Source: Sulfurospirillum arcachonense DSM 9755
GTDB lineage: Bacteria; Campylobacterota; Campylobacteria; Campylobacterales; Sulfurospirillaceae
Assembly: GCF_000597725.1 (NCBI RefSeq)
Contig: NZ_JFBL01000002.1
Coordinates: 124,001 to 188,000, forward strand
Direction of reading: 5' to 3'
DNA length: 64,000 nucleotides
Shown here: piece by piece, positions 1 through 64,000 of the stretch
Layout of the letters: each line of letters starts with the position of its first letter
How positions within the stretch are numbered: the first letter of the stretch is position 1
Position numbers and translations under genes: made by a program
The notes under the pieces: model-generated
Seen by the model: the letters and a program-made list of their open reading frames with translations, nothing else
Told to the model about the DNA's origin: nothing
Database searches by the model: none

Positions 1-1
1 C

Positions 2-778
2 TTCTTACATGTAAAGGAATTAGAAGAGATTTTGAAGAACAATCCTATTGATTTGGTTCTTTGTGAATCTCCAACAAATCCTGGTTTAAAAATCATAGAT
101 TTACAAGAAGTTGCAAGGGTTTGTAAAAAACATAAGGCACTTTTTGCAGTAGATAATTCACTTGCAACATTTATAAGCCAACGTCCACTTGATTTGGGTG
201 CTGATTTTTCTTTGTTTTCAACGACAAAGTATATCTCTGGTCATGGAAGTGTGGTTGCTGGAGCTATTGTAGCTAAGAGTAAAGAGCTTGCAAAAGAGGT
301 TCATTTTTATGCAAATGCTCATGGACGAAGCCAAAATCCTATGGATGTGTTTTTGATAAGTCTAGGAATCCCTACTTTAAAAATTAGAATGAAAGAACAT
401 GAAAAAAATGCTCTTAAAATTGCAGAGTTTTTGGAAAATCAAGAGTACATAAGTAAAGTTACTTTTCCTGCTTTAAAATCTCATGCCCAATATGAGTTAG
501 CAAAAAAACAGATGGATTTTATACCAGGTCTTTTTACCGCGGATTTTACGAGTGTAGAGTTGGCGGAACAGTTTATAGAAAATACAAAGATATTTGGAGA
601 AAAATGTTCATTTGGAAGTCCTGACTCTCGTGTAGAGATACCTGCGAAAATCTCACATGCAACTTTTTCAAAAGAAGAACTTGAAGCTATTGGTATTAAA
701 GATAGTTCGGTGAGATTTTCAATTGGTTTGGAAAATGTTGAAGATTTGATAGAAGATATAAAACAGGCTGTGTTATAA
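2..778 (+). CDS. Cystathionine gamma-synthase-type PLP enzyme, 5' end outside the window
   Basis: This is the C-terminal part (about 258 residues) of a fold-type I PLP enzyme of the Cys/Met-metabolism family, which handles transsulfuration between cysteine, homocysteine and methionine in the cytoplasm. The frame is open to the window edge, so the true start lies upstream and the in-frame TTG at 32 is internal. Landmarks are CESPTNPGLK, AVDNS with the Asp that contacts the pyridine nitrogen, and STTKYISGHG, whose Lys (AAG at 227-229) should form the PLP aldimine. Its TAA directly abuts the ATG of a second family member, so the two are probably translated together. The family is clear; synthase, beta-lyase and gamma-lyase activities cannot be separated from this fragment. 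Confidence 0.9.
   Translation, partial: FLHVKELEEILKNNPIDLVLCESPTNPGLKIIDLQEVARVCKKHKALFAVDNSLATFISQRPLDLGADFSLFSTTKYISGHGSVVAGAIVAKSKELAKEVHFYANAHGRSQNPMDVFLISLGIPTLKIRMKEHEKNALKIAEFLENQEYISKVTFPALKSHAQYELAKKQMDFIPGLFTADFTSVELAEQFIENTKIFGEKCSFGSPDSRVEIPAKISHATFSKEELEAIGIKDSSVRFSIGLENVEDLIEDIKQAVL
5..14. repeat. TTACATGTAA palindrome in the PLP-enzyme gene
   Basis: Exact copy of the dispersed 10-mer, followed by AGG. It encodes Leu-His-Val-Lys in the partial PLP enzyme. The family of sites is discussed in the findings. Confidence 0.8.
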
Positions 779-2245
779 ATGCAAAAGTTTTTTCCTATCT
801 CTTGTGGTGAGACACTTCCACCAAACAACGTTCATGCAGTCTCTGTTTCTATTCCTACTATGAAAGATGTGTTGGACTATGAAGAGGGGACAAATAGTTG
901 CATAAAAACAGGTTATCCTCGGTTTGTCTTGCATCCTTATTTAAAAAAACTTGCACTCTTTTTACAACAAAAATATAGTATAGAAGAGGCTCAAGAGATA
1001 GTTTTGGTGAGTTCAAAAAGATTTGCTAAACTTATATGTGAGAGATATGGTTTAAAATTACTCGATTGTGATGAAGATTTTGGTGTAATTTTAGTAGAAA
1101 AAAAATCAAATGGTTTACAAAATGTACTCAGTTTTATCCAACACGTAGGATGCAATCTCTCTTCGAGGTTGGCTGAAAAGTATCTCTTTGAAAATGAACT
1201 TATTTCAAGTTTACATGTAGAAGAGTTAGAAGATGAAAAAAGTGCAAAAGAGAAAGTTCTCTCAACTCTAGGAGATGCCTACAATCAGCCAAAAGAAAAC
1301 ATCTGTTTAACTACTTCAGGCATGAATGCAATCTACTCTGTTGTTAAAGGAATTCAAGCCTTACATGTAAACAAAGATACTATCATTCAGCTTGGATGGC
1401 TTTATCTTGATACGATGAATATAGTAGAAAATCACTTTTTAAATTCAAAAGTATTTTATGATGTAAATAGACTCGATTTGCTTGAAGAGTATTTAAAAAG
1501 TGAAGCAAAGAGAGTAAGTGCTATCATCACTGAAGTTCCAACCAATCCACTTTTGCATTGTGTTGATTTAGATGAACTTAAAAAACTTTGCAACAAGTAT
1601 GAGATAGTTTTGATTATAGATGCAACATTTGCTGTGCCTTATAATCTAGATTTGAAACCCTATGCAGATGTTTTAGTTGAGAGTTTAACAAAGTTTGCTT
1701 GTGGCAATGCAGATGTTCTTATGGGAAGTTTTATTATCAACGAGAACTCCTATTTGAGCCAACATAAAAAACTCTTTTTCTCTCAAGCAGATGAGCCTTA
1801 TATACAAGATATACAACGTTTAGCATACGAGATACAAGGATATGAAAAAAGGGTAGAGAAGATAAATAAAAATACTCAAGAGCTTGTAGAGTACTTAAAA
1901 ACAAAAGAGTATATTAAAACTATTTATTACGCCTCATCTTCACAAAACTATAAAAAATTAATGAGGCATGAAAATGCAGTAGGTGGAGTAATTTCACTTG
2001 TTTTTACAAAAGAGTTTGCAAAAGTATACGACACCCTTAATTTTGCAAAAGGACCTAGTTTAGGCACAGAGTTTACTCTTTTAATGCCTTATGTTTATTT
2101 GGCTCATTATGATTTGATTACATGTAAAAAGGGTATAAATGTTTTACATGAGAATGGTATACCTATAGATTTACTCAGGGTTTCTGTTGGAATTGAGAAT
2201 ATAGAAGAAATAAAAGAAGAATTTGATAAGTTGCATTGTATATAA
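779..2245 (+). CDS. Transsulfuration PLP enzyme with N-terminal extension (STR2-like)
   Basis: A second Cys/Met-metabolism PLP enzyme, 488 residues long where the family is usually 380-400. The extra length is an N-terminal region of roughly 150 residues containing GYPRFVLHPYLKKL. As I recall, such an extension is typical of fungal cystathionine gamma-synthase STR2, and it also occurs in some bacterial homologues. The PLP core starts near CLTTSGMNAIYS; TEVPTNPLLH and LIIDATFAVP follow. The aldimine Lys is K305 in SLTKFACGN. It starts immediately after the upstream paralogue, so the pair may act in consecutive steps or as one complex. The exact substrate is not determinable here. Confidence 0.85.
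   Translation: MQKFFPISCGETLPPNNVHAVSVSIPTMKDVLDYEEGTNSCIKTGYPRFVLHPYLKKLALFLQQKYSIEEAQEIVLVSSKRFAKLICERYGLKLLDCDEDFGVILVEKKSNGLQNVLSFIQHVGCNLSSRLAEKYLFENELISSLHVEELEDEKSAKEKVLSTLGDAYNQPKENICLTTSGMNAIYSVVKGIQALHVNKDTIIQLGWLYLDTMNIVENHFLNSKVFYDVNRLDLLEEYLKSEAKRVSAIITEVPTNPLLHCVDLDELKKLCNKYEIVLIIDATFAVPYNLDLKPYADVLVESLTKFACGNADVLMGSFIINENSYLSQHKKLFFSQADEPYIQDIQRLAYEIQGYEKRVEKINKNTQELVEYLKTKEYIKTIYYASSSQNYKKLMRHENAVGGVISLVFTKEFAKVYDTLNFAKGPSLGTEFTLLMPYVYLAHYDLITCKKGINVLHENGIPIDLLRVSVGIENIEEIKEEFDKLHCI
1361..1370. repeat. TTACATGTAA palindrome
   Basis: Exact copy inside the STR2-like gene, read in frame as Leu-His-Val-Asn. A one-base variant (TTACATGTAG, Leu-His-Val-Glu) lies at 1211-1220 in the same gene. 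Confidence 0.8.
2118..2127. repeat. TTACATGTAA palindrome
   Basis: Exact copy near the 3' end of the STR2-like gene. It is read in a different frame from most copies and encodes Ile-Thr-Cys-Lys. Confidence 0.8.
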
Positions 2246-2261
2246 TATAGTTACTTTTTTT

Positions 2262-2270
2262 TGTTATACT
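2262..2270 (+). promoter_or_regulatory. Extended -10 promoter before the ZorAB-like pair
   Basis: TGTTATACT follows a T-run in the 56-bp gap after the PLP enzyme, with no -35 box visible. This is the usual sigma-70 promoter form in Campylobacterota. Transcription would start near 2277 and give a short leader with AAAGGA before the ATG at 2302. Confidence 0.5.
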
Positions 2271-2301
2271 TGGGGATAAATTTTGCATTTAAAGGATATT
2301 T

Positions 2302-3558
2302 ATGAGTGAAGTGAATCTTTCAGGACTAGAAGAGAAGAGACAGCCAAGTTGTTTTGGAAAGGTTTTATCGTTACTTCTTTTTCCTTTTATAATCTTTCTT
2401 ACAGTCTTAGCTGGATTTATGACATGGATACCTTTTAGGGTTGAGATTCATAGTGTGGTTATGATAGGAATTATTTTTATAATTTATCTATTTTTCCTCA
2501 AACACAATGCATTTTATGCTTCTTGTAAATTTATTCAAGACGTACCAATATTTAAAGAAGAATTAAAAGAGTATATTCAAAAAAATATTTTAATTATAGG
2601 ACAAACAAAAAAAGCAAATGCTTCTTATGATGATTTTGCAAAAAATTATACGGCTGACTTAAGAGATGAAAACTTTGCATCTGTTGCTGCTGGTATTTTC
2701 CCGACTTTGGGTATTTTGGGTACATTTATATCTATTGCACTATCAATGCCTGATTTTTCTTCACAAACTTCTGCTGTTTTAGAAAAAGAAATCTCACTTC
2801 TTTTAGGTGGAGTAGGAACAGCATTTTATGTCTCTATATATGGTATATTTTTATCTATTTGGTGGATTTTATTTGATAAAACGGGACTGAGTAAATTTGA
2901 GAAAAAACTCAATGCTATTAAACTAGATACAAAATCACTTTTTTGGAATAAAGAAGAGATAGAACAGACATATTTTCAAAAGAGTATGGAAAATTTTGAG
3001 AAATTAAACCAAGTATTTAATAACTTTGCACAAGATGAGTTGATAGAAAATATGAATAAAACTATGGCTCAAAGAGTTGAGATGTTTGGAGATATCATAT
3101 CACTTGAACAAGAAGCAGTGAAAAAAGCAACTTCTCAAATGAATGAGAGTGTAAAGGTAATGGAACTTGCACAAAATGCAAATGAGCATATATCTTTGGA
3201 TTTTAAGCAGATGTTATTACAGTTTAAAGAGGCATCTTCTAAATTTGAACAAAGTGCATCTTCTCTTGGAGATATATCAAATTCATTAAAACAAAAAGAT
3301 GAGCATTTAGTAAAAATCACAGAGTCTTTAAAAAATATAAGTCCGGAAAATTTAGAACTCATTCACCAATCAATAATAAAAAACTTTGATACTATGAAAA
3401 AAGATACAGACCAAATTGGTTGGGCTTTTAATACGTATCTAAATGAATTTGATGATAAGTTTGGAAATAAACTCAAAGAGACACTTTTAACTATAGATAG
3501 TGAAGTTGTAAAGATAGTCAATGCACTTGAACAAGTAAAAAATCTAGAGAATTCATAA
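2302..3558 (+). CDS. MotA/TolQ/ExbB-type ion channel subunit, ZorA-like
   Basis: A 418-residue inner-membrane protein with the MotA/TolQ/ExbB fold. Predicted membrane segments lie near residues 20-45, 48-67, 124-148 and 167-190. The last two carry the family signature (FPTLGILGTFISIAL, and LLGGVGTAFYVSIYGIFLS). Residues 195-418 are a long cytoplasmic, coiled-coil-rich tail, a feature of ZorA rather than of flagellar MotA or ExbB. The next gene overlaps by one base (TAATG) and encodes the MotB-like partner, so together they should form a proton- or sodium-driven stator. No flagellar, Tol or TonB genes are nearby. Start chosen at ATG with AAAGGATATTT upstream. Confidence 0.85.
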   Translation: MSEVNLSGLEEKRQPSCFGKVLSLLLFPFIIFLTVLAGFMTWIPFRVEIHSVVMIGIIFIIYLFFLKHNAFYASCKFIQDVPIFKEELKEYIQKNILIIGQTKKANASYDDFAKNYTADLRDENFASVAAGIFPTLGILGTFISIALSMPDFSSQTSAVLEKEISLLLGGVGTAFYVSIYGIFLSIWWILFDKTGLSKFEKKLNAIKLDTKSLFWNKEEIEQTYFQKSMENFEKLNQVFNNFAQDELIENMNKTMAQRVEMFGDIISLEQEAVKKATSQMNESVKVMELAQNANEHISLDFKQMLLQFKEASSKFEQSASSLGDISNSLKQKDEHLVKITESLKNISPENLELIHQSIIKNFDTMKKDTDQIGWAFNTYLNEFDDKFGNKLKETLLTIDSEVVKIVNALEQVKNLENS

Positions 3559-4694
3559 TGTATAAAAACAATAAAAACAAGGAAGAATCCGGAAATTTTT
3601 GGATCTCTTATGCCGATTTGATGGCTGGTTTATTATTTGTTTTTATTCTTTTACTTGGGGCTATTGTGGTGAAGTATGTATTTATTCAAACAGATTTACA
3701 AGCAATACGAACTGATTTACAAAAAGAAAAAGATGCTTTAGGTTTAAGTGAAGATGCCTTGAGTGATAAAAAAAAGAGATTAGAAAAAATAAGATCACAG
3801 TTAAAAAATACGCAACAAGAAAACTTTCATCTCTCTTTTGAGTTGACTAAAGCAAAACAACAACTTCTTGCAAAAGATAAAGAGATTAGCAATGCACAAA
3901 ACAGACAAAAAGAACAAGATGAGTATATCGCTACAAAAATTGAAGAGATTGCTTTAAAGAAAAACGAGATCCAAAAACTCAAAGATTTACTTTTTGATTA
4001 TGAATTAAAAGAAAAAGATTTAAAAGAAAAAAATGAGAATTTTGCAAAAGAGATAGAAAAAAACATACATGCAATTACGCTTAAAGATGAAGAATTAGCA
4101 CAGCTTGAAAATACTCTTTTAATTCAAAGTAAAGAACATCAAGCTTTGATTGAAGAGTTAGATATAACAAAAGTAAAAATCAAAAGTTTGACAGGGCTTC
4201 GTATAAAAGTAGTTTCAAAATTGAAAGATAAGTTGGGAAAAAATATAGATATAGACAAAGATAGTGGGGCTATAAGATTTAGTTCAAACATACTTTTTGA
4301 ACAAGATAGTTTCAGACTCAAAGAGGGTGCAAAACAAGAGTTAAGCAATGTGTTAAAAGAATATATCAACACCCTTTTATTAGATCCTGATATAAAACAA
4401 TATATAGATCAAATCAATATAGAAGGTTTTACAAACTCGGATGGAACGTACCTTTATAACTTAAAACTTTCTCAACAAAGAGCTTTGGAAGTGATGAAAT
4501 TTTTATATGAGAAATACCCTCAAGACGAAGCACTTTTTAGAAAATACGTCAGTGCAACAGGAAGATCTAACGCAAATACTATTATAGATAGTAATGGAAA
4601 TGAAGATAAAGATGCATCAAGAAGAATAGAGATAAAATTTAGGATAAAAAATGAAAAAGCCATTAGTGAACTCGAAAAATTCTTGGCAAAATGA
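3558..4694 (+). CDS. MotB/OmpA-type stator partner, ZorB-like
   Basis: A 378-residue protein with a short cytoplasmic N-terminus and one membrane helix (about 16-45) that begins SYADLMAGL. Asp20 is placed like the ion-carrying Asp of MotB/ZorB. A long coiled coil (about 50-215) follows, then a C-terminal OmpA-like peptidoglycan-binding domain (about 240-375) with INIEGFTNSDG, LSQQRALEVMKFL and ASRRIEIKF. The coiled coil is longer than I expect of ZorB, so the protein would span much of the periplasm. Overlap with the channel gene shows a two-gene stator operon. A defence role is inference from architecture only; envelope maintenance is an equal possibility. Confidence 0.85.
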   Translation: MYKNNKNKEESGNFWISYADLMAGLLFVFILLLGAIVVKYVFIQTDLQAIRTDLQKEKDALGLSEDALSDKKKRLEKIRSQLKNTQQENFHLSFELTKAKQQLLAKDKEISNAQNRQKEQDEYIATKIEEIALKKNEIQKLKDLLFDYELKEKDLKEKNENFAKEIEKNIHAITLKDEELAQLENTLLIQSKEHQALIEELDITKVKIKSLTGLRIKVVSKLKDKLGKNIDIDKDSGAIRFSSNILFEQDSFRLKEGAKQELSNVLKEYINTLLLDPDIKQYIDQINIEGFTNSDGTYLYNLKLSQQRALEVMKFLYEKYPQDEALFRKYVSATGRSNANTIIDSNGNEDKDASRRIEIKFRIKNEKAISELEKFLAK

Positions 4695-4812
4695 TATTGT
4701 TCTAAAAACTCAAAAGGAACGAGAATTAATAGAATATTTAGTAGAAAAAAAGAAAATTGAACATGGTAAATTTTCTACTAAATGTAAGAAGTTTTTCAAA
4801 AAAATCTTTTGA
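4651..4812 (+). CDS. Small basic protein overlapping the ZorB-like gene (53 aa)
   Basis: An ATG at 4651, six bases after a good AGGA site, opens a 53-codon frame running +1 relative to the ZorB-like gene. It overlaps the last 44 bases of that gene and extends 118 bases past its stop. The product starts MKKPLVNSKNSWQND and ends in a strongly basic tail (FSTKCKKFFKKIF). Its TGA (4810-4812) abuts the stop of the convergent YgjP-like gene, so the frame fills the intergenic space exactly. No homologue is recognised. It is plausible as a third member of the stator operon, but chance cannot be excluded. Confidence 0.5.
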   Translation: MKKPLVNSKNSWQNDIVLKTQKERELIEYLVEKKKIEHGKFSTKCKKFFKKIF

Positions 4813-5424
4813 TTAGATTTGGGGAGAATACCTTTTTAATGTTTTTTCATGCTCTTTAAAATTTGGCATAAACTCTTTTACATGTAACCAAAAATCTTTT
4901 TGATGATGTTTGTGTTGTATGTGTGAAAGTTCATGAACTATGATGTACTCAATGCATTGGGGTGGGAGTTGTACTAAAGAAGTGTTGAAACTAAGTTCAT
5001 TTATGTGACTGCAACTTCCCCATCTTCTTTTTGATTTTCTAAATTTTATATTTGTTGGTTCTACATTCATAATAAGGGAGTATTTTTCTACTAAAGGAGG
5101 AATGAACTCTTTTGTTTTTTCTTTGTAAAAATTGGCCAATGAACCCTTTACATGTAAAGCTTTTTTTTCACCAAATAATAATACCTTGTTTTCTTCTTCA
5201 TAGATTTTTTGGATTGAATTTTTTTGACTTAAAAATTGTAATTTTTCATATATCCATTTAGCTTTTTGCTCTACTATAGAATGAACTTTTTTTGCAGAGT
5301 AATTTGGATTTTTTACAACAACCCCTAAGAAGGGGTCAATTGTAATATATAAGTTTTTTAATCTTTTGTTTGTAATCACGCAGTAAGGTAGTTTTGTATT
5401 GTTGTAAATAACAAAACTATCCAT
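4813..5424 (-). CDS. YgjP/WLM-type metal-dependent hydrolase
   Basis: A 203-residue protein of the YgjP-like (DUF45) zinc metallopeptidase family. The diagnostic block is RRWGSCS followed by VHELSHIQHKHHQKDFW, where the HExxH pair and the downstream His are the expected metal ligands. There is no signal peptide, so it acts in the cytoplasm; the substrate is unknown. It starts 6 bp after the dnaJ stop with no clear ribosome-binding site of its own, which suggests translational coupling to dnaJ and perhaps a protein-quality role. Confidence 0.85.
   Translation of the reverse strand: MDSFVIYNNTKLPYCVITNKRLKNLYITIDPFLGVVVKNPNYSAKKVHSIVEQKAKWIYEKLQFLSQKNSIQKIYEEENKVLLFGEKKALHVKGSLANFYKEKTKEFIPPLVEKYSLIMNVEPTNIKFRKSKRRWGSCSHINELSFNTSLVQLPPQCIEYIIVHELSHIQHKHHQKDFWLHVKEFMPNFKEHEKTLKRYSPQI
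4878..4887. repeat. TTACATGTAA palindrome
   Basis: Exact copy in the YgjP-like gene (minus strand), encoding Leu-His-Val-Lys just after the zinc motif. Confidence 0.8.
5148..5157. repeat. TTACATGTAA palindrome with symmetric flanks
   Basis: Exact copy in the YgjP-like gene, here extended to the 14-base palindrome CTTTACATGTAAAG. It encodes Leu-His-Val-Lys. Confidence 0.8.
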
Positions 5425-5430
5425 AAATAT

Positions 5431-6558
5431 TTATTTAAACCAGCCCTTGATTTTATCTACTACACCTTCAAAACTACTCTCATGAGGTGAGCTTTCGATA
5501 CCAAAGCCTTCTTGCAAGCTTATTAATGCTTCTCTTTGTTCATTTGTAAGTTTTTTAGGATACTTAATCATGATTTGAGCTATCATGTTTCCTAGCTCTC
5601 CAGTGTGAACATTTCTCACACCTTCTTTTTTAAATACAAATTGTTGCTTGTCTTTTGCTCCCATAGGAAGTTCAAGTTCAGTTTCACCTCTAAGCGTTGG
5701 AATAGTAATCGTATCACCAAGTGCAACTTGCGTAAAGAAAAGTGGAACTTCAATATATATATCATCATTGTGTCTTACGAAGTGATCATCTTCTCCAACA
5801 TTTGTTTGGATATATAAGTCACCTTTTTCTCCACTTTCATCAATATTTCCACGTCCAGTGACTCTAATTCTGTTTCCGTTATCAATTCCTTCAGGAATAT
5901 CTATTTTTACAGTATCACTCTCATCACTATAACCTTTAGCATTACAAGTGCCACAAGGATTTTCTATAGTAGAGCCTTTACCATTACAAGCAGGACAAGT
6001 TTGAGAGTAAGTCATAAAACCTTGTCTATAAAAAACTTGGCCTTTGCCGTTACATTCATGACAAGTAGATTTTTTACCATCGCTACTTCCAGTCCCACTA
6101 CAGTCATCACAAGGTTTTTTATAACTAAATTTTACTTCTTTTGAGCAGCCAAAAATTGCTTCATTGAAAGCTAATTCAACTTCAACTTCTGTATCAAGAG
6201 GGTATTTTCTTTGTCTTCTTTGTCTACTGCTACCACCACTACCAAAGCCACCACCAAATACTGATTCGAAGATAGAGCCAAGATCACCCATAATATCTTC
6301 ATAATTCATATCTGAGAAGTGAGAAAAGCCTTGTGAATCAAGACCAGCTTTCCCATATCTATCATAAGTTGCTTTTTTCTCAGGATCACTTAATACTTGG
6401 TATGCTTCATTTACAAGCTTGAATTTTTCTTCAGCTTCTTTATCTCCTTCATTTCTATCGGGATGAAATTTTAACGCTTGTTTTCTATATGCTTTTTTAA
6501 TAGCACCACTATCTGCATCTCTGCTAATTTCTAGTATTTCGTAATATTCTAAGTCCAA
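5431..6558 (-). CDS. dnaJ: Chaperone DnaJ (Hsp40, class I)
   Basis: A 375-residue co-chaperone that delivers unfolded clients to DnaK and stimulates its ATPase. The J domain (1-70) has the HPD triad in [10 protein letters not shown] Gly/Phe/Ser-rich stretch follows, then four zinc-binding CxxCxGxG-type repeats ([32 protein letters not shown]), then the C-terminal substrate-binding domains. All class I features are present. The start is TTG, since no earlier ATG fits and the J domain begins directly with MDLEYYEIL. No dnaK or grpE is adjacent, and no CIRCE element is seen upstream. Confidence 0.97.
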
Positions 6559-6594
6559 TTTTTTCTCTTTTATGTAGTTTTTATTAAGAGTGTA

Positions 6595-6603
6595 ATTCTA
6601 CCA
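6595..6603 (-). promoter_or_regulatory. Extended -10 promoter for dnaJ
   Basis: On the minus strand TGGTAGAAT stands about 35 bp upstream of the dnaJ TTG start, in the divergent gap shared with the flavodoxin cluster. Confidence 0.45.
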
Positions 6604-6632
6604 AAAATAGAGAAAATTATCAATCTAGTTAT

Positions 6633-6651
6633 TATAATGAAAATGATTATC
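6633..6651 (+). promoter_or_regulatory. Candidate Fur box before the DUF2325-flavodoxin cluster
   Basis: TATAATGAAAATGATTATC matches the 19-bp Escherichia coli Fur consensus (GATAATGATAATCATTATC) at 16 positions. It lies 62 bp before the DUF2325 start, in the gap divergent from dnaJ. Iron-dependent repression of a flavodoxin operon is well known in other bacteria, and a fur gene is present at 18702-19169. Campylobacterota Fur sites can differ from the E. coli form, so binding is inferred. Confidence 0.6.
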
Positions 6652-6713
6652 AAAATAAGAAAGAATTAAGATATTTTATATTATGATTTCTTTATCAATA
6701 AAAAGGAGAAAAA

Positions 6714-7013
6714 ATGTCTGTATTAGTCTTAGGCGGTGACAACATTGTCCCAATTAAAGTAATTTTAGGTGATTTAGGTGTTAATAATATAAAACATTGG
6801 ACTGCTAGAAATAAAAATAGTATTAATAAAAAGTCTTTACCAACGGGCATTGATTGTCTTGTTATGCTTACAAATTTTTTAAATCACAACACCATGTATA
6901 AATTTAAAAAAGAAGCAAAAAAAAGAAACATTCCTTTTATCTGTGCTACACGTAATGAAAATTCAATTAGCAGTGAATTTAATAAAAAGTTTGGAAGCAA
7001 TAATGAAAAATGA
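6714..7013 (+). CDS. DUF2325 domain protein
   Basis: A 99-residue cytoplasmic protein of the DUF2325 family. Family features are the N-terminal strand VLVLGGDN, the central DCLVMLTNFLNHNTMYKFKKEAK segment (split: DCLVMLTNF / LNHNTMYKFKKEAK), and IPFICATRNENSIS near the C-terminus. The function of this family is not established; the shape resembles a small Rossmann-like fold. It is the first gene after the candidate Fur box, with AAAGGAG before the ATG. A link to iron limitation follows from position only. Confidence 0.75.
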   Translation: MSVLVLGGDNIVPIKVILGDLGVNNIKHWTARNKNSINKKSLPTGIDCLVMLTNFLNHNTMYKFKKEAKKRNIPFICATRNENSISSEFNKKFGSNNEK

Positions 7014-7068
7014 ATTAAGAATTTATAAAAAAGATAATTTGATTCAACAAGATGGTTGTACTTGTTAA
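7003..7068 (+). CDS. Possible 21-residue peptide ending Cys-Thr-Cys
   Basis: An ATG at 7003, after GGAAG, opens a 21-codon frame overlapping the end of the DUF2325 gene. The product, MKNELRIYKKDNLIQQDG then CTC, is charged and ends in a Cys-x-Cys pair that could bind a metal. The frame stops 12 bp before the next gene and so bridges the gap between two cistrons of a probably iron-regulated operon. It is short enough to arise by chance. Confidence 0.35.
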   Translation: MKNELRIYKKDNLIQQDGCTC

Positions 7069-7080
7069 AAAGGAGTAAAA

Positions 7081-7275
7081 ATGGCAAAGCATATAATAGA
7101 AAAAATAAATAATTTTAGTAATTATAAGTTTGATGAACAAAGAAGTAAGGTAGTCAATTTAAAAAATTCAGATGAAACAAATATCGATGAATTTTTGGAT
7201 ATTCAATATCTACTTGATTGTAATAGAGTAAGGTACTATTTTGAAAAAAATTTTGAAATACAAATTATAAAATAA
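7081..7275 (+). CDS. Hypothetical protein, 64 aa
   Basis: A 64-residue protein with a strong ribosome-binding site (AAAGGAG, 6 bp before ATG). It is hydrophilic, with no signal peptide, membrane segment or Cys motif, and is rich in Asn, Lys and aromatic residues. No family is recognised. Its place between the DUF2325 gene and flavodoxin, with 16-bp spacing to the next gene, makes it part of the candidate Fur-regulated cluster. Confidence 0.65.
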   Translation: MAKHIIEKINNFSNYKFDEQRSKVVNLKNSDETNIDEFLDIQYLLDCNRVRYYFEKNFEIQIIK

Positions 7276-7291
7276 TGAAAAAGGCAATAGT

Positions 7292-7954
7292 ATGCAAGTA
7301 GGTTATGTAAAAGAGGGGAATAGAGTCATTGAGTATCTTCCTCCAAACTCTCAGTACACTAAAGAAGAAAGAAGATTGGTTTTTTTCAAATTTTATAAAT
7401 ACTATGTAGATAAAAAATTGAGATTAAATGCAGAGGATATAAAAAATGGAAGAAACATTTACGAAGTATTTCAAAATAAACTAAAAGACAATACTATATC
7501 TGAAAGTTTAAAACAATTTATTTTAAATTCACAAGAAAGTATGCTTTTTAATCTTGATGATATGTTTTTACATCTTGTTTATGAAAGAAGTAAAAGAGCA
7601 AATCCTGATGCAAAAGTAAGTTTAATGGGTGATAATATTGTTATACGAGATGATGAAAATGAGACTACACCTACAATGTTATATGTCTCTTATTTAAAAG
7701 TAGATAAGAAAAACTTTTTTAATAGTTCGATTGTCAAAAAACAGGTTGATGATTCAGCCAAGATAATAAATGAGACAGATATAAAACAAGTCTATTTAGT
7801 TTATCCAAAACAGAGTGATTTTACAAAACATATAAAACTCAATTTGCTAGAAAAAGTAAAATTTAATTTTGATGAATATAGAGTTAAATTGGTTCCATAT
7901 TCATTTTCATTTTGCACGAATAAAAAATTACAAGGAGATAAAAAATGCGCATAG
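7292..7954 (+). CDS. Conserved hypothetical protein, 220 aa, upstream of flavodoxin
   Basis: A 220-residue soluble protein preceded by AAGG seven bases before the ATG. No membrane helix or known motif is seen. The N-terminal half is rich in aromatic and charged residues (YTKEERRLVFFKFYKYYVDK); the C-terminal half alternates predicted strands and helices. The last 10 bases overlap the flavodoxin start, whose ribosome-binding site lies inside this gene, so the two are translationally coupled. A role with flavodoxin in iron-poor growth is suggested only by the operon. Confidence 0.75.
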   Translation: MQVGYVKEGNRVIEYLPPNSQYTKEERRLVFFKFYKYYVDKKLRLNAEDIKNGRNIYEVFQNKLKDNTISESLKQFILNSQESMLFNLDDMFLHLVYERSKRANPDAKVSLMGDNIVIRDDENETTPTMLYVSYLKVDKKNFFNSSIVKKQVDDSAKIINETDIKQVYLVYPKQSDFTKHIKLNLLEKVKFNFDEYRVKLVPYSFSFCTNKKLQGDKKCA

Positions 7955-8445
7955 GGATAATCTATGGAAGTAGTGGTGGTACAACACAAGATATAGCTAC
8001 ACAAATAAAAGAAACATTAGGTATAGAAGCTAATTTGATTGATATTGCTGATAGTTCAAAAGAGACGTTTGATACGTATGAAAAATTCATTATTGGTACT
8101 TCTACTTGGGGAGAAGGGGATTTACAAGATGATTGGGATGATAATTTAGAAGTATATAAATCAATAGATTTTAATGGAAAATCAGTTGCATTTTTTGGAG
8201 TTGGTGATCAGGAAAATTATTATGATAGTTTTGTAGATGGCATGGGTATTTTATACGAAATAGCTAAAGAAAATGGAGCTACTATAATTGGGGATAATTG
8301 GTCAAAAGATGGGTATGAGTTTGATGAGTCAAAGGCTATTGTGGATGACTCTTTTGTTGGATTGGTTATAGATGAAGACAATCAAAGTGATCAAACTATG
8401 CAAAGAATTGAGACATGGATAGAAACTATAAAACATAATTTTTAA
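7945..8445 (+). CDS. fldA: Flavodoxin
   Basis: A 166-residue long-chain flavodoxin, the FMN electron carrier that replaces ferredoxin when iron is short. In Campylobacterota it also serves pyruvate and 2-oxoglutarate oxidoreductases. The N-terminal FMN phosphate loop IIYGSSGGTTQDIA, the STWGEGDLQDDWDD loop and the VGDQENYYDSF block are the expected FMN contacts. AAGGAG stands six bases before the ATG. It is the last gene of the cluster behind the candidate Fur box, and a hairpin follows at 8461. Confidence 0.95.
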   Translation: MRIGIIYGSSGGTTQDIATQIKETLGIEANLIDIADSSKETFDTYEKFIIGTSTWGEGDLQDDWDDNLEVYKSIDFNGKSVAFFGVGDQENYYDSFVDGMGILYEIAKENGATIIGDNWSKDGYEFDESKAIVDDSFVGLVIDEDNQSDQTMQRIETWIETIKHNF

Positions 8446-8460
8446 AAATAATAGATATAA

Positions 8461-8485
8461 AAGTGAGGAGACTCTCTTCTCACTT
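8461..8485 (+). terminator. Hairpin after fldA, possible terminator
   Basis: An 11-bp stem (AAGTGAGGAGA with TCTTCTCACTT, one G-T pair) and a 3-base loop stand 15 bp after the fldA stop. No T-run follows, so termination may be weak or the stem may protect the 3' end. Confidence 0.5.
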
Positions 8486-8497
8486 AAAGGGTAAATA

Positions 8498-9226
8498 TTG
8501 AGTCGAAATACGATTGTTGAAACTGTATATTCTTTTGAAATGGTTCAAAGAATATTAAAAGAGAGGAGTTATGGAGTAGAGTACCAACCTTTTGTATCAA
8601 CAAAAAATGAAAAAATTGTTGCATATGAAGCACTTTCAAGATTTAATTGTGCAAATCAATCAGTAACTCCAGATGTTTTTTTTGGAGTATGTCATGATTA
8701 TCCTGAACTGTTTTTTGAAGCAGAACAGGTATTGAAAAAATACCAATTTTTAAATCGCCCAAAAAATAAAAAACTTTTTATTAACTTTGATCCACATATA
8801 CTTTTAGTAAAAAATAGAGTTAATGAGGTATTTAACTTTTTTTCAAAACAAAAAAATTTTGTAATTGAATTGGTTGAAAATTCTCATGATGCTGTGAATA
8901 CTCCTAAATTATTAGAAATATTTCATAATTTGAATTATAATTTTGCTGTTGATGATTTTTTAAAAGAAAATAGTATGTTATCGTTGTTTTTGCTAAAAAA
9001 ATGCAATTACTTAAAGTTTGATAAAGATATCTTAAAAGAGATGAAAAGTGAAAAAAGCTTTTTACATGTAGTAAAAGGTTTAGTGCAATACGCACATGAA
9101 CTTGATAAAAAAGTTATTCTTGAGGGTGTTGAAGCAAGAGAAGATTTTGAATTGGCTAAAAGTTTAAATATTGATTATGTACAAGGATTTCTTTTTCGTC
9201 CATTATTTATAAAAAAAATGAACTAA
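8498..9226 (+). CDS. EAL-domain protein with altered loop 6
   Basis: A 242-residue protein consisting of one EAL domain, the fold of cyclic-di-GMP phosphodiesterases. Catalytic-site equivalents are visible: YEALSRF, FINFDPH, VIELVEN, VDDF, LKFDKDIL, EGVE and YVQGFLF. The loop that normally reads DFGTGYSS is replaced by DDFLKENSML, and this loop is needed for dimerisation and Mg2+ binding in active enzymes. It may therefore be a weak enzyme or a c-di-GMP or protein-binding adaptor. The start is TTG with AAGGG upstream. No transmembrane or sensor domain is attached. Confidence 0.85.
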   Translation: MSRNTIVETVYSFEMVQRILKERSYGVEYQPFVSTKNEKIVAYEALSRFNCANQSVTPDVFFGVCHDYPELFFEAEQVLKKYQFLNRPKNKKLFINFDPHILLVKNRVNEVFNFFSKQKNFVIELVENSHDAVNTPKLLEIFHNLNYNFAVDDFLKENSMLSLFLLKKCNYLKFDKDILKEMKSEKSFLHVVKGLVQYAHELDKKVILEGVEAREDFELAKSLNIDYVQGFLFRPLFIKKMN

Positions 9227-9236
9227 GTGAACATTC

Positions 9237-9256
9237 TTGTTAAGATACATTAACAA
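9237..9256. promoter_or_regulatory. Inverted repeat upstream of the Spy-like gene
   Basis: TTGTTAA and TTAACAA are separated by 6 bp, just upstream of a TGTTATAGA extended -10-like element (9259-9267) and about 80 bp before the Spy-like gene. It may be the operator for the adjacent response regulator; binding is untested. Confidence 0.35.
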
Positions 9257-9333
9257 ACTGTTATAGAGTGGTTAAGAGTAAAATTTTATACTTTGAGTAT
9301 CAAAAGAGTTTAACTCTTAAAAAAGGATATAAG

Positions 9334-9816
9334 ATGAAAAATAAAATTTTAGCAGCAGTGCTAGTAGTAGGTACATTAGCAACAGCGTCTTTCGCATATA
9401 ATCAAAATTGTCCAAATTATGGTCAAAGAGGAATGATGCAAAGACAAGGAATGCCACAACAAGGTATGATGCAAGGTCAAGGAATGCGTCAAAAAGGAAT
9501 GATGCAAAGAGGTATGCATAGATTTGGTGGGATGCAAATGTTTTCTAACTTGAATCTTACTAATGATCAAAAGTTCAAAATGTCTATTTTACGTGATGAG
9601 ATGAAATTAGAGATGAAAAAATTAAGGGGTGTAAGAGGACAAGGTAAGATGATGAATTTTATTGGAGATGCTGGCTTTGATAAAGCTGCATTTACAAAAT
9701 ACTCAAATGATAAGCATCAAAAAATGATGAATATTAGGATCAATCATATGGAAAAAGTTTTTAAAATCTTAACAAAAGAGCAAGTGGCTCAGCTAAAAAA
9801 CAATATAAACAAATAA
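9334..9816 (+). CDS. Spy/CpxP-like periplasmic protein, Met/Gln-rich
   Basis: A 160-residue exported protein resembling the Spy/CpxP family of periplasmic ATP-independent chaperones and stress sensors. The ATG at 9334 is chosen over an upstream GTG because it has AAGGAT seven bases before it and begins a clean signal peptide, cleaved after ATASFA. The mature N-terminus (about 22-70) is an irregular repeat of GM, QGM and GMMQ units with His and Gln, as in copper-binding Met-rich segments. Two LTxxQ-type motifs follow (LTNDQ, LTKEQ). The downstream response regulator and kinase look like CpxR/CpxA, which control such proteins elsewhere. Confidence 0.75.
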   Translation: MKNKILAAVLVVGTLATASFAYNQNCPNYGQRGMMQRQGMPQQGMMQGQGMRQKGMMQRGMHRFGGMQMFSNLNLTNDQKFKMSILRDEMKLEMKKLRGVRGQGKMMNFIGDAGFDKAAFTKYSNDKHQKMMNIRINHMEKVFKILTKEQVAQLKNNINK

Positions 9817-9824
9817 CATAAAAA

Positions 9825-9854
9825 AGGAGGTTACTGCAAGCCTCCTATCTTGCA
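9825..9854 (+). other. Interlocking hairpins between the Spy-like gene and its regulator
   Basis: AGGAGG (9825-9830) pairs with CCTCCT (9841-9846), while TGCAAG in the loop (9835-9840) can pair with CTTGCA (9849-9854). The two stems interlock as in an H-type pseudoknot, although the 2-base second connector is tight. No T-run follows. It could be a weak terminator or a 3' stabiliser of the Spy-like mRNA. Confidence 0.4.
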
Positions 9855-9858
9855 ATTA

Positions 9859-9867
9859 TGGTATAAT
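9859..9867 (+). promoter_or_regulatory. Extended -10 promoter for the response regulator
   Basis: TGGTATAAT is a perfect extended -10 element. Transcription would start near 9874, after the in-frame ATG at 9869, which argues that translation starts at ATG 9899. Confidence 0.6.
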
Positions 9868-9898
9868 AATGTCTAATTATGAGAGACAAGGTAGTTAT

Positions 9899-10570
9899 AT
9901 GATAAATGTATTAATGATAGAAGATGATACGGAATTTGCAGAAATTTTAAGTGAATATTTAGCACAATACAATATAAAAATAACCAATTATGAAGACCCT
10001 TATCTTGGGCTTAGTGCTGGCATAAAAAATTATGATATTTTAATTTTGGATTTAACACTTCCTGGGATGGATGGTTTAGAAGTTTGTAAAGAAGTAGTCG
10101 ATAAATATGATATTCCTATTATCATAAGTTCTGCAAGAAGTGATGTAAGTGATAAAGTTATAGGCTTACAAATTGGGGCTGATGATTATCTTCCAAAACC
10201 ATATGATCCAAAAGAGATGTATGCTAGGATACAAAGCCTTATTAGAAGATATAAAAAAGTAAATACTAGTGAAGATGAAAGAAGTGATAGTGATTTTAGA
10301 ATAGATGAGAAAAGACATCAGATATTTTTAAAAGATGACCCTATTAATTTAACTCCTGCAGAATATGAAATTTTAGAGTACATGTTAAAACAACATGGTT
10401 TTTCTATATCTCGTGAGCAGCTTGTATATAACTGTAAATCTTTAAAGGACAAAGGTTCAAAAAGTTTAGATGTGATTATTGGTAGATTAAGAACAAAAAT
10501 TGGTGATAGTTCAAAAGAACCTAAATATATCCAATCTGTAAGAGGAATAGGATATAAACTAATAGGATGA
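9899..10570 (+). CDS. OmpR/CpxR-type response regulator
   Basis: A 223-residue two-component regulator. The receiver domain (1-120) has the acidic pair in MIEDD, phospho-acceptor Asp51 in LILDLTLPGMDG and the conserved Lys in YLPKPYDP. A winged-helix DNA-binding domain follows, with the recognition region SKSLDVIIGRLRTKIG and the RGIGYKL hairpin. The start is set at ATG 9899, with AAGG seven bases upstream, because the promoter lies over the earlier ATG and classical receivers begin as this one does. The sensor gene overlaps its stop (ATGA). It probably controls the adjacent Spy-like gene, as CpxR does in enterobacteria. Confidence 0.9.
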   Translation: MINVLMIEDDTEFAEILSEYLAQYNIKITNYEDPYLGLSAGIKNYDILILDLTLPGMDGLEVCKEVVDKYDIPIIISSARSDVSDKVIGLQIGADDYLPKPYDPKEMYARIQSLIRRYKKVNTSEDERSDSDFRIDEKRHQIFLKDDPINLTPAEYEILEYMLKQHGFSISREQLVYNCKSLKDKGSKSLDVIIGRLRTKIGDSSKEPKYIQSVRGIGYKLIG

Positions 10571-11799
10571 TAAAAAACTCACTTAGCAGTAAAATAACCG
10601 CTGTTTTTATTTTTTCAATGCTTCTTTTATGTATGCTTTTTTTTCTTTTAGATAAATATCAGAATGAAAAAGATTTAGAGATTATGAAAGAGAGGCAGCT
10701 TCAATCAATTAATTATATATTTATTATATATAGAAATAATCTTTCACCGCATGGTGTGAATGAATATTTTAGCAATTTTGGTCTTAGTATTGTAAAAAAT
10801 CAAAATTTAAAAAGATCTGTTCTTAAAAAGGGTGTTGTAATCTTTCAAAAAAAATCAGATTTAGGAGATTTTTCATCTATTAAATATAATGAAAGATATT
10901 ATCTCTATATAGACAATATGATAACCAATATACTTTTAGAAAGTAATTATCAAAAACGTTCAACCAATAGTCTTTGGATAGTTTTTGGTTTTGCCCTTAT
11001 TATATTAATTTCTATATATATATCAATTTTAAATAGTATTTCACCTCTAAAAGAGCTACGTAGTCAAATACGAAAATTTGCTTCTGGAGAGTTAAAGATT
11101 GATTGTAAAAGTGATAAAGAAGATGAAATTGCTGAAGTAGCTAATGAGTTTGATAGAGCTGCTGATAAACTGAGACATTTGATACAATCAAGACAACTTT
11201 TTTTAAGAACTATAATGCATGAGTTAAAAACTCCTATTGGTAAAGGTAGGATAGTTTCAGAAATGCTTACTGATGAAAAAGCTAAAAAAAGACTTATTGG
11301 TATTTTTGAAAGACTAGATTTATTAATAAGAGAATTTTCTAAGATAGAACAAATTGTTTCAAAAAATTATTCACTTCAAGTAAAAGAGTATCGTTTAGTT
11401 GAAGTTATAGATAGTGCTATTGATATGTTAATGCTTGAAGATGATAAAAAAGATTTACATGTAAAGGTTGATGTCTCTGCTTTATTGAGTGTAAAAGTTG
11501 ATTTTGAATCATTCTCTCTTGCTATTAAAAATCTTTTAGATAATGCAATAAAATATTCTGATAATCAAGAAGTTTATGTCAAAATAGATAATAATAAACT
11601 TATTATAGAAAATACTGGAAAAGAGTTTAAAGTGGATATAGAGGAGTATTATAAACCTTTTGTATCAGGTTCAAGTGAAGTGAAGCATGGTTTAGGATTG
11701 GGACTTTATATTGTAAAAAATATTTTAAAATTAAATGATTTTGACTTAAATTATGAGTACATAAATAATACTCATAAATTTTCAATCGATTTAGGGTAG
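10567..11799 (+). CDS. Sensor histidine kinase (CpxA/ArsS-like)
   Basis: A 410-residue membrane kinase. It has a membrane helix at about 10-28, a short periplasmic sensor region (about 30-135), a second helix at about 138-160, a HAMP linker, and a dimerisation domain with His218 in IMHELKTPIGKG. The ATPase domain shows the N box LLDNAIKYS and the G box GLGLGLYIVKN. The ATG lies in the stop of the regulator gene, so kinase and regulator are coupled. The overall layout resembles CpxA and the acid-sensing ArsS of Helicobacter. The signal is probably envelope stress or metal, from the Spy-like neighbour. Confidence 0.9.
   Translation: MIKNSLSSKITAVFIFSMLLLCMLFFLLDKYQNEKDLEIMKERQLQSINYIFIIYRNNLSPHGVNEYFSNFGLSIVKNQNLKRSVLKKGVVIFQKKSDLGDFSSIKYNERYYLYIDNMITNILLESNYQKRSTNSLWIVFGFALIILISIYISILNSISPLKELRSQIRKFASGELKIDCKSDKEDEIAEVANEFDRAADKLRHLIQSRQLFLRTIMHELKTPIGKGRIVSEMLTDEKAKKRLIGIFERLDLLIREFSKIEQIVSKNYSLQVKEYRLVEVIDSAIDMLMLEDDKKDLHVKVDVSALLSVKVDFESFSLAIKNLLDNAIKYSDNQEVYVKIDNNKLIIENTGKEFKVDIEEYYKPFVSGSSEVKHGLGLGLYIVKNILKLNDFDLNYEYINNTHKFSIDLG
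11455..11464. repeat. TTACATGTAA palindrome
   Basis: Exact copy in the CpxA-like kinase gene, extended to TTTACATGTAAAGG. It encodes Leu-His-Val-Lys. Confidence 0.8.
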
Positions 11800-11803
11800 T
11801 GCA

Positions 11804-12373
11804 ATGAAAAAAGGATTGGAAAAGTTTGATAACTTGGTTGAAGCTTTAAGTTCACTACCAAGTGTTGGGAAAAAATCTGCTCTTCGTTTTGCTTATCATC
11901 TTATTCTTAATGATAATTTTAATGCTATGAAAATTTCAAATGCAATTGAAAGTGCTGTACGCTCCATAAGAAGCTGTGAGAGATGTGGAGGATTAAGTGA
12001 ACATGAAGTGTGTGATATCTGTTTAGATGATCGCAGAGACAATAGTAAATTGTGTATAACAGAAAGTGCAAAAGATATTTTAGTCCTAGAAGAAAATAAC
12101 TTATATGATGGTTTTTATTTTGTTTTGAATGATTTAGAAGAAAATACCGTTGTGAAATTAAAAGAAATTGTTTCTAAAGGTATTAATGAAGTTATATTTG
12201 CACTAACTCCTTCACTTTCAAACGATGCAGTTATACTTTTTATTGAAGATAAATTAAAAGATTTAAATGTAGATTTTACGAAGATAGCTCAAGGAGTTCC
12301 AACAGGAGTTCATCTTGAAAATGTTGATATGTTATCACTTTCTAAAGCAATAAATCTAAGAACTAAAGCTTAG
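11804..12373 (+). CDS. recR: Recombination mediator RecR
   Basis: A 189-residue RecR, which loads RecA at single-strand gaps. The helix-hairpin-helix region reads SSLPSVGKKSALRFAYH. The C4 zinc finger is CERCGGLSEHEVCDIC, and a Toprim domain follows (LCITESAKDILVLEE), ending at GVHLENVDMLSLSKAI. It is shorter at the C-terminus than E. coli RecR (201). It starts 5 bp after the kinase gene, so it may be read through from that operon. It faces aroE with a 6-bp convergent gap. Confidence 0.95.
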   Translation: MKKGLEKFDNLVEALSSLPSVGKKSALRFAYHLILNDNFNAMKISNAIESAVRSIRSCERCGGLSEHEVCDICLDDRRDNSKLCITESAKDILVLEENNLYDGFYFVLNDLEENTVVKLKEIVSKGINEVIFALTPSLSNDAVILFIEDKLKDLNVDFTKIAQGVPTGVHLENVDMLSLSKAINLRTKA

Positions 12374-12379
12374 AGTATT

Positions 12380-13174
12380 TTACTTTGTTTTAAAAGTTTT
12401 TTTCATATATTTAGTTATTTTATCATTATCCAATTTGTTATCAAAAAATAGATTAAAAGCTAATACTCCTTGATAAAGTAGCATATCTGCTCCATCTTTA
12501 TATTGAAGATTATTTGAAGCTGCTTTTTGTAAAAAGGGAGTTTTTTTATTGTAAATAACATCAAATGCAAATTGTGATTTTTGCATAAGTGTATTGAGTA
12601 AATCTTGATCAAGAGGCAGTGATTCATCACTGAGTCCAGCAGAAGTTGTATTTATGATAAGTTCGTATGAACTTGGTTTAAAATTATCCCAAGAGTACGC
12701 ATTAAATCCATTTTCATAAAAGTAATGTAGTCTATTTTGTGAACGATTGAGTACCGTTACGTTTATATTTTTTTCTTTTAAAATTGTAGCTATAGCCTTT
12801 GCTGTACCACCAGCGCCAAGGATAAGAGCAGTTTTTATTGAACCAAAAGACTCTATTGCTTTATAAAATCCAGGAGCATCAGTGTTGTATCCATAAACTT
12901 TGTTATTTTTTTTAACGAGAGTATTTACTGCACCAATCTGTTTTGCAAAACTATCTAATTCATCACATAATTCATAAGCAAATTCTTTATGAGGTACAGT
13001 GACATTTGCACCATCAAGTTTTAAAGAGTGAAATTTATTTAAAAGAGTTGAACCATCTTCAATACAAGTTCTTATATAGCAGCCATTTATATGAAGACCA
13101 TTAAGGGCAGTATTATGCATTTTAGGGGATATTGAGTGGGAAACTGGGTTTCCCAAGATACTAAATAATTTCAT
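12380..13174 (-). CDS. aroE: Shikimate dehydrogenase
   Basis: A 264-residue NADP-dependent enzyme that reduces 3-dehydroshikimate to shikimate in the chorismate pathway. The N-terminal substrate domain has GNPVSHSISPKMHN and the catalytic region ANVTVPHKE with the essential Lys and Asp (GAVNT follows). The nucleotide-binding loop is ILGAGGTAKA, and DMLLYQGVLAF is near the end. It is the last gene of a minus-strand run that continues back to gatC, and lies 1 bp after trpE. Confidence 0.97.
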   Translation of the reverse strand: MKLFSILGNPVSHSISPKMHNTALNGLHINGCYIRTCIEDGSTLLNKFHSLKLDGANVTVPHKEFAYELCDELDSFAKQIGAVNTLVKKNNKVYGYNTDAPGFYKAIESFGSIKTALILGAGGTAKAIATILKEKNINVTVLNRSQNRLHYFYENGFNAYSWDNFKPSSYELIINTTSAGLSDESLPLDQDLLNTLMQKSQFAFDVIYNKKTPFLQKAASNNLQYKDGADMLLYQGVLAFNLFFDNKLDNDKITKYMKKTFKTK

Positions 13175-13175
13175 A

Positions 13176-14588
13176 CTATTTTTTTAAATCATTGAGTGAA
13201 CTAGTCATAGCTCCAAGTTTATTGGTAACTTCAAGGTATTCTAATTCTGGTTTGCTATCAGCTACAACTCCAGCACCTGCTTGAAATACAATTTTTTCAC
13301 TATCTAAGTAAGCAGTTCTAATCATAATTGCACTGTCCATGTTACCATCAAATCCAAAATAACCAACAGCACCACTATAAAAACTTCTTTTTATTCCTTC
13401 AAAATCACTAATCAATTCCATAGCTCTAATTTTAGGAGTTCCTGTCATGGTTCCAGCTGTAAAAGTTGCAGCAAATAGATCGAACATATCTTTTTTTTCA
13501 TCTAATTTTGCTCCAACATCACTCACCATATGCATAACATGAGAATACTTTTCAACTCTCATCATATCACTTACCTTCACAGTACCCACTTGGGCAACTC
13601 TACCCACATCATTACGTCCTAAATCAATAAGCATAAGATGCTCAGCTCTCTCTTTTTCATCATTTAAAAGTTCTTCTTCATAAGCTTTGTCTTTTTCATA
13701 AGTAGAGCCTCTTTTTCTTGTTCCTGCAATTGGCCTTAGTGTGATATAGTTGTCTTTTAGCCCAACCATAACTTCAGGAGAACTTCCTACGATAGAAAAA
13801 TTATCAAGATCAAGTAAGAACATGTATGGAGATGGGTTTTTATTTCTAAGAATTCTGTAAAAACTTAATCTATCAATATTTGCATATTGAGTAAATCTAT
13901 TTGATATAAGAAGCTGGAAAACATCACCACTTCTAATCATCTCTTTGGATTCTTTAACCATTGTAAAAAATTTTTCTTTAGAAAAAGCAAAAGTACCTTT
14001 TTCTTCATCTAACGCTGTTTTTTGTATTTCTATATAAGTATGGGGAACTTTTAGAAGTTTTTCAATTTTATCTAATTTGAGTGCAATTTCTTCTATAAAT
14101 GTATGGAGAGTTAAGGTGTTTGACTTGTGTGAAAATGTACAAATTAATTTTGGTCTCATTAAGTTAATATCAGGAATATCAATTTCACTTTTTAAATTAT
14201 TCATATGAGATTTTAGTTTAGGCTCAAAAGTTTTCACCGCATCATATCCAATATAGCCAATAAAACCGTCTACAAATCCTAGGTTGTGTTGTTTGCTATA
14301 CTCTTTATATTTATCAGTATCTATTTCTTTATACCGTTTTTTTAAATAATCAAAAGGGTTACTCCCAAGATTATTTTCATTACCTTCTTCATCTATATGT
14401 AAGGCTATATTATCTTTAAGTATAACTCTCTCTCTAGCCCCAATAAATAAAAAACTAAAATTTCCTTCTTCTGTATTTATCGCACTTTCAAAAAGAAAGT
14501 TTAATTCGTTGTTAAAGTGTTCTTTGAGTTTTGCAAAAATAGTAATAGGAGTTAATTGATCAAAAAGAAGTTTTTTAGAGTAAAGCAT
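13176..14588 (-). CDS. trpE: Anthranilate synthase component I
   Basis: A 470-residue chorismate-utilising enzyme that makes anthranilate for tryptophan. The N-terminal region keeps an LLES-like feedback site (FLFESAINTEEGNFSF). The chorismate-binding domain has GDVFQLLISNRF, RPIAGTRKRG, LIDLGRNDVGRV, GTPKIRAMELI and the final GAGVVADSKPELEY. RPIAGTRKRG and the LLES-like site favour TrpE over PabB. No trpG or other trp gene is adjacent; it sits in a mixed housekeeping run, 3 bp after the SPOR gene. A PabB role is less likely but not excluded. Confidence 0.88.
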   Translation of the reverse strand: MLYSKKLLFDQLTPITIFAKLKEHFNNELNFLFESAINTEEGNFSFLFIGARERVILKDNIALHIDEEGNENNLGSNPFDYLKKRYKEIDTDKYKEYSKQHNLGFVDGFIGYIGYDAVKTFEPKLKSHMNNLKSEIDIPDINLMRPKLICTFSHKSNTLTLHTFIEEIALKLDKIEKLLKVPHTYIEIQKTALDEEKGTFAFSKEKFFTMVKESKEMIRSGDVFQLLISNRFTQYANIDRLSFYRILRNKNPSPYMFLLDLDNFSIVGSSPEVMVGLKDNYITLRPIAGTRKRGSTYEKDKAYEEELLNDEKERAEHLMLIDLGRNDVGRVAQVGTVKVSDMMRVEKYSHVMHMVSDVGAKLDEKKDMFDLFAATFTAGTMTGTPKIRAMELISDFEGIKRSFYSGAVGYFGFDGNMDSAIMIRTAYLDSEKIVFQAGAGVVADSKPELEYLEVTNKLGAMTSSLNDLKK

Positions 14589-14591
14589 ATA

Positions 14592-15311
14592 TTACTTTAC
14601 TCTATATATAAAAGCATCTTTATTGATACTTGATTTAATATCACTTAAAGCTTGTTTAGCTTCTGTGGTATTACCATAAGGCCCAATTAAAATTTTATTA
14701 ACTTTTTTTCCATTGACTTCTATTTGTAATAGTCTGTATTGATAATTTTTTGTAGCAAGTTTTGCTAAAAACTTTTTATCAGGAGTTAGTCTTGATGTTG
14801 CTCCAACTTGGACATACGCACCAGGAGTTGCTGTTAAGTCTGTTGACTTTTTAACTACCTTTTTAACTTCTTTTTTTACTTTTACAGGGTCACTTACTTT
14901 TTTTGCAACTTTAGGAGTAGGTTCTTTTTTAATAACAGGAGTTTGAACTTTTTTACTAACTTCTTCTATTTTAGGTGTAGTATCTTCTTGTTTTTTTATC
15001 TCTTTTTCTTTTAAGCTTTTAACCATTTCTTCAAAGCTCTCTTTTTTATCTTCTTCTTCAACAATTGGTACTTGTTTAAATAGATCATCTTCTTTTTTAG
15101 GACTAACTTGCTTACTTATAGGTTCTGGTGGTAAAATAAGCTTAGAAGTATTGTTTTTTGCTTCAGGTTTATTGACTACTTTCATAATAACTATAACTAC
15201 TAAAAATATTAGTATCAGTAGTGCAGCAATAATTAATACACGTTTTATTTTTAAAGCACCATTGTCCTCTTTTTCTAAAACGATATCACTAAGTTCATTT
15301 CTATCTTCCAT
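14592..15311 (-). CDS. SPOR-domain membrane protein
   Basis: A 239-residue bitopic protein with a short acidic cytoplasmic N-terminus and one membrane helix (about 23-45). A long Lys/Glu/Pro-rich periplasmic linker follows, then a C-terminal SPOR domain (about 165-239, GAYVQVGATSRL to DAFIYRVK). SPOR domains bind denuded glycan strands at the division septum, so it probably acts in cell division or late peptidoglycan processing. Campylobacter has an equivalent gene in the same place between aroE and the DUF1882 gene. Confidence 0.85.
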   Translation of the reverse strand: MEDRNELSDIVLEKEDNGALKIKRVLIIAALLILIFLVVIVIMKVVNKPEAKNNTSKLILPPEPISKQVSPKKEDDLFKQVPIVEEEDKKESFEEMVKSLKEKEIKKQEDTTPKIEEVSKKVQTPVIKKEPTPKVAKKVSDPVKVKKEVKKVVKKSTDLTATPGAYVQVGATSRLTPDKKFLAKLATKNYQYRLLQIEVNGKKVNKILIGPYGNTTEAKQALSDIKSSINKDAFIYRVK

Positions 15312-15374
15312 CCTAATCTCCTTTGACTATTTAATTTTATTAAGCATTATTCATACCATATGCTGGCTCAAAAG

Positions 15375-15917
15375 TTACATATGCTTTGACCAAGATGCCC
15401 CTCTTTCTTTGTTATATAATTTATACGGAAGAGCTAGTATATTAAACTCTTGTGGGATATCTGGGTCTGGGAAAATTTTCCATTCTCTTGGCAATCTTTG
15501 TGCAAGTTTTGCAGATATCATTTTCCCAATTTGATAAGCTTCTTGAATAGTTGTATGCCCCTTATGAATATAAACATGCAAATGACCAGGTGTTTTACTC
15601 TCATATGCTGTAAAGTTTATAAATCCTTCTTCTCTTAAAAGAAGTTGTGCTCTATGCCAAAAACGCTCAGTATTTCTTCCATTATAATCAATAACAATAT
15701 TTTCTACTTTATTTCGACTATTGATTAAAGAGTGAGCTACTGTAATCTCACCTTTTAAATGTTGGGTAATTATTTGATTTGTTAATTTCTCATTAATTTT
15801 TTCATATTTATCGAAAAATAGACGGCCATTATGTGTTCTTTTCTCGACAATTTTATCTCTTTTTATCCAATAATGATCAGTTAACATTTTAATTAGTGAT
15901 GTATCAATATTGTACAT
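15375..15917 (-). CDS. DUF1882 family protein
   Basis: A 180-residue soluble protein of DUF1882, a family I know only from Campylobacterota and always near glyA. It has an N-terminal helical region, ENIVIDYNG, and a conserved core TPGHLHVYIHKG, then FPDPDIPQEFNILALPYKLYNKERGASW (split: FPDPDIPQEF / NILALPYKLYNKERGASW). Function is unknown. The acidic strand, the GHLHVYI strand and the final basic segment are faintly like the active-site layout of archaeo-eukaryotic primases, but this is only an impression. It lies 9 bp after glyA. Confidence 0.75.
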   Translation of the reverse strand: MYNIDTSLIKMLTDHYWIKRDKIVEKRTHNGRLFFDKYEKINEKLTNQIITQHLKGEITVAHSLINSRNKVENIVIDYNGRNTERFWHRAQLLLREEGFINFTAYESKTPGHLHVYIHKGHTTIQEAYQIGKMISAKLAQRLPREWKIFPDPDIPQEFNILALPYKLYNKERGASWSKHM

Positions 15918-15926
15918 GAAAACTCC

Positions 15927-17174
15927 TTAGTATGTTGCTCTATCGTAAATTACAAAGTTACTTGCTAATTGTTTCATCTCTTCTTTTATTTTTACATGTA
16001 AAGCTTCATCATTGATATTATCAAGAACGTCAGCTATTTTTTGAGCAATGATTTCAAACTCTTTTGTTTTCATTCCACGTGCTGTTAAAGCTGCAGCTCC
16101 AATACGAACACCACTTGTTACAAATGGGCTTCTTGTTTCTCCTGGAACAGTATTCTTATTTACTGTGATTCCTGCACGTCCAAGAGCAATATCAGCGTCT
16201 TTACCACTAAATTCTTTATCTAAAAATGAAACTAATATTAGATGGTTATCTGTACCACCACTTACTATATTATAACCTCTTTTAATTAATATATCGGATA
16301 AAACTTTTGTATTGGCTTTTACATTTTTTGCATACTCTTTCCATTCAGGTTTAAGATTTTCTGCAAAACCAACAGCTTTAGCAGCTATTACATGAACTAG
16401 AGGACCACCTTGGATACCTGGGAAAATTGCACTATTCACTTTTTTAGCGATATCTTCATTATTTGTCATAATAAGTCCACCACGAGGTCCACGTAAAGTT
16501 TTATGAGTAGTAGTTGATACTACATCACAATGAGGGAATGGGCTAGGGTGTTCACCAGCAGCTACTAAACCAGCAATATGTGCAATATCAGCAAAAAGTA
16601 GCGCACCAACTTCATCAGCAATTTCTCTAAATTTAGCAAAATCAATTTCTCTAGGATATGCACTTGCCCCACAAATGATAAGTTTTGGTTTTACTATATG
16701 AGCTATTTCTTTGACTTTATCATAATTGATTTTACCATCTAGTTCAACTCCATAAAAGAAACTCTCATAAGTTTTACCAGAACTACTAACTTTTGAACCA
16801 TGAGTTAAGTGTCCACCATGGCTTAAGTCCATACCTAAAATCTTATCAAATGGTTTTAGCAGTGCTTGGTATACACCTTGGTTTGCTTGACTTCCTGAGT
16901 TTGGTTGCACGTTTGCAAATTTACATCCAAATAACTCACAAGCTCTATCAATTGCAAGTTGTTCTACACGATCCGCGAATTCACAACCACCATAGTATCT
17001 TTTATTTGGGTAACCTTCTGCATATTTGTTTGTAAAAACACTTCCCATAGCTTCCATTACAGCTGGGTATGTAAAGTTTTCACTAGCGATCATTTCTAAA
17101 TGATTAGTTTGTCTCTCTAATTCATTTTCAATTATTCCGTAAACTTCTGGATCAATGTTTTTTAATATACTCAT
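15927..17174 (-). CDS. glyA: Serine hydroxymethyltransferase
   Basis: A 415-residue PLP enzyme that converts serine and tetrahydrofolate to glycine and methylene-tetrahydrofolate, the main one-carbon source. Landmarks are the substrate region [15 protein letters not shown], the YGGCEFAD motif, [19 protein letters not shown], and [14 protein letters not shown], whose Lys forms the PLP Schiff base. Length is normal (E. coli 417). The start ATG overlaps the end of lysS by one base. Gene order lysS-glyA matches Campylobacter. Confidence 0.98.
15992..16001. repeat. TTACATGTAA palindrome
   Basis: Exact copy near the 3' end of glyA (minus strand), encoding Leu-His-Val-Lys. The AAAG flank is on the plus strand, opposite to the gene. 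Confidence 0.8.
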
Positions 17175-18691
17175 TATTTTTCTTCCTTATCATTATTTTC
17201 AATTTCTTCTCTGAGCGGTTTCATAGATGGAAATAAAATTACATCTCTGATTGATTGTTCATTTGTTAAAAGCATTGTTAATCTATCAATTCCTAAGCCT
17301 TGTCCTGCTGTTGGTGGTAATCCATAGCCTAAAGCTCTTACATAGTCTTCATCCATCTCATGAGCTTCATCATCACCGGCATCTTTTGCTGCTAATTGAT
17401 TTGCAAATCTATTATATTGGTCTATTGGATCATTTAATTCATTAAAACCATTTGCAATTTCACGTCCAGCCATAAACAGTTCAAATCTTTCTGCAATTTC
17501 TGGGTTATCATCTTTTCTTCTTGCAAGTGGACTAATATCAATTGGATAGTCTATGATAAATGTAGGATTAATTAGTTTTTCTTCCACATATAAATCAAAT
17601 AATTCCTCATAAAGTTTTCCTAGACTTAAAGCTTCATTTGCTTCTTCGCCTTTTTCTTTTAGATAAGCTAAAATGTTTTCTTTATTTTCTAAAACTTCAG
17701 CAGGGACATTACCAATTTCTATAAGAGAATCTTTATAAGAAATTTTTCTAAATTTTTCTGAAAAGTCTATTTCAATATCACCATAAGGGATTTTAGAAGG
17801 AAGATTTAATTTTTTTAGAAGTACAGTGAACATATCTTCTGTAAGTTCCATTAAATCATGGTAAGTATGATATGCCCAGTAAAATTCAATCATTGTAAAT
17901 TCTGGATTATGAGTTAAATCCATACCTTCATTTCTAAAGTTTCTATTAATTTCAAATACAGCTTCAAATCCACCAACAACTAGTCTTTTAAGATATAATT
18001 CAGGTGCAATTCTTAGGTATCTATCAATTCCCAATGCATTATGATGAGTAACAAATGGTTTTGCATTTGCTCCTCCTGCAATTGGATGCATCATAGGTGT
18101 TTCGACTTCTAAAAAACTTCTCTCTTCAAAAAAGTGTCTGATTGTACTTACAATTTGACTTCTTATTTTAAAAGTTTCTTTTACATTAGGATTCATAATC
18201 ATATCTAAGTAACGTTTTCTATAACGTAGCTCTTTATCAGTTAGGCCATGAAATTTTTCAGGAAGAGGCGTAATAGATTTTGTTGCTACTTCTAATACTT
18301 TTACATGTAAAGATAATTCACCTGTTTTTGTAACAAATGGGTATCCTGTTACACTAATGATATCACCAACTTCAACAAGTTTTTTTACTTCTTTAAACCA
18401 TTCAACACCAAGTCCATCTCTACTAAAATAAATTTGAAGAGTGCCATTTTCATCTTCAATTTTAGCAAAAGCAGCTTTTCCCATATGACGTAAAAATTTT
18501 ATTCTTCCTACTACTGTATTTTCTTTATTTTCATCACGTTTTTCTTCAGTGTTACTGACATACTCATAACAACGTTTGAATTCTGCTGTGTTTGTATCTT
18601 TTTTAACATTATGTCTATAAGGGTTTTTACCCAATTCTTTTAAGGCATTTGCCTTTTCTATTCTTTGTTGTTCATATTGGTCAAATATCAA
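17174..18691 (-). CDS. lysS: Lysyl-tRNA synthetase, class II
   Basis: A 505-residue class IIb synthetase that charges tRNA-Lys. The N-terminal anticodon-binding OB fold (about 60-160, [19 protein letters not shown]) precedes the catalytic core. Class II motif 1 surrounds [17 protein letters not shown], motif 2 is [20 protein letters not shown], and motif 3 is [11 protein letters not shown]. Its length matches E. coli LysS. It lies 10 bp after fur in the conserved minus-strand run. Confidence 0.98.
18301..18310. repeat. TTACATGTAA palindrome
   Basis: Exact copy in lysS (minus strand) at the end of the OB fold, encoding Leu-His-Val-Lys. Confidence 0.8.
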
Positions 18692-18701
18692 ATTTTCCTC
18701 T

Positions 18702-19169
18702 TTATTTTAATTTCTTGTTTTGGCATACTTTACAAATACCATAAAGTTGCATTAAGTGTCCTGTTAATTTAAATCCATATTTAGTCGCTATTTCTTCTTG
18801 TTTTTCTTCTATTCCATTATCTTCAAATTCAATTATTTTATCGCACATTTTACAAATCATATGATCATGATGTGGTTTATTTCCAAGTTCAAATTTTTTA
18901 CCTGATGAGCCAAAAGATAAAGAAGTAACCATGTCAGAATCTTCAAGAAGATTAAGTGTTCTATAAACTGTGGCAATCCCTACATTTAGCTCAGGATAAT
19001 TTTGTTTTACTAACATATAAAGACTTTCAGGAGAAAAGTGTTCATCATTGTTATACATGGTTTTTAAAACTACTTCTCTTTGTTTTGTAAACTTGAGATT
19101 ATTATGTTTTAAAATATCTTTAAATCTAACTAATAAAGAGTCATATTCCATATTTTCTATGTCAGCCAT
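18702..19169 (-). CDS. fur: Ferric uptake regulator Fur
   Basis: A 155-residue iron-responsive repressor. The N-terminal winged helix includes [11 protein letters not shown] and [17 protein letters not shown]. The regulatory metal site is at [10 protein letters not shown], and a second CxxC (CKVC) near the C-terminus completes a structural zinc site. The E. coli protein is 148 residues, so the length is normal. It lies between cvpA and lysS, as in Campylobacter. The likely target in this window is the Fur-like box at 6633-6651. Confidence 0.96.
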
Positions 19170-19178
19170 ACTATTCCT

Positions 19179-19745
19179 TTACTTTGAATTAAGCGGTTTA
19201 CTTGTAATCTCAATTTTGGGAACTGATTTATTACTATCAATCTTTTGGATTAATTTATCACTATCAATTTTAACTATATATCTACCAGTTTGTACAAAAA
19301 TAGGGTACATAAAACTTTTTTGCATATAGTTATCTGCTTGTGTTTTTATAAATTCTATATTTGATAGAGTTACGGCTAAAATTGAAAATACTAAAAAGAT
19401 TTTTGCACTTCCTACTATAAAACCAGCAAGTTTATCCATACCACCAAAACCACTCATTTTTATAAGTTTTTCTAGTAAATATCCTGCAAATATACTTAAT
19501 ATCCAAAAGCCAAGTAAAACGCAGATAAATCCTATTATGAATAAAGAAGCATCATTATCTAATTGGTATAAATATTTATTAACTAAAAGTCCCATTTCTT
19601 TTGCAAATCTCGAAGCAATAAAAATCCCACCGACTATACCAACGAGACCAAAAACTTCTTTTATAAAACCGTTGATAACACCTTTTATCCCTAGTATAAA
19701 AATTAATGATAGAGAAATAATGTCAAAAATAGATATATTTTCCAT
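19179..19745 (-). CDS. CvpA family membrane protein
   Basis: A 188-residue inner-membrane protein of the colicin V production (CvpA) family. Four membrane segments are predicted in the first 125 residues (FDIISLSLIFILGIKGVING begins the first). A soluble tail of about 60 residues carries two similar IDS(D/N)K-type repeats. CvpA proteins are linked to envelope integrity and biofilm, but their mechanism is not settled. It sits between the diguanylate cyclase gene (1 bp) and fur (9 bp). Confidence 0.85.
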   Translation of the reverse strand: MENISIFDIISLSLIFILGIKGVINGFIKEVFGLVGIVGGIFIASRFAKEMGLLVNKYLYQLDNDASLFIIGFICVLLGFWILSIFAGYLLEKLIKMSGFGGMDKLAGFIVGSAKIFLVFSILAVTLSNIEFIKTQADNYMQKSFMYPIFVQTGRYIVKIDSDKLIQKIDSNKSVPKIEITSKPLNSK

Positions 19746-19746
19746 A

Positions 19747-20694
19747 TTAGCAGCTCACTCTAAAACAGTTTTTACCGGCTCTTTTTGCTTCATATAAAGC
19801 TTCATCAGCTCTTTCTATAATTTTATCCGGGGTATCCCCTTTTTTATAGCATGTAAGTCCAGCACTGATAGTTAAATGAATGTTATGTCCTTTATATAAA
19901 AGCTTACTTTCACTAGCTTCATTGATGATTCTATCAATACTTTTTTGTGCTTCTTCAAGAGTTGTACGGTTTAAAATTATAATAAACTCTTCTCCACCAT
20001 ATCTGTATATCTTTACACCTTTTCGAAGTGAACTTTGAATCAGTTTTGTTAAAAAAATAAGAGTTTTATCTCCAGCAATATGGCCATAAGAATTATTGAT
20101 GTTTTTAAAATCATCAGCATCTATCATAATCAAAAACATGTCAGCGTCTTTATCTTTAACTGCACCTAAAATTTCGCCAATATCTTTCGTAAATACTCTT
20201 CTATTGTATGCTTTTGTAAGTGGATCAATATGAGATTCGCGTTCAAGTCTTTCTATCTCTAATTTTAATTTTGTAATAGTTTCATCAGCATCTTGTAGTT
20301 CAGTTAAAACTTGTTCTTGAAATAGATTAAATGTGTCAATTATATCTTGTGTGTATACTCTTTCATAATTATTTTTAATGGCGCTTATATCAACAAAATT
20401 TTTATCAGATATTTTTTTTAAATTAGTATTTGATTTTTCAAATTCTTTTATACTCGATTTTGCAAGTTCAAATGAAACTTCATTGATAGAATATTCAGTT
20501 TCATTCATTGAAAAAAGATAGGAATATTTTTTTGATAAATCTATCAATGATGCATCACTTGTATGGGATAATTCATCCATGAAAGTATCATAGTAGTATT
20601 TTGGATACGGCGGAATACTCAACTTTTTTAATTTTGAAAAAGAGTTTTCACCTATATCTATTATCTTCTTTACAATATTATTATCTTTTGTCAT
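19747..20694 (-). CDS. Diguanylate cyclase (GGDEF domain), cytoplasmic
   Basis: A 315-residue protein. The first 150 residues are helical and unassigned, ending in a coiled coil. The GGDEF domain begins at DPLTKAYNRRVF; the active site reads RYGGEEF, with DADDFKNINNSYGH supplying the metal and base contacts, so c-di-GMP synthesis is expected. The inhibitory I-site (RxxD, five residues before GGEEF) reads RKGV, lacking the Asp, so product inhibition is probably lost. No membrane segment is seen. It is next to cvpA and a PilT-type ATPase, consistent with surface behaviour. Confidence 0.9.
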   Translation of the reverse strand: MTKDNNIVKKIIDIGENSFSKLKKLSIPPYPKYYYDTFMDELSHTSDASLIDLSKKYSYLFSMNETEYSINEVSFELAKSSIKEFEKSNTNLKKISDKNFVDISAIKNNYERVYTQDIIDTFNLFQEQVLTELQDADETITKLKLEIERLERESHIDPLTKAYNRRVFTKDIGEILGAVKDKDADMFLIMIDADDFKNINNSYGHIAGDKTLIFLTKLIQSSLRKGVKIYRYGGEEFIIILNRTTLEEAQKSIDRIINEASESKLLYKGHNIHLTISAGLTCYKKGDTPDKIIERADEALYEAKRAGKNCFRVSC

Positions 20695-20769
20695 GTTTAG
20701 GTACGCCTTAAAATTAGATATATATACACGCGCACATGATATCTAATTTTAGCTGTAATTATGGTAAAT

Positions 20770-21837
20770 TTAAATACCTATATTATTTATTAATTCTTGT
20801 GCTTGGGTTGAAAATCTTATAGCGTCTTCTTTGGATATACTATTTGCTTTAAGAAATTTTACCATTGATTGGGTTTGGGTTGTCATTCCACTTTTTGATT
20901 GATTAAGTTGCATTTGAGAATAAATTTGGTGTAATTTATTCTCTCTTATTAGATTTGAAATTGCAGAATTAGTGATAAGAATTTCATGAATAGCTACACG
21001 TCCACCACCATTTTTAGGTAATAAACTTTGTGAAATGATTGAGTGTAGAGATGTTGCTAGCATATTTCGTATTTGAACTTGTTCTGGGCCTTCAAAACTA
21101 TCAACAATTCTATTAACAGTTTGAACCGCTGAATTTGTATGAAGTGTTCCAAAAACTAAGTGACCTGTTTCTGCTGCAGTTATAGCTGTGCTTATTGTTT
21201 CTCTATCCCTCATTTCACCAACTAGTATAACATCTGGATCTTCACGAAGTGAAAATTTTAATGCATTTGCAAAACTTTTAGTGTCTTCTCCAACATTTCT
21301 ATGAGAGAACAAAGAACGTTTATTCTCATGTACAAACTCTACAGGATCTTCAATAGTAATAATATGTCTATGTTCAGTTTTATTGATTTCATTAAGCATT
21401 GCTGCTAATGTTGTTGATTTACCACTTCCTGTAGGTCCTGTTACTAAAACGAGACCTTTTTCTCTTTTTGTAATATCTTTAAAAATATTTGGAGCATTTA
21501 AATCTTCTAATGAAGGGATAGTAATTGGAATAATTCTAAAAGCTGCAGCAACTTCATTATCCATTGTATAGTAGTAATTTGCACGAAAACGTCCAATATC
21601 AGGGAACATAATGGCAAAATCTAGTTCTTTATTTTCTTCTAATTCTTTTTTTTGCCTATCTGATAAAAGGGTATAACACATCTCTTCAATTTCTTTACCA
21701 TCAAGAACTTGCATGTCAAGTGCAACTAATTTTCCATCTATTCTTATTTGTGGCTCACTTCTACTTACTAAGTGTAAATCAGAAGCTTTATAAGCGACAA
21801 TATTTTTAAGTAAAGCTTTTATATTTAAAGATGCCAT
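20770..21837 (-). CDS. pilT: PilT-type twitching ATPase
   Basis: A 355-residue hexameric ATPase of the PilT/GspE superfamily that powers type IV pilus retraction. The N-terminal PAS-like domain (1-100) precedes Walker A (GPTGSGKSTTL), the Asp box (IEDPVEFVH), Walker B (DPDVILVGEMRD) and the His box (GHLVFGTLHTN). Length is close to PilT (344). No other pilus gene lies in the window, and the position next to gatC may be historical. A pilT paralogue such as PilU is an alternative. Relevant to the DNA-uptake hypothesis, since retraction drives natural transformation in many bacteria. Confidence 0.9.
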   Translation of the reverse strand: MASLNIKALLKNIVAYKASDLHLVSRSEPQIRIDGKLVALDMQVLDGKEIEEMCYTLLSDRQKKELEENKELDFAIMFPDIGRFRANYYYTMDNEVAAAFRIIPITIPSLEDLNAPNIFKDITKREKGLVLVTGPTGSGKSTTLAAMLNEINKTEHRHIITIEDPVEFVHENKRSLFSHRNVGEDTKSFANALKFSLREDPDVILVGEMRDRETISTAITAAETGHLVFGTLHTNSAVQTVNRIVDSFEGPEQVQIRNMLATSLHSIISQSLLPKNGGGRVAIHEILITNSAISNLIRENKLHQIYSQMQLNQSKSGMTTQTQSMVKFLKANSISKEDAIRFSTQAQELINNIGI

Positions 21838-21892
21838 ATTTATACCTTTTAAGTTTATGTTTAATAAATTTTTTCAGCTAGAGCTAAATAGT

Positions 21893-22183
21893 TTATTCTA
21901 TAATTTTAGGGACTACAAAAAAACCATTCTCACTTTGGGGTGCATTGCTTAGGATTGTTTTTACTACATCCGGGTTTACGTTAGGAATATCTTCTCGCAT
22001 AGGAGTTCCTCCGGCAACAGTAGTAAAGGTTGCTTCTTCGTTATCTAAATCTAATTCATTTAAATTTTCAACAAATTCAACTATTTCACTTAATTGTGCA
22101 ATAGTACCTTCTCTTTTATTCTCATCTATCTTTAAAGAAGAGAGGGTTTCTAATTTTTTTAATAAATCATTATCAATTTTCAT
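21893..22183 (-). CDS. gatC: Asp/Glu-tRNA amidotransferase subunit C
   Basis: A 96-residue GatC, the small subunit that stabilises GatAB, which converts misacylated Glu-tRNA(Gln) and Asp-tRNA(Asn) to the amidated forms. The pattern LETLSSLKIDENKREG, then FVENLNELDLDNEEAT, then MREDIPNVNPD and NGFFVVPKIIE is typical. gatA and gatB are not adjacent, as is common. It is the first gene of the long minus-strand run and has its own promoter at 22216-22224. Confidence 0.95.
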   Translation of the reverse strand: MKIDNDLLKKLETLSSLKIDENKREGTIAQLSEIVEFVENLNELDLDNEEATFTTVAGGTPMREDIPNVNPDVVKTILSNAPQSENGFFVVPKIIE

Positions 22184-22215
22184 TTTTTATAAATCCTATA
22201 TATAATTATGGGAAG

Positions 22216-22224
22216 ATTATACCA
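22216..22224 (-). promoter_or_regulatory. Extended -10 promoter for gatC and the minus-strand run
   Basis: On the minus strand TGGTATAAT stands about 33 bp before the gatC ATG, a perfect extended -10 element. Confidence 0.55.
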
Positions 22225-22250
22225 AAAAAAGTCTGTTTTTATCTTTATTG

Positions 22251-22259
22251 TGCTAAACT
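22251..22259 (+). promoter_or_regulatory. Extended -10 promoter for the 22.3-25.5 kb genes
   Basis: TGCTAAACT is divergent from the gatC promoter, about 35 bp before the TTG start at 22294. Confidence 0.4.
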
Positions 22260-22293
22260 ACCTGCTTTATTATATGATGTAAAAGGATTGATA

Positions 22294-22890
22294 TTGGCAC
22301 TAAAAGATAACTTAGATGCAGTCAAAAAAGAGATTGGAACAGAAGAACAGTTTTTAGAAGGTATTATAAAGAGTGAACGCTTTTTTAAGCGGTATAAAAA
22401 ATATATTATATCTGCCGTAATAGTTTTAGTAGTTTCAGGCAGTGCTTATGCAGTTTTGAATGTTATTAATGAAAATAGATTACAATCTTCAAATGAAGCC
22501 TATAGTAAACTTTTATTAAATCCAAAAGATACTAATGCTGAGAAAACTTTAAAAGAAAAAAATGAAAGATTGTATAATTTTTATAGATTTCAAAAGGCAT
22601 TAAGCCAAAATAATGCAGCAGTTCTAAAAGAATTAGCAGCGTACAAAACAGATCCACTTATTTCAGATTTAGCATCATATCAGTTAGCTAGTGAAGAAAA
22701 TAAAGTAGCAGCAAAGAGTGAACTTCTTCAGGGTTTTATTTTTTTAGAAGAAGGATATAAACTTCTACAGAGTGATAAAATAAAAGAAGCAAAGTTGAAA
22801 TTTGCGCAAATTGATTTAAATTCTCCGTTAAAAAATATCGCCAATAATTTAGAACATTATCAAGGTAAAAAAAGTAAAGGTATAAACTAA
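22294..22890 (+). CDS. Membrane-anchored TPR-like protein
   Basis: A 198-residue protein with a cytoplasmic N-terminus, one membrane helix at about 35-57 (IISAVIVLVVSGSAYAVLNV) and a helical periplasmic domain rich in Ala, Leu and Lys that looks like tetratricopeptide repeats (YfgM-like layout). The start is TTG 22294 rather than TTG 22288, because AAAAGGA then has proper six-base spacing. The following lipoprotein gene overlaps by one base. YfgM-type proteins work with the Sec-linked chaperone PpiD in E. coli, but orthology here is not shown. Confidence 0.7.
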   Translation: MALKDNLDAVKKEIGTEEQFLEGIIKSERFFKRYKKYIISAVIVLVVSGSAYAVLNVINENRLQSSNEAYSKLLLNPKDTNAEKTLKEKNERLYNFYRFQKALSQNNAAVLKELAAYKTDPLISDLASYQLASEENKVAAKSELLQGFIFLEEGYKLLQSDKIKEAKLKFAQIDLNSPLKNIANNLEHYQGKKSKGIN

Positions 22891-23903
22891 TGAAATATAT
22901 AAAGTATTTAATTCCTCTTATAATATTACTTTTGTTAAGTGGATGTGGAACAAAGAGACAAAATTTTGAGCCAAAGTCTATTTCTGGTGAAATTGATTAT
23001 GATGGTGCATTACCTGCAAAAATAGTAGATGTTGTAAGAAGTGGGGCTACTTTAGAAAATGGACAGATTATTACAAAAGATGGTCTTCTCGATATCAAAA
23101 TACCTGAAAATTATACATTTATAGGTGATTCCAAAGGAAGATATTTAGCAACTTCAAAATGTGGAAATTTAGTTGTTCTTGATAAAAATAGTCATGTTAT
23201 ATATGAGAAAAAATTTGATTCAGTAGTAGCGACAGCAACTATAAAAGAAGATTTATTAGCAGTGATATTAGGTAATAATACTCAATTATTAATAGACATT
23301 ACAAGTAAGAAAGAATTATATAAAAATAATGGAGACAAAGTATATGCACATGATTCAAAAATTGCTGCTCCATATTTTTTAACATCTCTCATAATTTTTC
23401 CTACTCTTGATGGTAAACTTCTGATAATTGATTTAAAAACAAATAAACTTTTAAGAGATGTTGTAGTTAAAAGTGAAAAGTTTTTCTCAAATATAATTTA
23501 CTTAGATGTTTTAGGTGATAGATTAGTAGCTGCTACAAAACAGCGTGTTGTATCAATTAATCCAAAATCAATGGCATTTTTAGATGAAGAGGTTAAAGAT
23601 GTCATTATTTTAAAAAATAGAGTATTAGTATTTACCAAAGATGGTAGAATTATTTTAACTGATGCAGATTTAAAAGTTTTAAAAACGAAGAAGTTTAAGT
23701 TTGCATCTTTTGTTGGAACTATACATGGAGAGTTTATTTATATTGTTGAAAGAGGTGGTTTTTTAATTGCAACAGATTTAAATCTTATCTCATCAAATAT
23801 ATATGAATTGCCAGATGAAATAGAATCATATGTTTATACTACAAATGATAAGTTTTATTATAAAAATAGTTATTTTAAATTGAGCGCACCAAGGAAAAAG
23901 TAA
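22890..23903 (+). CDS. Lipoprotein with beta-propeller-like repeats
   Basis: A 337-residue lipoprotein. The signal peptide ends at lipobox LLSGC, with Cys19 as the lipidation site. The rest alternates short strands with recurrent Asp/Gly turns (for example KDGLLDIKIPENYTF, TLDGKLLIIDLKTNKLL, FTKDGRIILTDADLKVL), a pattern like PQQ or WD beta-propellers such as BamB. It overlaps the upstream TPR-like gene (TAATG). In gammaproteobacteria a YfgM-BamB gene pair is known, so an outer-membrane assembly role is a reasonable guess but unproven. Confidence 0.75.
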   Translation: MKYIKYLIPLIILLLLSGCGTKRQNFEPKSISGEIDYDGALPAKIVDVVRSGATLENGQIITKDGLLDIKIPENYTFIGDSKGRYLATSKCGNLVVLDKNSHVIYEKKFDSVVATATIKEDLLAVILGNNTQLLIDITSKKELYKNNGDKVYAHDSKIAAPYFLTSLIIFPTLDGKLLIIDLKTNKLLRDVVVKSEKFFSNIIYLDVLGDRLVAATKQRVVSINPKSMAFLDEEVKDVIILKNRVLVFTKDGRIILTDADLKVLKTKKFKFASFVGTIHGEFIYIVERGGFLIATDLNLISSNIYELPDEIESYVYTTNDKFYYKNSYFKLSAPRKK

Positions 23904-23906
23904 TCT

Positions 23907-24239
23907 TTGAAAGACGTAGTAAATTATTTTTCTAAAAAAGGAGTTTTATTTAAAGATTTAAATATCATAGATAAAGCTCTTTTAAAAACTAGAAAAAAAA
24001 TAAAGATATTCTGTGCAACAGATATAAAAAAAAATTATCACGTTATTTTTATTGTCAATCAAAAAAGTAGGTTTTTATTAAAAAATGCGGAAGATTTAGG
24101 ATTATTAGTAGAAAACTTACAACAATTAGAAAATCATAATTTTAGATATAAACATTTAGTAATCAGTGGAGATATGTGTTCAAAAGCACAAAATTACTTG
24201 AAAGATAGAGGATGGCAACTGCATCATGATTTTATGTGA
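23907..24239 (+). CDS. Conserved hypothetical protein, 110 aa
   Basis: A 110-residue basic soluble protein with a TTG start 3 bp after the lipoprotein gene. Its last 14 bases overlap coaX, which argues that it is real. It contains KIFCATDIKKNYHVIFIV, then FLLKNAEDLGLLVENLQQL, and ends DRGWQLHHDFM. No family is recognised. AAGG lies 12 bases before the TTG, a longer spacing than usual. Confidence 0.65.
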   Translation: MKDVVNYFSKKGVLFKDLNIIDKALLKTRKKIKIFCATDIKKNYHVIFIVNQKSRFLLKNAEDLGLLVENLQQLENHNFRYKHLVISGDMCSKAQNYLKDRGWQLHHDFM

Positions 24240-24852
24240 TATAGGAAATTCAAACGTTGATTTTTACCATGATGGTAAGATATGGTCACAAAGTTTAAAA
24301 GAGTTTGAAGAGTATATTCCCAAAGAGAATATTTATTATATAAGTGTTAATGAAGAGATAAATTTAAGATTGAAAAATATTAAATATTTTATTAATATTC
24401 AAGACTACTTTCAATTTGACACTATTTATCAAGGAATGGGAGTAGATAGAGTAGCTGCTTGTTATACTGTTAGTGATGGGATTGTTGTTGATGCAGGAAG
24501 TGCAATTACTGTAGATGTAATGTCTGGTGGGCTTCACCTTGGTGGATATATATTGCCAGGCATTAATGCTTATGAAGGTTGTTATTCAAGTATATCAGAT
24601 AGATTAAATACAAGAATAAATCCCAATGTCATATTAGATGCTCTTCCTCAAAAAACAGGAGATGCAGTTTCATATGCTGTGATAAAGTCTATTTTTATGC
24701 TCTTAGAAGAGACCTGCAGAGATAAAACAATTTTTTTCACAGGTGGAGATGGTAAATTTTTCTCTAAATTTTTTAATAAATCTATATATGATAGATCTTT
24801 GATATTTAGAGGTATGTTAAAAGCAATACAAAATAAAGAAAAAGGGTTATAA
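24226..24852 (+). CDS. coaX: Type III pantothenate kinase
   Basis: A 208-residue CoaX, catalysing the first step of coenzyme A synthesis (pantothenate to 4'-phosphopantothenate) and insensitive to CoA feedback. ASKHA-fold signatures are the N-terminal CDIGNSNVDF phosphate loop, YQGMGVDRVAACY, VVDAGSAITVDV with the catalytic Asp, and GGYILPGI. It is about 50 residues shorter than many CoaX proteins, as in other Campylobacterota. It starts inside the preceding gene and overlaps hisG by one base. Confidence 0.93.
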   Translation: MILCDIGNSNVDFYHDGKIWSQSLKEFEEYIPKENIYYISVNEEINLRLKNIKYFINIQDYFQFDTIYQGMGVDRVAACYTVSDGIVVDAGSAITVDVMSGGLHLGGYILPGINAYEGCYSSISDRLNTRINPNVILDALPQKTGDAVSYAVIKSIFMLLEETCRDKTIFFTGGDGKFFSKFFNKSIYDRSLIFRGMLKAIQNKEKGL

Positions 24853-25469
24853 TGTTAACTGTTGCGCTACCTAAAGGTAGGATTGCTGAGGAGACTTTAG
24901 CAATATTTGAAAAAATTTTTGGAAAATCATTTCTATTTGATGATAGAAAGTTAATTTTAGAAGTTGGAGAATTTCGTTTTTTATTAGTAAGAAATCAAGA
25001 TGTTCCTGCTTATGTACTCCATCAATCTGCAGATATTGGTGTTGTAGGATTGGATGTTCTTGAAGAAAAAGATGAAGATTTAGTAAGGCTTTTGGATTTA
25101 GGCATAGGAAAATGTAAAGTTTGCGTTGGAATGAGAGATGATGAAGAATTAAACTATAATTCTCCAGATATAAAAATAGCAACAAAAATGGTAAATATTA
25201 CACAAAATTATTTTTCAAAAAAAGCTATGGCAGTTGATGTTATAAAACTTTATGGTTCTATTGAATTAGCACCATTAGTCGGTCTTGCTGATGCTATTGT
25301 AGATATAGTTGAAACAGGAACAACAATGAAACAAAATGGATTAAAAGTTGTTGAAACTATTATGGAGTCTTCAGCCCATTTAATAGCAAATAAAAATAGT
25401 TTTATTGAGAAAAAAGAGGAAATAATTTCTTTATATAGAAAAATATCAGAAGAAATAAAAAAGAAATAG
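24852..25469 (+). CDS. hisG: ATP phosphoribosyltransferase, short form
   Basis: A 205-residue HisG, catalysing the first and committed step of histidine synthesis from ATP and PRPP. It begins LTVALPKGRIAEETL and contains the PRPP loop DIVETGTTMKQNGLK. The C-terminal regulatory domain of long HisG (about 300 residues) is absent, so a HisZ partner encoded elsewhere should be required. The ATG overlaps the coaX stop. It converges on the CheY-like gene with a 6-bp gap. Confidence 0.95.
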   Translation: MLTVALPKGRIAEETLAIFEKIFGKSFLFDDRKLILEVGEFRFLLVRNQDVPAYVLHQSADIGVVGLDVLEEKDEDLVRLLDLGIGKCKVCVGMRDDEELNYNSPDIKIATKMVNITQNYFSKKAMAVDVIKLYGSIELAPLVGLADAIVDIVETGTTMKQNGLKVVETIMESSAHLIANKNSFIEKKEEIISLYRKISEEIKKK

Positions 25470-25488
25470 AACTGATTAAATCAGTTCT
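25468..25488. terminator. Palindromic hairpin between hisG and the CheY-like gene
   Basis: AGAACTGAT and ATCAGTTCT form a perfect 9-bp stem with loop TAA, overlapping the hisG stop and the last codons of the convergent gene. On the minus strand it is followed by T-rich sequence, so it best serves as terminator for the minus-strand module. Confidence 0.5.
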
Positions 25489-25856
25489 ACAACTTTATCT
25501 ATCTTTTTAGTGAGCTCAGCTTCTCTTATGGGTTTAACTAAAAAGTCAAATGCTCCATTATCAAATGCTTCATGTTTTCTTGTCTCATCTGTTGTCAACA
25601 CAATAACAGGTATCTTGTTAGAATTAGCCATAGAGGCTAAATTATTTAAAAATTCTATACCATCCATAATTGGCATTTTAATGTCTAATAAAATTAAGTT
25701 AATGTCAGAGTGCTCTTTAAGTATGTTTAATGCTTCTAATCCATTTGCAGCCTCTACAACATCCCTTATATTTTTATTCTTTTTTAACATAGAGTGAATT
25801 AATTTTAAGTTTATAAAATCATCATCAACAGCTAGAATTTTTATTTGATCATTCAT
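25476..25856 (-). CDS. CheY-like single-domain response regulator
   Basis: A 126-residue receiver domain with no output domain. Acidic pocket AVDDD, phospho-acceptor Asp58 in LLDIKMPIMDG, the Thr in VLTTDE and Lys in FLVKPIREAE are all present, so phosphorylation is expected. It is the last gene of a minus-strand module with a hybrid kinase (12 bp upstream) and a pseudo-HPt protein, and may receive phosphate from that kinase or feed a diffusible output. Confidence 0.9.
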   Translation of the reverse strand: MNDQIKILAVDDDFINLKLIHSMLKKNKNIRDVVEAANGLEALNILKEHSDINLILLDIKMPIMDGIEFLNNLASMANSNKIPVIVLTTDETRKHEAFDNGAFDFLVKPIREAELTKKIDKVVELI

Positions 25857-25868
25857 TCATTTTATCCT

Positions 25869-28800
25869 TTAGATAAATTTTTGTACCAGCTCTTCAAGCT
25901 GTTGTTTACTGATTTGATTTGGTAAAACATTGTCAAATAATGCTTTATCATTTTCATTTATCTCAGCGATTGGATCAACGAACATTATTGTTGAAGTATG
26001 TGGAAGATCATAAACTTTATTGTTCTTATCTATTTCATTATACACTTCTTCAGTTGAAAGCCCTGGTAACTCTTTATCAAATATAACTATTTTATAGTAA
26101 TTATCTTTTAATTTATTATTTAAATCATCAATAGAATTTACTGTATCAATAGTATTAGTAAGTTTAGATAACACACTAGAGAAGATTTTAGTTTCTATCG
26201 GACTTTTTTTGAAAATAAGTATATCTTGCTTTAGAATAGGCATTGCTTGAGGAGCTTCTTCTACATCATCTTTAATTTCAGCTATGCTGTTTTTTTCATC
26301 TTCATTACTAGATAAGTCTTGAAGAATAGGAGCTTCATCTTCTACGCCTTCTTTTTCTACTTCTTGAATTTTCTCCTTAGAAACTTCTTCTTTTTTATCA
26401 GTAGTTTGTTCGACAGAAGGTGTAATTACCTGTTCTTTTGTTTCTTCATCTTCTTCTACAATTTTATCTTGTAAAAACATATTAAGAACACTCAAAATAC
26501 TATCTTTTTTAATAGGTTTAGTTACATATTCATCGAGTCCTTCTTTCATGAATCGTTCTCTATCACCTTTTAACGCATTTGCAGTAACTGCAATAATTGG
26601 TATATGAGGAAGATTGTTTTCTTGCTCATATTCTAGCATTTTATGCGTTGATTCTACACCATCCATAACAGGCATAGCAATATCCATAAATACTACATCA
26701 TAATCATTTTTCATTCTTTCTTCTAATGCAATTTTTCCATTATGGGCTATTGTTATTGTTAAACCAAGATCTTCAAACGTTCTTCTTATAAGTTTTTGAT
26801 TTATCTCATTATCTTCTGCTACAAGTACATTTGCGTGAAACTTTCTACCAAAAGAGGGTTTTTTCCTTATTTTTATTTCTTCTTTTTTAGGAGTTTCTTT
26901 TTGTTTATCTTCTATTTTTGGTAAAAGTGCTCTATTTTGCTCTAGTGCTTTTGTCAATTTAGAAACATTAACAGGTTCATAAATTGGGGTAATATATTTT
27001 GTATTAAATTCATCAAATCTACTTTGATTTGATGCTTTCATAATAAGAATTATAGGAAGCCTAATTTTTTTATACTCATCAAGTTCTTCGTTATTAAGAA
27101 GGTCATAATCTGCAACAATAATATTTACTCCAGATTTATATATAAGGTTCTTAAGTCCTGAAAATTCATCATAATATTTGACGTTAGATCCAAAATATGT
27201 ACAATAATCATACATGAATTGAGAATGGGCTTTAGGATTATTTTCTGATGTTAAAAGAGCACAACTAAAATCTTTAAATTTATTTTTGTATTCTACATCA
27301 CCTGATGGAGATTCATCAAATTCTAGCATAAAGTAAAATTTACTTCCACCACCTTCTACACTATCAACTTTAAGTTCGCCACCCATTAATCCGATATATT
27401 TAGATGAAATTGTTAGCCCAAGTCCAGTACCACCATATTTTCTTGTTATCGTAGAGTCTGCTTGATTAAAGGCGTCAAATATATCTTTTCTTTTATCTTC
27501 ACTAATACCTATACCAGAATCTTGTACACTAAAGAGAACTTTAGCTTTTCCTACAGGGGCATTTTCTATTTTTCTTATTTCTGCTGTAATATGACCATTT
27601 ATTGGTGTGAATTTAACAGCATTACTCATAAGATTAATCATAACTTCTTTTACTTTTGTTGCATCACCTTTTAAATAGTTATTTAAACTAGGATCAATAA
27701 AGAAAGACAGGTGAATGTTTTTTTCTGCTGCTTTTGGTCCATAAACTTCAACGGCATTTTCAAATTCATCAAGTGGAGAAAACATGATTTCATCAATTTC
27801 TATTTTGTTACTTTCAACTTTTGATAAATCAAGAATATTATTGATAATGTCAAGAAGATTTTCTGAACTTTTTTCAATCACGTCTACAAACTCACGTTTT
27901 TCATCATCTAAATCAGTATTTTTAAGAAGTTCAGTAAAACCAATAATACCATTTAGAGGAGTTCTAATTTCATGTGACATATTTGCTAGAAATATACTTT
28001 TTGCTGCACTTGCTTCTTCTGCATTTGTTTTTTCTTTTGCAATATTTTCAATTGCTTGATCAATAATGGTATAAGCTGAGTTCATTCCTTGAGCAGTGTT
28101 AAAATCTACAATTTCTTTTGTTTCTGCTAATTCTCCAACTTTTTCAAAAATACTTTCAAGTCCCTTGACATTCTTTTTAAACTGATTAGATAAAAAACGT
28201 CCAAGAAACATTAAAAGAAAAGATACAATCCAAATTGCACCGGCAATAGCTAGTTGAGTTAATGTTTTATCATAGTACACTTTAACTTCTGCATGAAGAT
28301 TACCTTTAATTGCATTTGCTGAATCATTAAGTAATGAAATCTTTTTTGTCATTAAGTTAAACCATAAAATAGGGTCAATTAAATATTCACCATTTTGAGC
28401 AGCTAAAATTAATTCTGCTTTTGCTTGTTTAATATCTGTAATTAATTTTTTATTTTCTTGTTTATTGTATATGCTACTAATTTTTGATTTTGCTGTACCT
28501 TCATACAATACAGTATAATCAAATGTATTTGATTTACTAAATAGTCCAATCCATATACCTAAATCTTCATCAGAAAAAGGTACATATTGACTAAGTACTT
28601 TAGCAACAAATCCCCGTTCTTGTCCAGTGTATTCTATATCTTTGTATGCTGTTACGAGAGAGGAGCTTAAGTTAACAATTTGTGTATTTGTAGCTATTTC
28701 TCCTATTGTTTGGAGTTCTTCTAGGATATTAGCATTTATTTTAGAATAATAAGAGAAGAAAATTTTATTAAAATTTACTTCATTTAAAGAATCAATTTTG

Positions 28801-29165
28801 GTTCTAACATCTCCTATTTGGTTTAAAAGGGTGATTATTAAATTAATTCTATTAGTGATTTCATGGGTTTGATAAAAAGCATGAAACTTTTTCATACTTT
28901 TATTTACTTCAAGACGTTGCTTATGAAGACGTTTTTCTTCCATGGCTCCATCACTTGAAATAAAAGTAGAACTTAATCCTCTCTCTTTTGCTAAATTAAT
29001 AGAGAGGTCGTTTAATACTTGTGTTGCACTTAGCCTTTGTTCAAAAACAATAGATTTATTGTATTGTTCATATGACAAGTATAGAAAATATGATGAAAAT
29101 ATGAAAAGGATAATAAGAGGGTATTGACTAATTAGCCTAAGTGTATCTTGCGTTTTAAATTTCAT
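25869..29165 (-). CDS. Hybrid sensor kinase with NIT domain and several receivers
   Basis: A 1098-residue membrane kinase. Helices at about 12-30 and 305-325 flank a periplasmic helical domain with AKERGLSSTFIS, the signature of the nitrate/nitrite-sensing (NIT) family. Then come a HisKA domain with His398 in NMSHEIRTPLNG and an ATPase domain (LMSNAVKF, DSGIGISEDK, GGTGLGL). A degenerate receiver lies at about 640-760. A complete receiver at about 785-910 has Asp828 in FMDIAMPVMDG. A C-terminal segment (about 985-1098) looks receiver-like but lacks the acidic pair. An acidic Glu/Asp linker separates the last two. The layout is BarA-like, with the HPt function moved to a separate, altered protein. 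Confidence 0.9.
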   Translation of the reverse strand: MKFKTQDTLRLISQYPLIILFIFSSYFLYLSYEQYNKSIVFEQRLSATQVLNDLSINLAKERGLSSTFISSDGAMEEKRLHKQRLEVNKSMKKFHAFYQTHEITNRINLIITLLNQIGDVRTKIDSLNEVNFNKIFFSYYSKINANILEELQTIGEIATNTQIVNLSSSLVTAYKDIEYTGQERGFVAKVLSQYVPFSDEDLGIWIGLFSKSNTFDYTVLYEGTAKSKISSIYNKQENKKLITDIKQAKAELILAAQNGEYLIDPILWFNLMTKKISLLNDSANAIKGNLHAEVKVYYDKTLTQLAIAGAIWIVSFLLMFLGRFLSNQFKKNVKGLESIFEKVGELAETKEIVDFNTAQGMNSAYTIIDQAIENIAKEKTNAEEASAAKSIFLANMSHEIRTPLNGIIGFTELLKNTDLDDEKREFVDVIEKSSENLLDIINNILDLSKVESNKIEIDEIMFSPLDEFENAVEVYGPKAAEKNIHLSFFIDPSLNNYLKGDATKVKEVMINLMSNAVKFTPINGHITAEIRKIENAPVGKAKVLFSVQDSGIGISEDKRKDIFDAFNQADSTITRKYGGTGLGLTISSKYIGLMGGELKVDSVEGGGSKFYFMLEFDESPSGDVEYKNKFKDFSCALLTSENNPKAHSQFMYDYCTYFGSNVKYYDEFSGLKNLIYKSGVNIIVADYDLLNNEELDEYKKIRLPIILIMKASNQSRFDEFNTKYITPIYEPVNVSKLTKALEQNRALLPKIEDKQKETPKKEEIKIRKKPSFGRKFHANVLVAEDNEINQKLIRRTFEDLGLTITIAHNGKIALEERMKNDYDVVFMDIAMPVMDGVESTHKMLEYEQENNLPHIPIIAVTANALKGDRERFMKEGLDEYVTKPIKKDSILSVLNMFLQDKIVEEDEETKEQVITPSVEQTTDKKEEVSKEKIQEVEKEGVEDEAPILQDLSSNEDEKNSIAEIKDDVEEAPQAMPILKQDILIFKKSPIETKIFSSVLSKLTNTIDTVNSIDDLNNKLKDNYYKIVIFDKELPGLSTEEVYNEIDKNNKVYDLPHTSTIMFVDPIAEINENDKALFDNVLPNQISKQQLEELVQKFI

Positions 29166-29199
29166 TTTAGGTCTCCGTTAAGATTATTGCATTTTATTT

Positions 29200-30339
29200 T
29201 CATAGAAATTCTCCCTTTAATTGAGCAACAACTTTTTCAAAGTTATTTAATTCTTCTATTTGTGTTTTTTTATCAGTAGCTTTTAAAATATTTACTAACT
29301 TACTTGATATTTGCTTCATATGTAAGTTGTCTGATACACCTTTTAATGAGTAAATATTATCATGTAAAGATGCCATGTTATCTTGTTCTATATTTAGATT
29401 AATCTCTGGTATGGTTTTTTCTATTTGATCCATATAGTCAGTTAAAAGTTCTCCTACAAGACCTATATCTAAGCCTAATGTTTCTACGCAGGTTGCTAAA
29501 TCAAATTCTAAATCTTCTTCTAATTCTTTTTTTTCAAAGTCTGATTTAATTGCAATATTTATATCATTGGATTCATCTATATCTGGTTCAATTGTTAAGT
29601 TAGAAACATCTTCGCTAAAATCGCCATCAATTTTTATTTTAGTTTGAATATCTTCAGTTTGAGAAAGGTAATCTTCTTCAATTGGAAGTTTATTTTCATT
29701 CGAATAATCTTCGCTAAAATCGCCATCAATTTTTATTTTAGTTTGAATATCTTCAGTTTGAGAAAGGTAATCTTCTTCAATTGGAAGTTTATTTTCACTC
29801 GAATAATCTTCTTGCTCAACCAAATTATTATCTATTTTTAATTTTGGAGTAGGTTCATTGGTTGCATTAAACTCTGTCGAAGGTTCTTTTAAGTCTTCCT
29901 CGAAATCTTCATTTATTGGTATTTCTTTTGTTTCTATTTCATTAGTTGTATCTTGTTCAGTGTTCGTATCAAGAATAGGAGTTGATTGAACAAAGGAAGA
30001 AGCCATTTGGTTTGTACCATTGTCAAATTCAATACAATAATAAAGATCTTCACCATCTGTTTTGTTATATAAAAACAACTCTTTAATTTTTATCGCTGTT
30101 TCTACTTCATTTCCAGTTTTTAATTTTACTAAAACACTTTTTCTAGGTGCTCCACTATGCAAAGCATAATCTATCCATGAAAAATTTTTAAATTTAAAAA
30201 TATATCCAGGTTTATTTATAAAAAGATCTGCCACATCGTTGTGTATGCTACTAAATTCATCTAAATCTTCGTATCCTAAAAAAGACAACTCATCTTTACC
30301 AATACCAATAAAATCACCATTTTTACTATAAAGTATCAT
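29200..30339 (-). CDS. PAS-like/HPt-like adaptor lacking the phospho-His
   Basis: A 379-residue soluble protein. The N-terminus (about 1-110) resembles a PAS fold (GDFIGIGKDELSFLGYEDLD). The middle is an acidic linker with an exact 33-residue duplication. The C-terminus (about 285-379) is an HPt-like helical bundle with NIYSLKGVSDNLHM. In HPt domains this reads xHxLKGxxxxLG and the His is phosphorylated; here Tyr330 takes its place, and the nearest His is four residues earlier (326). It may thus be a non-phosphorylatable binding partner of the adjacent hybrid kinase. A strong AAGGGG lies 8 bp before the ATG. Confidence 0.75.
   Translation of the reverse strand: MILYSKNGDFIGIGKDELSFLGYEDLDEFSSIHNDVADLFINKPGYIFKFKNFSWIDYALHSGAPRKSVLVKLKTGNEVETAIKIKELFLYNKTDGEDLYYCIEFDNGTNQMASSFVQSTPILDTNTEQDTTNEIETKEIPINEDFEEDLKEPSTEFNATNEPTPKLKIDNNLVEQEDYSSENKLPIEEDYLSQTEDIQTKIKIDGDFSEDYSNENKLPIEEDYLSQTEDIQTKIKIDGDFSEDVSNLTIEPDIDESNDINIAIKSDFEKKELEEDLEFDLATCVETLGLDIGLVGELLTDYMDQIEKTIPEINLNIEQDNMASLHDNIYSLKGVSDNLHMKQISSKLVNILKATDKKTQIEELNNFEKVVAQLKGEFL
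29608..29811. repeat. 99-bp in-frame tandem duplication
   Basis: Two adjacent 99-bp units (29608-29706 and 29707-29805) differ at one base, and a partial third start follows. Each encodes 33 residues (beginning NKLPIEEDYLSQTEDIQ) in the acidic linker of the HPt-like protein. The near identity implies a recent duplication, and the period is a multiple of three, so the frame is kept. Confidence 0.95.
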
Positions 30340-30357
30340 TTGTAGATTCCCCTTAAA

Positions 30358-30394
30358 AGGTAAATTTTAACTAAGACTTGCTTAATATTTACCT
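30358..30394 (-). terminator. Hairpin at the uvrC stop codon
   Basis: AGGTAAAT and ATTTACCT form an 8-bp stem, with a smaller TAAG/CTTA stem inside, covering the uvrC stop. On the minus strand TTTT follows. It probably separates uvrC from the HPt-like gene. Confidence 0.4.
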
Positions 30395-32192
30395 ATGATT
30401 GTAAAAATTTATAAAGATTTTTACTATTTGTTTCACCAATAATGTTTTGTAACTCTAATTGATTTGCTTTATGTATATTTTCAAATGTGCCAAAATATGC
30501 AAGCAATTTTTTTATAGTAGCTTCTCCAATGCCTTTTACATTCAAGAGGTCAACTTTCATATCTGAAGAGAGTTTTTTCTTTCTATGCGAACTTATTGCA
30601 AATCGATGTGCTTCATCTCTAAGTTTTTGTATAAATTGGAGTCTTTTGTCTGATGGAGGTAATTTAAAATCATACTTTAGTGTATAAATTGTATCGTTTG
30701 CTTTTGATTTAGCTCTCATAGCTTTTGCATCTTTTTTTTCTTTGGCTATTGCTAAAAGATCAATCTGCTGTTCGTGCTCTTTTAAAAGAGTATCTGCTAA
30801 TTTTAAAAGAGTATTTCCTCCATCAAGTACCCATAAGTCAGGAGGAGAATCTTTTTTAAAATTTTCAATTCTTCTTGTTAAAAGTTCTCTCATTTGTCCG
30901 TATTCATCACGGTTTTGTAGATTAAAAATTCTATAATTTGATTTTATAAATTTCTCTTCGTAAGTTACCATACATCCAACAGGAGAATCTCCACTTATGT
31001 GTGAATTGTCAAAGACTTCTATTCTTATTGGAGTTTTTTTCATATCAAAGAGTTCTTTTATCTCTTCAAGTATATTGTCATTGTTTTTATTTAAATACTG
31101 ACTGAGTGCTTCTTTTGCATTATCTTTTGCAATATTTGCTAGTTTGAGTTTATCACCAATTTTTGGAGTTTTAATAGATACTTTTTTATTATATTTTTGT
31201 TCTAAAAACTGTTCAATATCATTTTTTTCTTCAAATGCATCTGCTGTAATTATTTGTGAATTTATAAGTTTTGTTTTTTCATTATAAAATTGAATTAAAG
31301 CTCTTTTATATAATTCTCCTAACTCATAACCATTTGAATTTTTGACAATATTATGTATGCTAGAAACTACTTTTCCTTCTCTTATAAATAGACGCATAAT
31401 TGAAGCAATATTTCCTACTATTACTATGGCAAAAAGATCAAAGTTTTCTATTTTTGCTAAGTCTAAGTGAATTACATGTAAAGAGTTTTTTATAGATTTT
31501 TGCATGTCTCTAAGTGTTGCTGCTTCTTCAAAATTTAAATTTTCAGATGCTTCTATCATTTTTTCTTCAAGCTTTGTTAAGAGTTTTTTTCTATCTATAA
31601 GAAGTTCTGTTGCTTCCTCTATTATTTTCATATAATCCATTTTTGAAATTTTTCCAACACAAGGGGCATGACATTTTTCTATTTGATGAAAAAGACAAGC
31701 TTTTTTTTCTTTAAGACAACCTCTTTTTTGTACAAGTTTACATGTAAGGTATAAAGCTTTTAAAATGTCATTGGCTGAATTAGAAAAAGGGCCATAATAT
31801 TTTATATTTCCTTTTTTTTCAACTTTTCTTGTTATTTCAAATCGTGGAAATTCTTCATCAAAATCAATAGCAATATAGGGATATGTTTTATCATCACGTA
31901 AAAGTATGTTGTATTTCGGTTTTAGCTCTTTTATAAGAGAATTTTCAAGGATAAGTGCATCGTATTCACTAGGGGAAATTATGAATTCTAATCTTGAAGC
32001 TTCACTAATCATCTTAAATATTCTAGGACTCAATTTATTAGCAGGAAGAAGTTTAGGCGTAAACTTAAAGTAACTTTTTACTCTATTTTTAAGTATTTTT
32101 GCTTTTCCTATATAAAGTAAGTTGTTATTTTTATCATAAAATTTATAAATACCTGCACATTGAGGCAAATTTTTTAATTCTCTTTCAAGCAT
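30393..32192 (-). CDS. uvrC: Excinuclease ABC subunit C
   Basis: A 599-residue nuclease that makes both incisions in nucleotide excision repair. The N-terminal GIY-YIG domain reads CAGIYKFYDKNNNLLYIGKA. A UVR motif for UvrB contact follows (LNFEEAATLRDMQKSI). The RNase H-like domain has EVFDNSHISGDSPVG and DLWVLDGG with the catalytic Asp residues. A C-terminal double helix-hairpin-helix ends the protein (LLNVKGIGEATIKKLL). All domains are intact. It overlaps the DUF721-like gene by 8 bases. Confidence 0.97.
   Translation of the reverse strand: MLERELKNLPQCAGIYKFYDKNNNLLYIGKAKILKNRVKSYFKFTPKLLPANKLSPRIFKMISEASRLEFIISPSEYDALILENSLIKELKPKYNILLRDDKTYPYIAIDFDEEFPRFEITRKVEKKGNIKYYGPFSNSANDILKALYLTCKLVQKRGCLKEKKACLFHQIEKCHAPCVGKISKMDYMKIIEEATELLIDRKKLLTKLEEKMIEASENLNFEEAATLRDMQKSIKNSLHVIHLDLAKIENFDLFAIVIVGNIASIMRLFIREGKVVSSIHNIVKNSNGYELGELYKRALIQFYNEKTKLINSQIITADAFEEKNDIEQFLEQKYNKKVSIKTPKIGDKLKLANIAKDNAKEALSQYLNKNNDNILEEIKELFDMKKTPIRIEVFDNSHISGDSPVGCMVTYEEKFIKSNYRIFNLQNRDEYGQMRELLTRRIENFKKDSPPDLWVLDGGNTLLKLADTLLKEHEQQIDLLAIAKEKKDAKAMRAKSKANDTIYTLKYDFKLPPSDKRLQFIQKLRDEAHRFAISSHRKKKLSSDMKVDLLNVKGIGEATIKKLLAYFGTFENIHKANQLELQNIIGETNSKNLYKFLQS
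31472..31481. repeat. TTACATGTAA palindrome
   Basis: Exact copy in uvrC (minus strand), encoding Leu-His-Val-Ile. Confidence 0.8.
31738..31747. repeat. TTACATGTAA palindrome
   Basis: Second exact copy in uvrC, 266 bp from the first and in another frame, encoding Leu-Thr-Cys-Lys. Confidence 0.8.
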
Positions 32193-32631
32193 TATTTTTT
32201 AGTATCTCTTTTCTAATTTGTTCAAAGATGTCATGTAATTCTTTATTTTCTGTGTCGTTTGAGAACTCGCCATGGGAACGCTCAACGTAATAAATCCTTG
32301 ATTCTTGTGAGTCCATTTTTTTTTTATCTATTTTATTAGAAATAAAAGCTTTGATCTCTTTAAAATTAATACATTTACACTTTGGGTGAAAATTTTCTAT
32401 CTTATTTAATAGTCCCTTTATTAAATTACGTTTATAATTAAACTCCATTTTTGCACTTGGATGTTTTAATACAAAAAAAAGTGTGTTATTTTTAGTATAG
32501 ATAAATTTAATAAAATTTGATAGAGAACTAGGAAGAAGCTTGATTAACATATCATAGCACTCCTCTTGCTCTAAAGTTTTTAAAGAAGGATGTTTTTTAA
32601 GATGAGAAATTATAGTTTTAGAATCTTTCAT
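32185..32631 (-). CDS. DUF721/DciA-like protein
   Basis: A 148-residue basic soluble protein. Residues about 30-85 (LLPSSLSNFIKFIYTKNNTL then FFVLKHPSAKMEFNYKRNLI) follow the pattern of the DUF721 family, whose best-known member, DciA, loads the replicative helicase in bacteria without DnaC or DnaI. The C-terminal part is specific and charged. Similarity is by pattern only and a DciA function is not established. It overlaps uvrC by 8 bases, and its 5' end overlaps the opposite-strand LptM-like gene by 30 bases. Confidence 0.6.
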   Translation of the reverse strand: MKDSKTIISHLKKHPSLKTLEQEECYDMLIKLLPSSLSNFIKFIYTKNNTLFFVLKHPSAKMEFNYKRNLIKGLLNKIENFHPKCKCINFKEIKAFISNKIDKKKMDSQESRIYYVERSHGEFSNDTENKELHDIFEQIRKEILKNNA

Positions 32632-32721
32632 ATTTTGATTATAACATTTATTGGCTTTGGTATTCTTGGTTGTGGTTACAAAGGACCTCCTAAATATGAA
32701 GAAACTACAATGAGCAAATAG
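32602..32721 (+). CDS. lptM: LptM (YifL)-like small lipoprotein, 39 aa
   Basis: A 39-codon frame that fits the LptM family: signal helix (FHILIITFIGFGILG), lipobox with Cys24, then CGYKGPPKYEE, close to the family motif CGxKGPLY. In E. coli LptM binds LptD and promotes its disulfide maturation. It abuts the nadB GTG with no gap, so the two are coupled. Its first 30 bases overlap the 5' end of the DUF721-like gene on the other strand. lptD itself is at 39825. AAGGA lies about 11 bases before the ATG. Confidence 0.75.
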   Translation: MRNYSFRIFHILIITFIGFGILGCGYKGPPKYEETTMSK

Positions 32722-34170
32722 GTGAAAACTACTTATGATGTACTTATTATTGGTTCAGGAGTAGCCGGATTAAATACAGCTTTATGTTTGCCAGATGATA
32801 TGGAGGTTTTGGTACTAAGCAAAGATTATGCTTGGGAGTGTAACACTTTTTATGCACAAGGTGGGATAGCAGTAGCTCCAAATGAAGAGGATATTCCTTT
32901 ACATGTAAAGGACACTCTTGATGCAGGGGCAGGACATTGTGATATGAAAGCGGTTGAGCTTTTATGTAGTGAAGGACCTAAGGCAATAGAGTCTTTATGT
33001 AAATCTGGCTTTCAATTTGATTCAGATGAAAATGGTAATTTACTTTATACCAAAGAAGCTGCACATAGTACAGATAGAATTTTACATGCAGGAGGAGATT
33101 CTACAGGAAGAGAGTTACATCTTTTTTTAATGCAATCTCTAAAATTTCCTATTTTATACAATACTCAGGTAATAGACCTTCTTATAAAAGATAAAATTTG
33201 TTATGGAGTGCAAGTATTTCATGCAAATAAAATATTTAACTTATATGCCAAAAAAATTGTTATTGCAAGTGGTGGTGTTGGTTCACTTTATGAATATCAC
33301 ACCAATTCAAGAACAATAAGTGCTGATATGCATGGAATTTGTTGTGAACATGGTATAGAATTACAAGATATGGAAATGATGCAATTTCATCCAACAGTTT
33401 TTGTAGAAGGAAATGCTGTTAGAAAACAGCTCTTAAGTGAAGCTTTACGAGGTGAAGGTGCAAAAATAGTTGATGAAGATGGCAATAGGTTTCTTTTTTC
33501 ATATGATAAAAGAGGTGAATTGAGTCCAAGAAATATTGTATCTGAAGCACTTTTTGATCATCATCAAAAAACAAATAAAAAAATATATTTAGATTTAAGT
33601 AGCTTTGAAAAAAAACATTTTAAAAAAAGGTTCCCAAGTATATATTTCAATATGAAAAATCTAGGTTTCAATATACCTGATGAAAAAATACCAATATCCC
33701 CAGCATTTCATTATGCTATGGGAGGAATAAAAACTGATTTTGATGGAAAAATAAATAATTTACAAGATGTATATGCCGTAGGAGAAATAGCCTCTGTTGG
33801 GGTACATGGGGCAAATAGATTAGCAAGTAATTCTTTACTCGAAGGGTTGGTCTTTTCAAGAAGAGTTGTAAGTGACATTTGTAAAACATTTACATGTAAA
33901 GAAAAAAATATTGATTTTCCAAATACTGCTGTATCTCTTATAAATGATGGAGATAAAGATTTGAAAAATGAATTAAGAAATCTTATGTGGCAAAATGCAG
34001 GAATAGTGAGAACTCAAAATAATTTACAAAAAGCTTTGAATAGAGTAGAAGAAATGTTAAAATTGCAGACTGGAAAGTTAATAAGGCTTCGCCTTTTGAC
34101 TTCAAGGGTTATAATAAAGAGTGCATTAAGGCGTAAAAAGTCTTTAGGTGCACATTATATTAAAGGGTAA
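32722..34170 (+). CDS. nadB: L-aspartate oxidase
   Basis: A 482-residue FAD enzyme that oxidises aspartate to iminoaspartate for quinolinate and NAD synthesis, working with NadA. The N-terminal dinucleotide fold is IIGSGVAGLNTALCL. Further signatures are TFYAQGGIAVA, STDRILHAGGDSTGREL, MEMMQFHPTVF, SPAFHYAMGGIKTD and GANRLASNSLLEGLVFSRR. It is about 60 residues shorter than E. coli NadB, mainly in the C-terminal helical domain. The start is GTG directly after the LptM-like stop. nadA and nadC are not in the window. Confidence 0.95.
   Translation: MKTTYDVLIIGSGVAGLNTALCLPDDMEVLVLSKDYAWECNTFYAQGGIAVAPNEEDIPLHVKDTLDAGAGHCDMKAVELLCSEGPKAIESLCKSGFQFDSDENGNLLYTKEAAHSTDRILHAGGDSTGRELHLFLMQSLKFPILYNTQVIDLLIKDKICYGVQVFHANKIFNLYAKKIVIASGGVGSLYEYHTNSRTISADMHGICCEHGIELQDMEMMQFHPTVFVEGNAVRKQLLSEALRGEGAKIVDEDGNRFLFSYDKRGELSPRNIVSEALFDHHQKTNKKIYLDLSSFEKKHFKKRFPSIYFNMKNLGFNIPDEKIPISPAFHYAMGGIKTDFDGKINNLQDVYAVGEIASVGVHGANRLASNSLLEGLVFSRRVVSDICKTFTCKEKNIDFPNTAVSLINDGDKDLKNELRNLMWQNAGIVRTQNNLQKALNRVEEMLKLQTGKLIRLRLLTSRVIIKSALRRKKSLGAHYIKG
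32899..32908. repeat. TTACATGTAA palindrome with symmetric flanks
   Basis: Exact copy in nadB within CTTTACATGTAAAG, encoding Leu-His-Val-Lys. Confidence 0.8.
33890..33899. repeat. TTACATGTAA palindrome
   Basis: Second exact copy in nadB, in another frame, encoding Phe-Thr-Cys-Lys. Confidence 0.8.
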
Positions 34171-34179
34171 GGGAAACGT

Positions 34180-35529
34180 ATGAAGAGAATCTTAACATTA
34201 TTAATGTTAGCAAGTGGTGCTTGGGCATCAGGGGGAGAGGCATTGACAGGAACATGGGTTGGTATTTCTTGTTTAGTGATTTTTATAATGGGTTATTATA
34301 TAATTGCAGCAGAAGAGACATACCATATAAATAAAGCTAAGCCAGCACTTTTTATTGGTACATTTATTTTTATGCTAATTGGTGTTTACTTTTTTATGAA
34401 TGGTTTAGATAGAGAAGCTCTCCATCATGAAGTGAAACTTCTTATCTTAGAAATTGCAGAAATATTCTTTTTTTTATTTGTTGCAATGACTTACATAGAA
34501 GCATTAATAGAAAGAAATGTCTTTAATACTTTAAAATATAACCTAGTATCAAAAGGCTATTCTTATAAAAAACTTTTTTGGTTAACAGGTGTTATTGCAT
34601 TCTTTTTAAGTCCGATTGCGGACAACTTAACAACAGCACTTATTCTTTCTACAGTGTTAATTACAATTGAGCAAAAAAATAAATTATTTTTAGTACCGGG
34701 TGCTATTAATATAGTAGTTGCAGCAAATGCTGGTGGTGCTTGGAGTCCTTTTGGAGATATAACAACTCTTATGGCCTGGACTGCAAAAAAGGGAGAATTC
34801 GTAGATTTTATATTCTTATTTCCTGCAGCTGTAGTTGGTTGGTTAATAACAGCATATCTTTTATCTCTTTATGTTCCAAAAGATAAACCAAATTTTGATG
34901 CAGATAATGAACCTAAAGTATCAATTTTAAAAGGTGGTAAAATTATCATTGGATTGGGAATATTTACAATTTTTTCTGCAGTAATGGCACATCAGTTATT
35001 TCATCTTCCAGCTATGTGGGGAATGATGTTTGGTCTTTCTTTACTTAAACTTTATTCTTACAGATTAAAAAGAAAGCATGATGAACATATAGAAATATTT
35101 AAATCAGTAAGTAAAATAGAAAACGATACATTACTATTTTTCTTTGGTATTTTAGCAGCAGTTGGTGGTTTACACTTTTTAGGTTTCCTAGATTTAGCAG
35201 TTAAATTATATGATACAGCAGGAGCAACTACAGTAAATATTGGTGTAGGTTTTCTTTCCGCTATCGTGGATAATGTACCTGTTATGAGTGCTGTTTTGAA
35301 ATCTAACCCAGAGATGGGTATTGACCAATGGATGTTAGTAACTTTAACAGCCGGTGTAGGTGGTAGTTTAATTAGTTTTGGATCTGCTGCTGGTGTTGGT
35401 GTTATGGGAAAACTTAGAGGGATTTATACATTTTCAGCTCATATGAAATATTCTTGGACGGTACTTGTAGGATATGTGATTTCAGTAATCATTTGGTATG
35501 TTCAATTTGAGATATTTGGACTTATGTAA
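34180..35529 (+). CDS. nhaD: Na+/H+ antiporter, NhaD type
   Basis: A 449-residue polytopic membrane protein of the NhaD family in the ion-transporter superfamily, exporting Na+ for protons. It starts with a signal-like segment (RILTLLMLASGAWA) and has about 12 further membrane helices. Conserved blocks are FFLSPIADNLTTALILS, NAGGAWSPFGDITTLMAW, and SAIVDNVPVMSAVL in the second half, the pseudo-symmetric pair of the fold. It is 9 bp after nadB. Sodium export fits the number of Na+-coupled systems in the window. Confidence 0.93.
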   Translation: MKRILTLLMLASGAWASGGEALTGTWVGISCLVIFIMGYYIIAAEETYHINKAKPALFIGTFIFMLIGVYFFMNGLDREALHHEVKLLILEIAEIFFFLFVAMTYIEALIERNVFNTLKYNLVSKGYSYKKLFWLTGVIAFFLSPIADNLTTALILSTVLITIEQKNKLFLVPGAINIVVAANAGGAWSPFGDITTLMAWTAKKGEFVDFIFLFPAAVVGWLITAYLLSLYVPKDKPNFDADNEPKVSILKGGKIIIGLGIFTIFSAVMAHQLFHLPAMWGMMFGLSLLKLYSYRLKRKHDEHIEIFKSVSKIENDTLLFFFGILAAVGGLHFLGFLDLAVKLYDTAGATTVNIGVGFLSAIVDNVPVMSAVLKSNPEMGIDQWMLVTLTAGVGGSLISFGSAAGVGVMGKLRGIYTFSAHMKYSWTVLVGYVISVIIWYVQFEIFGLM

Positions 35530-35579
35530 CAGTGTTTTTATAAAAAAATTAGATGATAAATTATAAGGATAAGAATTAA

Positions 35580-37118
35580 ATGAAAGAAGTTCCAATAGTA
35601 GTTTTGGATTTTGGCTCACAATATACGCAGCTAATAGCAAGAAAATTAAGAGAAGAGGGTGTTTATTGTGAAATAGTACCTTATAGTGAAAAAATAGAAG
35701 ATATTAAAAAAAGAAATCCAAAAGGGATTATTCTAGGAGGAGGACCAGCATCTGTTTACGCTGAGGGTTCTTATCATCCTGATAGTGAAATATATAATTT
35801 AGGCTTACCAATTTTAGGTATTTGTTATGGAATGCAATTGATTAACCAATATTTTGGTGGTAGTGTAATTCCTGCAGATCATCAAGAATATGGAAAAGCA
35901 AAGTTAAGCTTTCAAAGTGACCATGGTATCTTTAAAGATACAACATGTGGCCAAATAGTTTGGATGAGTCACGGTGACAAAGTTGATAAACTTGCCGAAG
36001 GATTTTGTAAAATTGGATTTAGTGAAAATTCACCTTATGCTGCGATTGCTGATGAAGATAGAAAAATTTACGCATTCCAATTTCATCCAGAAGTATATCA
36101 TAGTGTAGAAGGAACAAAACTTCTTAAAAACTTTGCTAAATATATTTGTAAATGCGAAAGCACATGGAACATGGGCTCATTTGCAAAAGAAAAAATTGAA
36201 ATCATTAAAAAGCAAGTTGGCGATAAAAAAGTTTTATGTGCTGTAAGTGGAGGTGTTGATAGCTCTGTTGTTGCAGCTTTATTAAATGAAGCAATAGGCG
36301 ATAAATTAGTTCCTGTTTTTGTTGATAATGGACTTTTGCGTTATAAAGAACGTGAACAAGTTGAAGCCATGTTTAAATCAAAATTAGGTGTTGACCTTAT
36401 TACGGTTGATGCAAGTGAGCAATTTTTATCTAAGCTAAAGGGTGTTACTGACCCTGAAAAGAAAAGAAAAATTATAGGTGAAACTTTTATTGAAGTATTT
36501 GATAAAGAGGCTAAAAAACATGATGGTATTGAGTTTTTAGCACAAGGTACACTTTATACTGATGTAATTGAATCTGTATCAGTAAAAGGTCCTTCAAAAA
36601 CTATTAAATCTCATCATAATGTTGGTGGTCTTCCTGATTGGATGACATTTGAACTAGTTGAACCTTTAAATGAAATTTTTAAAGACGAAGTAAGAAAGTT
36701 AGGACTTGAATTAGGACTTCCAAAAGATATGATAAGTCGTCATCCTTTTCCTGGACCTGGACTTGGTATTAGAATAATGGGTGAAGTGAATAAAGAAGAT
36801 TTGAAGGTTTTGAGAAAAGCAGATGTGATTATGCTTGAAGAACTTCACTCAACTGGATATTATGAAAAAACATGGCAAGCATTTACTGTACTTTTAAATG
36901 TTAAAAGTGTTGGTGTTATGGGTGATAATAGGACTTATGATAATACTGCTTGTGTAAGAATTGTAGAAGCGACAGATGGTATGACAGCAACTTTTGCTCA
37001 TATTCCTCATGAAATACTTGAAAATATTAGTAGAAGAATTATCAATGAAGTTGATGGAATAAATAGAGTAGTTTATGACATCAGTTCAAAACCGCCAGCA
37101 ACTATTGAGTGGGAATAG
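35580..37118 (+). CDS. guaA: GMP synthase (glutamine-hydrolysing)
   Basis: A 512-residue two-domain enzyme that aminates XMP to GMP. The glutaminase domain has the nucleophile Cys in [10 protein letters not shown] and the His-Glu pair in [10 protein letters not shown]. The ATP-pyrophosphatase loop is [15 protein letters not shown]. The C-terminal dimerisation domain has [12 protein letters not shown] and ends KPPATIEWE, the universal C-terminus. A degenerate second copy of this last stretch lies 61 bp downstream (37179-37208). Confidence 0.98.
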
Positions 37119-37178
37119 AATATAAAATGTTCAATAATTTAATTTTTTTCATTAATAGTTGTATTAAGGTTTCTGTGA

Positions 37179-37208
37179 AAACCACCAGCAACTATTGAAT
37201 GGGAATAA
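37179..37208 (+). pseudogene. Remnant of a second guaA 3' end
   Basis: These 30 bases match the last 30 of guaA (37089-37118) at 27 positions and also read KPPATIEWE-stop. The three differences are synonymous or in the stop codon (CCG to CCA, GAG to GAA, TAG to TAA), as expected if the copy once coded. Upstream the match decays. It looks like the 3' stump left when guaA was replaced or duplicated. Its GGGAAT now supplies the ribosome-binding site of the next gene. Confidence 0.7.
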
Positions 37209-37212
37209 TAGT

Positions 37213-37854
37213 TTGAATATATACCTCCTTAGTGATACTTATCATGAGGGGGTAATCAATTTACCTCAAATCAAGATTACATGTAAAGCTATAAATCTTG
37301 ATTTGACCTCTTATGATGCACTTATTTTTAGTTCTAAAAATGCAGTTAAGGCACTTTGTGAAACAAATAGTGATTGGAAAAAAATACCCTCTTATGCAAT
37401 AGGTAATCCAACAGCAAATTACATAAAAGAAAATGGTGGGTTTGTAGAGTATATATCTAAAAGTGCTTATGGAAATGATTTTGCCAAAGAGATAATAAAA
37501 AACTTAAAAGGTAAAAAAGTTCTTTTTTTAAGAGCTAAAAAAGTTCTTTCAGATTTAGAAAATATATTAAAAAAGGCACAAATAGATATAGCTTCACAAA
37601 TAGTCTATGAAACTACATGTAATGATGAGAACAAATTCTTAACATTGGAAAAAAAATCTATTTTTATTTTTACGTCGCCTTCGACGGTAGAGTGTTTTTT
37701 TAAACATTATAAATGGGATAAAAGTTATAAAGCAGTTTGTATAGGCAAAGTAACAGCAAAAGCACTTCCTTTAACAATAACTCCTTATATAAGTGAAACT
37801 CAGACAATTCAGTCGTGTATTACACTTTCTAAAACATTAATTAAGCAAAGTTAA
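37213..37854 (+). CDS. hemD: Uroporphyrinogen-III synthase
   Basis: A 213-residue HemD-like protein, which closes and inverts ring D of hydroxymethylbilane on the way to haem, sirohaem and cobalamin. The family is poorly conserved; visible signs are YDALIFSSKNAVKALCE, ALGN-like YAIGNPTANYIKENG, KKVLFLRAKK, and IFIFTSPSTVECFF near the end. The start is taken as TTG 37213, eight bases after GGGA, rather than TTG 37195, which lies inside the guaA remnant. A single-gene hemD separate from hemC is usual in this class. Confidence 0.8.
   Translation: MNIYLLSDTYHEGVINLPQIKITCKAINLDLTSYDALIFSSKNAVKALCETNSDWKKIPSYAIGNPTANYIKENGGFVEYISKSAYGNDFAKEIIKNLKGKKVLFLRAKKVLSDLENILKKAQIDIASQIVYETTCNDENKFLTLEKKSIFIFTSPSTVECFFKHYKWDKSYKAVCIGKVTAKALPLTITPYISETQTIQSCITLSKTLIKQS
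37277..37286. repeat. TTACATGTAA palindrome
   Basis: Exact copy in hemD, encoding Ile-Thr-Cys-Lys. A one-base variant (CTACATGTAA) is at 37613-37622 in the same gene. Confidence 0.8.
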
Positions 37855-37862
37855 CATATAAT

Positions 37863-37871
37863 TGATATAAG
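37863..37871 (+). promoter_or_regulatory. Extended -10 promoter of the probable 6S RNA
   Basis: TGATATAAG is placed so that transcription starts near 37878-37881, exactly where the RNA structure begins. A second TATAAT is at 37857-37862. Confidence 0.55.
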
Positions 37872-37878
37872 ATTATTA

Positions 37879-38078
37879 ATCACTCCTGGGTGAAGCGATA
37901 ACCGTATTAATGAGGGTCCAACAGATTGTATTTGTGGAACGTGTATCTTTTTGGTGTGTCTGTGATTTTGTTTGAACTTTTGAAAAACAGTGAGAAGTTG
38001 TAGCCTAAAAAAAAGGTTAGTTCTACGTCGTTGGCTTTATATGGGCCGCAGCGTAAACGGGGCGCCCACTCGGGTTTT
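37879..38078 (+). ncRNA. ssrS: Probable 6S RNA upstream of purD
   Basis: A GC-richer, non-coding stretch of about 200 nt between hemD and purD. The ends pair as a closing stem typical of 6S RNA: CCTGGGTG (from 37885) with CACTCGGG (38067-38074), then GCG with CGC, then CCGT with ACGG, separated by small internal loops. CCAAC with GTTGG could extend the central region, and TTTT follows the closing stem. Length (160-200 nt expected) and the CGGGGCGCCCACT 3' arm fit. 6S RNA binds sigma-70 RNA polymerase by mimicking an open promoter. SRP RNA, tmRNA and RNase P do not fit. No covariance search was possible. Confidence 0.68.
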
Positions 38079-38111
38079 AAATTTTAATTAGTATTATATT
38101 TTGGAGTTTTA

Positions 38112-39380
38112 ATGGATATTTTGGTTATTGGTAGTGGTGGACGTGAATACTCTATAGGTCTTGCATTGAGTAAAGATGAAAATGTTGGTAAACTCTATTT
38201 TGCCCCAGGTAATGGTGCTACATGTAGACTTGGTGAAAATATATCAATTGAAGATAAGGAAGAATTAGCAAACTTTGCTAAAAATAATAATGTGGATTTA
38301 ACGATAGTTGGTCCAGAAGCTCCTTTGGTTGATGGACTTGTAGATGTTTTTAAATCACATAACCTAACAGTCTTTGGTACTTCAAAAGCAGCTGCACAAC
38401 TTGAAGGTTCTAAAATTTTCATGAAAAACTTTTTAGCGAGAAATCAAATTCCAACTGCTGCATATATTGAAACTCAAGATGTTCAAAAAGCAAATGATTT
38501 TATAGATACCCTTGATACTCCTATAGTTGTTAAAGCAGATGGCTTATGTGCTGGTAAAGGTGTTATTATTGCACAAAGTCATGATGAGGCAAAAGCAGAA
38601 GCAGCCGATATGCTTAGTGGTGAGAGTTTTGGAGATGCTGGAACTTCTATTGTAGTAGAAGAATTTTTAGATGGGTATGAGCTTTCGGTATTTGCTATTT
38701 GTGATGGGGAAAACTATAAAATACTTCCTGCAGCACAAGATCATAAAAGATTGTTAGATAATGATGAGGGACCAAATACAGGTGGAATGGGTGCTTATGC
38801 TCCAACTCCTTTAATAAACGATGAATTATACAAAAAAATAAATGAAAGAGTAGTAGACCCAACTCTTGCTGGTATGAAGGCTGAAGGGTATCCTTTTGAA
38901 GGTGTTCTTTTTATTGGGCTTATGATAATAAATGGTGAACCCATTGTACTTGAATATAATGTACGTTTTGGGGATCCTGAATGTGAAATACTTATGCCTC
39001 TTATAAAATCTCCAGTGAGTGATCTTTTTTATAAGGCAGCCACTAAGGATTTGGAAAATTTAAATATAGAATTAAGTGATAAATATGCCGTATGTGTTGT
39101 AATGGCAAGTGAAAATTATCCATATAAAAGCTCAGTTCCTGCTGAGATTATTGTAAATGAATCAATAAATAAAGAGATAAAAAAAAATACACATATTTCA
39201 TATGCAGGTGTGAGTTTAGAAGATGGAAAATTGTTTGCAACAGGCGGAAGAGTTCTTCTTTGTGTTGGTCTTGGTGATAGTATAAAAGAAGCAAGAGATA
39301 GAGCATATTCAAGATGTGGAGATATTCATTTTGTTGGTAAAAAATTTAGAAGTGATATTGCATATCAGGCACTTAAATAA
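38112..39380 (+). CDS. purD: Phosphoribosylamine-glycine ligase
   Basis: A 422-residue ATP-grasp enzyme that makes glycinamide ribonucleotide in purine synthesis. It begins [15 protein letters not shown]. The ATP-grasp lid and loop include [15 protein letters not shown], and the metal-binding C-terminal part has [19 protein letters not shown] stands six bases before the ATG. The next gene overlaps the stop (TAATG). Its leader follows the probable 6S RNA, so partial read-through is possible. Confidence 0.97.
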
Positions 39381-39835
39381 TGACAGAAGAAGAGATAATA
39401 GAAAAATTTGAAAGAGAAAATATAACTCTAGCTCCTATTTCTAAACGTTTTTTTGCTCATGTTATTGATATGTTTTTAATTAATATATTGATTAATATAT
39501 TGTATTCAGGCTCATTAGAAAACTTTACTGGAAATGAAGAGCAAATTGATGCTTTAATGAAATTACTATTTATAATCATTACATTACATGTAGCATATCA
39601 AACTTTTTTTGTTTATATGTATGGAGCTACTTTGGGTAAGATATTTATGAAAATTAAAATTGTAGCGACGTATGATTTAGAAACTCCATCTCTAACAAAT
39701 GCTTTAATTAGAGCTATTATGAGAAATGTAAGTGAGATTGTTCTATTTTTAGGATTTTTCTGGGCTTTAACAAATCCGAAAAGAGAGACATGGCATGATA
39801 GAACTGCTCAAACATTGGTTGTAAATGTTTTTTAA
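39380..39835 (+). CDS. RDD family membrane protein
   Basis: A 151-residue inner-membrane protein of the RDD family (named for Arg-Asp-Asp), here seen as PISKRFFAHVIDMFLINILI near the N-terminus. Three or four membrane segments follow (about 28-48, 60-85, 110-135), with YMYGATLGKIFMKIKIV between them and TWHDRTAQTLVV at the end. Some RDD proteins transport Na+ or other solutes, but most are uncharacterised. It overlaps purD by one base and lptD by 11, as in the Campylobacter gene order. Confidence 0.88.
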   Translation: MTEEEIIEKFERENITLAPISKRFFAHVIDMFLINILINILYSGSLENFTGNEEQIDALMKLLFIIITLHVAYQTFFVYMYGATLGKIFMKIKIVATYDLETPSLTNALIRAIMRNVSEIVLFLGFFWALTNPKRETWHDRTAQTLVVNVF

Positions 39836-41930
39836 AATAATAGGCTATTTATTAATAGCAATAATTGCTTTACAAGCTAGTGATCAAAAAGTAGAAATTC
39901 TTGCAAATACTTTAGACAAAATAGGTACAATGATACATGCTAAAGATGATGTTGTACTTTACAGTGAGAAGTATATTATAACAGCAGATGAAGCTTATTA
40001 CGACCACAATAGTAGTGATTTAGAACTTATTGGAAATATTACTATTATGGAAGGGATAGATTTCTCTTCAAGAAGTGGATATGCCAAGTTAAATTTAAAA
40101 AATGATAGTGGTAAACTAACTCCAATGTTTGGTTATAGTGGAGAATCTAGATTATGGGTTAAATGTGATACGAGTACTTTTGATGAAAAGTATTATTTAT
40201 TTAATAAGTCAATAACATCAAGTTGTGATGTTAAAAATCCAGATTGGAAAATTGGTTTTACATCAGCTGAATACAATAGAGAAAGTAAGTTTTTGCATAT
40301 GTATAATACTCTTTTTTATGCAAAAGATGTGCCTATTTTTTATCTTCCATATTTTGCATTTCCAACTGATAAAGAAAGAAGAAGTGGTTTGCTAAGACCA
40401 GATATTGGATTTGGTAGTAGCGAAGGCTTGTATTATCTGCAACCAATTTATTTTGCACCACAAGTAAATTGGGATTTTCAGTTAAATCCACAAATTAGAA
40501 CAAATAGAGGTGTAGGGCTACATGGTAAACTTAGATTCGTTGATTCTGCTTACTCTGCAGGTCAAATAACTTTAGGTAAATTTAAAGAAAAATCAAAATA
40601 TGCGGAAGAAAATGATTTAAAAAATGTAAATCATTATGGTTATGCTATTGAATATGATAGAAGTAAATTGTTTAGTGGATATATAGATGATGAAGCTGAA
40701 GATGGTTTATGGTTGGATTTTAATTATCTTAATGATATAGATTATTTAAATACTATGAATAAAGAAGATGAAGATGAAGATCAGTTAATTCAATCAACTA
40801 TGAATTATTATATAAAACGCGATCTAGATTATTTTGGTTTATATGCAAAATATTATATTGATACATCTAAAGTTTCTAATGATGATACCATTCAAGAAAT
40901 ACCAACTTTTCACTACCATCGGTTTACTAACAGTATTTTAGCCGATAATGTTTTTTATTCAGTTGACTATAAAACAACAAACTTGACTAGTAAAACGGAT
41001 TTAGATGCAATTACTCATCAAGTAGATGCCCCAATCACAATATATTTTCCTCTTTTAAATGATTTTTTACATTTTAAAGCAAGTGAGAATGTTCATATCG
41101 CAAAAATAAATTATGAAAGAGGGTTAAAAGAAGATGATGGTAGTGTCGTAGAAAATTTTCATACGTTATCTTTGTATACAGAATTAGCAAAAGCATATGA
41201 TAATTTTTTTCATACTATTTATTTTGGAGTTGATTATACAATACCAGGAAACAACAAAAAAAGTGATGGTTTTATACGAATAGAAAATGATACTAGTTTA
41301 GATGAATTTGACTCTTTTTTTCTCAATAGGCGAGAAAATTTATCAATAAACTTAGTAGAATATTTTTATAATTCAAATGGAAGAAAAATAGTAAGTCACT
41401 CATTAAAACAATCAATTATACTAGATGATTTAGCAGCAGATGAGTATAGATATCAAGATTTAAGTAATGATGTGCAATTTTATTTTTCAAAGGATTTAAC
41501 CTTAAAAAATCTTTTGAATTATTCACATAAAAATGCAAGGTTTTCAAAATTACAAACATCACTTAATTGGACATTAGAAGAGTATTCATTGAGTTTTATT
41601 CATACTTATCAAAAAGATGAACAAAATGAAATAGATAATTATCTTACTTTTTCAGTCAATACAGATTTTGTAAAAAATTATAATTTATTTGCCAGTACAA
41701 ATTATGATATAGAAGAAGACTATTTTAAATCTTGGCAAGTTGGCTTGATTATGAAAAAGAAATGTTGGGATTATAGGCTTACTTATAGAGAAGAGAGAAC
41801 ACCTAAGTTAACGAGTGCTGGTAGTGATTCAACGAATAAGAAAGGTGTATATTTGATGTTTAATTTATATCCTATTGGTGGAGTTCAATATGGATTTACT
41901 AAAGAAACTAAAACGGATACCACTGAATGA
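39825..41930 (+). CDS. lptD: LPS-assembly outer-membrane protein LptD
   Basis: A 701-residue outer-membrane protein that inserts lipopolysaccharide into the outer leaflet with LptE. The signal peptide (FFKIIGYLLIAIIALQAS) is followed by an OstA/LptA-like beta-jellyroll (about 20-130, DEAYYDHNSSDLELIGNI). The beta-barrel follows, with the family hallmark PIFYLPYFAFPTDKERRSG and GLLRPDIGFGSS. It is shorter than E. coli LptD (784) but normal for Campylobacterota. An LptM-like lipoprotein at 32602 may assist it. Overlaps both neighbours. Confidence 0.93.
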   Translation: MFFKIIGYLLIAIIALQASDQKVEILANTLDKIGTMIHAKDDVVLYSEKYIITADEAYYDHNSSDLELIGNITIMEGIDFSSRSGYAKLNLKNDSGKLTPMFGYSGESRLWVKCDTSTFDEKYYLFNKSITSSCDVKNPDWKIGFTSAEYNRESKFLHMYNTLFYAKDVPIFYLPYFAFPTDKERRSGLLRPDIGFGSSEGLYYLQPIYFAPQVNWDFQLNPQIRTNRGVGLHGKLRFVDSAYSAGQITLGKFKEKSKYAEENDLKNVNHYGYAIEYDRSKLFSGYIDDEAEDGLWLDFNYLNDIDYLNTMNKEDEDEDQLIQSTMNYYIKRDLDYFGLYAKYYIDTSKVSNDDTIQEIPTFHYHRFTNSILADNVFYSVDYKTTNLTSKTDLDAITHQVDAPITIYFPLLNDFLHFKASENVHIAKINYERGLKEDDGSVVENFHTLSLYTELAKAYDNFFHTIYFGVDYTIPGNNKKSDGFIRIENDTSLDEFDSFFLNRRENLSINLVEYFYNSNGRKIVSHSLKQSIILDDLAADEYRYQDLSNDVQFYFSKDLTLKNLLNYSHKNARFSKLQTSLNWTLEEYSLSFIHTYQKDEQNEIDNYLTFSVNTDFVKNYNLFASTNYDIEEDYFKSWQVGLIMKKKCWDYRLTYREERTPKLTSAGSDSTNKKGVYLMFNLYPIGGVQYGFTKETKTDTTE

Positions 41931-42622
41931 TACAAGCTTTAAGTGAGATTAGTTTTAAAAACAGGGAGGATGCGGCAACTAAATTAGTTGATGTTTTGCC
42001 AAAAGATCAGATGCAAAATGATGATTGGTTAATAGTTGCAGTTTCTACTCAAGCGGTACCAATAGCAAATGAAGTTGCTAAAAAATTAAATTTATATTAT
42101 GATTTGCTTTTTTTTGAGCATATATGTGCCCCAAATAATAGTAAATGTACTATTGGTATGGTAAGTGAAACGGAAGAAATAGTTTTACATAATGAGCTTG
42201 TTGATTCTTTTGGAATCAATCTTGATTTTATCTATGGGGAAGCTCATAGAAGGTATGAAGAAAAAATATTACCAAAAGTATATAAATACAGAAAAGGAGA
42301 TTTAATTGGTTCACTAGAGGGGAAAAATGTTTTATTAGTAGATGAGGGTTGCGAAACAGGTATGACTATAATGACAGCAGTTAAAACAGTTATAAATGGT
42401 GGGGCTAAATCAGTAGCTTATGCTACACCAATACTTTCAAATGACGTAGCTATATCTCTAGAACCAGTGACTGATGAAATATTTTCTGTACACAAAGTTA
42501 TAAATTTTGTTGATGTAGATTTTTATTATCAAATGTTAAAAGAGTTAGACACAGAGGATGTGTTAGAAATAATTAGTAATAGCAAAAATTATTTGCCGTT
42601 TCAAAAAAGAGGAGAAAAATAA
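41927..42622 (+). CDS. Phosphoribosyltransferase-family protein
   Basis: A 231-residue cytoplasmic protein with a type I phosphoribosyltransferase fold. The PRPP-binding loop reads VLLVDEGCETGMTIMTA, close to the usual VLLVDDxxxTGxT. An N-terminal phosphate loop could be VAVSTQAVPIANEVAKK. The substrate is unknown. The ATG overlaps the lptD stop (ATGA) and pnp begins right after its own stop. Campylobacter has an equivalent, uncharacterised gene between the RDD gene and pnp. A nucleotide-salvage role next to PNPase is possible. Confidence 0.82.
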   Translation: MIQALSEISFKNREDAATKLVDVLPKDQMQNDDWLIVAVSTQAVPIANEVAKKLNLYYDLLFFEHICAPNNSKCTIGMVSETEEIVLHNELVDSFGINLDFIYGEAHRRYEEKILPKVYKYRKGDLIGSLEGKNVLLVDEGCETGMTIMTAVKTVINGGAKSVAYATPILSNDVAISLEPVTDEIFSVHKVINFVDVDFYYQMLKELDTEDVLEIISNSKNYLPFQKRGEK

Positions 42623-44863
42623 ATGGAATATAAAATAGAAGTGAATAATCAAGAAGAGATTTATGACATAGGAAAAGTAGCAAGACAAGCTGCTGGTTCT
42701 GTTATGTTAAAAATTAAAAATACAGTTATTTTAGCTGCAGTATCAAGAGATGATACCCCAGTAGATGGTAACTTTGTTCCATTAACTGTTCAATACATAG
42801 AAAAAACATATGCTGCGGGTAGAATACCTGGTGGATATATTAAGAGAGAAACAAAACCAGGTGATTTTGAAACATTGACTTCAAGAATTATTGATAGAAG
42901 TTTACGTCCACTTTTTCCTGATGGGTATGCATATCCTACACAACTTACACTTTTTGTACTTAGTTGTGATCCAGAAGTTGATTTACAAGTAGCTGCTTTA
43001 AATGCTGCAAGTGCTGCAGTATATCTTTCTGATATACCAATCAATAAAAATGTAGCTGGTGTAAGAATAGGTTGTATTGATGGACAATACGTTGTAAATC
43101 CGAGCAATACAGAATTAAAAAATAGTTCTTTAGACTTGTATGTGGCTGGTACAAAAGAAGAACTTCTTATGATAGAGATGCGCTCAATCGCAACTAATGA
43201 AAGTATTCCAATGCCAATTGCAGCAATTGATCCTATGCTTGATCCTGCATTAAGTGAGAATTTAGTTGCAACACAAAGTGCAAACGAATTTGATGAAGAT
43301 GCTATTTTAAAAGCAATTGATGAAGCTCAAGCTGCAATTACTGCTGCAACAAGTGCATATGAGACTATTTTTACTCCTCTTAAAAAAGAAGATGCAATAC
43401 TTGAATATAAAGCTGATTTAAAAAATGACTCTATTTATGCATATGTTGATGAATTTTATAAAAATGATGTGAAGCGTGCAATTGAGAAAATGGCAAAAAG
43501 CGAGAGAGCAAGAGATTTAGATGAAATTATAAAAACTATTATGGCTGATGATATTGCTGTAACTGAAACTTGGGAAAAAGAATTAGTAAGTGCAGTTGTA
43601 AATGAGTATAAGAAAAAAATAGTTCGTGAAATGATTGTATTTGAAAGAGTAAGGGCAGATGGAAGAGATCTTACAGAAGTAAGACCAATTAGCATAGAAA
43701 CAAATTTACTTCCAAATGCACATGGTTCATGCTTATTTACTAGGGGTCAAACACAAGCATTAGCAATTGTGACCCTAGGTGGAGATAAAGATGGACAAAT
43801 GTATGATAAGCTTACAGAAAAAAATGTAGAGACTGATGATTTCATGGTCAATTATAATTTTCCAGGATTTTCAGTGGGGGAAGCAGGACCTCTTAGACCT
43901 CCAGGACGTAGAGAATTAGGACATGGTAATTTAGCTCGTCGTGCGTTAGAGCCTCTTTTAGATGTAAATAGATTACAAACTATTAGATTAGTTTCAGAAA
44001 TATTAGAATCAAATGGTTCTTCATCTCAAGCAACTATATGTGGTGGTTCACTTGCTCTTCGTGCTGCGGGATTAAAAACAGAAAAATTAGTAGCAGGTAT
44101 TGCTATGGGTCTTGTTTTTGAAGGTGATAAACATGCTGTTTTAACTGATATTATGGGGCTAGAAGATCATGATGGAGATATGGATTTTAAAGTAGCTGGA
44201 ACAAGAGATGGTGTTACAGCACTTCAAATGGATATAAAACTCGGTGGTGTTTCTCGTGATGTTTTAAAAGAAGCACTGTACCAAGCAAAAGAAGGTCGTG
44301 ATCATATTTTAGAAATTATGGAAAAAGCAGATGAGGAAATAGTTATCAATAATGATATTTTGCCTAAGTTAGAGCTTTTTAGTATTGATCCTTCAAAAAT
44401 TGTTGATATTATTGGACAAGGCGGCAAGGTTATTAGAGAATTAATTGAAAAATTTGAAGTATCAATTGACCTTGAACGTGAAAAAGGTGAAGTAAAAATT
44501 GCAGGTGGCAGTAAAACAAAAGTAGAAGCTGCTAAAACAGAAATTATGGAAATTGTTAATAAACCATCATTTGGTGGCCGTGGTGGCGGAAGAGATAATA
44601 GAGGTGGAGGACGTCCACGTCGTGAAGAAAAACCAGTTCCAACATTTGCTGAAGGAGAAGTTGTAGATGGTAAAGTTGTAAGAATTGTTGATTTTGGTGC
44701 ATTTGTACAACTTCCTGGTGACATAGATGGACTTCTGCATGTAAGTAAAATTGCTGATCATAGAGTAGATAAAGTAAGTGATTACTTAGAAATTGATCAA
44801 GCTGTAAAAGTAAAAATATTAAAACAAAATGGTAGAAAAATAGAATTAGGCTTGGAAAAATAA
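42623..44863 (+). CDS. pnp: Polyribonucleotide nucleotidyltransferase
   Basis: A 746-residue phosphorolytic 3'-5' exoribonuclease, a core RNA degradation enzyme. It has two RNase PH domains (about 1-220 and 340-550) joined by a helical linker, then KH ([16 protein letters not shown]) and S1 ([20 protein letters not shown]) RNA-binding domains. A Gly/Arg-rich stretch ([19 protein letters not shown]) between KH and S1 is an added feature and may aid RNA contact. Catalytic-region blocks such as [19 protein letters not shown] are intact. It starts immediately at the end of the phosphoribosyltransferase gene. Confidence 0.98.
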
Positions 44864-44890
44864 AATAAGCTTAATCATTTTTTAACCATA

Positions 44891-44954
44891 AATTGGGTAA
44901 AATCCCAACGAAACAAAGTGTTAAGTAGGGATACGCAAGCCGAACGGACTTTGT
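44891..44954 (+). promoter_or_regulatory. Structured leader of atpE, class unknown
   Basis: Between pnp and atpE, TTGGG and CCCAA form a hairpin with loop TAAAAT. Then ACAAAGT (44913-44919) pairs with ACTTTGT (44948-44954) around a 28-base, relatively GC-rich loop that contains GGGATACGCAAGCCG. The spacing to the AGGAG site of atpE is about 15 bp, so it could affect translation. It does not match a riboswitch family I can name. A c-di-GMP-I resemblance was considered and rejected. Confidence 0.4.
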
Positions 44955-44980
44955 AAAATAAATTTTTTTAGGAGATTTTA

Positions 44981-45280
44981 ATGAAAAAGATTCTTTTTCT
45001 TATGGTAGCACTTGCATCAGTAGCATTTGCTGGTGAAGGTGAAATGCTTAAGTCATATTCAGTATTGGCTGCATCTGTTGGTCTTGGTTTAGCTGCACTT
45101 GGTGGAGCTGTTGGTATGGGTAATACTGCTGCTGCAACTATTGCTGGTACTGCTAGAAACCCAGGTCTTGGTGGAAAGCTAATGACTACAATGTTTATTG
45201 CTCTTGCAATGATCGAAGCACAAGTTATTTATGCACTTGTTGTTTCTTTAATCGCACTTTACGCAAATCCATTTATGTAA
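44981..45280 (+). CDS. atpE: F0F1 ATP synthase subunit c
   Basis: A 99-residue proteolipid that forms the membrane rotor ring. An N-terminal signal-like segment (MKKILFLMVALASVAFAGEGE) precedes the hairpin. Helix 1 is Gly/Ala-rich (LGLAALGGAVGMGN), the polar loop is ARNPGLG, and helix 2 has the ion-carrying Glu in ALAMIEAQVIYALV. Glu is followed by Ala, not the Ser/Thr of Na+ rings, so proton coupling is likely. Other ATP synthase genes are not adjacent, which is usual for Campylobacterota. GGAG lies 8 bases before the ATG. Confidence 0.96.
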   Translation: MKKILFLMVALASVAFAGEGEMLKSYSVLAASVGLGLAALGGAVGMGNTAAATIAGTARNPGLGGKLMTTMFIALAMIEAQVIYALVVSLIALYANPFM

Positions 45281-45286
45281 TAATTT

Positions 45287-45313
45287 GAGGCTATCTAAGA
45301 TAGCCTCTTTTTT
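45287..45313 (+). terminator. Rho-independent terminator of atpE
   Basis: GAGGCTATCT and AGATAGCCTC form a 10-base inverted repeat with almost no spacer (7-8 bp usable), followed by TTTTTT. It starts 7 bp after the atpE stop. Confidence 0.9.
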
Positions 45314-45337
45314 CCCTCTATAAAATTTTATACTTAT

Positions 45338-45423
45338 GCGACGGTGGTGGAATTGGTAGACACGCTACCTTGAGGGGGTAGTGCCTTACGGGTGTAGGAG
45401 TTCAAATCTCCTTCGTCGCACCA
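45338..45423 (+). tRNA. tRNA-Leu (anticodon GAG)
   Basis: The cloverleaf is complete. The acceptor is GCGACGG with TCGTCGC (one G-T pair). The D arm has GGAATTGGTAGACAC, the anticodon stem CTACC/GGTAG encloses TTGAGGG (GAG, reads CUU and CUC), and there is a long variable arm as expected for leucine. The T loop is TTCAAAT and CCA is encoded. It stands alone between the atpE terminator and the TRAP binding-protein promoter. Confidence 0.97.
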
Positions 45424-45489
45424 TGTTTTCAAAATTACTCATTTAAAAAAAAAATCAAACAAACACAAACATAAACAGTAAACTTTAAT

Positions 45490-45519
45490 TTGACATCTAG
45501 TAGTATCAATATATATTAT
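45490..45519 (+). promoter_or_regulatory. Promoter of the TRAP binding-protein gene
   Basis: A consensus -35 TTGACA (45490-45495) is followed by TATATT (45512) at 16 bp or TATTAT (45514) at 18 bp. A clear -35 is rare in this window, suggesting strong expression. Confidence 0.6.
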
Positions 45520-45536
45520 TATTTAAAGGAATACTT

Positions 45537-46619
45537 ATGATTATTAAATATCTTGCTAAATCAATATTGTCATTATTGATTATTTTAGCGTTTGCAATGA
45601 ATGCAAGTGCTAAAGAAAAGGTATATAAATGGAAATTAGCAATGTCATGGCCAAAAAATCTTACTCCACTTGCTTCTCCTCCTCAAAGATTTGCAAAATT
45701 AGTTAAAGAGATGTCAAATGGTCGTTTAATTATTGACGTACATGGTAAAAATAAACATAAAGCAGCACTTGGTGTTTTTGATATGGTGAAATTAGGTCAA
45801 TATCAAATGGCACATTCTGGTTCGTATTATTGGAAGGGCAAAGATATAAATACACTTTTCTTTACATCAATGCCTTTCGGTATGACTATGGACGAACAAA
45901 CTGCATGGTTTTATTATGGTGGTGGATTAGAACTTATGCAAGAAGTATATGCAAAGCATAAAATGTATTCATTCCCTGGAGGAAATACTGGTGTACAAAT
46001 GGGTGGCTGGTTTAGAAAAGAGATAAAAACTGTAGATGATTTAAAAGGCCTTAAGATGAGGATTCCTGGTTTTGCAGGAGAAATCATGGCAAAACTTGGT
46101 GTAAAATCTATAAATATCCCTGCTGGAGAATTATATACATCCTTAGAACGTGGTACTATTGATGCTCTTGAATGGGTAGGGCCAGGAATGGATATCAAAA
46201 TGGGTTTTTATAAAGTGGCACCCTATTATTATACGGGATGGCATGAACCTGCAAGTGAAATGCAATATCTAGTAAATAAAAAAGCATTTGATAAATTACC
46301 AAAAGATTTACAAACTATAGTAACAGTTGCTATGAAATCAACAGCATTTGATATGTATGCTGAAAATTATGATGCAAGCGCAAATGCTTGGGAACAAATG
46401 AAAAAAGAGTTTCCTAATATAAAAGTAAAAGAATTTCCTATGCCAGTTCTTAGAGCTATGAAAGCAGCTAATGATAAACTGATTCTAAAGTTAGAAAAAA
46501 AAGGACCTTTAACAAAAAGAATTATAGAATCACAAAGAAATTTTCTTAAAAAATCTCGTGAATGGACAAAGATATCGGAATATTCATATTTAAAAAATAT
46601 GACTGCTTTAGAAAAATAA
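45537..46619 (+). CDS. dctP: TRAP transporter substrate-binding protein (DctP/TakP type)
   Basis: A 360-residue periplasmic solute-binding protein. The signal peptide ends at NASA (cleaved before KEKVYKW). Family marks are FTSMPFGMTMDEQTAW, YSFPGGNTGVQMGGWFRKEI, the conserved Arg region LKGLKMRIPGFAGEIM, and ERGTIDALEWVGPGMD, the pattern of the TakP-like group that binds 2-oxo or hydroxy acids. The permease subunits dctQ and dctM lie 6.7 kb away beyond the kinase pair, so the binding protein is transcribed separately. A lactate or pyruvate ligand is inferred from the neighbourhood. Confidence 0.92.
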   Translation: MIIKYLAKSILSLLIILAFAMNASAKEKVYKWKLAMSWPKNLTPLASPPQRFAKLVKEMSNGRLIIDVHGKNKHKAALGVFDMVKLGQYQMAHSGSYYWKGKDINTLFFTSMPFGMTMDEQTAWFYYGGGLELMQEVYAKHKMYSFPGGNTGVQMGGWFRKEIKTVDDLKGLKMRIPGFAGEIMAKLGVKSINIPAGELYTSLERGTIDALEWVGPGMDIKMGFYKVAPYYYTGWHEPASEMQYLVNKKAFDKLPKDLQTIVTVAMKSTAFDMYAENYDASANAWEQMKKEFPNIKVKEFPMPVLRAMKAANDKLILKLEKKGPLTKRIIESQRNFLKKSREWTKISEYSYLKNMTALEK

Positions 46620-46624
46620 CTATT

Positions 46625-46649
46625 AAAGGTAGCCAAAGGCTACCTTTTT
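46625..46649 (+). terminator. Rho-independent terminator of dctP
   Basis: AAAGGTAGCC and GGCTACCTTT form a 10-bp stem with loop AAA, followed by TT after the stem, 6 bp after the stop codon. Confidence 0.85.
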
Positions 46650-46679
46650 CTTCAAAATATCTAAAAATCATACAAATTA

Positions 46680-46688
46680 TGCTAGAAT
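46680..46688 (+). promoter_or_regulatory. Extended -10 promoter of the NSS symporter
   Basis: TGCTAGAAT about 50 bp before the symporter ATG. A small stem (TAGATT/AATCTA) lies in the leader. Confidence 0.5.
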
Positions 46689-46739
46689 GAGCACTTTTAA
46701 TTAAATAGATTTTATAATCTAGAAGTGTAAGGACTTTAT

Positions 46740-48080
46740 ATGAATAAAGCTAGATTTAGCCGTTTAGGTTTTATTTTAGCTGCTGCAGGGAGTGCGGTAG
46801 GACTTGGTAATATATGGAAATTTCCATATATGACAGGAGAAAATGGTGGTGGTGCTTTTGTACTGATTTATTTATTTACGATTACATTTATTGGTTTATC
46901 ACTTTTTATTGCTGAAGTTTTATTAGGTAAAGCTTCACGTAATGATGCAGTAAGTACTTTTGAAGAATTAGCTCCAAAAAATGGGCACATTTGGAAATAT
47001 GCTGGTTTTATGATTTTTACAGGCTTATTGATTTTTTCATTTTATACAATAGTTATTGGCTGGATATTGAAATATATTTATGTTTCTGCGACATCATTGC
47101 CTTTAAATGCAAAAGAAGCAGGGGCTGCTTTTGGGGGAATGGTAACAACAGAAACTTTTACACAATTTGCATTTTTTAACTTAGCTTTTTTCATAATTAT
47201 GTTTATTTTATCAAAGGGTATTAAACAAGGTATAGAAAAAATAAATTTAATTTTAATGCCACTTTTAATTGGTATTTTATTAGCATTATTACTTTATGCA
47301 ACAACATTAAATGGTTTTTCTCAAGCACTAGACTTTTTGTTTGTTCCTGATTGGTCAAAAGTTACAAGTACAACAATAATTAAAGCTGTAGGGCATGCAT
47401 TTTTTACTCTATCCGTTGGTATGGGTACAATTATGACTTATGCTGCTTCTCTAAATAAAGATGCAAATATAGTAAGAGCTTCTGCAAGTGTAGCTATACT
47501 TGATACAGTCATAGCGCTAGTAGCAGGTATTGTAATATTTTCATTTGTCTTTAATGCAGGTGCAGAACCATCAGCTGGTCCAGGTTTAGTTTTCATCTCA
47601 CTTCCTACTATTTTTTCAAGTTTTGGAATTTTAGGAAATATTTTTAGTGTATCTTTCTTTGTAGCACTGGCTTTTGCAGGAATTACTTCAGCAGTTTCTA
47701 TTATTGAACCGGGTGTATTGTATATGAATACTAGATTTAAAATAAGCAGAATCAAATCACTTGTTATTTTAGGTTTTATTACTTATGGTATGGGTACAAT
47801 GGCACTGTTATCTAATGTTAAAGAGTATGCTTCTTACGTAACTTTTGGTGGTAAAGGTTTCTTTGATATTTTAGACTTTGCAAGTTCTTCTATCTTAATG
47901 CCATTAGGTGGAATTATCATTGCTATTTTTGTTGGTTATGTAATGCAAAAAGAGAGAGTTTATTCTTTATTAAAAGACCATACAAATGATAGTATATTTA
48001 ATTTATGGTATTTTTCGATAAAATATATAACACCAATTGGCGTATTAGCAATAATGATAAATGAATTATTCTTTAAATAA
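46740..48080 (+). CDS. Neurotransmitter:sodium symporter (NSS) family protein
   Basis: A 446-residue polytopic protein of the NSS/SNF family (LeuT fold), importing an amino acid or related solute with Na+. The hallmark is FILAAAGSAVGLGNIWKFPY in helix 1; GENGGGAFVLIYL in helix 2 and FVALAFAGITSAVSIIEPG in the second half are also typical. About 11 helices are expected, as in MhsT-type bacterial members. The solute is unknown. A short conserved gene follows 15 bp later. Confidence 0.92.
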   Translation: MNKARFSRLGFILAAAGSAVGLGNIWKFPYMTGENGGGAFVLIYLFTITFIGLSLFIAEVLLGKASRNDAVSTFEELAPKNGHIWKYAGFMIFTGLLIFSFYTIVIGWILKYIYVSATSLPLNAKEAGAAFGGMVTTETFTQFAFFNLAFFIIMFILSKGIKQGIEKINLILMPLLIGILLALLLYATTLNGFSQALDFLFVPDWSKVTSTTIIKAVGHAFFTLSVGMGTIMTYAASLNKDANIVRASASVAILDTVIALVAGIVIFSFVFNAGAEPSAGPGLVFISLPTIFSSFGILGNIFSVSFFVALAFAGITSAVSIIEPGVLYMNTRFKISRIKSLVILGFITYGMGTMALLSNVKEYASYVTFGGKGFFDILDFASSSILMPLGGIIIAIFVGYVMQKERVYSLLKDHTNDSIFNLWYFSIKYITPIGVLAIMINELFFK

Positions 48081-48095
48081 AAAGAGGTAAAATCT

Positions 48096-48356
48096 ATGAG
48101 AGATTTAGAGTTAAAAAATGTAATGAAGGTTGATGGAAGAGAGTTTTTGATTTCTACCATTAGTATGCATGTTCGTCACTCTTGGTTTGAAGATGATGTA
48201 AAAAAAGTTGTTTATGAAACTATGGTCTTTGAAGTTATTGACGATGAAGTGCAGTATCATCAAACAATTTTTAATGAACGTTATAATATGCCTGATGAAG
48301 CTATAGCAGAACATAGCGCTATTATTAAAAACCCTAAAAACTTTTTTATTATCTAA
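48096..48356 (+). CDS. Hypothetical protein, 86 aa
   Basis: An 86-residue acidic soluble protein preceded by GAGGT. It has no signal, membrane segment or recognised domain. Notable parts are STISMHVRHSWFEDDVKKVV and the C-terminal HSAIIKNPKNFFII. It is probably co-transcribed with the NSS symporter (15-bp gap) and ends just before a hairpin built from two TTACATGTAA copies. Function unknown. Confidence 0.65.
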   Translation: MRDLELKNVMKVDGREFLISTISMHVRHSWFEDDVKKVVYETMVFEVIDDEVQYHQTIFNERYNMPDEAIAEHSAIIKNPKNFFII

Positions 48357-48382
48357 ATATCTATCGTCGAAGTATTTAAGAA

Positions 48383-48424
48383 GATTACATGTAAAGGCTA
48401 CCCTTTACATGTAATCCTTTTTTT
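48383..48424 (+). terminator. Terminator made of two inverted TTACATGTAA copies
   Basis: A perfect 15-bp stem (GATTACATGTAAAGG with CCTTTACATGTAATC) and a 4-base loop are followed by seven T. Each arm carries one exact copy of the dispersed palindrome (48385-48394 and 48405-48414). It lies between the convergent 86-aa gene and lldP, and its T-run reaches the lldP stop. Confidence 0.88.
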
Positions 48425-50120
48425 ACATTGTTTTCATAAGTGGATCTGTAAGACCTAAAGTATACATACCAATAAGACCTATGATACCAGCTAATAAACA
48501 ATAATAGATTGTAGGAATAATAGTTCTTCTTAAAGTTTCACCTTCTTGACCAAGAAGGCCTACTGTTGCTGATGCTGCAACAACATTGTGAATAGCTATC
48601 ATATTACCAGCTGCTGCTCCAACCGCCTGAAGAGCTACCATAAATGCTGTAGATAGACCAAGTGCACCTGCAACACCAAATTGGAATTGAGACAACATCA
48701 TATTTGATACAGTGTTACTACCTGCAATAAATGCACCAAGTGCACCAACCATCGGAGCAAATAAAGGATAAATGTCGCCAACAGTTGCAGCAACCCAATC
48801 AGCCATAACTACTGGCATAGATGCTAAATCAGCACCATTTACACCAGAATTAATTAATATTCTTACTAAAGGAATTGTAAATACAAGGACAAATCCTGCT
48901 CCAAGCATTACTTTAGAACTTTCTCCAATAGAAGCACTCATTTCTTTCATTGTCATTTTATGTAAAAAGAAAGTAATTAAAACTACGAATGCCAAAATTC
49001 CACCAGGAAGATAAAGAGGAACTATAGAGTATCCAAGACCTTCTCCTAGAATATCTTTAAATGGAATAACTATTGATTTTGTAAATGCTTTTGCAGTATC
49101 GCTCACTCTTGTAAGAACTAAAATAGCAGCAACCAAAACATAAGGAATCCAAGCCTTTGTTAAAGACATATCTATTTTTTCATTCATAGCGTCCATTTTG
49201 ATTTCAAATTGGCTTACCCAGTGAACTGGCCACTCTTCACGAGGGGCAAAATCCCAAGTATTTTTAGGAATTAAAAAGCCACTTTTTGCAGCTAATACTA
49301 CGATTGGCATACCAACAAGGGCACCTATAATTGAAGGAAATTCTGCTCCTAAAAAAACACCTGTTAGAGCGTAAGGTATTGTAAAAGATATACCACCAAA
49401 TATAGCAAATGGTAAGATAGATAATCCTTCTGTCCAAGATCTATTTTTACCAAAAAATCGAGTCATCATAACAATCATAAATAGAGGAATTAATGTTCCT
49501 ACTGTAGCATGAACAATAGCAACTTCACTTGTAATTGCTTGAAGATATGTATCCCAATTAGAACCCATATCTAATAAAGTTTTTCCTATACCTTCACTGT
49601 CTAATCCTTTATTTACACCAATTAAAATTGGAGTACCGACAGCTCCAAAAGATACTGGAGTACTTTGAATCATCATACCAATCATAACAGCAGCCATAGC
49701 TGGAAAACCAATAGCAACCATAAGTGGGGCTGCAATTGCAGCAGGTGTTCCAAAACCTGAAGCTCCTTCTATGAATGAACCAAATAACCAAGCAATAATA
49801 ATAACTTGAATTCTTCTATCTGGACTTACATTGTTAAACCCTTTTCGAATAACCGCAATTGCTCCAGAGTGTTTTAGTGTATTTAAAAGTAAAATTGCAC
49901 CAAAAATAATCCATAGAACAGCAATTGTAATGAGAAGCCCTTGAATCGATGATGCTAAGACTCTATTAAAAGAAACATCCCAAACAAAAATTGCTACAAG
50001 TGATGTTATAACATACACAATTGGCATAGCTTTTTTTGCAGGCATTCTAAATCCAACAAGCAATAAACCCGCACTTATTAGAGGGAGTGCTGCAAAAAAT
50101 GCAAGTAATCCTAAACTCAT
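48423..50120 (-). CDS. lldP: L-lactate permease
   Basis: A 565-residue polytopic permease of the LctP family, importing lactate (and often glycolate) with protons. Family blocks include [37 protein letters not shown], and a C-terminal block with [18 protein letters not shown] and [18 protein letters not shown]. About 14 helices are expected. It diverges from the sensor kinase gene at 50283 and is near the lactate dehydrogenase at 55304, so lactate use is the likely theme. Confidence 0.95.
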
Positions 50121-50241
50121 ATTTAATCCTTTTGAAGTTTGTTTCCCCCATGATAATTTAACGAAATGACATTCATATGATTTTATAAAAATTGTTACTA
50201 AATCGACACTATTTTTTTATCATGTGTTTCTTTTTGGAATG

Positions 50242-50250
50242 TGCTATACT
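50242..50250 (+). promoter_or_regulatory. Extended -10 promoter of the sensor kinase
   Basis: TGCTATACT stands 32 bp before the kinase ATG in the 162-bp gap divergent from lldP. Confidence 0.5.
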
Positions 50251-50282
50251 TTCTCTAATTATTTATGTGAGGCAAATATTAG

Positions 50283-52490
50283 ATGAGGTTTGTATTATTA
50301 TTTATAATTGTTACTTTTGAGTTGTTTGCTACTACAACTCCTAAAAATATACTTTTAGTTCACTCATATCATAAAGGGTATAAATGGAGTGATGATATTT
50401 CAAAAGTATTTGAGAATAGATTTGAGCTCAGAGGGGATGCTCATATTACGACCATATATATGGATACAAAGCGGGTTAATACACCTACATATATAGATAG
50501 ACTTTTTAAACTTTATAAAGAACAATTCAAACAAAGAAATTTTGATTTAATAGTTACTGTGGATAATAATGCGTTAGCGTTTGTCATGAAATATCATGAA
50601 CAACTTTTTAAAAATGTACCAATAGTTTTTTTAGGTATTAATAATCTTGATGGATTTAAGATAAAAGAAAATAATAAACGTTCGTATATAACAGGTGTTG
50701 TAGAAGAAGTTGATATTGAAAAAAATATAGATTTGATTTTAAAAATACATCCTACTTTAAAAAAACTAGTGATTATTAATGATCATTCTCGTACAGGTTA
50801 TGCAATCAAAAAAGATATATATAGAGTTTTACCAAAATATAAAGATAAATTAGAGTTTGAATATATAGATGACATAGAAATTTCTAATTTAAAAAGAAAA
50901 GTAAAAAATTTATCTAATCATACAGCAATTTTATGGGTTCTTCTTTTTAAAGATAAAACAGGACAAAATTTTACGCATATAGAAAGTTTAAAAGTTGTAA
51001 GAAAAGTAGCTCGCGTTCCTCTATATGGACTTTGGGATTTTTATTTAGGAGAAGGAATTGTTGGAGGAGTACTTACAAGTGCAACAGCACAAGCATATTT
51101 TGCTTCTAAAATGGTCAGTAAAATACTCAAAGGTGCAAATCCAGAAAAAATTCCAATTTTAAAAAAAAGTCCTAATAAATATATGTTTGATTATAATGAG
51201 TTGCAAGCATATAATATACATATACCTAAAAATATGCAAATATATGAGGTAATAAATAAACCTTTTTCTTTTTATGAAGAGTATAAACATTTAGTTTGGT
51301 TAATATTTTCTATAATAGCTGTAATTACAGCCATACTAATTTTATTAGCTACAAATGTAGCAAGAAGAAAAAAGAGTGAATTAGCACTTACAAATCAATT
51401 GAAGTTTATAGGTGTTTTAATGGATACTATTCCAAACCCTATAAATTATAAAAATTTAAATGGACAATATCTTGGCTGTAATAAAGCTTTTGCAGAACTT
51501 CTTGGAAAGAAAAAAGAAGAGATTTTTGGAAGAAGTGTTTTTGATTTTTTTTCAAGAGAATGGGCAGTTGAACAAAGAGATAAAGATAAAGAGTTATTGA
51601 AAAATGAAGGTACAAATCAATTTGAAAAAACACTTCATCTTGCTGATGGTACATCAAGAGTAGTTACTTTTAACAAAACAGTATATTCAAATATAGATGG
51701 AAATATTGGTGGAATAGTGAGTGTTATGGATGATGTTACTGAGAGAATTCAGCAAAAACAATTTATGATCCAACAAAGTAAATTAGCTGAAATGGGTGAA
51801 ATGGTAGGAGCTATTGCACATCAATGGAACGAACCATTAGTTGAACTCTCAGCAATACTTCAAGATATGGAATTTAGTTATGCACAAAATGAGATGAGTG
51901 AAGTAAAGATGAAAGAGTTTGTAAATGAGTCTATGGTTCAGATACAATATATGTCACAAACACTGAAAGATTTTAGGAATTTTTTAAAACCGTCAACTAA
52001 AAAAGTTTTCTTTTGTGCAAAAAAAGCATTAGATGATGTACAAGAGATAATTGGAAGACAAGTATTTTATGCTCATATAAATCTGAATATTACATGTAAA
52101 GATGACTATGTTCAAGTTTATGGATATGAAAATGAATTTAAACAAGTACTTTTAAATATAATTAATAATGCAAAAAATAAAATTGTTTCTAAAGGATATG
52201 GAAAAAATATTAATATTACTATTGAATCAAAAGAAAAGAACACACATATAAAAATAAGTGATGATGGAAGAGCAATTTCAAAAAAAATAATCAATTTTTT
52301 ATTCGATCCTTATTTTACTACAAATAAAGATGGTACAGGATTGGGACTTTATATGGCAAAAGTAATAGTAGAAGATAAAATGAATGGTAAAATAGATGTT
52401 TATAACTATTTTGATAAAGCAACATTTGAAATAGTTGTCCCAAGTACTAATAATGGAGACTATAGTGAAAATATTACTATTAGAAGATAA
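50283..52490 (+). CDS. Sensor kinase with periplasmic substrate-binding-like domain and PAS
   Basis: A 735-residue membrane kinase. After a signal-like helix (1-16), a periplasmic domain (about 20-325) resembles ABC-type solute-binding proteins of the ABC_sub_bind family (NILLVHSYHKGYKWSDDI, then IVTVDNNALAFVMKYH, VPIVFLGINNLDGF). A membrane helix follows at about 337-360, then a PAS domain (about 390-490) and a kinase core with His513 in GAIAHQWNEPL. The ATPase has NKDGTGLGLYMAK. The regulator gene begins inside its 3' end. Position suggests it senses a carboxylate and controls the TRAP and lactate genes. Confidence 0.9.
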   Translation: MRFVLLFIIVTFELFATTTPKNILLVHSYHKGYKWSDDISKVFENRFELRGDAHITTIYMDTKRVNTPTYIDRLFKLYKEQFKQRNFDLIVTVDNNALAFVMKYHEQLFKNVPIVFLGINNLDGFKIKENNKRSYITGVVEEVDIEKNIDLILKIHPTLKKLVIINDHSRTGYAIKKDIYRVLPKYKDKLEFEYIDDIEISNLKRKVKNLSNHTAILWVLLFKDKTGQNFTHIESLKVVRKVARVPLYGLWDFYLGEGIVGGVLTSATAQAYFASKMVSKILKGANPEKIPILKKSPNKYMFDYNELQAYNIHIPKNMQIYEVINKPFSFYEEYKHLVWLIFSIIAVITAILILLATNVARRKKSELALTNQLKFIGVLMDTIPNPINYKNLNGQYLGCNKAFAELLGKKKEEIFGRSVFDFFSREWAVEQRDKDKELLKNEGTNQFEKTLHLADGTSRVVTFNKTVYSNIDGNIGGIVSVMDDVTERIQQKQFMIQQSKLAEMGEMVGAIAHQWNEPLVELSAILQDMEFSYAQNEMSEVKMKEFVNESMVQIQYMSQTLKDFRNFLKPSTKKVFFCAKKALDDVQEIIGRQVFYAHINLNITCKDDYVQVYGYENEFKQVLLNIINNAKNKIVSKGYGKNINITIESKEKNTHIKISDDGRAISKKIINFLFDPYFTTNKDGTGLGLYMAKVIVEDKMNGKIDVYNYFDKATFEIVVPSTNNGDYSENITIRR
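52090..52099. repeat. TTACATGTAA palindrome
   Basis: Exact copy in the kinase gene, encoding Ile-Thr-Cys-Lys. Confidence 0.8.
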
Positions 52491-53124
52491 TAAAAGGTTG
52501 AATGAAACCATAGTTAAAAGATTAGAAATAAAAGGTTTCGAAGTTCATAGTTTTGTTGATGGTGAAGAAGCTTATAATGCAATAGATAATGGCTATATCT
52601 GTTTTATACTAGATATAAATGTTCCTTCACTTGATGGTACAGAACTTTTAAAAAGAATTAGAGAGTACAATATGGATACGCCAGTTATTATTATAAGTTC
52701 AACCGTAGAGTTAGATGTTATTAAAAATTCTTATAGTTATGGCTGTAATGATTATCTTAAAAAGCCTTTTTTTATAGATGAGTTAGAAATTAAAATAGAA
52801 AAGTTATGCCATTTTGACAAAGATATTATTGAGATAACAAAGAACTATAAATTTAACTTTAAAGATAGTCTTTTAGAAATAGATGGTAAATCAGAGCACC
52901 TTTCACGAAAAGAGAGATTACTTCTTAATCTTTTATTAGCACAACGAGGAAAAGTTGTCTCATTTGATACCATACAAGCTATTGTTTGGGAAGGTAATTA
53001 CGCTAGTATAGACTCAATTCGCTCACTTGTTAGAAGAGTGAGAAAAAAAATTCCGATAGATTGTATAGAAACAGCTGTAGATGTTGGATATTTTTTAAAA
53101 AAAGAAGAATATTGTCAAGCATAA
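52465..53124 (+). CDS. OmpR-type response regulator
   Basis: A 219-residue regulator. The receiver has LLLEDN, Asp50 in FILDINVPSLDG, and Lys in YLKKPFF. The C-terminal winged helix (about 130-215) has SIDSIRSLVRRVRKKI and VGYFL, and is somewhat diverged. The start is set at GTG 52465, six bases after GGAG, which gives the usual MKILLLEDN beginning; upstream in-frame ATG and TTG codons lack such a site. It overlaps the kinase gene by 26 bases. Likely targets are dctQM, directly downstream, and perhaps lldP. Confidence 0.88.
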   Translation: MKILLLEDNKRLNETIVKRLEIKGFEVHSFVDGEEAYNAIDNGYICFILDINVPSLDGTELLKRIREYNMDTPVIIISSTVELDVIKNSYSYGCNDYLKKPFFIDELEIKIEKLCHFDKDIIEITKNYKFNFKDSLLEIDGKSEHLSRKERLLLNLLLAQRGKVVSFDTIQAIVWEGNYASIDSIRSLVRRVRKKIPIDCIETAVDVGYFLKKEEYCQA

Positions 53125-53167
53125 AATTAAGTATAAATATTTTATTTTTTGGTCACACATTATATTA

Positions 53168-53176
53168 TGGTAAAAT
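53168..53176 (+). promoter_or_regulatory. Extended -10 promoter of dctQM
   Basis: TGGTAAAAT about 148 bp before dctQ, leaving a long AT-rich leader in the 199-bp gap after the regulator. A second -10-like TATACT lies at 53210-53215. No other feature is seen in the gap. Confidence 0.4.
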
Positions 53177-53323
53177 ATCGGACTATTTTTATGAGAAGAT
53201 AATTTATTGTATACTCATTCAATTATTTTATAACTTGATGTTTTAGCATTAATATAAAAAATTGAATAAAGAGCCAATTTTTTATTTTGTTTATAAAAAT
53301 GACTGAATAGACTAAGGATAATA

Positions 53324-53860
53324 ATGTTGTTAAAATTAGAAAGAGCTTTTGATAAGTTTGCTGATTTTATAGGAAATATAACAGGTATCTTAATGGTGCT
53401 AATGATGATAAATGTATTTTTTGATGTAATCATGAGGTATTTTTTTAATACAGGTTCAATTGGAATGCAAGAGATGGAGTGGCATCTGTTTTCTATAGTT
53501 TTTTTATTGGGAGTTTCGTATTCATTAAAAGAAGATGGACATGTGAGGGTTGATGTTATATATGACAATTTAAATTATAAAAAGAAAGCCATTATAAATA
53601 TAGTCGGAACTTTTATATTTTTAATTCCATTTGCACTATTGATTGGATTTGGTTCATTAGAGTTTGTGCAAGAATCATTTCAAACAGCTGAAATTAGTGG
53701 AGACCCAGGCGGGCTTACTCACAGATGGATTATAAAATCATTTGTACCTGCTTCAATGGTACTTCTTTGTATTGTTGCTGTTGGTTTTATTATAAAAAAT
53801 ATTAATATGTATTTAGGATTACACGGACATCCTCATGACTTTAAAGAGGATTCGCAATGA
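53324..53860 (+). CDS. dctQ: TRAP transporter small permease DctQ
   Basis: A 178-residue inner-membrane protein with four predicted helices (about 18-40, 53-72, 88-110, 140-162), the small subunit of a tripartite ATP-independent periplasmic transporter. Typical signs are NVFFDVIMRYFFNTGSIGMQE and the EWHLFSIVFLLGVSYSLKEDGHV region (split: EWHLFSIVFLLGVSY / SLKEDGHV). It overlaps dctM by 4 bases. The matching periplasmic protein is probably that at 45537. Confidence 0.9.
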   Translation: MLLKLERAFDKFADFIGNITGILMVLMMINVFFDVIMRYFFNTGSIGMQEMEWHLFSIVFLLGVSYSLKEDGHVRVDVIYDNLNYKKKAIINIVGTFIFLIPFALLIGFGSLEFVQESFQTAEISGDPGGLTHRWIIKSFVPASMVLLCIVAVGFIIKNINMYLGLHGHPHDFKEDSQ

Positions 53861-55206
53861 TAGGAATAGTAATGTTTTTTGCAGCACTTGCTATGCTGCT
53901 TTTTGGTTTTCCTGTTGCTTTTACCTTTGGTGCAGTATCTATAATTTTTGGATTTTTAGCGGGAATTTTAGAAGCATTTAGTTCTGATGAAACATTTTTT
54001 GAAGGTCTACAATACGGTATAGATATGTTTGCTTTCATGCCTCATAGAATTTGGGCCATTATGAATAATACAATTTTAATGGCAGTTCCTCTTTTTATAT
54101 TTATGGGAATTATTTTACAAAAAAGTAAATTAGCAGAGCGCCTTTTAGAATCTATGGGATACCTTTTTGGTGAACTTCGTGGTGGTGTTGCTATTAGTAC
54201 AGTTCTTGTAGGCTCACTTCTTGCTGCTTCAACAGGTGTTGTTGGTGCCAGTGTTGTTGCTATGGGGGTTATATCACTTCCAGTAATGATGAAATATAAT
54301 TATGATAAAGAGTTAGCAACTGGTACAATTTGTGCATCAGGAACACTAGGACAGATTATACCTCCTTCAATTGTCCTTATTATATTAGGAGATGTTTTTC
54401 AAGTTCCAGTTGGTGATCTTTTTCAAGCTGCTATCTGGCCAGGGCTATTTTTAGTTGGAGCTTATATTTTATATATTTTACTTTATTCTTATATAAAAAA
54501 AGATGCTGCTCCCCCTATCGTTATTGAAGGGGCTATTGGGTCAAAAACACAACAAGTTCTTAATGCTCTAAAGGCAATTCTCCCTCCGTTAGTACTTATT
54601 GTACTTGTTTTAGGATCTATTTTTATGGGTGTTGCAACCCCTACAGAATCAGCAGCAGTTGGTGGAGTAGGAGCTCTATTTTTGGCGATAGTATATAAAG
54701 AGTTTTCATTTAAAATGATTCATTCTAGTTCATTAGAAACAGTCAATATTACGGCAATGGTATTTGGTATTTTAATTGGAGCTACGGCATTTTCTATGGT
54801 ATTTACTTATACTGGTGGTGATACTATTGTTGAAGAGTTTATGTTGCAACTTCCTGGCGAAAAATGGGGTTTTTTAATTCTTTCAATGTTAGCAATTATG
54901 GTTTTAGGCTTTTTTATTGATTTTATTGAAATTTCATATATTATTGTACCTATTTTGGTTCCTATTGCTGAACAACTTGGACTTAATCCTGTATGGTATG
55001 CAATTTTAATTGCAATGAATTTACAGACATCATTTTTAACTCCTCCTTTTGGATTTAGTCTATTTTATTTAAAAGGTGTTGCTCCACCTAGTGTAAAAAC
55101 TATGCATATTTATAAAGGTGTTATACCTTTTATTATTATACAAATTATAGTGTTACTTTTACTGACTGTATATCCAGAATTATTTGGTATTAACAGATTA
55201 TTATAA
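53857..55206 (+). CDS. dctM: TRAP transporter large permease DctM
   Basis: A 449-residue polytopic membrane protein that carries the solute with Na+ in TRAP systems. Family blocks are LFGFPVAFTFGAVSIIFG, NTILMAVPLFIFMGIILQKS, GVVGASVVAMGVISLPVM, ASGTLGQIIPPSIVLIILG and the C-terminal LQTSFLTPPFGFSLFYLKG. Length is normal. It starts in the dctQ stop (ATGA). A strong hairpin ends the operon at 55207. Confidence 0.94.
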   Translation: MIGIVMFFAALAMLLFGFPVAFTFGAVSIIFGFLAGILEAFSSDETFFEGLQYGIDMFAFMPHRIWAIMNNTILMAVPLFIFMGIILQKSKLAERLLESMGYLFGELRGGVAISTVLVGSLLAASTGVVGASVVAMGVISLPVMMKYNYDKELATGTICASGTLGQIIPPSIVLIILGDVFQVPVGDLFQAAIWPGLFLVGAYILYILLYSYIKKDAAPPIVIEGAIGSKTQQVLNALKAILPPLVLIVLVLGSIFMGVATPTESAAVGGVGALFLAIVYKEFSFKMIHSSSLETVNITAMVFGILIGATAFSMVFTYTGGDTIVEEFMLQLPGEKWGFLILSMLAIMVLGFFIDFIEISYIIVPILVPIAEQLGLNPVWYAILIAMNLQTSFLTPPFGFSLFYLKGVAPPSVKTMHIYKGVIPFIIIQIIVLLLLTVYPELFGINRLL

Positions 55207-55241
55207 TTTTAAGACGAGAAGATTTTCTTCTCGTCTTAAAA
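55207..55241. terminator. Strong hairpin terminator after dctM
   Basis: A perfect 16-bp stem (TTTTAAGACGAGAAGA with TCTTCTCGTCTTAAAA) and loop TTT start directly after the stop codon. The A/T ends give a U-tract on either strand. Confidence 0.9.
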
Positions 55242-55267
55242 TATTATATATAAAGTTTAGTATCTTT

Positions 55268-55276
55268 TGCTAAAAT
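55268..55276 (+). promoter_or_regulatory. Extended -10 promoter of the lactate dehydrogenase
   Basis: TGCTAAAAT about 28 bp before the ATG at 55304, with AAAGGA between. Confidence 0.5.
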
Positions 55277-55303
55277 AACCTACTTAACTTAAAGGACATT
55301 TTT

Positions 55304-58132
55304 ATGTGTTTACTAGATGAATCTTATCTTGATTTTTATAAAAAGGTAAGCAATATATTACCTAAAGAGAGAGTTTTTACTGATCCTTTACATACTTTAG
55401 CTTATGGCACTGATGCCTCTTTTTATAGGTTGATTCCTAAAATTGTGGTTTGGGCAAAAACTGCTTCAGAAGTGAGTGAGATATTAAAGCTTTCAAGTTC
55501 AATGTCTTTACCTGTTGTATTTCGTGCAGCTGGAACCAGTTTATCAGGACAAGCGATTACAGATTCTATTTTAATAGTAACATCAAGAGATTGGAATAAA
55601 GTTGAAATCAATGAAGATGCTAGTTTAGTTACACTAGAACCTTCAGTTATAGGAAGTAGTGCTAATTTAGAATTATTACCATATGGGAAAAAAATTGGTC
55701 CAGATCCTGCAAGTATAAATTCTGCTATGATTGGTGGAATTGCTGCAAATAATGCCAGTGGTATGTGTTGTGGGATAAGTGATAATTCCTATAAAACATT
55801 AGAAAGTATGAAAATTATTTTTCATGATGGAAGAGAACTCGATACTGCTTCTAAAGAGAGTCGTGATGCATTTGCTAGGTCTCATCCTCATATAGTAGAA
55901 GAAATTAGTAAGTTAGCTCAAAAAGTAAATGATAACAAAGAGTTACATGACAAAATTGTTAGAAAATTTAAAATTAAAAATACTTGTGGGTATGCTCTTA
56001 ATGCTTTAGTTGATTTTGAAGATCCAATCGATATCATTTCTCATCTTATGATAGGAAGTGAAGGAACTTTAGGTTTTATTAAAGATATAACTTTTAAAAC
56101 AGTAGCTGAACACAAAGATAAAGCAAGTGCTTTGATGATATTTAAAAATATGAAAGATGCTTGTGATGCTGTTATGGTTCTTAAAACACAATGTAAAGAG
56201 AATGTAAGTGCTGCTGAAATCATGGATAGAGCTGGTTTAAGAAGTGTTGAAAATGAAGCAGGAATGCCATCATTTTTGAAAACTTTAGGAGTAGAAGCTA
56301 CTGCAGTACTTGTTGAAACAAGAGCTGAGAATAAAGAGATACTCAATACAAATATTGAAACTATATTAGATAAGTTAAAACATATAGAACCAGAATTGCC
56401 ATTGCAATTTACAGATAAAGTAGCAGAATATACACTTTTTTGGAAAATTAGAAAAGGTCTTTTCCCTGCGGTAGGTGCTGTAAGAAAAAGTGGCACGACT
56501 GTAATTATAGAAGACGTGGCATATCCTATTGAGAACTTAGCAGAAGCTACATTAGAGTTACAAGAGTTATTTAAAAAATACAATTACAATGAAGCGATTA
56601 TCTTTGGACATGCACTAGAGGGTAATTTACATTTTGTATTTACTCAAGCATTTGAAGAAGAATCTGAAATAAAACGTTATGAAATGTTTATGGAAGAAGT
56701 GGCAAATCAAGTTGCTGTGAAATATCAAGGAAGTTTAAAAGCAGAGCATGGTACAGGAAGAAATATGGCTCCTTTTGTTGAACTTGAATGGGGTGAAGAT
56801 GCCTATACTCTTATGAAAGAGATTAAGCAAATATTTGATCCAAAAGGTTTGATAAATCCAGGAGTTATTTTAAATGATGATAAGAAAATTCATCTTAAAA
56901 ACTTTAAAGCCATGCCAGCAACAAATGAATATATAGATAAATGTATAGAGTGTGGTTTTTGTGAACCAACCTGTCCTTCTCAGCATATAACACTAACTCC
57001 AAGACAAAGAATAGCATCTAATCGTTATATGACAACTTTAAAAGATGAAGGGAAAGAAAATCAATTAAAAGAGTTTAAAAAACTTTATCAGTATGACGGT
57101 GTTGAAACTTGTGCTACTTGTTCGTTATGTTCTTTATCTTGTCCAGTGGGCATTGATACAGGTAATTTAACAAAACAGATAAGAAGTGAGCAAATAGGCT
57201 CATTAGGGCATAGTGTAGCTGGTATGATAGCAAATAATTATTCTGGTGTACTAAGTGCAGGAAGAGTAGCTATGAGTGCCGTTAAATGGGTCAATAATAC
57301 ACTTATACCAAACAGTATAATGACAAAAATGAGTACTTCTTTAAGAACCTTGAGTGGAGATAGATTACCTTTATGGACAAAGAGTTTACCTAGTGGATAT
57401 AAATTTGAGGGTAAAACTACACTTAAAAGTGATGATAAAATTGTCTATTTTTCTTCATGTATCAATAGAACAATGGCAAATCCTAGTCAAAGAGAAGATG
57501 AAAAACCTTTAGATGTAGTGATAATTGGTTTATTAGAGCGTGCAGGTTATGAAGTAATTATTCCTAATGACATTGAGAATCTTTGTTGTGGAATGCCTTT
57601 TAGTTCAAAAGGTTATAAACCAGAAGGTAAAAAGAAATCAGACGAACTAGAAGAGCAATTAAGAATTGCAAGTAAAAATGGAAAATATCCAATCCTTTGT
57701 GATATGAGTCCTTGTAGCAAAACTATAGCAGCAAATTTTCCAGCAGATTTAAAAGTTCATGATACAGTCGAATTTATTTTAGAATTTTTAACTGATAAGT
57801 TAGAATTTCAACAAACAGCAGAACCAATAGTAATTCATACAACCTGTAGTACAAGAAAAACTGGTTTAGCTGATAAGTTTGAAAGTATTGCAAAAATGTG
57901 TAGCTCAAACGTTACAGTTCCAACAGATATAGGTTGCTGTGGTTTTGCTGGGGATAGAGGTTTTACATTTCCTGAACTCAATAAATCAGCACTAAAAGAT
58001 TTAAAAAGCTCAATTCCTTCTGATGTTAAATATGCATTTTCAACAAGTAAAACGTGTGAAATTGGTCTAAGTGAGCATAGTGGAATTGATTATAGGTCTA
58101 TATTTTATCTAGTAGAACGTTGTACTAAATAA
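55304..58132 (+). CDS. dld: D-lactate dehydrogenase, FAD/4Fe-4S (Dld-II type)
   Basis: A 942-residue membrane-associated flavoprotein that oxidises D-lactate to pyruvate and passes electrons to the quinone pool. The N-terminal FAD-binding type 4 domain has VVFRAAGTSLSGQAIT, and the FAD-oxidase C domain has the HALEGNLHFVF region and KAEHGTGRNMAPFVE. Two ferredoxin motifs follow (CIECGFCEPTCP near 546, CATCSLCSLSCP near 603), then two Cys-rich CCG modules (CCGMPF near 761, CCGFAG near 877). The architecture matches Shewanella Dld-II and Campylobacter homologues. Glycolate oxidase activity is a less likely alternative. Confidence 0.92.
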   Translation: MCLLDESYLDFYKKVSNILPKERVFTDPLHTLAYGTDASFYRLIPKIVVWAKTASEVSEILKLSSSMSLPVVFRAAGTSLSGQAITDSILIVTSRDWNKVEINEDASLVTLEPSVIGSSANLELLPYGKKIGPDPASINSAMIGGIAANNASGMCCGISDNSYKTLESMKIIFHDGRELDTASKESRDAFARSHPHIVEEISKLAQKVNDNKELHDKIVRKFKIKNTCGYALNALVDFEDPIDIISHLMIGSEGTLGFIKDITFKTVAEHKDKASALMIFKNMKDACDAVMVLKTQCKENVSAAEIMDRAGLRSVENEAGMPSFLKTLGVEATAVLVETRAENKEILNTNIETILDKLKHIEPELPLQFTDKVAEYTLFWKIRKGLFPAVGAVRKSGTTVIIEDVAYPIENLAEATLELQELFKKYNYNEAIIFGHALEGNLHFVFTQAFEEESEIKRYEMFMEEVANQVAVKYQGSLKAEHGTGRNMAPFVELEWGEDAYTLMKEIKQIFDPKGLINPGVILNDDKKIHLKNFKAMPATNEYIDKCIECGFCEPTCPSQHITLTPRQRIASNRYMTTLKDEGKENQLKEFKKLYQYDGVETCATCSLCSLSCPVGIDTGNLTKQIRSEQIGSLGHSVAGMIANNYSGVLSAGRVAMSAVKWVNNTLIPNSIMTKMSTSLRTLSGDRLPLWTKSLPSGYKFEGKTTLKSDDKIVYFSSCINRTMANPSQREDEKPLDVVIIGLLERAGYEVIIPNDIENLCCGMPFSSKGYKPEGKKKSDELEEQLRIASKNGKYPILCDMSPCSKTIAANFPADLKVHDTVEFILEFLTDKLEFQQTAEPIVIHTTCSTRKTGLADKFESIAKMCSSNVTVPTDIGCCGFAGDRGFTFPELNKSALKDLKSSIPSDVKYAFSTSKTCEIGLSEHSGIDYRSIFYLVERCTK

Positions 58133-58136
58133 GCTC

Positions 58137-58170
58137 TACATGTAAAGAGATTTTTTCTCTTTACATGTAA
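58137..58170. terminator. Hairpin of two inverted TACATGTA copies after dld
   Basis: A 14-bp stem (TACATGTAAAGAGA with TCTCTTTACATGTA) and a 5-T loop begin 4 bp after the dld stop. One arm holds an exact TTACATGTAA (58161-58170), the other the one-base variant CTACATGTAA (58136-58145). No T-run follows the stem. Confidence 0.7.
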
Positions 58171-58323
58171 GAAAAATAATAAAAATTTATTAAAAATTCA
58201 TAGAGTAAATAATAATGTTTTTATATGATTTTTTTATATGTTTATTTAATAAACTGTATGATAAAATAAATGAATTTGTCTACGGGATAGATAAAATTTA
58301 TCTGTATAAAAAGGGCTATTTTA

Positions 58324-58578
58324 ATGGAACTCAATTTGGTTACAGAGGGCTTGAAGTTTATGGTTTTGGGTATGGCTACTGTCTTTTCATTTTTGATATT
58401 GATGGTAATTATTTTACATTTCCAAGCAAAGATAATAAACAAGTTTTTTCCTCAAAAAGTTGTATCTACACCTAGTAGAGCATCTTCAACACAAAAATCA
58501 TCTACACAAAAAGATGATAAGGCACTAGTAGCAGCAATTACTGCAGCAATCACAACTTTTAAAAATTCAAAAAGCTAA
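58324..58578 (+). CDS. oadG: Oxaloacetate decarboxylase gamma subunit
   Basis: An 84-residue OadG, the small membrane subunit that holds the biotin-bearing alpha subunit to the beta pump. It has a short N-terminus, one membrane helix at about 12-33 (FMVLGMATVFSFLILMVIIL) and a Ser/Lys/Gln-rich cytoplasmic tail. AAGGG stands eight bases before the ATG. It precedes oadA by 12 bp. A longer frame at 58215-58475 in another register is a shadow. Confidence 0.88.
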   Translation: MELNLVTEGLKFMVLGMATVFSFLILMVIILHFQAKIINKFFPQKVVSTPSRASSTQKSSTQKDDKALVAAITAAITTFKNSKS

Positions 58579-58590
58579 TATGAGGGCAAA

Positions 58591-60372
58591 ATGAAGAAAA
58601 AATATATTGATGTAATGGATACTACCTTTAGAGACGGTTTTCAGTCAGTTTTTGGTGGTCGTGTTCTTATGGGTGACTTTATGCCAGCAGTTGCAGCTGC
58701 TAGAGAAGCAGGAATCAAACATTTTGAATTTGGTGGAGGGGCAAGATTTCAAAGTCTATTCTTTTATCTCAATGAAAATGCATTTGATATGATGGATAAG
58801 TTTAGAGAAGTAGCAGGTCCTGACGCAAACTTACAAACATTAGCACGTGGTGTAAACACTGTTATGCTAGATACTGGTAGCCGTGAACTTATAGATTTAC
58901 ATGCAAAAATGTTCAAAAAACATGGGACTACAACTATTAGAAACTTTGATGCACTCAATGACGTAGAAAATCTAAAATATAGTGGTGAGCGTATAAGTCA
59001 TCATGGATTGAATCATGAAGCAGTTGTAACGATGATGGATTTACCTCCAGGATGTGAAGGTGCTCATGATGTTGCTTTTTATGAAAAAACATTAAGAGAT
59101 ATATTAGACGCTGGAATTATTTATGATAGTATCTGTTTTAAAGATGCAAGTGGAACATCTAGTCCTCAAAAAGTATATGAAACTATAAAAATGGCAAAAA
59201 AATTATTGCCTGAAAATACACATGTAAGACTTCATACTCATGAAACTGCTGGTGTTAGTGTAGCATGTTATTTAGCTGCTCTTGAAGCTGGAGCTGATGG
59301 TATTGATTTAGCAGCATCACCTGTAAGTGGTGGTACAAGTCAACCCGATATCTTAACAATGTTACATGCTGTTAAAGGTAAAGAATATGATCTTGGTGGA
59401 TTAGAATTAGAAAAAGTTTTAACGTATCAAGAAGTTTTACAAGATAGTCTAAAAGATTACTTTTTACCTCCTGAAGCTACACAAGTTTCACCTCTTATTC
59501 CATTTTCACCAATGCCTGGTGGTGCATTAACTGCAAATACCCAAATGATGAGAGATAATAATATATTAGAAAAATTTCCAGAAGTTATAAAGGCTATGAG
59601 AGAAGTTGTTGAAAAAGGTGGTTATGGAACCAGTGTAACTCCTGTTTCTCAATTTTATTTCCAACAAGCATTTAATAACGTGATGTTTGGAAAATGGAAT
59701 AAAATAGCAGATGGTTATGGAAAAATGGTTCTTGGTTATTTTGGTCATACTCCAGTTGCTCCAGATAGTGATGTTGTGAGTTTAGCAAGTGAACAATTAA
59801 AAATGGAACCAACAACTCAAAATGCACTAGATATTGCAGATGCAGATGAAACAAAATCACTTCAATATACTCAAAACATATTAGAAAAAGAGGGTATTGA
59901 AGTAAATGAAGAAAATATTTTCATTGCAGCAAGTTGTAAAGAAAAAGGTATTGCTTTTCTAAAAGGTGAAGCAAAAGTTAATGTAAGAAAAATAGATAAA
60001 AATGTAAAACAGGAGAAAGTAAGCGTGGCAAATTCGAATGGAGAATACACAGTAGTTGTTAATGGTGAAAAATTTAATGTACAAGTGAGTGAAGGTCTTG
60101 ATGCTTCTATTGAAGTAAAATCAGTAACTTCAGCTAAACCATCAGCTCCTGTAGCATCAACAGGAGAAGAGATAAAAGCCAGTTTACCTGGATCAGTTTT
60201 TAAAGTTGTTGCAAAGGTTGGTGATACTGTTAAGGAAGGCGACGTACTTATCATCCTAGAAGCCATGAAAATGGAAATAGAAATAGTTGCTCCTAAAGAT
60301 GGTGTTGTAAGTGCTATTAATGTAGCAGAAGGGCAAAGTGTAGAAAACGGTCAAACACTAGCTGTAATTTAA
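58591..60372 (+). CDS. oadA: Oxaloacetate decarboxylase alpha subunit (biotin-bearing)
   Basis: A 593-residue carboxyltransferase that moves CO2 from oxaloacetate to biotin. The N-terminal DRE-TIM domain begins [19 protein letters not shown]; metal and substrate sites include [10 protein letters not shown] and [12 protein letters not shown] linker rich in Ala, Pro and Ser leads to a biotinyl domain with Lys560 in EAMKMEIEI. It lies between oadG and oadB, so the whole Na+-pumping decarboxylase is encoded. A pyruvate carboxylase subunit B role is less likely given oadG and oadB. Confidence 0.96.
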
Positions 60373-60380
60373 GGTTCAAG

Positions 60381-61715
60381 ATGAAAAAACTTCTATTTTT
60401 ACTATTAGCAGTTTATGCTATTAGTTTTACAGTACAACCACTATCTGCTGGTGAAAATACACAGAATAAACATGTAGAGATTACTAGTAAAAAAGTTTCT
60501 CATCATCAGGCAAAAAGTATTTCTGAAATGTTCAGTAACTTTTACCGAACAACAGGTATTTATGCTTTTTTAAATCCAAAAGACAATGTGACAAATGCAT
60601 TGGGGGAACCTTTAAGTAAATTTGCACAAGGATGGGGAAGAGTTATTATGATTTCAATAACTTTTTTACTTTTTTATCTTGCAATTGCAAAAGGTTTTGA
60701 GCCTTTACTTTTACTGCCTATAGCTTTTGGTGGGTTATTAGCCAATATCCCATTAGCCAATATAATTGGACATGAGGGTTTTTTAGGTGTCTTATTTGAA
60801 TCTGGTATTAAAAATGAGTTATTCCCTCTCATTATATTTATGGGAGTTGGGGCCATGACAGATTTTGGACCACTTCTGGCACATCCTAAGACAGCTCTTT
60901 TAGGAGCTGCCGCACAATTTGGAATATTTGCTTCACTCGTTGGGGCTGTTACTTTGTCTCAGTATACTTCTTGGTTTGATTTTTCATTACAAGATGCATC
61001 TGCTATATCTATTATAGGTGGAGCTGATGGACCAACTTCTATCTTTGTTGCTTCAAAACTTGCTCCAGATTTAATGGGAGCAATTGCTGTTGCAGCATAT
61101 TCTTATATGGCACTTGTGCCAATTATTCAACCACCAATTATGAGATTTTTTACAACAGTGGAAGAAAGAAAAATAAAAATGGAACAGTTAAGAGAAGTTG
61201 GTAAGATGGAAAAACTTCTTTTTCCTTTAACTGTAGTAATGCTTTCAATTCTTATTTTACCAGAATCAACACCATTGATAGGTGCATTTACATTTGGTAA
61301 TTTTGCTAGAGTATCTGGTGTTGTTGATAGATTATCTGATACAATGCAAAATTCTTTAATTAATATTGTAACAATATTTTTAGGATTAGCTGTCGGTTCT
61401 AAATTAGCCGCAGAGAAATTTTTAGTGGTAGAAACTTTAGGAATTTTGGCTATAGGATTGGTTGCATTTGCCGTAGGTACTGCAGCAGGTGTTATTATGG
61501 CAAAGATTATGAATAAATTTTCAAAAACACCTATTAATCCTCTTATAGGTTCAGCTGGAGTGAGTGCTGTGCCAATGGCTGCGAGAGTTTCTAATAAAGA
61601 AGGGATGAAAGCTGACCCAACAAATATGCTTCTTATGCATGCTATGGGTCCAAACGTTGCTGGAGTAATTGGTTCTGCCGTTGCTGCTGGCGTATTATTA
61701 TCAATATTTAAATAA
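60381..61715 (+). CDS. oadB: Oxaloacetate decarboxylase beta subunit (Na+ pump)
   Basis: A 444-residue membrane protein that decarboxylates carboxybiotin and exports Na+. The core has [41 protein letters not shown] with the conserved Asp of the Na+ site, and the C-terminal [19 protein letters not shown] and [18 protein letters not shown]. An N-terminal signal-like segment and about 60 extra residues precede the first canonical helix. It follows oadA by 8 bp. The reaction could support anaplerosis in reverse or sodium export. Confidence 0.96.
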
Positions 61716-61729
61716 AGAAAGAGAGTAAA

Positions 61730-63310
61730 ATGATGTCTAAGGTAAATGGATTAGAAAATCTTGGTTTAACCGGAATTAAAGAGGTTTATCATAATCTTAG
61801 TTACGATGAACTTTTTGAACATGAACAAAGAGATCCATATGGTCAGGTTACTAAGGGTGGTACATTTGCTGTAGATACAGGCATATTTACAGGACGTAGC
61901 CCTAAAGATAAGTATTTTGTGAATCAAGACCCATCTAATAAATACATCTCTTGGGGTGAAGTCAATAAACCAGTATCAAAAGAAATTTTTGATGAACTTT
62001 TCTCAAAAGTAAAAAAACAACTCTCTGATAAAAATGTTTATGTTCAAGATGCTTATTGTGGAGGCGCTCCTGAGAGTAGAAAAAGTATTCGTGTTGTTAC
62101 TGAAATAGCTTGGCAAGCACATTTTGTTAAAAATATGTTTATTCGTCCTCCTGAAGAAGACTTAGCAAATTTTACTCCAGATTTTACTTTGTATAATGCT
62201 GGAAAACTTAATAATAAAGATTATGAAAAACATGGATTACATTCAGATGTATTTGTTGTTTTTAATGTTGAAGAAAATATAGCAATTATTGGTGGTACTT
62301 GGTACGGTGGTGAAATGAAAAAAGGTGTTTTTTCAATGATGAACTATTGGTTGCCACTTGAAGGGAAACTTTCAATGCACTGTTCTGCTAATGTTGGAGC
62401 AGATGGAGATACTGCACTGTTTTTTGGACTTAGTGGAACTGGAAAAACAACACTTTCAACAGATCCTAGAAGAAGACTAATAGGTGATGATGAACATGGT
62501 TGGGATGATAAAGGGGTTTTTAATTTTGAAGGTGGATGTTATGCAAAATGTATAGGTCTTGATCCTCAAAGCGAACCTGAAATATATGGAGCTATTAAGC
62601 GTAATGCACTTTTAGAAAATGTAGTGATAGATAAAGATGGTAAAGTAGATTATAAAGATGGAAGCAAAACTGAAAATACAAGAGTCTCTTATCCTATTGA
62701 TCATATAAAAAACCATAAAAGATCATTAAAAGCACCACACCCTAAAAAAATAATATTTTTAACCGCTGATGCCTTTGGTGTACTTCCTCCAGTTTCTCGT
62801 CTGACTAAAGAACAAGCAATGTATTATTTTATGAGTGGATATACTGCAAAGGTTGCTGGAACTGAGAGAGGTGTTACTGAACCAGTTGCAACGTTTAGTT
62901 CTTGTTTTGGAGAGGCTTTTTTACCACTTCATCCGACAGTTTATGCAAAACTTCTTGGTGAAAAAATAGATAAACATGGAGTAGATGTGTATCTTGTTAA
63001 CACTGGTTGGACTGGTGGAACTTATGGGGTTGGAACAAGAATGAGTATAAAAGCAACACGTTCTTGTATTAATTCTATACTTGATGGAAGTATTGAAAAA
63101 TCAGAATTTGAACAAACTCCTGTTTTTGGTTTAAGTATTCCTAAACAGTTACAAGGAGTAGATACACTCCTTTTAAACCCTAAAAATACTTGGAAAAATA
63201 AGAGTTTATTTGATGCTTCTCAAAAAGAATTAGCAGAGATGTTTATTCAAAACTTTAAAAAATATATAACTGATGATTCAGACTTTTCAAGTGCTGGACC
63301 AAAACTATAA
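61730..63310 (+). CDS. pckA: Phosphoenolpyruvate carboxykinase (ATP)
   Basis: A 526-residue enzyme that interconverts oxaloacetate and PEP with ATP/ADP. Signatures are [35 protein letters not shown], the kinase loop [14 protein letters not shown] near 233-246, and [10 protein letters not shown]. The ATP rather than GTP type is clear. It follows oadB by 14 bp, so oxaloacetate can go to either PEP or pyruvate from one transcription unit. A terminator follows. Confidence 0.98.
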
Positions 63311-63317
63311 CTTTCAC

Positions 63318-63341
63318 GGGGAGTTTTAGACTCCCCATTTT
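63318..63341 (+). terminator. Terminator after pckA
   Basis: GGGGAGT and ACTCCCC form a 7-bp GC-rich stem with a 5-base loop, followed by ATTTTC, 7 bp after the stop codon. Confidence 0.85.
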
Positions 63342-63358
63342 CAAAAAAAGGATTTATA

Positions 63359-64000
63359 TTGTCAACAAAAGTTGCTTCGGGAAAAACAACTGCGCCAAAG
63401 GCAAAATTATTAGATGAGTTTAATGCTTCTATTATGTTTGATAAAGAGCTTTATCTTCAAGACATTGAAGGCTCAATTGCTCATGTTAAAATGTTATCAA
63501 AACAAGAAATTATTTCAAATGAAGCAAAAGAAAAAATTATAGATGGTTTACATGTAGTACAACAAGAAATAGAAGAGGGTCAATACAATTTCGATATTTC
63601 TGATGAAGATATTCATATGTCTATTGAGAGTCGTCTAAGTACTCTTATTGGTGATGATGCAAAAAGAATGCATACAGCAAGAAGTAGAAATGACCAAGTA
63701 GCATTAGACTTTAGAATGTATGTTTTAAAAAGTAATAAAGAGTTAGTAGAACTTTTATTTGATTTACAGAGAGTTTTACTTGATATATCAGCAAAACATA
63801 CAAAAACACTTTTACCTGGTATGACACATTTACAACATGCTCAGCCAATAAACTTTGCTTACCATATGCTAGCTTATGTTTCTATGTTTAAAAGAGATAT
63901 TGAGAGATTTGAAGATTCATATAAAAGAAACAATATTTCTCCAATAGGTTGTGCAGCACTTGCAGGAAGTCCATATCAAACTGACAGAGAATATGAAGCA
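63359..64000 (+). CDS. argH: Argininosuccinate lyase, 3' end outside the window
   Basis: The first 214 residues of ArgH, which splits argininosuccinate into arginine and fumarate. The start is TTG at 63359, seven bases after AAAGGA, giving MSTKVASGKTTAPKAKLLDE. Visible superfamily blocks are EDIHMSIESRLSTLIGDDAK, RMHTARSRNDQVALDFRMY and LPGMTHLQHAQPINFAYHML, with the expected conserved His and Asn residues. The frame is open to the window edge. A one-base variant of the dispersed palindrome (TTACATGTAG) is at 63548-63557. Confidence 0.97.
   Translation, partial: MSTKVASGKTTAPKAKLLDEFNASIMFDKELYLQDIEGSIAHVKMLSKQEIISNEAKEKIIDGLHVVQQEIEEGQYNFDISDEDIHMSIESRLSTLIGDDAKRMHTARSRNDQVALDFRMYVLKSNKELVELLFDLQRVLLDISAKHTKTLLPGMTHLQHAQPINFAYHMLAYVSMFKRDIERFEDSYKRNNISPIGCAALAGSPYQTDREYEA

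Follow-up and report, generated by a model that had tools for sequence, protein, structure and literature searches.

Most documented cases of DNA uptake guided by an over-represented sequence come, to our knowledge, from two bacterial families; we know of no such tags described in the Campylobacterota. All DUS- and USS-type uptake sequences known to us are asymmetric and oriented, a property that may not be a requirement. A spacing more even than random has been reported for some uptake sequences. The DUS of the Neisseriaceae are ~10-bp motifs that occur in hundreds to thousands of copies, form inverted pairs past genes and diverge into dialects between related species around a common core (PMC3630211, PMC1852404). 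In Neisseria meningitidis, paired uptake sites are concentrated in tail-to-tail spacers and carry T tails (PMC1852404). The USS of the Pasteurellaceae lie in both genes and spacers, have AT-rich flanks beyond the core and also form terminator pairs (PMC1852404). Cyanobacterial HIP1 (GCGATCGC) is a highly iterated perfect palindrome, present throughout a whole lineage and linked with methyltransferases (PMC4390886). Within the same order as the organism studied here, Campylobacter is described as marking self DNA for uptake with methylated RAATTY, which in Campylobacter jejuni is a short, degenerate palindrome read as N6-methyladenine (PMC10046745, citing Beauchamp et al. 2017).

The motif described here, TTACATGTAA of Sulfurospirillum arcachonense, shares traits with each of these systems. 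As with the Neisseriaceae DUS, a motif of about 10 bp occurs in hundreds of copies, is found as inverted pairs past genes and forms dialects around a common core; unlike the DUS, it is a perfect palindrome without orientation, has fewer copies and shows no directional T tail. Like the USS, it occurs in genes and spacers, has AT-rich flanks and forms pairs beyond genes, whereas the USS is asymmetric, the T-rich flank here is symmetric on both sides, and the phylum differs. The motif has the iterated, lineage-wide, perfectly palindromic form of HIP1 but another sequence, along with dialects and post-gene hairpins. In contrast to RAATTY, TTACATGTAA is long and strongly over-represented. Over-representation, post-gene inverted pairs and lineage dialects with a common core, all expected of an uptake sequence, were present, whilst an asymmetric, oriented motif and a spacing more even than random were not. 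Since its symmetry, T-tail direction and spacing are unlike those of DUS and USS, and HIP1 and RAATTY are symmetric too, we state that the motif resembles an uptake sequence and do not class it as one; by analogy, a function in uptake is plausible, if on balance slightly doubtful. The preliminary description of this locus had called the use of a repeat as a terminator part a hallmark of uptake sequences in other phyla, a fair analogy (PMC1852404, PMC3630211) except that the known sequences are not perfect palindromes. The open-licence literature yielded neither TTACATGTAA as a bacterial repeat nor an uptake sequence for Sulfurospirillum, and its titles and abstracts gave no report of natural transformation in this genus.

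The motif was strongly enriched at every scale. The window (the whole 64,000-nucleotide stretch analysed here) contained 27 copies of TTACATGTAA at no more than one mismatch against 7.3 expected, a number reached by 0/100 shuffles. Single exact copies were located at 5-14 (no strand assigned) and at starts 1361, 2118, 4878, 5148, 11455, 15992, 18301, 31472, 31738, 32899, 33890, 37277 and 52090. Genome-wide, TTACATGTAA occurred 567 times exactly, compared to three times for a reversed-pattern control. It is a perfect palindrome with the core TACATGTA and an extended consensus near GCTTTACATGTAAAGC, whose outer flanks are T-rich and symmetric on both sides. T-richness at +5 to +9 likewise surrounded isolated in-gene copies and is thus part of the extended motif. 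In the sampled DNA of this genome, 8.6% of which was noncoding, 81/121 exact copies (~2/3) fell inside genes and ~1/3 in noncoding DNA, with only four in divergent (promoter-to-promoter) spacers. Density was 1.33 copies per kb in noncoding and 0.36 per kb in coding DNA, rising to ~3.3 per kb within the first 40 nt past stops. Spacing over 320 kb was not more even than random (CV 1.08 versus 0.97 for random placement). Long motif-free gaps were considered as mobile elements and this idea was rejected: the three longest in the 320 kb carried, judged by eye, ordinary-looking genes (transporter, respiratory, chaperonin and signalling), and their lengths were within chance. We regard TTACATGTAA as a family-specific, iterated DNA motif whose accumulation across the genome probably has nothing to do with the genes it lies in.

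This enrichment was also apparent across the family and ended at its border. Most genomes of the window's family carried 100-1496 copies of TTACATGTAA, compared to 0-6 in 76 genomes from 22 other families of the order. When 84,980 species were searched with the long-stem pair pattern, 21 stretches matched; their labels were Sulfurospirillum, Campylobacterales or (two, from a single genome) 'Proteobacteria bacterium'. A single family, Sulfurospirillum and its relatives, has the motif, and the feature is real, strong, genome-wide and family-wide. In relatives poor in TTACATGTAA, the form CTACATGTAG often took its place, with 117-225 copies in seven genomes (G001, G008, G012, G015, G019, G021 and G023) and 0-3 in other families. 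One further family genome, G009, had 166 copies of TATCATGATA against two for the control (for example at loci L080-L083 and L171-L176) whilst TTACATGTAA was nearly absent (seven copies); TATCATGATA is probably a third dialect with the common CATG centre. The changes between TTACATGTAA and CTACATGTAG are symmetric around that centre, and in dialect genomes the hairpin arms were altered to match, for example TACATGTAGAGG..CCTCTACATGTA. Two genomes, G003 and G016, had few copies of any form tested. The CTACATGTAG-dialect genomes of genus g5 held few pairs (0-7 each), indicating that the motif does not depend on the hairpin. Elsewhere in the order, TAAATTTA was ~7.6-fold over-represented in 40 kb of a genome from another family (G053; L120 and L121), which could reflect AT bias or a link to RAATTY-type sites. 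Viral contigs (L228, L238 and L227/L233) carried repeated palindromes around TACATGTA, such as ATCTTACATGTAAGAT with seven copies in L228; these resemble dispersed phage-repressor operators and are probably unrelated to the bacterial motif. A correlation with competence genes was also considered and set aside. The S. arcachonense genome has both ComEC and DprA, as do almost all relatives, and each of the four outgroups tested has ComEC as well. Neither gene tracked motif abundance across the family; being near-universal, they are uninformative here.

Two inverted pairs of the motif form hairpins in the window. Hairpin 1 (48383-48416, no strand assigned) has a 15-bp stem with arms GATTACATGTAAAGG (48383-48397) and CCTTTACATGTAATC (48402-48416) around the 4-nt loop CTAC, and contains two exact copies of TTACATGTAA (48385-48394 and 48405-48414). 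Its minimum free energy (MFE) was -19.8 kcal/mol (z -10.2 versus shuffles). It sits between convergent genes, namely an 86-aa ORF without a Pfam match (48096-48356, + strand, stop at 48356) and an L-lactate permease gene (PF02652; 48423-50120, - strand, stop at 48423). The hairpin is followed on the + strand by a tail (48417-48424) of one C and then seven T (48418-48424), which overlaps the permease stop codon. Hairpin 2 (58137-58169, + strand) has a 14-bp stem, arms TACATGTAAAGAGA (58137-58150) and TCTCTTTACATGTA (58156-58169), and a loop of five T. It combines a variant copy, CTACATGTAA (58136-58145), with a single mismatch to TTACATGTAA, and an exact copy (58161-58170), and begins 5 nt past the stop (58132), i.e. 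with 4-nt spacing, of a dld-like FAD/Fe-S D-lactate dehydrogenase gene (55304-58132, + strand; PF01565, PF02913, Fer4, CCG). Its MFE was likewise -19.8 kcal/mol (z -7.9 versus shuffles), and the downstream sequence, AGAAAAATAA, holds no T tail. Both structures agree, with small refinements, with the preliminary description. Its further suggestion, that each palindromic arm could fold alone, was not borne out energetically, as isolated arms such as CTTTACATGTAAAG gave an MFE of 0.0. The window also has a motif-free hairpin with a perfect 17-bp stem (55206-55242), which overlaps the dctM stop codon and likewise lacks a clear T tail; post-stop hairpins in this genome are therefore not restricted to the motif. 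The corresponding spacer of two relatives carries a motif pair ~80 bp before the dld match (G026:C1:752632-752677 and G032:C1:670749-670793), and turnover of motif pairs from one gene end to the next seems to take place.

We further investigated the number and position of such pairs. The genome held 67 pairs of TACATGTA 4-34 nt apart and 29 pairs of the exact 10-mer, with none for either reversed-pattern control, and relatives had up to 70 pairs per genome (control 0). The proposal that inverted pairs recur after genes elsewhere was thus decisively upheld. Genes were predicted on ~0.8 Mb of sampled DNA from this genome using simple gene calls, allowing 59 of the 67 pairs to be inspected, of which 31 were noncoding and 28 inside genes. 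The noncoding pairs comprised 15 in convergent and 15 in codirectional spacers, one at a contig end and none in divergent spacers, and each of the 31 was flanked by the stop of a gene on one side or both. Amongst named Sulfurospirillum species from other genomes, 20 of 21 hairpins, chosen for a long stem and not for position, lay 3-16 nt from a stop and none was coding, in keeping with the post-stop location noted for the window. Noncoding and coding pairs also differed in structure. An inward extension of the stem by at least four complementary bases was found in 18/31 noncoding pairs but only 1/28 coding pairs (p=4.5e-6), and mean MFE was -18.9 for strong post-stop pairs versus -13.3 for coding pairs. 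The inner stem sequence varied between noncoding pairs, yet complementarity was kept, which argues for selection on the hairpin and not on a longer fixed repeat. Gaps of 12-14 nt, placing the palindrome centres 20-22 bp or two helical turns apart, occurred in 20/31 noncoding and 7/28 coding pairs. As the coding pairs lean the same way, a DNA-level cause of this spacing is possible. In-gene pairs also favoured the broader range of 12-17 nt (14/28), for which no RNA hairpin accounts, and a DNA-level preference for pair spacing near two helical turns may exist.

These hairpins could be ordinary intrinsic terminators of the Neisseria and Haemophilus type, made from the repeat. A stable hairpin lies directly past the gene, hairpin 1 joins its 15-bp stem to seven T, and 13 of 23 long-stem pairs in the genome lie between convergent genes, recalling the tail-to-tail concentration of paired uptake sequences in N. 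meningitidis (PMC1852404). However, across 22 codirectional hairpins the 8 nt next to the stem held the same mean number of T whether they lay in the direction of transcription or against it (3.14 versus 3.14, p=0.97), TTTT occurred within 16 nt in only 20/62 tails, and hairpin 2 has no T tail. Motif-free hairpins of this genome had equally undirected T tails, so the test may be weak in such AT-rich DNA. In the absence of a directional T tail in the class, most of the hairpins are not canonical intrinsic terminators, and we regard this explanation as unlikely for the class as a whole. Transcript-end hairpins is the better description, with hairpin 1 among the few that have a strong T tail. The earlier view of the repeat as a terminator part consequently holds for the recurrence of post-gene hairpins and for the T run of hairpin 1, but not for T-tail enrichment in general. 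A gene for Rho is present in the genome.

Other explanations concern the motif itself. Its copies may be maintained, as in HIP1, by a DNA methyltransferase or a chromosome-maintenance protein instead of by uptake, the hairpins arising from abundance. The perfect palindrome, its over-representation (567 versus 3) in coding and noncoding DNA and the symmetric dialect changes around CATG are consistent with this, as is the precedent of an iterated palindrome linked with methyltransferases (PMC4390886), whereas descriptions of HIP1 give a single invariant sequence and dialects are found here; we consider this rather unlikely. Tandem sites for a dimeric DNA-binding protein (nucleoid, roadblock or segregation) set two helical turns apart, with the RNA hairpin incidental, would account for the 20-22 bp peak in centre-to-centre distance, and the operator-like TACATGTA palindromes of phage contigs suggest that proteins can read the core. 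Protein spacing alone, however, predicts none of the inner complementarity that separates noncoding from coding pairs, nor its retention whilst the inner stems differ from pair to pair, making this improbable. The density difference between noncoding and coding DNA would fit abundant copies gathering by chance in unconstrained spacers and pairing through density, but ~16 pairs are expected genome-wide on that basis (arithmetic from the sampled density) against 67 found, with stem and spacing biases besides, and we judge this very improbable. A transcription-factor operator shares the palindromic form and little else: with 567 copies, about two thirds of the exact copies sampled in genes and four in divergent spacers, it is the kind of site the preliminary description had already set aside, correctly, and we give it almost no weight.

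The reading we favour, and hold to be fairly probable, is that of an iterated family motif whose post-stop pairs have been selected as transcript-end hairpins, with the uptake signal as its less certain part. Where two copies lie ~21 bp apart just past a stop, selection would have kept and lengthened their complementarity, and the outcome would be RNA hairpins of 14-17 bp capping transcript 3' ends. Judging from sequence and predicted folding, these hairpins may act in RNA stability or in termination; acting on RNA, they would protect transcripts ended by Rho or otherwise from 3' exonucleases, whilst a minority, such as hairpin 1, would work as intrinsic terminators. More tentatively, and with slightly less than even confidence, the motif may be a signal by which self DNA is recognised in natural transformation and may owe its spread to uptake bias, in which case the dialects would track a dimeric receptor or a DNA methyltransferase, both hypothetical. 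The fullest form of this idea, which we offer as a conjecture that is somewhat doubtful, is that the Sulfurospirillaceae possess a palindromic, dialect-forming uptake sequence, recognised either by a dimeric receptor or by way of methylation, with pairs reused as transcript-end hairpins; it would be the first over-represented uptake sequence in the Campylobacterota and the first that is perfectly symmetric.

A symmetric, family-wide motif with dialects, in a family related to that of Campylobacter, offers a direct test of how uptake-type signals arise, and its hairpins illustrate the reuse of a repeat in RNA. Finally, the motif could guide Sulfurospirillum genetics, through its placement on transforming DNA.
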